Positions 1-35,992 of a DNA stretch of 35,992 nucleotides are shown one piece after another. The stretch is from Pseudoxanthomonas koreensis (lineage in GTDB: Bacteria > Pseudomonadota > Gammaproteobacteria > Xanthomonadales > Xanthomonadaceae), in contig NZ_PDWM01000033.1 in assembly GCF_010093225.1 (NCBI RefSeq), forward strand, positions 1 through 35,992, given 5' to 3'. Every line of letters starts with the position of its first letter. Position 1 is the stretch's first letter. The notes below the pieces were generated by a model, which had not been told where the DNA came from, did not search any database, and saw nothing but the letters and a program-made list of their open reading frames with translations. The position numbers and the translations under genes are program-made.

Positions 1-56
1 CGCCGAGATCTCCACTCGCCTCTGCGGCGGGAGCGTCAGATGTGGAGAGGAGACAG
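1..56. other. Sequencing adapter remnant at contig end (not genomic)
   Basis: Read 5' to 3' this stretch lines up without gaps to the P5 side of an Illumina Nextera library. Bases 1-15 match the tail of the P5 oligo at 13/15, 16-23 sit where the 8-base i5 index belongs, 24-37 match the Read 1 linker at 11/14, and 38-56 match the Tn5 mosaic end AGATGTGTATAAGAGACAG at 16/19. Nearly all mismatches are A or T changed to G or C, as in a poor-quality consensus. The gene to its right is in its normal frame and sequence up to base 57 and loses all family similarity exactly at 56. The adapter comparison is from memory. Confidence 0.9.
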
Positions 57-290
<234 letters not shown>

Positions 291-303
291 CAGCGCGGCG
301 CCG

Positions 304-816
304 TCAGGAAGGCGTGGCCTCGCCCAGCGGCCGCGACGGGCCTTCGAGGCGGGCGGTGGCCGGCACCAGGGTGGCCACGCCATGGCCGCGCTCGGCCAGG
401 TATTCCAGCCACTTGCCGAGGAAAGTGTTCATGCGCAGGCGATGCCCGACCAGCTCGGCCGGCGGCGGATACAGGCCCACCGCGTCCTGCCAGCGGCGGC
501 CGACGTAGCAGTGGGTGGTCTCGACCTGGCGCGCGTCGGTGTACAGGCGCAGGTAGGCGGACGGATCCGGCTCGCCGGTGAGCGGATCGCGCAGGTCGTA
601 GGTCAGGCGCAGTTCCAGCGTGTACGCGTGCCGCTCCAGCACGTCCAGGCGCAGGTCCAGGCCATCGCCGATGCGGGATACGTAGCTGCCCTCGGCCAGC
701 CGCGCCGGCGCGAACAGGCGCTGCATGCGCGCGTGGTTCTCCGCGTACAGGCCCATCAGCCAGCCGAACCGGCTCAACCGTGGGATGCGCGTGCCATGTG
801 GGGTGACCTGCTGCAT
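304..816 (-). CDS. DUF1249 domain protein (YqiB family)
   Basis: A 170-residue protein recognisable as the DUF1249/YqiB family by the early tryptophan segment ([17 protein letters not shown]), the [21 protein letters not shown] strand region (residues about 55-75), [15 protein letters not shown] and the closing [14 protein letters not shown] motif near residue 145. The family has no established biochemical role. I chose the ATG at 816 because the conserved part begins about 16 residues later; the frame also opens at a GTG 57 bases further upstream with an unconserved Cys/Ala-rich extension. It lies 102 bases downstream of ppsR on the same strand and is followed after 13 bases by the flavin monooxygenase, so it may be in one transcript with either. 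Function cannot be read from the sequence. Confidence 0.85.
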
Positions 817-918
817 GCGACCGATGCTACACGCTGCGGCGAAGGCGCGGCAGCATTGACCGCCGGCGCGCACCGGCCTACCTTGACTGGACCGGTGCGT
901 GTCGATGCCGCGCCGGCT

Positions 919-1740
919 TCAGAACATCTCCCGCTGCAGCCCCAGGGTCGACAACACCTTGCTCGAGATCTCCTCGATCGAGGTATGGGTGGTGCTCAGC
1001 GTCGGGATCCGCTCCAGGCTGAACATCGCCTCGGCCGCCTGTACCTCGCGGCGGCAGGTTTCCAGCTTGGCGTAGCGCGAATCCGGACGCCGCTCCTGGC
1101 GGATCTGGTGCAGGCGTTCCGGGTCGATGGTCAGGCCGAACAGCTTGCGCCGCCAGGCCTTCAAGCGCGGCGGCAGCCGGTCGCTTTCCAGGTCGCCGTC
1201 GGTCAGCGGGTAGTTGGCCGCCTTGATCCCGTAGTGCAGCGCCAGGTACACGCAGGTGGGCGTCTTCCCCGCGCGCGACACCCCGACCAGGATCACGTCC
1301 GATTCGGCGTAGTCGAAGGCGATGCCGTCGTCGTGGGTGAGCGCGTAGTTCATCGCATTGATGCGGCGGTGGTAGGCCTCGAAATCGACGATGCCGTGCG
1401 CCTGGCCCACGCGCGGCTGGCGCGGTGCGTGGAGTTCGCGTTCCAGCGGCTCGATGAAGGGCGCGAACACGTCCAGCATCAACCCCCCGCTCTCGGCCAG
1501 CACCGAGCTCAGCCCGGCGTCGACGCAGGAATTGACCACGATCGGGCGCACCCCGTGGGCCTCGCCCGCGGCGCGGATCCGCGCACTGGCCTCGCGCGCC
1601 TTGTCGGCGTCGTCGACGAAGGCGATGCGGTCGGTGAGGAAGTGGAAGCCGCTGAACTGGGTCAGCAGGCTGTGGCCGATGGTTTCGGCGGTGATACCGG
1701 TGCCGTCGGACACGTAGAAGACCGGGCGGATGCTGGTCAT
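919..1740 (-). CDS. ppsR: PEP synthase regulatory protein (bifunctional kinase/pyrophosphorylase)
   Basis: PpsR (DUF299 family) inactivates phosphoenolpyruvate synthase by ADP-dependent phosphorylation of an active-site threonine and reactivates it by phosphate-dependent dephosphorylation, giving PPi. The 273-residue product has the family signature [19 protein letters not shown] at the N-terminus and the P-loop [10 protein letters not shown] at residues about 153-162, followed by YLA and the YPL region; the length is normal. The ATG at 1740 is used because it gives the usual family N-terminus ([15 protein letters not shown]). A GTG start 36 bases further upstream is possible but would run over a palindrome likely to be an operator. 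The gene is divergent from its target ppsA across 144 bases, the classical arrangement for this pair. Confidence 0.96.
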
Positions 1741-1745
1741 GGAAG

Positions 1746-1782
1746 CGTTTTCCCCCTCGAACACGAAAACGGCCACGTTTTC
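1746..1782. promoter_or_regulatory. Palindrome and extra half-site between ppsR and ppsA
   Basis: Three copies of the same 7-mer lie in the divergent promoter region: CGTTTTC at 1746-1752, its complement GAAAACG at 1765-1771, and CGTTTTC again at 1776-1782. The last two form a perfect inverted repeat with spacer GCCA. This has the size and symmetry of a dimeric repressor or activator site. The regulator is not known; in enterobacteria Cra controls ppsA, but this sequence is not an obvious Cra box. Confidence 0.5.
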
Positions 1783-1884
1783 AAGATTTGTATGGCCCGA
1801 TGCTGGGGTGCATCATAACGGTTCCACATATCTCGGGACGGCGGCCATCGCCCGGCCGGGCGGTGGCTCCACGGAGCCTCGCAC

Positions 1885-4257
<2,373 letters not shown>

Positions 4258-4284
4258 CCGGCATCCGGACGCGTTGCAAGCAAG

Positions 4285-4310
4285 AGGCCCGCGCAAGCGG
4301 GCCTTTTTTT
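4285..4310 (+). terminator. Rho-independent terminator of ppsA
   Basis: Perfect 8-bp stem AGGCCCGC/GCGGGCCT closed by a GCAA tetraloop (4293-4296) and followed by seven T residues. It begins 27 bases after the ppsA stop. The reverse strand lacks a good T tract, so it mainly serves ppsA and insulates the convergent orn gene. Confidence 0.93.
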
Positions 4311-4326
4311 CTCTTCTTTCTTCCGG

Positions 4327-4884
4327 CTACAACGCCAGCTTCGCCAGGTTCCGGCGGTAGTGCCGCAGCTCCTCGATCGAATCGTGCACGTCGCTCAGCG
4401 CCGTGTGCGCCGACTGCTTGCGCACCGCTGCCAGCACGTCCGGCGCCCAGCGCCGGGCCAGCTCCTTGACCGTGCTCACGTCCAGGTTGCGGTAGTGGAA
4501 GTACTGCTCCAGCCGCGGCATCAGCCGGTGCAGGAAGCGGCGGTCCTGGCAGATCGAGTTGCCGCACATCGGCGAGGCCTTCGCCGGCACCCATTCGTTG
4601 AGGAAGGCGACGGTCCGCGCCTCGGCCTGGGCCAGGGTCACCTCACTGTCGAGGACGCGCTGCCACAGGCCCGACCGGCCGTGCTGGTTGCGGTTCCACT
4701 CGTCCATTGCCTCCAGCACGGAAAGCGGATGCGCGATCGCCAGCTCCGGACCCTCGGCGAGCACATTGAGCTGGCCGTCGGTGACCACCGTGGCGATCTC
4801 GAGGATCGAATCGGCACCGGTATCCAGCCCGGTCATCTCGAGATCGATCCAGACCAGGCGGTCATTTCCGGCGGCGATGGCCAT
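4327..4884 (-). CDS. orn: Oligoribonuclease
   Basis: A 3'-to-5' exoribonuclease of the DEDDh family that degrades di- and short oligoribonucleotides, including pGpG from cyclic-di-GMP breakdown; cytoplasmic and usually essential in gammaproteobacteria that lack NrnA/NrnB. The 185 residues carry Exo I ([11 protein letters not shown], Asp14 and Glu16), Exo II around [12 protein letters not shown] (Asp114) and Exo [17 protein letters not shown] (His160, Asp165). The ATG at 4884 is preceded by AGGGGAA at good spacing. It is convergent with ppsA and divergent from the DUF2721 gene across 168 bases, so it is probably transcribed alone. Confidence 0.97.
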
Positions 4885-5052
4885 GCGTGTCGGTTCCCCT
4901 GTTTAGTGCGACGTTCGAACCGCGGTCCGCTGACGGAGCCCGGCAAAGGCATGCGATGCCGATTCCGATGCGGATTTCGCAGCCTGCGCAGGCGCTTCCG
5001 CCGCCCGCGCACCGGCTGGCATGATAGCGCAGACCCCGCCACCGGCCGTCCC

Positions 5053-5529
5053 ATGGACTCCGTGAACACCCATTCTGTGCTTGCCGCGATGCTGGCGCCG
5101 GCGTTCTTCCTGACCGCCACCGCATCGCTGCTGCTGTCGGCCAACAACCGCCTGGCGCGCATCATCGACCGTGCCCGCACCCTGCTGCGCGAACTGGCCG
5201 ATATCGAGGATGCGGACGTGCGTGCGCTGTACGAACGCCGCATCGCCATGCAGCGCCGGCGCAGCCTCAACATCATGCGCGCCGGCCAGCTGCTGTACGT
5301 GGCGATCAGCTGTTTCGTCGGCACCAGCCTGGCGGTGTCGGTCGACACCTTCATCGGCCACCGCCTCGGGTCGCTGCCGATCTGGCTGGCCTCGGCCGGG
5401 GTGTTGTCGATGTTCACGGCCAGCATCCTGCTGGCGCGCGAATCCACCCTGGCGGTGACCGCGATCAACGAGGAAATGGACCACCGGCCGACCTACCGCA
5501 AGACCGGCGATGGAACCGCTGGACGATGA
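5053..5529 (+). CDS. DUF2721 family membrane protein
   Basis: A 158-residue inner-membrane protein with three predicted hydrophobic segments: about residues 9-29 (LAAMLAPAFFLTATASLLLS), 78-99 and 108-128. Between the first two lies a charged cytoplasmic stretch rich in Arg and Glu with NNRLARIIDRAR, the most recognisable DUF2721 feature. No enzymatic residues are apparent and the family has no assigned function. The ATG at 5053 is chosen because it begins directly before the first membrane helix; the frame is open far upstream through GC-rich sequence antisense to orn, which is not coding. It ends 33 bases before a possible leader ORF of the next gene on the same strand. Confidence 0.85.
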   Translation: MDSVNTHSVLAAMLAPAFFLTATASLLLSANNRLARIIDRARTLLRELADIEDADVRALYERRIAMQRRRSLNIMRAGQLLYVAISCFVGTSLAVSVDTFIGHRLGSLPIWLASAGVLSMFTASILLARESTLAVTAINEEMDHRPTYRKTGDGTAGR

Positions 5530-5562
5530 CAGGCCGCGCCATAACAGCTTGTATTGAAAGGA

Positions 5563-5655
5563 ATGTCGCCGGAACGTCGCGCGCATGTCGTGTTGCTGTC
5601 GTTTGCCCCTGCTGCTTCCGGCGGCACGATGGCTCCGCCTCGAAGCCCAAGGTGA
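5563..5655 (+). CDS. Possible 30-codon leader peptide ahead of the HTH-2TM gene
   Basis: An ATG preceded by GAAAGGA opens a 30-codon frame (MSPERRAHVVLLSFAPAASG and ten more residues) whose TGA ends four bases before the ATG of the downstream HTH gene. The ribosome site of the HTH gene (AAGGTGA) overlaps this stop. The Shine-Dalgarno sequence is better than that of many true genes here, so translational coupling is plausible. The peptide matches no family I know and could equally be chance. Confidence 0.25.
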   Translation: MSPERRAHVVLLSFAPAASGGTMAPPRSPR

Positions 5656-5659
5656 ACGC

Positions 5660-6220
5660 ATGATCGTCAGGAAATTCAGGCTGCAACGCGGTTGGTCGCA
5701 AAGCCAGCTGGCCGAGATGGTCGGCGTGACCACACGCACGATCCAGCGGATCGAGCAGGGCCAGCGCCCCAGCCTGGAGACGGCCAAGGCATTGGCCTCT
5801 GTCTTCGAGGTTGACCTTTCCACGTTCCAGCCGGAGGCGCCAACCATGAACAGCCAGATGACCGACCCCCATCCCGTCCACCATGCCGATACCCAGGAGG
5901 CGCTTCGCCAGGCCAGGCAGGCCAAGGAGTTCCTCGACTCGGTACCGGAGCTGAAACGGGACGAGCAGGAGGCCATGCTCTATGCCAAGCGGATCAAGGA
6001 ATTCTACGAATTCCTGTTGACCTGGCTGGTGATGGCGCCGGTCTTCGTGTTCTTTTTCCACGACAGGCCCGGCGCGAACATCGTCTACGTGCTGTTCGGT
6101 GCACTGGGCCTGGGCGTGGTCGTCCAGGGCCTGCTGGCGTTTCAGATCCTCATTCTGCCGTTTTTCAGCCCGGACTGGGAACGCAGGCTGGTCGAAAAGC
6201 GCCTGCGCCGCAAGCTCTGA
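5660..6220 (+). CDS. Membrane-anchored XRE-type HTH protein with C-terminal 2TM domain
   Basis: The 186-residue product has two parts. Residues about 1-55 are a Cro/XRE helix-turn-helix (KFRLQRGWSQSQLAEMVGVT, then TRTIQRIEQGQRPSLETAKALA). After a charged linker of about 55 residues, residues about 110-175 match the 2TM domain (PF13239): AKRIKEFYEFLLTWLVMAPV, an FVFFF helix end, and a second helix (NIVYVLFGALGLGVVVQGLL) followed by a basic tail with FFSPDWERRLVEKRL. It should be a transcription factor or membrane-tethered sensor; its target is unknown, most simply its own promoter. The ATG at 5660 has AAGGTGA upstream; an in-frame ATG at 5585 adds 25 unconserved residues. It is convergent with tadA with only three bases between the stops. 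Confidence 0.85.
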   Translation: MIVRKFRLQRGWSQSQLAEMVGVTTRTIQRIEQGQRPSLETAKALASVFEVDLSTFQPEAPTMNSQMTDPHPVHHADTQEALRQARQAKEFLDSVPELKRDEQEAMLYAKRIKEFYEFLLTWLVMAPVFVFFFHDRPGANIVYVLFGALGLGVVVQGLLAFQILILPFFSPDWERRLVEKRLRRKL

Positions 6221-6223
6221 CCC

Positions 6224-6745
6224 TCAGACCGGAGGCTTGCCGCGCTTGGCCCTGAAGTAGTTGGTCAGGCGCCGGCTGGCCTCCTCGCCCAGTACGCCGC
6301 CCTGCACATCCACTCGATGGTTGTGGCGCGGGTCGGCGGCCAGGTCGAACACGCTGCCGCAGGCACCGGTCTTGGGATCGCTCGCGCCGTAGACCAGGCG
6401 CGCCACCCGCGCATGGACCAACGCCATCGCGCACATCGCGCAGGGCTCGAGCGTGACGTACAGGGTGGCGCCGACCAGGCGGTGGTTGCCCAGCGCCCGA
6501 CCGGCCTGGCGCATGGCCATGATCTCGGCGTGTGCGCTGGGGTCGTGTTCGGCGATGTTGCGGTTCCAGCCCTCGCCCAGCAGCCCGCCATCGGCGTCGA
6601 CCAGCACCGCGCCCACGGGAATCTCGTCGAACTCGCGTTCGGCGCGATCGGCGAGCGTGAAGGCATGGCGCATCCAGCGCTCGTCCAGCGCCACCTGCCC
6701 CACCGGGGCCACGGGAGTACCCTCGTCGGCGGGATCGGCCGTCAT
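6224..6745 (-). CDS. tadA: tRNA-specific adenosine deaminase
   Basis: Deaminates adenosine-34 to inosine in the anticodon of tRNA-Arg(ACG), an essential wobble modification. The 173 residues contain the zinc deaminase signature: HAE (His72, catalytic Glu74) and PCAMC (Cys102, Cys105), plus the substrate-binding loop [15 protein letters not shown] and the C-terminal [15 protein letters not shown]. The roughly 20-residue N-terminal leader before [12 protein letters not shown] is longer than in E. coli. It starts 17 bases after guaA and is probably cotranscribed with it. Confidence 0.96.
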
Positions 6746-6762
6746 CGCTGCGCCGCCTCCGC

Positions 6763-8331
<1,569 letters not shown>

Positions 8332-8390
8332 CGGCTGCCGGCGCTGGGCTTCGTTGTAGGGGGTGGTCGCCATCCATGGCGGGATGTCGC

Positions 8391-8466
8391 GCGCTCCGGA
8401 GCGCCCGGCCCGGTCATCCTGACCGGGCGTTCGACAGGCCGCGCGGCAGTGCCGCGCAAGCGGCCT
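8391..8466. repeat. Three consecutive inverted repeats in the guaB-guaA spacer
   Basis: The spacer holds three back-to-back hairpins: the perfect 14-bp palindrome GCGCTCCGGAGCGC (8391-8404); a 9-bp stem GCCCGGTCA/TGACCGGGC with loop TCC (8408-8428); and a nested hairpin with outer arms AGGCCGC/GCGGCCT (8436-8442, 8460-8466) and inner arms GCGGCA/TGCCGC (8443-8448, 8450-8455). None is followed by a T tract on the transcribed (minus) strand, so these are not ordinary terminators. They may stabilise the mRNA or set the guaB:guaA ratio. Confidence 0.75.
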
Positions 8467-8469
8467 GCC

Positions 8470-9965
<1,496 letters not shown>

Positions 9966-10058
9966 CCCATGAACCGGGTGGGCCGGCCTGCCTTGCGCGT
10001 GGCATCCAGCGTTCCGGTGGCGGCGGGTCTGGGGTGGGTGCGGGGCAAGGTCGCCGAG

Positions 10059-10160
10059 GCGTCCCGGTGCGATGCCTGCCGCCGCTCATGTCCCCCGGAA
10101 CCGGCCGATGGCCGGTTCCTCCTCCTTTACTTCCCGTCGGCAGGCATCGCACCGGGACGC
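10059..10160. repeat. 102-bp element with perfect 23-bp inverted ends, upstream of guaB
   Basis: The spacer between folD and guaB (9937-10240, 304 bases) has no credible gene. Its main content is this element: 10059-10081 and 10138-10160 are perfect 23-base inverted repeats (left arm begins GCGTCCCGGTGCGATGCCTG). Inside is a second perfect hairpin with 10-bp arms, GGAACCGGCC/GGCCGGTTCC (10097-10106 and 10110-10119) around GAT. The whole could fold as a long hairpin in RNA or a cruciform in DNA. It looks like a small palindromic mobile unit or a structured leader. No flanking direct repeat was obvious, and it lies upstream of the predicted guaB promoter. The rest of the spacer holds only that promoter. 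Confidence 0.85.
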
Positions 10161-10240
10161 TTCAGGGTGGTTGGCCCGCGGACAGGAGCGGAAGCCGCGC
10201 CTGGCCTGGAGGGACCGTTGCGCGTGCGCAGCTTGCTGGC

Positions 10241-11104
10241 TCAGGCCCCTTCCAGCGCTTCGACCGCCTCGATCGTGTTCTGCATCAGGGTGGCCACGGT
10301 CATCGGGCCGACCCCGCCGGGGACCGGGGTGATCCAGCTGGCCCGCTGTTCGGCGGCCTCATAGCCGACGTCGCCGACCAGGCGGCCGTCGTCGAGGCGG
10401 TTGATGCCGACGTCGATCACCACCGCGCCGGGCTTGACCCATTCGCCCGGGATGATGCCCGGCCGGCCCACCGCCACCACCAGGATGTCGGCGTCGCGGA
10501 CGCGGGCTTCCAGCACGTCGCGCGGGGTGAACTTGTGGCAGCTGGTGACGGTGCAGCCGGCGATCAGCAGTTCCAGCGCCATCGGCCGGCCGACGTGGTT
10601 GCTCACGCCGACGATGGTCGCGTTGCGGCCGCGCACCGGGCGGTCGGTGTGGGCCAGCAGGGTCATGATCCCGCGCGGGGTGCACGGGCGCAGGCCGAAC
10701 TGGCGCAGGGCCAGGTGGCCGACGTTGGCCGGGTGGAAGCCGTCCACGTCCTTGCGCGGGTCGATCCGGTCGATCAGTGCGGTGGCGTCGGCGATGCCCG
10801 GCAGCGGCAGCTGGACCAGGATGCCGTGGATCGCCGGATCGGCGTTCAGGCGGTCGATCAGGGCCAGGATCTGCGCTTCGGAGGTGCCGGCCGGCAGGTC
10901 GTGGTCGTAGGCCTCGATCCCGACCCTCTCGGCCGCGCGGCGCTTGTTGCGCACGTATACAGCCGACGCCGGGTCCGAACCGACCAGCACCACCGCCAGG
11001 CCGGGACGGGCATGGCCGGCGGCCAGGCGGGCGTCGACCCGGGCCTTCAGTTGTTCGAGCAGGGCGTCAGCGACGCGGCGGCCATCGAGGATGCGGGCGG
11101 TCAT
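10241..11104 (-). CDS. folD: Bifunctional methylenetetrahydrofolate dehydrogenase/cyclohydrolase
   Basis: Interconverts 5,10-methylene-, methenyl- and 10-formyl-tetrahydrofolate with NADP, supplying formyl groups for purine synthesis, in keeping with the adjacent guaB and guaA. The 287-residue protein shows the folate-site pair Tyr50 and Lys54 in [13 protein letters not shown], then [18 protein letters not shown], and the Rossmann segment [18 protein letters not shown]. The C-terminus [16 protein letters not shown] is fully conserved. The ATG at 11104 gives the standard MTARILDG start; an ATG 36 bases upstream would add an unconserved basic leader. It is divergent from the DUF1244 gene across 76 bases and separated from guaB by the inverted-repeat spacer. 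Confidence 0.97.
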
Positions 11105-11180
11105 CGGGAGCTTGCGGGCGCGGGCGGGGAATCGGCACATTGTCCCCGATTCGGCAACCATCAGGGAAGGGAGACGACCC

Positions 11181-11477
11181 GTGGTCGACACCGTGCAACT
11201 GGAAGCGGCGGCCTTCCGCCGCCTGCTCCGCCACCTCAACCAGGATCGGCCGGACGTGCAGAACATCGACCTGATGATCCTGGCCGGCTTCTGCCGCAAC
11301 TGCCTGGCCGACTGGTACCGGGAGGCGGCGGAGGCCGCGGGGCAGCCGCTGGACAAGGACCAGGCGCGCGAGGCGGTGTACGGCATGCCGTTCGCCGAAT
11401 GGAAGGCCCGCCACCAGGCCGAGGCCACGCCCGAACAGCTCGCCGCCTTCGAAGCCGCCCGCCGCAAGCACCCGTAG
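11181..11477 (+). CDS. DUF1244 domain protein
   Basis: A 98-residue cytoplasmic protein belonging to DUF1244 (PF06844) by the block [20 protein letters not shown] (about 31-50), [20 protein letters not shown] and [13 protein letters not shown]. The GFCRNC pair of cysteines and the following DWY are the most conserved positions and could bind metal, but no activity is established for the family. Translation starts at GTG 11181, chosen because AAGGGAG lies about eight bases upstream; a second GTG four codons on is possible. It is the only rightward gene between tadA and the fad operon. Its TAG stop is part of the REP palindrome that also ends the convergent antiporter gene. Confidence 0.88.
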
Positions 11478-11500
11478 GAGCCCGTTCCAGGGGCACCTAC
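11474..11500. repeat. REP (GTAG-type) palindrome between convergent genes
   Basis: An imperfect 27-base palindrome: GTAGG (11474-11478), mismatched A, GCCC, loop, GGGC, mismatched A, CCTAC (11496-11500). The GTAGGAGC end resembles the REP family of Pseudomonas and the SMAG elements of Stenotrophomonas, which carry a terminal GTAG. The TAG in each GTAG end is a stop codon: 11475-11477 for the DUF1244 gene and 11497-11499 (minus strand) for the antiporter. Confidence 0.8.
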
Positions 11501-13323
11501 AGTGGCGGGGGTTTGCCGTCCGCCTGGTCCAGGCGCTTCGATTCGCGCAGCGGGGTGGTGAACGGCGTCGGCGTGGCCGGCGCGGTGTTGCCGATGATCA
11601 GCGGCCGCCCGGCGCGCACGTCCCCGGCCGCCAGCTCCAGCGCGAAACGCTCGCCATCGAGCCGGCGCACTTCTTCGGACACCTGCGCGGCCTCCTCCGG
11701 ATCGACGCCCAGCGACTCGAGCGCGGCCTGGCCGAAGCGCACCGCCGATTCGAAGGTCTCGCGGATCTGGTAGTCCACGTCCAGCCCGACCAGTTCCAGC
11801 GCGTGTTCGCGGTCGAATGCGCGCACCAGCAGCCGCGCCTGCGGGAACTGCCCGCGACACAGCGCGGCGATCTGGCTGGCCGCGGCGCGGTCGTCGATGC
11901 ACACCGCGATCACCCGCGCGGTGTGCGCCCCCGATGCATGCAGCACGTCGAGCCGGCGGCCGTCGCCGTAATAGACCTTGAAGCCGAATTCCGAAGCGCT
12001 CCGGATCATCTCGATATCCGTGTCGATGATGGTCACGTCGACGTCGCGGGCCAGCAGGCCCTGGCTCATCACCTGTCCGAAGCGTCCGAAACCGATGATC
12101 AGCACGCTGCCCGACAGCCCGTCGGCCACGTCCACGCCTTCGAACGAGGACGCCTGGTCGTAGCGGGTGAAGCGGCGCACCAGCAGCACCACCAGCGGGG
12201 TCAGCGCCATCGACAGGACCACGATCGCGGTCAGGTTGGCGTTGGCGGCGCCATCGATCACCCCGGCGGCCTGCGCCGCGGCGAACAGCACGAACGCGAA
12301 CTCGCCGCCCTGGGCCATAAGCACCGCACGGTCCAGGGCCTCCGCATGGCTGCTGCGGGTGACGCGCGCGACCAGGTAGATGCACGCCGCCTTGGCCAGC
12401 ATCATCGCCAGCACGCCGGACAGGATCAGCGGCCAGGCCGCGGCGACCACCGCCAGGTCCAGGGCCATGCCGACCGCAAGGAAGAACAGGCCCAGCAGCA
12501 GCCCGCGGAACGGCTCGATGTCCGCTTCCAGCTGGTGGCGGAAGGTTGACTCGGACAGCAGCACGCCGGCCAGGAACGCCCCCATCGCCATCGACAGCCC
12601 GCCGATCTCCATCAGCAGGGCCGCGCCCAGCACCACCAGCAGCGCCGCGGCGGTCATCAGTTCGCGCGCCTGCACCCGCGCCAGCAGGCGGAACATCGGG
12701 TTGAGCAGCCAGATGCCCGCCGCGACCAGGCCGGCCAGCGCCGCCGCCGCGGTCAGCACGGCGGCCAGGCGGCCGCCCCCGGCCTCGGGCGGCAGCGGCG
12801 ACATGAACGCCACCAGCGCCAGCAGCGGCACGATCAGCAGGTCCTCGAACAGCAGGATCGAGACGATCTTCTGCCCGCGCGGCAGGGCAATGTCGCCGCG
12901 CTCGCTGAGCAACTGCATCACGATCGCGGTCGAGGTGAGGACGAAGCCGGCCGCGCCGACGAACGCGGTCCGCGGCGGCAACCCGCACAGCATCGCCACC
13001 GCGGTGAGCGCCAGCGTGCAGCTGGCGATCTGCAGCGTGCCGAGGCCGAAGATCTCCCGGCGCAGGCTCCACAGGTGCGAGGGCCGCAGTTCCAGGCCGA
13101 TCACGAACAGGAACATGACCACGCCCAGTTCGGCCACGTGCAGGATCGCCTGCGGGTCGGTGAACCAGCCGAATCCGAACGGGCCGATGACCAGGCCGGC
13201 GCTGAGGTAACCGAGCACCGATCCCAGGCCCAGGCGCCGGAACACCGGCACCATCACCACCGCCGCACCGAGCAGCGCGACGATCCTGACCAGCTCGATC
13301 CCGCTGCCGCCTTCGACCGCCAT
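11497..13323 (-). CDS. CPA2-family monovalent cation:proton antiporter with RCK domain (KefB/KefC/YbaL-like)
   Basis: A 608-residue inner-membrane transporter. Residues about 8-385 are the Na/H exchanger domain with 11-13 hydrophobic helices, including [23 protein letters not shown], the FEDLLIVP motif with its likely ion-binding Asp, and the [11 protein letters not shown] helix. Residues about 408-525 are a TrkA-N/RCK nucleotide-binding domain ([17 protein letters not shown], then VTIIDTD). A variable tail of about 80 residues follows. KefB/KefC are glutathione-gated potassium efflux systems that acidify the cytoplasm during electrophile stress; YbaL and RosB are relatives. No KefF/KefG subunit is nearby, so I cannot choose among them. 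AAGGAG precedes the ATG. It lies 58 bases downstream of moeB and ends inside a REP palindrome. Confidence 0.9.
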
Positions 13324-13381
13324 CGCGTCGCTCCTTGCATGGCCGGCGCGCGCGTCGGCGTGATGTCACGTTGAGCGGCGC

Positions 13382-14521
13382 TCAGCCACCCGTCGCGCAG
13401 AAGCGAGCGTAGTCGATGTAGCCCGGGAACGGCCGTCCGGGAGCGCACAGCGGGCAGTCGGGGTCCGGCGCCAGCCGTACTTCGCGGAAACGCATCGACA
13501 GCGCATCGAACTGCAGCAGCCGCCCGGCAAGCGGCTCGCCGATGCCCAGCAGCAGCTTGACCGTCTCGGCCGCCTGCAGCAGGCCGACGATGCCCGGCAG
13601 CACGCCGAGCACGCCGGCTTCGGCACAACTGGGCGCGAACTGCGGCGGCGGCGGCTCCGGGAACAGGCAGCGGTAGCACGGGCACCGGCCGCGCCGGCGG
13701 CCGGCGTCGAACACGCTGGCCTGGCCTTCGAAGCGCTGCACCGCGCCGTAGACCAGCGGCTTGCCCAGCTTCACGCAGGCATCGTTGAGCAGGTAGCGCA
13801 GCGGGAAGTTGTCCGAACCGTCCAGCACCACGTCGATGCCTTCGAGCAGGCCCTCGACGTTGGCCGCGGTGATCCGCTCGCGCACCGGCTCGACCTCGAT
13901 GCGCGGATTGAGCGCGGCCAGCCGTTCGCGCGCCGACTCGACCTTGGAGGTGCCGATCGACGCCTCGGTATGCAGGATCTGCCGCTGCAGGTTGCTGCGG
14001 TCGACCACGTCGTCGTCGACCAGGCGCAGGTGGCCGACGCCGGCGGCGGCCAGGTAGAACGCCGCCGGCGAGCCCAGCCCTCCCGCGCCGGCCAGCAGCA
14101 CATGCGCGTCCTGCAGGCGTTGCTGGCCTTCGAGGCCGACTTCCGCCAGGCGCAGGTGGCGCGAGTAGCGCTCGAGGAAGTCCGCCTCGCCGGCAGGCAG
14201 CTCCGGCCGGACCAGTGGCAGGCCCTCCTCCGCCCAGCGCACCGTGCCGCCGGCCACCGAACGCACCTGGACGAAACCGGCTGCGCGCAGCGCTTCGGCG
14301 GCGGCCAGCGAACGCTTGCCCAGCTGGCAGATCAACAGCACTTCGACGCCGGGGCCGCGCAGGTGGCGCGCGGGATCGGCTTCGAGCTCGCCGCGTGCGA
14401 TGGCCAGCGCGCCTTCGGCCTGGCCTGACACGCGCTCATGCGCCTCGCGGATGTCGACCAGCAACGCACCCTGGCGCTGGCGTTCGCGGGCTTCGCGCGG
14501 GGGGATCTCTCTGTCGTCCAT
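13382..14521 (-). CDS. moeB: Molybdopterin-synthase adenylyltransferase with N-terminal rhodanese domain
   Basis: Adenylates the C-terminal glycine of MoaD so that it can be thiocarboxylated for molybdopterin synthesis. In this 379-residue protein residues about 1-105 are a compact rhodanese domain (VDIREAHERVSGQAEGALAI; active-site-like Cys65 in LICQLGKRS). Residues about 115-360 are the E1-like ThiF/MoeB fold: GAGGLGSPAAFYLAAAGVG (nucleotide loop 145-151), DGSDNFPLRYLLND, and the zinc pairs Cys282/Cys285 and Cys356/Cys359. E. coli MoeB lacks the rhodanese; eukaryotic MOCS3 has one at the C-terminus, so this is a reversed version. A sulphur-transfer role for the extra domain is inference. 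It follows moeA after 57 bases that contain a REP. Confidence 0.93.
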   Translation of the reverse strand: MDDREIPPREARERQRQGALLVDIREAHERVSGQAEGALAIARGELEADPARHLRGPGVEVLLICQLGKRSLAAAEALRAAGFVQVRSVAGGTVRWAEEGLPLVRPELPAGEADFLERYSRHLRLAEVGLEGQQRLQDAHVLLAGAGGLGSPAAFYLAAAGVGHLRLVDDDVVDRSNLQRQILHTEASIGTSKVESARERLAALNPRIEVEPVRERITAANVEGLLEGIDVVLDGSDNFPLRYLLNDACVKLGKPLVYGAVQRFEGQASVFDAGRRRGRCPCYRCLFPEPPPPQFAPSCAEAGVLGVLPGIVGLLQAAETVKLLLGIGEPLAGRLLQFDALSMRFREVRLAPDPDCPLCAPGRPFPGYIDYARFCATGG

Positions 14522-14552
14522 GGCCCGATTATCGCCGGAGCACGGCTCCCGG

Positions 14553-14584
14553 TTGCAGGAGCCCCTCCAGGGGCGCTCCTACAA
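14553..14584. repeat. REP (GTAG-type) palindrome between moeA and moeB
   Basis: A 32-base near-palindrome, TTGCAGGAG-CCCC at the left (14553-14565) facing GGGG-CG-CTCCTACAA at the right (14570-14584) around TCCA. On the minus strand it begins TTGTAGGAGCGCCCC, the same GTAGGAGC head as the copy at 11474. The TAG of that head (14579-14581, minus strand) is the stop codon of moeA. Confidence 0.82.
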
Positions 14585-15805
14585 GGGGATCACTTCGACC
14601 AGGGCGCCGGCGGCGTAGTCGCGCGCACCTTCGTCCAGCACGATCAGCACGTCGCTGTCGGCCGCGCCACGCAGGCGGTGCGAGCCGTCGGCGGGGTTGG
14701 GCTGCGCCAGCAGGCCGGCCGCGTCGTCCTGGCCCAGGCGGCCGCGCAGGAACTCCAGGCGTTCGTGCTTCTTGCGCCACGGCGCGGCCAGCCGCGCGCG
14801 CCAGCGTGGCCGCGGCTCGCCGCGGCCCTGCAGCGCATCCAGCAGCGGCGTGCCCAGCACGCGGAAGGTCGCCAGCACAGACACCGGATTGCCCGGCAAC
14901 CCCAGCACCAGCGCCCGCCCGGCCTCGCCGAACAGCACCGGCATCCCGGGCCGCATCCACACCTTCCAGAAATGGATCCGGCCCTGCGCCTGCAGCCAGC
15001 GCGGCAGGTGGTCCTTTTCCCCGGCGGACACGCCGCCGCAGGTCAGGACCACGTCGAAACTCTCCACCGCGTCGGCCAGCGCCGCCTGGATCCGCGCCGG
15101 ATCGTCCGGCAGCGTCGGCCAGGCCACCGGCTCCAGGCCGAGCCCGCGCAGCTGCGCCATCAGCTGGTCGCGGTTGCTGTTGTAGACCTGCCCCGGCGCC
15201 AGCGGCACGCCCGGCTCGACCAGTTCGTCGCCGCTGGCGAACACCGCCACCGTCGGCCGCGACGACACCTCCAGGCGGTCGATGCCCAGCGAGGCGGCCA
15301 GGCCGATCCGCGCCGGGGTCAGGACATGCCCGGCCTGCAGCACCAGGTCGCCTTCGACCACGTCCTCGGCGCGGCGGCGCACGTTGGCGCCCGCAGCCAG
15401 GCCGGCGGGCACTTCGACCCGGCCATCGGCCTCGCCCGCGTTCTCCTTGATCAGCACCGTGTCCGCACCCCGCGGCAGCGGTGCGCCGGTGGTGATGCGC
15501 GCGCATTCCCCGGGCTGCAGGCGCAGGCCCAGGTCGGGCCCGGCGAACTGCTCGCCGGCCAGGCGCAGCGTGGTCGGGCCGTCCGGCGACAGGTCGGCAT
15601 GGCGCAGGGCGAAGCCGTCCATCGCGCTGTTGTCGAACGGCGGCAGCGCCACCGGCGCGACCACGTCGGCGGCCAGCACGCGGCCATCGGCGCGGGCGGT
15701 GGCGATGCGCTCGCGCGGCAGGCGCCGCGCCGCGGCGACCGCATGGACGATGTCCAGCGCCTCGGCCATGGAAATCCGGGTCGGGAAGTTCTCGCTCGAA
15801 GTCAT
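14579..15805 (-). CDS. moeA: Molybdopterin molybdenumtransferase
   Basis: Inserts molybdate into adenylated molybdopterin to form the molybdenum cofactor. The 408-residue product shows the MoeA order: N-terminal domain with MAEALDIV, PPFDNSAMDGFALR and ITTGAPLPRGADTVLI; the MoCF-binding domain (about 175-320) with VAVFASGDELVEPG, VYNSNRDQL and CGGVSAGEKDHL; KVWMRPGMPVLFG and LGLPGNPVS; then a C-terminal beta barrel. The ATG at 15805 is the first before the conserved part; upstream sequence in frame is basic and unconserved. It lies 58 bases after mobA. The final codons CCC TTG TAG run into a REP palindrome, which provides the stop. Confidence 0.95.
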   Translation of the reverse strand: MTSSENFPTRISMAEALDIVHAVAAARRLPRERIATARADGRVLAADVVAPVALPPFDNSAMDGFALRHADLSPDGPTTLRLAGEQFAGPDLGLRLQPGECARITTGAPLPRGADTVLIKENAGEADGRVEVPAGLAAGANVRRRAEDVVEGDLVLQAGHVLTPARIGLAASLGIDRLEVSSRPTVAVFASGDELVEPGVPLAPGQVYNSNRDQLMAQLRGLGLEPVAWPTLPDDPARIQAALADAVESFDVVLTCGGVSAGEKDHLPRWLQAQGRIHFWKVWMRPGMPVLFGEAGRALVLGLPGNPVSVLATFRVLGTPLLDALQGRGEPRPRWRARLAAPWRKKHERLEFLRGRLGQDDAAGLLAQPNPADGSHRLRGAADSDVLIVLDEGARDYAAGALVEVIPL

Positions 15806-15863
15806 GCGCTGGCCCGTGGTTGCCACCCGTCGCATCGCGCGGCGGGCGTAGGCGCAGGTCCGC

Positions 15864-16448
15864 TCACGGCAGCGCGATGCGCGCGACGGCAAGGTCCTGC
15901 GGCGTGTTGAGGTTGCCGAAGCGTACCCCCGGCAGGCGCACCCGCGACAGGTCCAGGTGCCGTGCCAGCGCGCGCGGCGCCAATTCGCCGCCGGCGATCA
16001 TCGCCGGCAATACCTCGCGCAGGCGCGAAACCCGGTACAGCGCCACCAGCGGCTGCAGGCCGTCGTCATCCTCGGCCATCGCGCCGTCCGCCGCGGCGCC
16101 GGCGAGCAGCGTGCGCACCAGGCAGTCGTTCACGTCGAACAGGTCCACCGGCACCGTCAGCAGCCAGGGAGTGGCGCAGGCCGCGGCCAACGCGTCGATG
16201 CCGGCCAGCGGACCGCTGCCTCCGTCCCCGATCCGGTCCGGCACGGCCTCCAGCCCTGCGTCGGTGTAGCGCTGCACGTCGCGGTTGGCGCTGACCAGCA
16301 CCGGCCCGGTCTCGCCAGGGAAACGGCGGGCGAAGCGCAGCACCTGCGGCACGCCGTCGCGTTCGAGCCAGGCCTTGTCCACGCCGCCCAGGCGGACGCC
16401 ACGTCCACCGGCCAGCAGGCCCAGGGTCAGTTCGCCGGCGGCAGGCAC
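15864..16448 (-). CDS. mobA: Molybdenum cofactor guanylyltransferase
   Basis: Transfers GMP to the molybdenum cofactor to give the guanine dinucleotide form used by DMSO-reductase-family enzymes. The 194-residue product has the nucleotidyltransferase head LAGGRGVRLGGVDKAWLERDG, the GSGPLAGI and TVPVDLF core motifs (the canonical CDMP is varied to VPVD), and the tail FGNLNTPQDLAVA. I chose the GTG at 16448 because AGGAGG ends five bases before it; the frame also allows a GTG two codons earlier, which would overlap that ribosome site. It begins 10 bases after the der stop, so it is translated in the der operon. Confidence 0.92.
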   Translation of the reverse strand: MPAAGELTLGLLAGGRGVRLGGVDKAWLERDGVPQVLRFARRFPGETGPVLVSANRDVQRYTDAGLEAVPDRIGDGGSGPLAGIDALAAACATPWLLTVPVDLFDVNDCLVRTLLAGAAADGAMAEDDDGLQPLVALYRVSRLREVLPAMIAGGELAPRALARHLDLSRVRLPGVRFGNLNTPQDLAVARIALP

Positions 16449-16458
16449 CGCCACCTCC

Positions 16459-17856
16459 TCACTTGCGCTTGACGTGCCGCATCAGCCGGCGCTTGCGCGC
16501 GACCTGGCGGTCGGTGAGTTCGTTCTTCTTCCCTTCGTAGGGATTGGCGCCTTCGCGGAACAGCATCCGCACCGGCGTGCCCACCAGCTTGAAGCGCTTG
16601 CGGAAGAAGTTCTCCAGGTAGCGCTTGTACGACTCTGGCAGGTCCTTCAGCCGGGTGCCGTGGACCACGAAGGTCGGCGGGTTCTCACCGCCCGGGTGCA
16701 CGTAGCGCAGCTTGGCCGCGTGGCCGCGCACGCTCGGCGGCGGGTTGGCCTCCACCGCGATCTCCAGCGCCTTGTTGACCTCGCTGGTACCGAAGGTGCG
16801 GATCGCCGAAGCGTGCGCACGGTGCACCGCGCGGAACAGTTCGCGCAGGCCCGAGCCGTGCGTGGCCGAGATCCGCACTGCCTCGGCCCAGGGCACGAAC
16901 GACAGCTTGCGGTCGAGCAGGCTCTCGGCCTGCTCGCGCTGGTAGGTACTGAGGCCGTCCCACTTGTTGACCGCGATCACCAGCGCGCGGCCGGCGTCGA
17001 GCACCGCGCCGAGCACGGTCGCGTCCTGGTCGGTCACGCCCTCGGTGGCGTCGAGCATCAGCACCGCGACCTGGCAGCGCTCGATCGCCTGCAGGGTCTT
17101 GACCACGCTGAACTTCTCCACCGCCTCCTCGACCCTGCCCTTGCGGCGGATGCCGGCGGTGTCGACCAGGCGGTAGCGCTTGCCGTCGCGTTCGAGGTCG
17201 GCGGCGATGGAATCACGAGTGGTACCGGGCACTTCCGAGGCGATCATCCGCTCCTCGCCCAGCAGCCGGTTCACCAGCGTGGACTTGCCCACGTTGGGGC
17301 GGCCGACGAAGGCGATGCGCAGGCGCTCCGGATCGTTGTCCAGGTCCTCGACACTGCCCTCTTCCGGCAGCCGCCCGAGGATCTCTTCGTGCAGGTCGTC
17401 CAGCCCCTGCCGGTGCGCGGCGGAAACCGCGAGCATGTCGGCGAAGCCGTAGCGCGCGAACTCGGCGCGCACCGCGTCTTCATTGGTGCCGTCGATCTTG
17501 TTGACCAGCAGCAGGGTCGGCCGCGCCAGCTTGCGCAGCCAGGCCAGGATCTCGTCGTCCAGCGCCGAGGCACCATCGCGGGCGTCGACCACGAACACCA
17601 CCAGGTCGGCCTCGCCGGCCGCCGCGCGCGCCTGGCGGGCGGTGGCACCGGCCAGGCCTTCCTCTTCGCCGGCGATGCCGCCGGTGTCGACCAGCAGGAA
17701 CGGCCGCTCCGGGTCGAGCCGGCACACGCCGTAGTGGCGGTCGCGGGTGACGCCGGGCTGGTCGTGGACCAGCGCGTCGCGGCTGCGCGTCAGCGCATTG
17801 AACAGGGTCGACTTGCCGACATTCGGCCGTCCAACCAGGGCAACCAGCGGCAACAT
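16459..17856 (-). CDS. der: Ribosome biogenesis GTPase Der (EngA)
   Basis: Essential tandem GTPase for 50S subunit maturation. The 465 residues contain two G domains: G1 GRPNVGKST at 9-17, with GGI and NKID (about 119-122); and a second GRPNVGKST at 185-193, with DTAGIRRKG and NKWD. A C-terminal KH-like domain follows (about 355-440, with [19 protein letters not shown]) and then a basic tail. GGGA precedes the ATG at about five bases. It lies 27 bases after bamB, the conserved bamB-der pairing, and is closely followed by mobA. Confidence 0.98.
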
Positions 17857-17883
17857 GGCGCGATCCCTGCCTGCATCCTTCCG

Positions 17884-19086
17884 TCAGTCCAGACGGAAGG
17901 CGGTGAGGCCGCCTTCGACGTTCTGCACCAGCAGGATTCCATCGGCCACCAGCGGCTGGCCCTTGATCGCGTTGCCGCCGACGCGCTCGCGCGCGGCGAA
18001 CTCGCCATTGTCCAGGCGCAGCCAGTGCAGGTAGCCATCGAAGTCGCCGACCACGGCGTAGTCGCCCTGCACCGCCGGGCCGGTCAGCGAACGTCGCGCC
18101 AGCGCCGGCTGCGACCACAGCGCTGCGCCGCTGTTGCGATCGAGCAGGTACACGGTGCCGGCCGGGCTGGAAACCAGTACGCCGGCGGAGGCGGCGGCCA
18201 TGCCGCCGATGCCGCCGTGCTCGCTCTGCCACATCGGGCGTCCGCTCGGGCCGTCGATTGCGATGGTGCGGTTCTTGAAGCTGCTTGCGTACAGCATCGT
18301 GCCGTCGATCAGCGGTGCGCTGTCGACGTCGGCCATGCGCTCAAGTTCGGTGCGGCCTTCCGGGATGCCGATGGTCTGCTGCCACAGCACGCGGCCATCC
18401 TGCAGCGCCAGCGCGCTGAGAGTGCCGTCGTCGTTGCCGGAGAACAGCACGCCCGGGGCCCAGGTGAGAGGCGAGTTGCCGCGCACGGTCAGCGACGGCA
18501 ATTCGTGCTCGTTGAACCAGCGGCGCTCGCCACTGGCCGCGTCGAACGCGGTCACCCGACCGTCGTTGCTGCGCACGAACACCGCACCCTGGGCCACCAG
18601 CGGGGCCACGATCACTTCGCTGGTGACCTTCGACCGCCAGCGCTCGGCGCCGGACGCCGCATCCAGGGCGATGACGTCGCCACCCAGGCTGCCCACCACC
18701 ACCAGGCCCTCGCCGACGCCGGGGCCACCGGCCAGGCGCAGTTCCTTCTCTTCCTTGCCGCCGCTGAATCCCCACACTTGCCTGCCGGTCTGCAGGTCCA
18801 GCGCGACCAGGCGGTTCTCGCTGGCCGCGGCGTACACGATCCCGTCGGCCACGGCCGGCGCCTGGCGCGCACCGATCCTGCGCTCACCGTCCCCCAGTCC
18901 GGTCGACCAGATCTTCGAGGGACGCACGGTGGCGGTGAAATCGACCAGTTCGGCCGGCTCGGCGGCCTTCTTCGCTTCGGCGTCCTTGCCGGCGAACCAG
19001 CCCTTGACCGTGGTGCAGCCCGACAGGGCGAGCACCAGCAGGCCCACGGCCGCGAGCGGACGGATCATGCGCACGCTGGCGACCAT
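17884..19086 (-). CDS. bamB: Outer membrane protein assembly factor BamB
   Basis: Lipoprotein subunit of the BAM complex that inserts beta-barrel proteins in the outer membrane. The 400-residue precursor has a signal peptide with lipobox LSGC (Cys24 acylated) and then an eight-bladed PQQ-type beta propeller; repeated blade motifs are visible, such as VALDLQTGRQVWGFSGG, IALDAASGAERWRS, TAFDAASGERRWF and YLLDRNSGAALWSQ. The ATG at 19086 has GGAGG nine bases upstream inside the end of yfgM; an ATG six codons later is also possible. It starts one base after the yfgM stop and precedes der. Confidence 0.96.
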   Translation of the reverse strand: MVASVRMIRPLAAVGLLVLALSGCTTVKGWFAGKDAEAKKAAEPAELVDFTATVRPSKIWSTGLGDGERRIGARQAPAVADGIVYAAASENRLVALDLQTGRQVWGFSGGKEEKELRLAGGPGVGEGLVVVGSLGGDVIALDAASGAERWRSKVTSEVIVAPLVAQGAVFVRSNDGRVTAFDAASGERRWFNEHELPSLTVRGNSPLTWAPGVLFSGNDDGTLSALALQDGRVLWQQTIGIPEGRTELERMADVDSAPLIDGTMLYASSFKNRTIAIDGPSGRPMWQSEHGGIGGMAAASAGVLVSSPAGTVYLLDRNSGAALWSQPALARRSLTGPAVQGDYAVVGDFDGYLHWLRLDNGEFAARERVGGNAIKGQPLVADGILLVQNVEGGLTAFRLD

Positions 19087-19087
19087 G

Positions 19088-19717
19088 TCAGATCGCCTCC
19101 GCCGGCGCCGCAGGCACCTGCCCGCCGGCTTCCTGCAGCTTGAGTTCGACCCGGCGGCGCGCCGGCGAGGCCACGTCGGTGCCGGTCAGCGCCTGGGCGT
19201 ACGCCTCGCGCGCCTCTTCCTGCTTGCCGGAGGCGAACAGCGCGTCGCCGCGCAATTCCTGCGCGGTGCTGCCGGTATCGCCGGCGAGCTGCCTGATCGC
19301 CTCTTCCGGCTTGCCGGTGGCGTTGAGCAGCTGCGCGATGCGTTCGTTGACCACGCCCTGCAGGGACGGGTCGGCCTGGATGCCCCGCAGCGTGGCCAGC
19401 GCCTCTTCGGGCTTGCCGGCCTCGACCTGGGCCTTGGCCACGCGCAGCGCGGCCAGGGCGGCGTACGTGCCTTTCTGTCCGGCAAGCAGGGAACCGGCCT
19501 TGTCGAGCTGGCCGGCTTCCAGTTGCTCGACCGCCTGGGTATAGGCGCCGTGCGCCTGCTGTTCCTGCTGCGCCTGGTGGCGCCCCCACCACTGCCAGCC
19601 GTAGATCGCGGCGATGCCCAGCGCCAGTCCGCCGATGATGCCCAGTGCGTTCTCGCGCAGCCAGGCGCGGACGCGTTCGCCCTGTTCGTGCTCGTCCAGA
19701 AGGTCGTCGATTGCCAT
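19088..19717 (-). CDS. yfgM: YfgM-type periplasmic TPR protein (ancillary SecYEG translocon subunit)
   Basis: Inner-membrane protein with a short cytoplasmic N-terminus (AIDDLLDEHEQGERVRAWLREN), one membrane helix at about residues 24-43 (ALGIIGGLALGIAAIYGW) and a periplasmic alpha-helical TPR region rich in EEA repeats. In E. coli YfgM binds the Sec translocon and works with PpiD on exported proteins. The 209-residue form uses the ATG at 19717, with AGGGA six bases upstream, and matches the family length. It lies directly before bamB; the 70 bases separating it from rodZ hold only GC-rich inverted repeats. Confidence 0.93.
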   Translation of the reverse strand: MAIDDLLDEHEQGERVRAWLRENALGIIGGLALGIAAIYGWQWWGRHQAQQEQQAHGAYTQAVEQLEAGQLDKAGSLLAGQKGTYAALAALRVAKAQVEAGKPEEALATLRGIQADPSLQGVVNERIAQLLNATGKPEEAIRQLAGDTGSTAQELRGDALFASGKQEEAREAYAQALTGTDVASPARRRVELKLQEAGGQVPAAPAEAI

Positions 19718-19787
19718 GCAGTTCCCTGCCCCGCGCGCCGTGCGGCGGGGTCCGTTGTTCCATGTTGGATGCCGCCGGCCGCGCCGG

Positions 19788-20630
19788 CTATTCGGCGGCG
19801 GTGACGGAACCGTCAGAGGATACCGCAAAGCGGGCCACGTTCGCCCGCTGGAACGGCGTCAGGTCAACGATACTGCCGGCTTGCTGAACCCGTACCACCG
19901 ATGCGTTGCCGAGCACCACGCGGCCGATGCCGCCGGCCTCGAAGCTGCGGCTGTCGCCCGCGCGCATCAGGCCCTGCTCGACCGTTCTGCCATCCGGCGC
20001 GGTCACCTGCATCCAGCTTTCGCCGCTGAATTCCAGCTGGAGCGCGCCCGTGGCGGCCTGCGCCGCACGCGCCACCGGCGGCGCCAGCGAAGCCACGTAG
20101 GGGGCGTTGCCGACGGTCGCCGCCGGGACGGTGGTTGCCGCCGCCGGACCCGGTGCCACGGGCCTGGTGGCCATCTCGGCTTCCGGCGGCAGCGCATCCA
20201 GCGAAGCGGTGGTCGGCGGGGTGTCGCCGAAGTGGGTACGGGTGGCCAGCCACACCGGCACGGCGATGGCAGCGGTGATCACCACGTACACGGCCTTGCG
20301 GCCGACGCCCTCCATCACCCGCTGCAAGCGCGGGGTATGCGCGTGGCTGACCAGGTCGACCGGCCTGGCCGGGGCGACCTCGATGTCCAGGAACGGTTCG
20401 ACGTCGATCCCGAGCAGGCGCGCGTAGCTGCGCAGCTGGCCTCGGACGAACACGCTGGCGCCGATCACCTGCCAGCGCCCCTCCTCCAGGGCCTCGACCA
20501 CGTGGACCGGCATGCGCAGCCTGGCGGCGACTTCGGGCACGCCCAGGCCTGCGGCCTGCCGTGCCTCGCGCAGGCGCTCGCCGCATCCGCGCGCATCGCC
20601 CTGGATGTTCGTGTTCGACTCGTGGATCAC
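19788..20630 (-). CDS. rodZ: Cytoskeleton protein RodZ
   Basis: Bitopic membrane protein that couples MreB to the elongation machinery and rod shape. The 280 residues show a cytoplasmic HTH_25 domain (about 14-85: GERLREARQAAGLGVPEVAA, ALEEGRW, FVRGQLRSYARLLGID), a basic linker, a membrane helix at about 113-130 (AVYVVITAAIAVPVWLAT), a Pro/Ala-rich periplasmic linker and a C-terminal DUF4115 beta domain (LQLEFSGESWMQVTAPDGRT). Translation begins at a GTG overlapping the pilW stop as GTGA, indicating coupling. In E. coli ispG and hisS lie between rodZ and yfgM; here they are absent. Confidence 0.95.
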   Translation of the reverse strand: MIHESNTNIQGDARGCGERLREARQAAGLGVPEVAARLRMPVHVVEALEEGRWQVIGASVFVRGQLRSYARLLGIDVEPFLDIEVAPARPVDLVSHAHTPRLQRVMEGVGRKAVYVVITAAIAVPVWLATRTHFGDTPPTTASLDALPPEAEMATRPVAPGPAAATTVPAATVGNAPYVASLAPPVARAAQAATGALQLEFSGESWMQVTAPDGRTVEQGLMRAGDSRSFEAGGIGRVVLGNASVVRVQQAGSIVDLTPFQRANVARFAVSSDGSVTAAE

Positions 20631-21439
20631 TGTGGCCCTTCCCCGGTACTGGAAAGCGCGGCCTGCGGGAACTCCGCCCGCAACCGCTGCTGGTATCGAC
20701 TGGCGGCCGCCCTGTCGCCAAGCCTCTCTTCGATCCGAGCGGCGAGTTGTAACACGGATGCATCGGCCGGCGCTGCCGCCAGCCTGCGTTCCGCGAACGC
20801 ACGCGCCTCGAAGAATCGCCCCTGCGCATATTGATACTCGGCCATGCTGGCCAGTGCATAGGCGTTTGCAGGCTCCATTTCCAGAGCGCGACGCAGGTCA
20901 CGCTCGGCGCGTTCGGTCTGTCCGCTTTTCAGCGCGCAACCGCCGGCATTGGCCAGCGCCGAGGCGGGCGAACCGTAGCCCGGAGCGGCCAGCGCGCGGT
21001 CGAACCAGACCAGCGCTTCGGCCGGATAGCCATTGCCGCAGAGCCACGCGCCGTAGTTGTTGAGCACCTCGCCGCGCTGCGGCGCCAGCTCGGCCGCGTG
21101 CCGGTAGTGTTCGCCGGCGAGTGTCGTACGGCCGCGGCGGGTCTCGATCACGCCCAGCATGGTCCAGGCGTCGGCCGAGGCCGGATCCAGCTTGAGCGCC
21201 TTGCGCACGTGTGCCTCGGCCGCGTCGATGTCGCCGGAGGCGAAGCGCTGGCCGGCCAGCGCCAGGGTGTCGCGCACCATCACCCGCTGCTTGGTCGCCT
21301 CGCTGTCCACCGCCTTGTAGGGCCGCGCGACTTCCTCGCTGCCCTTGATCTTGGGCGGCTTGATCGTCCCGGGCTTCGAGCACGCCGCGGCCAGCAGCGT
21401 GGCGACGAGCAGCAGCGGCAGCCGGAAGTCAGGCCGCAT
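20627..21439 (-). CDS. pilW: Type IV pilus biogenesis/stability lipoprotein PilW (PilF)
   Basis: Outer-membrane lipoprotein (pilotin) needed for assembly of the PilQ secretin and hence type IV pili and twitching. The 270-residue precursor has a signal peptide with lipobox LAAAC (Cys20) and about six TPR units; the clearest are [40 protein letters not shown] and [21 protein letters not shown]. The ATG lies within the end of rlmN (11-base overlap), and its stop overlaps the rodZ GTG start, so the three genes are tightly coupled. No other pil gene is in the window. Confidence 0.94.
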
Positions 21440-22670
21440 GACCGTCGCGCCGCTCCTGCTCGAGCCCCCGGCGGAACTCCGCCTGGCGCCGGGTGCGGTC
21501 CATGACCTGGCCCTTGAGCTGGCCGCAGGCCGCGTCGATGTCGTCGCCGCGGGTGCGGCGGACCATGGCCAGCACCTGCGAGTCGAGCAGGATCTTCTGG
21601 AAGGCGCGGATCTGCGCCTCGTCCGAGCGCTCGTAGCGGGTCCCCGGGAACGGATTGAACGGGATCAGGTTGACCTTGCCCGAATCCTTCGCCTGCACGG
21701 CGTTGTCGAACTGGCGCATCAGCTTCGCCAGCTGGCGGGCGTGCTCGGGCTGGTCGTTGACACCCTTCATCAGGGTGTACTCGAAGGTCACCGAGTCGCG
21801 CTTCTTGTTGTCGCGCAGGTAGCGCGCGCAGGAAGCCATCAACTCGGCGATCGGATACTTCTTGTTGAGCGGAACCAGGGTCTCCCGCAGTTCGTCGCTG
21901 GCCGCATGCAGGGACACTGCCAGCGACACATCGCTCTCGGCCGACAGCCGGTCGATCATCGGCACCAGGCCCGAGGTCGACAGGGTCACCCGCTTGTTGG
22001 CCAGGCCGTAGCCCAGGTCGTCGCGCATCACGCTCATCGCGCGCACGACGTTGTCGAAATTCATCAGCGGCTCGCCCATGCCCATCATCACCACATTGGT
22101 GAGGCGGCGCTGCTGGTGCGGCACGTTGCCCAGATGGCGGGCGGCGACCCAGACCTGGCCGATGATCTCGGCGGTGGTCAGGTTGCGGTTGAAGCCCTGG
22201 GTGGCGGTCGAGCAGAAGGTGCAGTTGAGGCCGCAGCCGACCTGCGAGGACACGCACAGGGTGCCGCGCCCCTTGTCGGGGATGTACACGGCCTCGATCG
22301 CGTTCCTGCCATCGGTGCCCATCGCCAGCAGCCACTTGTGGGTGCCGTCGGCGGAGGGCTTGTCGAACACGATGTTGGGGACGACGACCTCGGCATGCTG
22401 CTGCAGCTTGGCGCGCAGGGCCTTGCCGAGGTCGGTCATCTGGTCGAAGTCGGTGACGTAGCGGTGGTGGATCCACTTCATCACCTGGTGGGCGCGGTAG
22501 CGCTGCTCGCCGAGGGTCTCGGCGAAGAAGCGCTCCAGACCCTCGCGGTCCAGATCAAGCAGGTTCTGGCGCGCGGACGCAGCCACCGGCGCAACCGCCC
22601 CTCCGGCGACGGAGTCGCCGGTGACGGTGACGGACGGGATCGGCTGCAGTTCGGCCATGTCGCTACGCAT
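21429..22670 (-). CDS. rlmN: Dual-specificity RNA methyltransferase RlmN
   Basis: Radical-SAM enzyme that makes 2-methyladenosine at A2503 of 23S rRNA and A37 of several tRNAs. The 413 residues show the 4Fe-4S motif CGLNCTFC (Cys146, Cys150, Cys153), the [16 protein letters not shown]-binding segment, [20 protein letters not shown], and the C-terminal catalytic Cys382 in [11 protein letters not shown] that carries the methyl intermediate. The N-terminus has about 30 extra variable residues before the conserved [10 protein letters not shown]. An ATG at 22658 is an alternative start. It lies 14 bases after ndk and overlaps pilW. Confidence 0.96.
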
Positions 22671-22684
22671 CCGGAATTTCGCGC

Positions 22685-23110
22685 TCAGCGCGAAACCACC
22701 TCGGTGGCGGCGAAGAAGTAGGCTACTTCGATCGCGGCGTTCTCGACCGAATCGGAACCATGCGCGGCGTTGGCGTCGATCGACTCGGCGAAGTCGGCGC
22801 GGATGGTGCCCGGCGCGGCGTCCTTCGGGTTGGTCGCGCCGAGCAGCTCGCGGTGCAGGGCCACGGCGTTCTCGCCTTCCAGCGCCTGGATCATTACCGG
22901 GCCGGAGATCATGAACTCCACCAGCGCGTTGAAGAACGGACGCTCGCGGTGCACGGCATAGAAGCCCTCGGCCTCGCGGCGCGACAGCTGCTTGTACTTG
23001 GCGGCCACGACCTTCAGGCCGGCCTTCTCGAAGCGGGAGTAGATTTCGCCGATGACGTTCTTGGCGACGGCATCGGGCTTGACGATCGAAAGGGTGCGCT
23101 CCAGCGCCAT
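22685..23110 (-). CDS. ndk: Nucleoside diphosphate kinase
   Basis: Transfers the gamma-phosphate from ATP to nucleoside diphosphates through a phosphohistidine, balancing NTP and dNTP pools. The 141-residue product has the standard start [14 protein letters not shown], the GLKVVAAKY and [16 protein letters not shown] segments, and the active site NAAHGSDS with His117. Length and all active-site positions are normal. It heads the leftward run ndk-rlmN-pilW-rodZ. A hairpin with a T tract lies 58 bases upstream in the same direction, so its expression may depend on read-through or on a promoter between that hairpin and the start. Confidence 0.97.
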
Positions 23111-23168
23111 GTTCTTTTTCTCTAGTGACGGACGGATATTCCGGACCAGGACGGCCGGAGGTTAACAG

Positions 23169-23191
23169 AAAAACCCGCGTCGGGACGCGGG
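23169..23191 (-). terminator. Rho-independent terminator upstream of ndk (orphan)
   Basis: On the minus strand CCCGCGTC/GACGCGGG forms a perfect 8-bp stem with a two-base loop, followed by five T. No gene ends upstream of it: the next upstream gene is the divergent TetR regulator. Two further small hairpins precede it on the same strand, GGGGC/GCCCC (23232-23249) and CCGTC/GACGG (23248-23261), which share two bases and so compete. It may terminate a small RNA or act as an attenuator in a long ndk leader. Confidence 0.75.
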
Positions 23192-23279
23192 CTTAGCTTC
23201 ACAAGCGTAGCGGGATTCTAACATCGCGGCAGGGGCTCATGCAGGCCCCGTCACCCGACGGTAAATGCTGCATTGCAAA

Positions 23280-23308
23280 ATGACCCGGCCAGGGCATCGG
23301 CCTACGAT
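23280..23308 (+). promoter_or_regulatory. Predicted promoter of the TetR-fad operon
   Basis: ATGACC at 23280-23285 (4 of 6 to the -35 consensus) and TACGAT at 23303-23308 (4 of 6 to the -10) are separated by 17 bases. The start point would fall at about 23315, inside the PsrA-type box just downstream. Only sequence resemblance supports it. Confidence 0.45.
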
Positions 23309-23322
23309 GAAACAATCGTTTG
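23309..23322. promoter_or_regulatory. PsrA-type operator GAAAC-N4-GTTTG
   Basis: GAAAC AATC GTTTG matches the published Pseudomonas PsrA consensus (G/C)AAAC-N2-4-GTTT(G/C) exactly. It overlaps the predicted start point and ends 17 bases before the ATG of a PsrA-like TetR gene, the expected place for autorepression relieved by long-chain acyl compounds. Confidence 0.7.
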
Positions 23323-23339
23323 ATTAACTGGATTCCGGC

Positions 23340-23969
23340 ATGGGCAAGCCCGCGCACTTCTCGACCAAGGACCGGATCCTCGGCGCCGCCGAGGAGCTGT
23401 TCGCCCAGCACGGCTTCGCCGCGACCTCGCTGCGCCAGGTGACCAGTCTGGCCGCGGTCAACATCGCTGCGGTCAACTACCACTTCGGCTCCAAGGAGAA
23501 CCTGGTCAACGAGGTCTTCCGCCGGCGCATGGACGGGATGACCGCCCGCCGCCTGGAACAGCTGGAAACCGCGTTGCGCGACCACCCGGGCCAGCTCGAA
23601 CCGGTGCTGGCCGCCTTCATCGAACCGGCCCTGGCTCTGGCCCAGGACCGCAACGGTGGCGCCGCCTTCGTCAGGGTCATCGCCCGCGCCTACGCCGAGC
23701 ACAACGAAAGCCTGCGCAAGTTCCTGTCGGACCACTACGGCCATGTCCTGCGCCAGTTCGGCAAGGCCCTGTCCGGATGCCTGCCCGGGCTGGACAAGGA
23801 AACCCTGTACTGGCGGCTGGACTTCCTTGCCGGCTCGCTGACCTATGCCATGTCCGATTTCGGCCTGATCAAGCGCCCGGCTGGCGCCAACGAGGCCACC
23901 CACCGCGCCCGCGCGGCCCGCGAGCTGATCCGCTTCGCCGCCGCCGGATTGCAGGCTCCCGCGAAGTAA
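23340..23969 (+). CDS. TetR-family regulator of fatty-acid oxidation (PsrA-like)
   Basis: A 209-residue repressor with an N-terminal TetR HTH (about 8-55: RILGAAEELFAQHGFAATSL, RQVTSLAAVNIAAVNYHFGS, KENLVNEVF). That region closely resembles Pseudomonas PsrA in the AVNYHFGSK block. The all-helical C-terminal part would hold the ligand pocket and dimer interface. PsrA represses fadBA and its own gene and releases DNA on binding oleate-type fatty acids. A matching box lies just upstream and the fused beta-oxidation gene starts 29 bases downstream on the same strand, so an autoregulated fatty-acid-induced operon is likely. Ligand and true orthology cannot be proved from sequence. Confidence 0.88.
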   Translation: MGKPAHFSTKDRILGAAEELFAQHGFAATSLRQVTSLAAVNIAAVNYHFGSKENLVNEVFRRRMDGMTARRLEQLETALRDHPGQLEPVLAAFIEPALALAQDRNGGAAFVRVIARAYAEHNESLRKFLSDHYGHVLRQFGKALSGCLPGLDKETLYWRLDFLAGSLTYAMSDFGLIKRPAGANEATHRARAARELIRFAAAGLQAPAK

Positions 23970-23974
23970 TCACG

Positions 23975-23995
23975 TTTCAATTCAAAAGGTTGAAA
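23975..23995. promoter_or_regulatory. Short inverted repeat before the fused dehydrogenase/hydratase gene
   Basis: TTTCAA (23975-23980) and TTGAAA (23990-23995) form an inverted repeat with a nine-base spacer, just before the ATG at 23999. It covers the ribosome-binding region and could be a weak operator or an mRNA hairpin that limits translation. The AT-rich composition alone could produce it. Confidence 0.3.
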
Positions 23996-23998
23996 GAA

Positions 23999-26371
23999 AT
24001 GTCTGAGAAACTGCTTGTACGTCGCGCCGCCGTCCTCGGCGCCGGCGTGATGGGGGCGCAGATCGCCGCCCACCTGACCAATGCGGGCGTGGACACGGTC
24101 CTGTTCGACCTGGCCGCCAAGGAAGGCCCGGCCGATGGCGTGGTCCTCAAGGCCGTCGCCAACCTGGGCAAGCTGAGCCCCGCCCCGCTGGCGGCGAAGG
24201 GCCTGGCCGAAGCGATCGGCGCGGCCAACTACGACACCGGCCTGGAGCAGTTGCGCGACTGCGACCTGGTCATCGAGGCCATCGCCGAGCGGATGGACTG
24301 GAAGCAGGACCTGTACCGGAAGATCGCCCCGTTCGTGGCCGACCACGCAGTGCTGGCGTCGAATACCTCGGGCCTGGGCATCAACAAGCTGGCCGAGGTG
24401 CTGCCGGAACAGCTGCGCCACCGCTTCTGCGGCGTGCACTTCTTCAACCCGCCGCGCTACATGCACCTGGCCGAGCTGATCCCGGCCACGACGACCGACC
24501 GCGCGGTGCTGGAGGGCCTGGAGACCTTCCTGGTCACCAGCCTCGGCAAGGGCGTGGTCCATGCCAAGGACACCCCGAACTTCATCGGCAACCGCATCGG
24601 CGTGTTCTCGATCCTGTCGGTGATCCACCACACCCGCCAGTTCGGCCTCGGCTTCGACGAGGTCGATGCGCTGACCGGCCCGCTGGCCGGGCGGCCGAAG
24701 TCGGCCACCTACCGCACCTCCGACGTGGTCGGCCTGGACACCATGGCGCATGTCATCAAGACCATGGCCGACACCCTGCCGGACGACCCGTGGCACCGGT
24801 ACTTCCAGTCGCCGGACTGGCTGGCCGCGCTGATCGCCAAGGGCGCGCTGGGGCAGAAGACCGGCGCGGGCATCTTCCGCAAGGTCGGCAAGGACATCGT
24901 GGTCCTGGACCTGGAGAAGCAGGATTACCGGGCTTCGGACCGCACGGCCGCCGACGAGGTGGTCGAGATCCTCAAGCTCAGGAACCCGGCCGAGAAGTTC
25001 GCGAAGCTGCGCGCGAGCGCGCATCCGCAGGCGCAGTTCCTATGGGCCGCGTTCCGCGACCTGTTCCACTACAGCGCCTACCACCTGGCCGACATCGCCC
25101 ACACCGCGCGCGACGTCGACCTGGCCATCCGCTGGGGCTACGGCTGGTCGCTGGGCCCGTTCGAGACCTGGCAGGCCGCCGGCTGGAAGCAGGTGGCGCA
25201 GTGGATCGCCGACGACATCGCCGCCGGCAAGGCCATGAGCGACGCGCCGCTGCCGGCCTGGGTGCTGGACGGGCGCGACGGCGTGCACGCGGCCGCCGGC
25301 AGCTACAGCCCGGCCGACAACGCCCTGGTGCCCCGCTCCACCCTGCCGGTCTACCAGCGCCAGCGCTTCCCCGATCCGCTGCTGGGCGAGACGTTCGACG
25401 CCGGCCAGACCGTGTTCGAGAACGACGGCGTGCGCATGTGGCACGACGGCGACGGCATTGCGGTGGTCGGCTTCAAGACCAAGATGAACACCGTCTCCGA
25501 CCAGGTGCTCGACGGCCTGCAGGAAGCCATCGCCATTGCCGAACGCGACTTCCAGGGCCTGGTGATCTGGCAGCAGAAGGAGCCCTTCTCCGCCGGCGCC
25601 GACCTGGCCGGTGCGCTGGGCGCGCTGCAGGCGGGCAAGATCGAGCAGTTCGAGGCGATGGTCGCCAACTTCCAGCGCACCAGCCAGCGGATCAAGTACG
25701 CGCTGGTGCCGGTGGTGGCGGCGGTGCGCGGCCTTGCCCTGGGCGGTGGCTGCGAGTTCCAGATGCACAGCGCCCGCACCGTGGCCCACCTGGAGAGCTA
25801 CATCGGCCTGGTCGAGGCCGGCGTGGGCCTGCTGCCGGCCGGTGGCGGCCTGAAGGAACTGGCGGTGCGCGCCTCGCGTGCGGCCGGCCCGGGCGGCGAC
25901 GTGTTCGCCGAACTGAAGAAGACCTTCGAAACCGTCGCCATGGCCAAGGTCTCGGCCTCGGCGCTGGATGCGAAGGAACTGGGCCTGCTGCGCGCCGACG
26001 ACGTGGTCGTGTTCAACGCCTTCGAGCTGCTGCACGTGGCCAAGGCGCAGGCGCGCGCGCTGGCCGAGGCCGGCTACCGTCCGCCGCTGCCGGCCCGTCG
26101 CATCCAGGCCGCCGGCGACGTGGGCATCGCCACCTTCCGCATGCTGCTGGTCAACATGCTCGAAGGCCACTTCATCAGCGCGTACGAGGACGAAATCGCC
26201 ACGCGTATCGCCAATGTGCTCAGCGGCGGCGAGATCGACCGCGGCGCGCTGGTGGACGAGGAATGGCTGCTCAAACTCGAACGCAAGCACTTCGTCGAGC
26301 TGGCGCAGCAGGAAAAGACCCAGGCCCGCATCGGCCACATGCTCAAGACCGGCAAGCCGTTGCGCAACTGA
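23999..26371 (+). CDS. Fused 3-hydroxyacyl-CoA dehydrogenase/enoyl-CoA hydratase (FadN-type)
   Basis: Catalyses the hydration and NAD-dependent oxidation steps of fatty-acid beta-oxidation. The 790 residues run in the order of Bacillus FadN, not E. coli FadB: dehydrogenase first, with the Rossmann loop GAGVMGAQIAAHL (GxGxxG at 14-19), VIEAIAERMDWKQDLY, NTSGLGIN, GVHFFNPPRYMHLAELIP and DTPNFIGNRIG; two C-terminal dehydrogenase domains (about 190-470); then a crotonase-type hydratase at about 490-720 with the oxyanion loop FSAGADL (530-536) and RGLALGGGCEFQMH. The ATG is preceded by AAAGG. It lies between the TetR regulator and a thiolase, completing a compact beta-oxidation operon; acyl-CoA dehydrogenase and ligase must be encoded elsewhere. 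Confidence 0.95.
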   Translation: MSEKLLVRRAAVLGAGVMGAQIAAHLTNAGVDTVLFDLAAKEGPADGVVLKAVANLGKLSPAPLAAKGLAEAIGAANYDTGLEQLRDCDLVIEAIAERMDWKQDLYRKIAPFVADHAVLASNTSGLGINKLAEVLPEQLRHRFCGVHFFNPPRYMHLAELIPATTTDRAVLEGLETFLVTSLGKGVVHAKDTPNFIGNRIGVFSILSVIHHTRQFGLGFDEVDALTGPLAGRPKSATYRTSDVVGLDTMAHVIKTMADTLPDDPWHRYFQSPDWLAALIAKGALGQKTGAGIFRKVGKDIVVLDLEKQDYRASDRTAADEVVEILKLRNPAEKFAKLRASAHPQAQFLWAAFRDLFHYSAYHLADIAHTARDVDLAIRWGYGWSLGPFETWQAAGWKQVAQWIADDIAAGKAMSDAPLPAWVLDGRDGVHAAAGSYSPADNALVPRSTLPVYQRQRFPDPLLGETFDAGQTVFENDGVRMWHDGDGIAVVGFKTKMNTVSDQVLDGLQEAIAIAERDFQGLVIWQQKEPFSAGADLAGALGALQAGKIEQFEAMVANFQRTSQRIKYALVPVVAAVRGLALGGGCEFQMHSARTVAHLESYIGLVEAGVGLLPAGGGLKELAVRASRAAGPGGDVFAELKKTFETVAMAKVSASALDAKELGLLRADDVVVFNAFELLHVAKAQARALAEAGYRPPLPARRIQAAGDVGIATFRMLLVNMLEGHFISAYEDEIATRIANVLSGGEIDRGALVDEEWLLKLERKHFVELAQQEKTQARIGHMLKTGKPLRN

Positions 26372-26388
26372 CCTAGCGAGACAACACC

Positions 26389-27594
26389 ATGACCAAGCAG
26401 ATCCAGGACGCCTACATCGTCGCAGCCACCCGCACTCCGGTTGGCAAGGCGCCCAAAGGCATGTTCCGCAACACCCGCCCCGACGACATGCTCGCCCACG
26501 TGCTCCGGTCCGTGGTCGCGCAGGCACCGGGCATCGACGTCAACCGCATCGACGATGCGATCATCGGTTGCGCCATGCCCGAGGGCGAGCAGGGCATGAA
26601 CGTGGCGCGTATCGGCGTGTTGCTGGCCGGCCTGCCCGACACGGTGGCCGCGCAGACCATCAACCGCTTCTGTTCCTCCGGCCTGCAGGCCGTGGCCCTG
26701 GCCGCCGACCAGATCCGCCTGGGCAACGCCGACCTGATGCTGGCCGGCGGCACCGAATCGATGTCGATGGTGCCGATGATGGGCAACAAGGTCGCGCTGT
26801 CTCCGTCGGTGTTCAAGGACGACCACATCGCCATCGCCTACGGCATGGGCATCACCGCCGAGAAGGTCGCCGAGGAGTGGAAGGTGTCGCGCGAGGAGCA
26901 GGATGCGTTCGCCGTCGCCTCGCACCAGAAGGCCTTGGCCGCCATCGCCGCCGGCGAATTCGGCGATGAGATCAGCCCCTACGAGATCCTCTCGCACGTG
27001 CCCGACCTTGCAGGCAACACGATCCAGCTGCGCAAGAAGCTGGCCGATACCGACGAAGGCCCGCGCGTGGACACCTCGATGGAAGGCCTGGCCAGGCTGC
27101 GCCCGGTGTTCCACAACGGCCAGTTCGGCGGCAGCGTCACCGCCGGCAATTCCTCTCAGATGAGCGATGGCGCCGGTGCGGTGCTGCTGGCTTCTGAGCA
27201 GGCGATCAAGGACTACGGCCTCACTCCCCTCGCCCGCTTCGTCAGCTTCTCGGTGGCCGGCGTGCGCCCGGAAGTGATGGGCATCGGCCCGATCGCGGCG
27301 ATCCCCAAGGCGCTGAAGCAGGCCGGCCTCAGCAAGGACCAACTGGACTGGATCGAGCTCAACGAGGCCTTCGCCGCGCAGGCGCTGGCGGTGATCCGCG
27401 ACAGCGGGCTGGATCCGTCCCGGGTCAATCCGCTGGGCGGCGCGATCGCACTGGGCCACCCACTGGGTGCGACCGGCGCCGTGCGCACCGCCACGATCGT
27501 CCATGGCATGCGTCGTCGCCGGCAGAAGTACGGCATGGTGACCATGTGCATCGGTACCGGCATGGGCGCGGCCGGGATCTTCGAGGCGCTCTGA
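26389..27594 (+). CDS. fadA: Acetyl-CoA C-acyltransferase (thiolase, FadA-type)
   Basis: Cleaves 3-ketoacyl-CoA with CoA to acetyl-CoA and a shortened acyl-CoA, the last step of beta-oxidation. The 401-residue protein has the thiolase signature NRFCSSGLQAVALAADQI with nucleophile Cys95, the GGTESMSMVP loop, NEAFAAQALAV, and the catalytic pair His357 (GHPLGATGAVR) and Cys387 (CIGTGMGAAGIFE). It starts 17 bases after the fused dehydrogenase/hydratase gene, presumably its partner in a multienzyme complex. A 24-bp palindrome follows as terminator. The biosynthetic type (PhaA/AtoB) is less likely because of the operon. Confidence 0.94.
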   Translation: MTKQIQDAYIVAATRTPVGKAPKGMFRNTRPDDMLAHVLRSVVAQAPGIDVNRIDDAIIGCAMPEGEQGMNVARIGVLLAGLPDTVAAQTINRFCSSGLQAVALAADQIRLGNADLMLAGGTESMSMVPMMGNKVALSPSVFKDDHIAIAYGMGITAEKVAEEWKVSREEQDAFAVASHQKALAAIAAGEFGDEISPYEILSHVPDLAGNTIQLRKKLADTDEGPRVDTSMEGLARLRPVFHNGQFGGSVTAGNSSQMSDGAGAVLLASEQAIKDYGLTPLARFVSFSVAGVRPEVMGIGPIAAIPKALKQAGLSKDQLDWIELNEAFAAQALAVIRDSGLDPSRVNPLGGAIALGHPLGATGAVRTATIVHGMRRRRQKYGMVTMCIGTGMGAAGIFEAL

Positions 27595-27633
27595 TTCCCA
27601 GGCGCCTGGCGCAGATACCGGCAACGCAAGAAA

Positions 27634-27657
27634 GAACGGCGCCCATGGGCGCCGTTC
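27634..27657. terminator. Bidirectional terminator between fadA and galU
   Basis: A perfect 24-base palindrome, GAACGGCGCCCA followed by its complement, lies in the convergent gap. T-rich tails flank it in both directions (CCTCTTTG on the plus strand, TTCTTTCTTG on the minus strand), so it can end both transcripts. Confidence 0.8.
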
Positions 27658-27702
27658 CTCTTTGTCGATGGCGCCCGGCAATCACCCGGCGATCGACACC
27701 GG

Positions 27703-28605
27703 TCAGTCCTGGTCCATCACGCCCAGCTCGCCCAGGGCGCGCTGCATCATGTCCCGCGCCGGATCGCTCAGCTTCTCGTGGTCCAGCGCGTAGCGGATCG
27801 TCGCCTCGATCAGGCCGATATGGGTACCGCAGTCGAAGCGCGTGCCCTGGAAGCGGTAGGCGTGCACCTTCTGCTCGGCCAGCAGCGCGGCGATCGCGTC
27901 GGTCAGCTGGATCTCGCCTCCGGCGCCGGGCGTGGTCGCCTCGAGCAGGCCGAAGATGCGCGGGCTGAGCACGTAGCGGCCGACCACGGCCAGGTTGCTC
28001 GGCGCCACCTCGGGCCGCGGCTTCTCGACGATAGCCGTGATCCGGCCCTGGCGGCCGTCGAAGGCTTCGGTGGCGACGATGCCGTAGCTGCCGGTGGCCT
28101 CGCGGGGCACGTCCTGGACCGCGATCACGCTCGCGCCGGAGGCTTCGGCCGCGTCGGCCATCTGCTTCAGCGCGCCGGCGCCCCGGTTCCAGATCAGGTC
28201 GTCGGGCAGCAGCACCGCGAACGGCTCGTCGCCGATGACTTCCTTCGCGCACAGCACGGCGTGGCCCAGCCCGAGCGCTTCGGCCTGGGTGACGAAGATC
28301 GCGCGCACGCCCTCCGGGAGCACGTGCCGGACCAGTTCAAGCTGCTCGGTCTTGCCGGCGCGCTCGAGCTTCTGCTCCAGTTCGTAGGCCTTGTCGAAAT
28401 AGTCGGCGACCGCGTGCTTGTAGCGGTTGGTGATGAACACCAGGGTGTCGCAGCCGGCCTCGATCGCCTCGTCCACCGCATACTGGATCAGCGGCCGGTC
28501 GATGATCGGCAGCATTTCCTTGGGCACGGTCTTGGTCGCGGGGAGGAAGCGGGTACCGAGCCCCGCCACGGGGAAGACAGCCTTGCGGATCCTCTTGGAC
28601 GTCAT
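27703..28605 (-). CDS. galU: UTP-glucose-1-phosphate uridylyltransferase
   Basis: Makes UDP-glucose from UTP and glucose-1-phosphate for LPS core, exopolysaccharide and osmoprotectant synthesis. The 300 residues show the nucleotidyltransferase head FPVAGLGTRFLPATKTVPKE, then MLPIIDRPLIQYAVDEA, the metal-binding LLPDDLIW, VEKPRPEVAPSNLAVVGRYVL and EIQLTDAIAAL. The ATG overlaps the preceding dehydratase stop as ATGA, so it is the last gene of the ihfB-side operon and ends at the bidirectional terminator. Confidence 0.96.
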   Translation of the reverse strand: MTSKRIRKAVFPVAGLGTRFLPATKTVPKEMLPIIDRPLIQYAVDEAIEAGCDTLVFITNRYKHAVADYFDKAYELEQKLERAGKTEQLELVRHVLPEGVRAIFVTQAEALGLGHAVLCAKEVIGDEPFAVLLPDDLIWNRGAGALKQMADAAEASGASVIAVQDVPREATGSYGIVATEAFDGRQGRITAIVEKPRPEVAPSNLAVVGRYVLSPRIFGLLEATTPGAGGEIQLTDAIAALLAEQKVHAYRFQGTRFDCGTHIGLIEATIRYALDHEKLSDPARDMMQRALGELGVMDQD

Positions 28606-30512
28606 CGTGTCGTACGTGCCTCGCGCGCCGGGAACGGAACGACGGTAGCGGCCCCGTTCGGCGGCTCCCGTTCGGTCTGGATGAACTCGGGGATCACTTC
28701 GCGCAGGATCTGGCGAAGGCCCTCTTCATCGTAGCGCGCCACCGCATCGCGCATCCGTTCCACGCCACGACGCACCTGCTCGGACGAGGACTGGCGGGCA
28801 CCGGCCTCGAGGATCTTGGAATGGGTGGTCGGGCGGTACTGCTCATCGGTATAGAACAGCGTTTCGTGCAGCTTCTCGCCCGGCCGCAGGCCGGTGTAGA
28901 CGACGGCGATATCGCGCCCGGGCTGCTTGCCGGCCAAGCGGATCATCTGCTCGGCGAGCAGGCGGATCGGCACCGGCTCGCCCATGTCCAGGGTATAGGT
29001 CGCCGCGTGCGAACCGGAGGCGGCCGCCTGCACGATCAGCTGGCAGGCCTCCGGGATGGTCATGAAGTAGCGGGTGACTTCCGGGTCGGTGACCGTCACC
29101 GGCCCGCCCTTGCGGATCTGCTCGCGGAACAGCGGCACCACGCTGCCGGCCGAGTCGAGCACGTTGCCGAAGCGCACGGTGACGAAGCGTGTCCCGCTGC
29201 TGACCGCGTCCATGGCCTGGGCGATCATCTCGGCGAAGCGCTTGGTTGCACCGAGCACGTTGGCCGGGTCGACCGCCTTGTCGGTCGAGATGAAGACGAA
29301 GGTCCCGACCTCGCTTTCGCGGCAAAGTCGCGCGACCGTTTCGGTGGCCAGCACGTTGTTGCGCACCGCCTCGCGCAGCTGCTTCTCCAGCAACGGCACC
29401 TGCTTGTAGGCGGCCGCGTGGAACACCGCGTCGGGCTGGCCGAGGCGCAGCGCGTGCGCGGTCACGGCCGGATCACCACAGTCGCCCAGCACCGCCTCGA
29501 TCTCCAGGTCCGGGAAGGCGCGCATCAGGTCGCCGTGGATCGTGATCAGGGCAAGCTCGTCCAGTTCAAGCAGCACGATCCGGCGCGCACCGTGGCGCGC
29601 GCACTGGCGGCACAGCTCCGAGCCGATCGAGCCGCCGGCGCCGGTGACCATCACCGTGCGTCCGCTGAGCCAGCCGCGGATCAGCTTCCAGTCCGGGGTG
29701 ACCGGCTTGCGTCCGAGCAGGTCCTCGATCGCCACTTCCTTGAGCTCGCCCGGCAGCGCCTGCCCGTCGAGCACGTCGGTCAGCCGCGGTACGGTGCGGA
29801 ACGGCAGCCCGGTGCGCTCGCAGATGCCCATCACCCGCTGCATGCCGGCCGCATCCAGGGTCGGCATGGCGATCACCAGCATCCCGGCGGCGGCCTCCCT
29901 GGCCACCACAGGCGCATCCTGCAGCCGGCCCAGCACCGGCAACCCGTGCAGGCGCGAACCGCGCAGGCGCGGCGAATCGTCGAGGAATCCCACCGGCTCA
30001 TAAGCGCCGGAACGGCGCAGGTCGCGGACCAGCGCTTCGCCGGCGCGGCCGGCGCCAAGGATCAGCACCCGCCGCACCGCCAGGCTGCGCTGGCCGACGT
30101 GGTGGTCCTTCCACACCCGGTAGAGCAAGCGCGGCATGCCCAGCAGCACGGTCAGCGCCACCGGATACACCACCAGCACGGTGCGCGGCACCGATTCAAG
30201 GCGGTTGTAGACCGCCAGGCCGAGGACGATGGCCAGCAGCCCCAGCACGCCGGCCTTGAGGATGTTCCACAGGTCCGGCACGCTGGCGAAGCGCCACAGG
30301 CCGCGGTACAGGCCGACCCGCCAGAACACCAGGCCCTGCGCCACCAGCACCAGCGCCACGGTCGGCGTGAACTCGGCCCAGGGATAGGCCTCGCTCCGGC
30401 TGGCGTAGCGGAGGATGTGGATCAGCTGCCAACAGGCATAGACCATCACCAGGTCGTGGACCACGACCGCGATGCGTGCCAGGACAGCCGACAGGTTGGT
30501 TCCGGGGTTCAT
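28602..30512 (-). CDS. Membrane-bound nucleoside-diphosphate-sugar 4,6-dehydratase (WbpM/CapD family)
   Basis: The 636-residue product has four or five N-terminal membrane helices (about 8-135), a CoA-binding-like Rossmann domain (LILGAGRAGEALVRDL, 151-166), and a C-terminal SDR domain of the polysaccharide-biosynthesis type: VTGAGGSIGSELCRQ (NAD loop 290-298), HAAAYKQVPLLE, FISTDKAVDPANVLGATKRF with STDK at 409-412 and Lys424, and LRPGEKLHETLF. WbpM-type enzymes convert UDP-GlcNAc to UDP-4-keto-6-deoxy sugars, precursors of QuiNAc, FucNAc or bacillosamine. The ATG at 30512 has GAGG five bases upstream and overlaps the preceding gene as ATGA. Exact product is not predictable. Confidence 0.93.
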   Translation of the reverse strand: MNPGTNLSAVLARIAVVVHDLVMVYACWQLIHILRYASRSEAYPWAEFTPTVALVLVAQGLVFWRVGLYRGLWRFASVPDLWNILKAGVLGLLAIVLGLAVYNRLESVPRTVLVVYPVALTVLLGMPRLLYRVWKDHHVGQRSLAVRRVLILGAGRAGEALVRDLRRSGAYEPVGFLDDSPRLRGSRLHGLPVLGRLQDAPVVAREAAAGMLVIAMPTLDAAGMQRVMGICERTGLPFRTVPRLTDVLDGQALPGELKEVAIEDLLGRKPVTPDWKLIRGWLSGRTVMVTGAGGSIGSELCRQCARHGARRIVLLELDELALITIHGDLMRAFPDLEIEAVLGDCGDPAVTAHALRLGQPDAVFHAAAYKQVPLLEKQLREAVRNNVLATETVARLCRESEVGTFVFISTDKAVDPANVLGATKRFAEMIAQAMDAVSSGTRFVTVRFGNVLDSAGSVVPLFREQIRKGGPVTVTDPEVTRYFMTIPEACQLIVQAAASGSHAATYTLDMGEPVPIRLLAEQMIRLAGKQPGRDIAVVYTGLRPGEKLHETLFYTDEQYRPTTHSKILEAGARQSSSEQVRRGVERMRDAVARYDEEGLRQILREVIPEFIQTEREPPNGAATVVPFPAREARTTR

Positions 30513-31501
30513 GCGTCCTCTGTTTTCCCTTTCCCTGGGTCGAGCCTTGAGCGGACCGCGAACCAGCCCGCCACCGCAAGCGCGAACCACAACACCGCGC
30601 CCCCCCCGGCGAACAGCGGTGTGCATCCTCCCAGAAACCAGGCAAGGATAGTGGCGATCAAGCTGAACGCACCATAGACGGAAGTCACGAATACGTGACT
30701 TCTGCCCGCCTTTACCCAGCGCTGGTAGAGGTGCGAGGTATGCGGCAGCCACCAGCGCTCGCGCGCAAGCATGCGTGAGGCAAGTGTCAACGAGGCGTCA
30801 ACGAGGAAGGCCGACAGCGGCAACAGCACCAGGAGCAGGCGCTGTCCACCGACATCATCGGCTGCCAGCGCCACCAGTGCGGCCAGCGCATAGCCGAGCG
30901 TGCCGCTGCCGACATCGCCGAGGAAGATCCGCGCGCGCGGGAAATTGAACGGCAGGAATGCCACGCACGCCGCCGCCAGCGCCAGCGTCGCCACACCCGC
31001 CGCCGGCGCGAGCGCGGCCAGGCCCAGCGCGGCCAGGATCGCCTGGCTGGTGGCGAGCCCGTCGATCCCGTCCATGAAGTTCCAGACGTTGACCAGCACC
31101 GGCACCAGCACGGCGGCGAACAGGGCCCAGGCCCAGCGCCCGTCGGCCCCGAACAGGCCCCAGGCCAGCACCAGGCCCGCCACCCACTGCACGCCCAGGC
31201 GCAGGCCGGGCGACAGCGGGCGGTGGTCGTCGATCCAGCCGATCCCGGCCACCAGCAGCAGGCCCGTCGCGAACGCGAGCACCGGCAGCGCCGCGACCGT
31301 GCCGGCGGCGAGCACGGCCGCGCAGCCGGCCAGCAGGGCCACGGCGATGCCGATCCCGCCGCCGCGGGGCGTCGGCACCGTGTGGCTGCGACGCTCGCCG
31401 GGCTGGTCGACCAGGTTGCGGCGGCGGGCATAGGCCAGCGCGCACCCGGTCGCGAGCGCCGACACCCCTGCATGGAGCGCCAGCCAGGTTGCCAGCGCCA
31501 T
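30509..31501 (-). CDS. WecA/WbpL-type undecaprenyl-phosphate glycosyl-1-phosphate transferase
   Basis: Family 4 (MraY/WecA/WbpL) polytopic membrane enzyme that transfers a sugar-1-phosphate from a UDP-sugar to undecaprenyl phosphate and so starts O-antigen synthesis. The 330 residues have about ten membrane helices and the family motifs: HTVPTPRGGGIGI (about 40-52), the metal-binding WIDDHRPLSPG, WNFMDGIDGLA, FLGDVGSGTLGYAL and HTSHLYQRW. It is shorter and more alanine-rich than E. coli WecA, closer to Pseudomonas WbpL. Its ATG overlaps the lapB stop (TGATG) and its stop overlaps the WbpM-like start. Together they give initiation enzyme plus sugar-precursor enzyme. Confidence 0.93.
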   Translation of the reverse strand: MALATWLALHAGVSALATGCALAYARRRNLVDQPGERRSHTVPTPRGGGIGIAVALLAGCAAVLAAGTVAALPVLAFATGLLLVAGIGWIDDHRPLSPGLRLGVQWVAGLVLAWGLFGADGRWAWALFAAVLVPVLVNVWNFMDGIDGLATSQAILAALGLAALAPAAGVATLALAAACVAFLPFNFPRARIFLGDVGSGTLGYALAALVALAADDVGGQRLLLVLLPLSAFLVDASLTLASRMLARERWWLPHTSHLYQRWVKAGRSHVFVTSVYGAFSLIATILAWFLGGCTPLFAGGGAVLWFALAVAGWFAVRSRLDPGKGKTEDA

Positions 31502-32679
31502 CAGACCACCGCGTAGTTCAGCAGCGGCTTGACCGTGCCCCACTCCTTGCAGCTGGGGCATTGCCAGTGGTGGGTACGCGCACCGAAGCCGCAGCGGGTG
31601 CAGCGGTAGCTGGGGTTGCGCACCAGCAACTGGTCGGTGATGTGCTTGAGGTCGTGCAGGGTCGCGGTGCTGTCGGCGCCGACCGCCAGGGTCAGGTCGA
31701 TCAGCGCGGCCTCGCCACGGACCGAGGGCCGATCCTTGAGCTGGCGGCCGAGGTAGTCGCGCGCGGCCTGGGCGCCCTCCTGCCCTTCGATCAGCCGGGT
31801 GAGGGCCAGTACCGGGGCGATGCCGCGATAGTGCTCGCTCATCTCGGCGAGGAAGGCGCGGGCGCCGGCGTTGTCGCCCACTTCGCCGTAGCAGGCCAGC
31901 AGGCTGGGCAAAAACTCGGGCAGGTAGTCCGGGTCGTGGCGCGCGGCGCGTTCGTAGGCGCGGATCGCGGCCTCGGCGTTGCCGGCGTCGGCCTCGATCC
32001 GGCCCTCCAGGATGCCCGCGCGCACGCTGGTGGCGTCGGCCTGGTAGGCGCGCGCGATCGCGGCGCGGGCCCCGTCGCGATCGCCGTTGGCGCGGTGGCG
32101 CTCGGCCAGCTCGCATTCGAACTGCGACACCAGTTTGCCCATCGGTTCGGCGGTGACTTCCTCGTAGCGGGTGGCGTTGTCGATTGCCCGCTCCCAGTCG
32201 CGCTCGGCCTGGTAGATGCCGATCAGGTGCTTCAGCGCCTGCGGCGCACGCTCGTCGATCCGCGCCAGGTCGCTGAACACGGTCTCGGCGCGATCGAGCA
32301 GGCCCGACTTCATGTAGTCCTCGCCCAGCGCGAGCAGGGCCTGCACCCGCTGCTGGTCGCTGAGGTCGTTGCGCTGGACCAGGCCCTGGTGCAGGCGGAT
32401 GGCGCGGTCGACCTCGCCACGGCGGCGGAACAGGTGGCCAAGCGCGACCTGGGTCTCGAAGGTCTCCTTGTCCAGCTCGGCGATGTGCAGGAACAACTCG
32501 ATCGCCTTGTCAGGCTGCTCGTTGAGCAGGTAGTTCAGGCCGCGGAAATAGGTGCTGGACAGGCGGCTGACCTGGGTGTCGCCATGGCGCTGGCCACCGC
32601 GACGACCGACGACCCAGCCAGTCAGCGCGGCCAGCGGCAGGAACAGGAAGAACCAGAACCACTCGGTGAGGAATTCCAT
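31501..32679 (-). CDS. lapB: Lipopolysaccharide assembly protein LapB (YciM)
   Basis: Inner-membrane protein that directs FtsH to degrade LpxC, setting lipid A synthesis, and helps LPS assembly. The 392 residues show one N-terminal membrane helix (EWFWFFLFLPLAALTGWVVG), a cytoplasmic TPR array of about nine units starting at STYFRGLNYLLNEQPDKAIE, and a C-terminal rubredoxin-type metal domain with CTRCGF and CPSCKEWG. All diagnostic parts are present. It lies three bases after lapA and is coupled to the glycosyl-1-phosphate transferase through a TGATG overlap. Confidence 0.96.
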   Translation of the reverse strand: MEFLTEWFWFFLFLPLAALTGWVVGRRGGQRHGDTQVSRLSSTYFRGLNYLLNEQPDKAIELFLHIAELDKETFETQVALGHLFRRRGEVDRAIRLHQGLVQRNDLSDQQRVQALLALGEDYMKSGLLDRAETVFSDLARIDERAPQALKHLIGIYQAERDWERAIDNATRYEEVTAEPMGKLVSQFECELAERHRANGDRDGARAAIARAYQADATSVRAGILEGRIEADAGNAEAAIRAYERAARHDPDYLPEFLPSLLACYGEVGDNAGARAFLAEMSEHYRGIAPVLALTRLIEGQEGAQAARDYLGRQLKDRPSVRGEAALIDLTLAVGADSTATLHDLKHITDQLLVRNPSYRCTRCGFGARTHHWQCPSCKEWGTVKPLLNYAVV

Positions 32680-32682
32680 GGC

Positions 32683-32976
32683 TCAAGTGCCTTGATAGGG
32701 AGGACGCGGGCCTTCCGGCGACGTCGGGGCGGCAACAGCAGTCGCGGCCCTGTGGGCGCGGCGCAGGCGCGCCCGCAGCGGCAGCACGGTGGTGGCCATC
32801 ACGATGCCGCCGCCGAGCAGGACCCCGGCCAGCAGCGCCACCATCACCGCCACGCCGGTCGTGGTCACCACTGCGGCCACGCCGAAGTCGAGCACGATGC
32901 GCTGCGGGTTGAGCGAACCGACCACCAGGCCGGCGGCCAGGAAGGCAACCAGCACCAGCAGACGAAGAATGGTCAT
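32683..32976 (-). CDS. lapA: Lipopolysaccharide assembly protein A domain protein
   Basis: A 97-residue inner-membrane protein of the LapA/DUF1049 family with two hydrophobic helices (about 3-22 and 35-60) joined by the conserved SLNPQRIVLDF turn, and a basic, Pro/Ala-rich cytoplasmic tail. LapA partners with LapB in regulating LpxC. The canonical order ihfB-lapA-lapB is kept: 61 bases after ihfB, three before lapB. A GGGAG sequence precedes the ATG. Confidence 0.93.
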   Translation of the reverse strand: MTILRLLVLVAFLAAGLVVGSLNPQRIVLDFGVAAVVTTTGVAVMVALLAGVLLGGGIVMATTVLPLRARLRRAHRAATAVAAPTSPEGPRPPYQGT

Positions 32977-33037
32977 GTCCCGACTCCCTCGGAAATCGGG
33001 GAAAGCTTAACGGACCGCAGCGCGGCCGACGAGCCGG

Positions 33038-33352
33038 TCAGGCGCCTTCGTCCGCGGACGCGGGTGCAGGCAGCACATCGCTGACCTTCTCACGCAGCTC
33101 CTTGCCGGGCTTGAAGTGCGGCACGTGCTTGCCGGGCAGCGCGACCGAGTCACCGGTCTTGGGATTGCGGCCCAGGCGCGGCGGACGGTAATGCAGGGAA
33201 AAACTGCCGAAGCCACGGATCTCGATGCGGTCGCCCGAGGCGAGCGCGCCGCCCATCATCTCCAGCAGCGACTTGACGGCGAGGTCCACGTCCTCGGCCT
33301 TCAGGTGCGACTGGCGACGGGCCAGGATCTCGATCAGTTCGGACTTGGTCAT
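33038..33352 (-). CDS. ihfB: Integration host factor subunit beta
   Basis: DNA-bending nucleoid protein; forms IHF with the alpha subunit encoded elsewhere. The 104-residue product is a typical HU/IHF fold: [20 protein letters not shown], the DNA-binding arm [25 protein letters not shown] (written in parts: [15 protein letters not shown], then the intercalating-proline tip GRNPKTG), and [11 protein letters not shown] short acidic tail follows. It lies between rpsA and lapA; a strong hairpin without T tract separates it from rpsA. Confidence 0.96.
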
Positions 33353-33382
33353 CTCAGGCCTGGCTGGATGTGCGGATACAGG

Positions 33383-33415
33383 CCATGGCGGCCCGGGGAT
33401 GCCGGGCCGCCATGG
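33383..33415 (-). other. 14-bp hairpin without T tract between rpsA and ihfB
   Basis: CCATGGCGGCCCGG (33383-33396) and its exact complement (33402-33415) enclose GGATG. The minus-strand transcript has no T run after it, so it is unlikely to be an efficient intrinsic terminator. It may protect the 3' end of processed rpsA mRNA or reduce read-through into ihfB. Confidence 0.75.
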
Positions 33416-33430
33416 ATGCTGCGTGTTGCC

Positions 33431-35119
<1,689 letters not shown>

Positions 35120-35143
35120 TGTTGATTACTCGGTTGAACACAC

Positions 35144-35181
35144 GGACGGGACGCCATCGCTCGATGGTCGTATTCCCGTCC
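35144..35181 (-). promoter_or_regulatory. Stem-loop in the rpsA leader
   Basis: An outer stem GGACGGGA (35144-35151) with TCCCGTCC (35174-35181) encloses an inner stem CCATCG/CGATGG (35154-35159, 35162-35167). It ends 25 bases before the rpsA ATG. Given the missing Shine-Dalgarno, it may serve S1 autoregulation like the hairpins of the E. coli leader; this is analogy only. Confidence 0.6.
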
Positions 35182-35223
35182 CCCTGTCAGGCCCGCGCCG
35201 GCGCCTTGTGTGGTTGTGGTTGG

Positions 35224-35253
35224 AAAAAAAACCGTCGCGGACGTCCACGACGG
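35224..35253 (-). terminator. Rho-independent terminator between cmk and rpsA
   Basis: On the minus strand the 6-bp stem CCGTCG/CGACGG, extended by a wobble pair and two G-C pairs around ACGT, is followed by eight T residues (35231 down to 35224). It begins 60 bases after the cmk stop, so rpsA must have a promoter inside the remaining leader or depend on read-through. Confidence 0.85.
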
Positions 35254-35312
35254 AGCCTTTGCTGCGTGTCTGCTGCGTGCGATCCGTGGCCGCTCGGCCG
35301 GTGGGGTCGTTA

Positions 35313-35962
35313 TCAGTCGGCGCGCGCCGGCACCAGGGCCAGCACGCGGTCGACGACCTCGTCGATGGACAGGCCGGTGGTGTCGATGAGGACGGCGTCG
35401 TCGGCCGGCTTCAGCGGCGCCACGGTGCGCTGGGCATCGCGGGCATCACGGGCGAGAATCTCCCGCAGCAGACCGTCAAATGTAACCGAAACCCCTTTTT
35501 CGTTCAACTGGTTATGGCGCCTGCGGGCCCGCTCTTCGGCGCTGGCGGTCAGGAACACCTTGGTCGTGGCGTCTGGGAAGATGACGGTGCCCATGTCGCG
35601 GCCGTCGGCGACCAGCCCCGGCGCCTGCCGGAACGCCCGCTGCCGCTCCTTCAGGGCGGCCCGGACCTCGGGGATGGCGGCGATGGCCGAGGCCAGGGTC
35701 CCGGTGGTCTCCAGGCGCAGCTCGGCGGTGGCGTCGGTGCCGTTCACCAGTACCCGCAGGTCCTCGCCCAGCTCCCGGAACTCGACCGCGGTGTCGAAGG
35801 TGCAGCGGACCAGGGCCGCCGGGTCGGACAGGTCCAGGTCGGCCCAGCTGGCCGCCACCCCCACCGCCCGGTACAGTGCGCCCGAATCCAGGTAGTGCCA
35901 GCCCAGCCGCGAGGCGGCCAGTCGGCTCACCGTGCCCTTGCCGGCGCCGGACGGGCCATCGA
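35313..35962 (-). CDS. cmk: Cytidylate kinase, 5' end missing
   Basis: Phosphorylates CMP and dCMP with ATP. The P-loop [16 protein letters not shown] is in frame at the very edge, followed by [19 protein letters not shown], the CMP-binding insert, [23 protein letters not shown], the lid [13 protein letters not shown] and the C-terminal [14 protein letters not shown]. Only the first few residues are lost: the codon before Asp (35963-35961) takes its first base from the adapter, and the natural one could be ATC (Ile), as in many Cmk proteins. A start at the GTG of 35930 would cut off the P-loop and is not credible. About 216 residues remain of a family of about 225. Confidence 0.95.
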
Positions 35963-35992
35963 CTGTCGCGTAGAAACCTCTGACGCGTCCGG
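35963..35992. other. Sequencing adapter remnant at contig end (not genomic)
   Basis: On the plus strand, starting at 35963, a gapless comparison with the outward-reading Nextera mosaic end and Read 1 linker matches 22 of 30 bases (14/19 in the mosaic end, 8/11 in the linker). It starts where the cmk P-loop sequence stops resembling the family. Polarity is outward, mirroring the left end. Weaker than the left-end match, but position and orientation agree. Confidence 0.75.

Follow-up and report, generated by a model that had tools for sequence, protein, structure and literature searches.

Degraded Nextera adapter sequence at both ends of a Pseudoxanthomonas koreensis contig

Two genes cut at the ends of the contig

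The window analyzed here, a stretch of 35,992 bases from Pseudoxanthomonas koreensis, is one entire contig (C26) of a draft assembly of 93 contigs and 3,049,664 bases; both ends of the window are therefore contig ends, and a gene is cut at each of them. At the left, the minus strand carries the 5' part of a gene for a luciferase-like monooxygenase (57–383; Pfam PF00296, E = 5.3e-11), seen as an open frame with the true start probably inside it and continuing in frame 1 of another contig, C4. At the right, the cytidylate kinase gene cmk (35,313–35,962, minus strand) has lost its 5' end: the match to Pfam PF02224 (E = 2.3e-68) covers 35,313–35,957, and homology ends at 35,962. Open reading frames run past both genes into the terminal bases. 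The left one (36–383, minus strand) crosses the join for six codons and then meets a stop, and the right one (35,313–35,990, minus strand) is artificial beyond 35,962.

The original prediction held that the luciferase-like gene is cut exactly at the join, after a whole codon, and that the open frame across the join is artificial. Indeed, the join falls between 56 and 57, a complete GTC (Val) codon of the gene immediately precedes it in reading direction, and the frame at 36–383 is false in its last six codons. Homology at the joins was sought in the 16 other genomes of the genus. On the left, the best alignment begins at 57 in eight of them and at 58 in four; three single genomes have it starting at 60, 72, and 79, and that of the last falls short of the region. 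The refuting test named with the prediction, a search for the 56 terminal bases in relatives, found a best alignment continuing to the left of 57 in 0/16 genomes. Two weak matches to the first bases (query 3–57 in G002 and 25–57 in G003) both lie at contig ends and are themselves adapter. In G014 and likewise in G011, 13/56 bases upstream of the homologous position are identical to the window. On the right, homology ends at 35,962 in all 16 genomes.

The remainder of the luciferase-like gene is found on C4. Frame 1 of this contig reads IRVGAGGIMLPNH... and runs for 264 codons to a stop, with three codons common to C26. It continues the ...AGTRTIRV of the window and closely resembles the unbroken protein of G014. 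A natural pseudogene of luciferase-like monooxygenase, an annotation against which the original prediction had rightly warned, is ruled out by this in-frame continuation from the start of C4 to a stop. We conclude from the reading frames that the luciferase-like gene shows no natural break and that its truncation on C26 comes from the assembly alone. The right neighbor of C26, C23, does not overlap with it; comparison with G014 gives a gap of about 42 bases. Since C23 starts 42 bases further on in G014, the first cmk codons lie in the gap.

Adapter sequence at the two ends

When positions 1–56 were compared without gaps with the P5-side Nextera adapter, 40 of the 48 defined bases agreed, in library order. 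The stretch consists, on the plus strand, of the 3' part of the P5 flow-cell sequence (1–15, 13/15), the i5 index slot (16–23), the Nextera read-1 stem (24–37, 11/14), and the Tn5 mosaic end (38–56, 16/19). This is the degraded P5-side adapter, with tail, index, and mosaic end, that was originally proposed, and the part counts given for it, including an eight-base slot and no gaps, were exact. The runner-up place for this adapter on either strand of the window gave 27/48, and 27 was also the best result of 20 shuffled adapters compared with the window. The P7 adapter, tried as a candidate for the same end, agreed at 21/48 bases at the join versus 40/48 for P5 and was rejected. With at most three mismatches allowed, the mosaic end has a single site in the window (38–56), and 0/100 shuffles contain a match. 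The stem and mosaic-end letters used for these comparisons are those of the Nextera adapter. The P5, P7, and index letters agree with the table in the available part of PMC7589761. The slot, TCGCCTCT, had been described as two bases off an i5 index; it fits S503 (TATCCTCT) at 6/8, the top score among the 10 i5 indices listed in that part of PMC7589761, followed by S513 at 5/8.

The right end of C26, which was absent from the original prediction, carries the reverse complement of the same P5-side adapter. Positions 35,963–35,992 agree at 22/30 bases, and the next-best place, left end aside, scores 18. The minus-strand mosaic end occupies 35,963–35,981 (14/19) and is followed by the first 11 bases of the read-1 stem at 35,982–35,992 (8/11, that is, 22/30 in all less 14/19). 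Judged by their sequence, both ends of C26 (1–56 and 35,963–35,992) almost certainly represent read-through into the P5-side Nextera adapter that was kept by the assembly. They are an ordinary artifact and no biological feature.

Were the 56 bases native, they would be a natural Tn5-like transposon end with a chance likeness to the mosaic end, and the luciferase-like gene would be interrupted by it. The 19-base mosaic end is transposon-derived by origin, and the reading frame crosses the join for six codons before it closes; both points count for a native end. Against it, the match does not finish with the mosaic end but also takes in the stem, the index slot, and the P5 tail, arranged as in a library molecule; the other end of C26 and further contig ends (below) are alike, P7 adapters included; and C4 carries the rest of the supposedly interrupted gene as far as its stop. 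An exact search for the degraded 19-mer in the genome_contigs collection, from which records of this or a very near genome may be left out, returned just two places, both in unrelated organisms, and about 1.9 are expected by chance in 257 Gb (our own estimate, assuming equal bases). We regard a native transposon end as extremely improbable and retain adapter read-through as the reading of both ends.

Adapter at other contig ends of this and related genomes

All 186 contig ends of the draft were considered; 20 short contigs are masked as N at both ends (40 ends), which leaves 146 readable ends. A P5 or P7 read-through score of at least 8, a cut set after the control scores were seen, was found at 18 of the 146, the two ends of C26 included. 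The maximum was 4 in interior controls (186 stretches of this window compared with two adapters, 372 comparisons) and 6 when five sets of shuffled adapters were scored against these contig ends. The lowest scores among the 18 belong to C65_start (8), C31_end (9), and C51_end and C65_end (10 each), and some of the matches are poor or short (C65_start, 16/24 without a gap; C31_end, 12/15; C51_end, 13/16). A nineteenth adapter end, C5_end, was recognized by inspection only (E = 0.053, read-through score 2). All 19 adapters lie at contig ends, and each faces outward. An A run past the adapter is a mark of a read running off its template; at C47, C50, C22, and C51, the adapter is followed, as judged by eye, by an A run and then by noise.

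Across five P5 slots, S503 is the best of 10 i5 indices tried (28/40, next 20), and across seven P7 slots, N704 is the best of 20 i7 indices tried (39/54, next 22), with an exact copy in C88. The exceptions are the P5 slot of C63, which is nearer S511 (4/8 versus 3/8 for S503), and the P7 slots of C16 and C27, which tie. Taken together, the index slots of the genome best fit a single barcode pair, S503/N704, as one library would leave.

Every copy is degraded. The exact first 12-mer of mosaic-end read-through is present at 0/146 readable ends; at the 19 adapter ends, between 1 and 6 of these 12 bases are wrong, the count of 6 belonging to C65_start, which was compared without a gap. Genome-wide, the first 14 bases of read-through have no exact copy and three one-mismatch copies, all at contig ends. 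Removal of the clean copies by trimming would leave no exact 12-mer at the ends, and the data fit such a loss, with the worst copies surviving. At the two ends of C26, index slot excluded, A/C or G/T swaps account for 12 of the 16 wrong bases (expected 1/3, P = 8e-4). The excess is weaker over 11 ends (43/92, P = 0.005), a count that omits six of 17 tabulated ends because they looked poorly aligned and draws on a table in which C65_start and C5_end do not appear. Swaps of A with C and of G with T are typical of cross-talk in four-color Illumina chemistry. We infer that the most fitting sense of "degraded" is sequencing error within the low-quality tail of a read that escaped trimming.

Some contig ends are rich in C or G. 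The end of C5 (L034, last 191 bases) consists of adapter and then about 150 C up to the contig end, and G, read in the outward sense, makes up 42 of the last 60 bases at C63 start, 50 at C93 end, and 37 at C14 start. These C/G-rich ends may be read tails of low quality that the assembly retained. An overlap of exactly 127 bases is seen in four pairs of contig ends and suggests that the assembler worked with words of 127 bases.

A search for adapter in 60 genomes, this one (G000) included, gave a match in eight. Among the 16 other genomes of the genus, five (G002, G003, G004, G012, and G016) have degraded stem and mosaic end at contig ends (loci L227–L230, L232, L234–L237, L240–L242, L244, L246, and L248). 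S502 is the best index in G003 (23/32, next 13) and in G016 (11/16, next 7). In G012 it is AGAGTAGA, which we take to be S504 (26/40, next 15, one slot exact). S503 leads in G002 at 16/24, barely above S502 at 15/24, and the single slot of G004 is fitted by none of the indices tried (3/8). Small matches in G040 (L231, L238) gave 17/33 in the stem comparison, were not found again, and are not counted as adapter. G032, a genome of the same family, has 18 mosaic-end matches inside scaffolds; its loci L233, L239, L243, L245, L247, and L249–L254 (11 loci in eight separate places) are whole or broken double mosaic-end junctions, mostly beside N. These double junctions are presumably copies of the Nextera Mate Pair junction that stayed behind in scaffolds after gap filling.

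A probable shared Tn5 cut and the proposed route into the assembly

The first nine genomic bases of C26 (57–65, GACCCGGAT) are identical to positions 1–9 of C4, an exact overlap in facing orientation and of the length of the Tn5 staggered cut; the Tn5 target duplication is given as nine bases in the available part of PMC8557372. C4 and C26 stand side by side in 14/14 relatives' loci compared (L003–L016; the loci of G008 and G010 were left out). The start of C4 and the left join of C26 apparently go back to one Tn5 cut. In this they resemble the nine-base junctions of neighboring Tn5 fragments in PMC8557372 and PMC8460729, since exactly 9 bp are common to the facing ends; in the available parts of those papers, however, the junctions are used on mapped fragments, whereas here the junction lies between two assembly contigs and was seen once. 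As a general rule for adapter ends, examined over the 146 readable ends, a 9-bp overlap was rejected: the only clean case among the 19 adapter-bearing ends is C26_start/C4_start. Overlaps of 8 to 10 bases at C31_end lie in C-rich low-complexity sequence and were not counted. Two adapter-free pairs, C45_start/C56_start and C25_start/C56_start, also overlap by 9, in G-rich low-complexity sequence, so the 9 bp at C26/C4 is to be read as a single case that stands out by its complex sequence.

A simple route would account for such ends. Tn5 would have cut the genome at the join, yielding a fragment shorter than the read and sequenced from its far end. The read would then have passed the genomic insert and continued through mosaic end, stem, and i5 index into P5. 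Its tail, with 8 errors in 48 defined bases at the left end of C26 and 8 in 30 at the right, would have been too poor for a trimmer to recognize, and the assembler would have retained it as terminal contig bases. Presumably no assembled fragment crosses the site, and the contigs would stop there for that reason.

Adapter might also enter an assembly by chimeric fragments or in a gap-filling step. That other routes exist in the family is indicated by G032, with its mosaic-end junctions inside scaffolds and mostly beside N. In the present genome, in contrast, all 19 adapters occupy contig ends and are directed outward, and the four ends that run into A and noise look like a read leaving its template. 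We consider a route other than simple read-through very unlikely here.

The presence of adapter at contig ends is already known. In isolate genomes and metagenome-assembled genomes, it has been found at contig extremities, tied to contig breaks and loss of contiguity, despite reported read cleaning (Moeller et al., 2024, PMC11536531). As in C26, the adapter in that report sits at the extremities of contigs of microbial assemblies. The kit and the state of the copies differ: the available part of PMC11536531 counts exact TruSeq 12-mers, whereas here Nextera adapter is present with 1 to 6 errors in the first 12 bases, so that an exact count sees none at these ends.

The contig ends of many Nextera drafts probably carry degraded adapters that go unseen by exact-match screens, with trimming sparing only the most error-rich copies; the slots would still reveal the barcode, and an occasional shared 9-bp Tn5 cut would place contigs side by side from the assembly alone. 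For this genome, the relevance is one of data quality only. The terminal residues of gene calls are false at both ends of C26, 86 of its 35,992 bases are to be removed, and the two cut genes are to be treated as partial. With degraded adapter in five of the 16 other genomes of the genus, screens for exact adapter can miss the contaminant.
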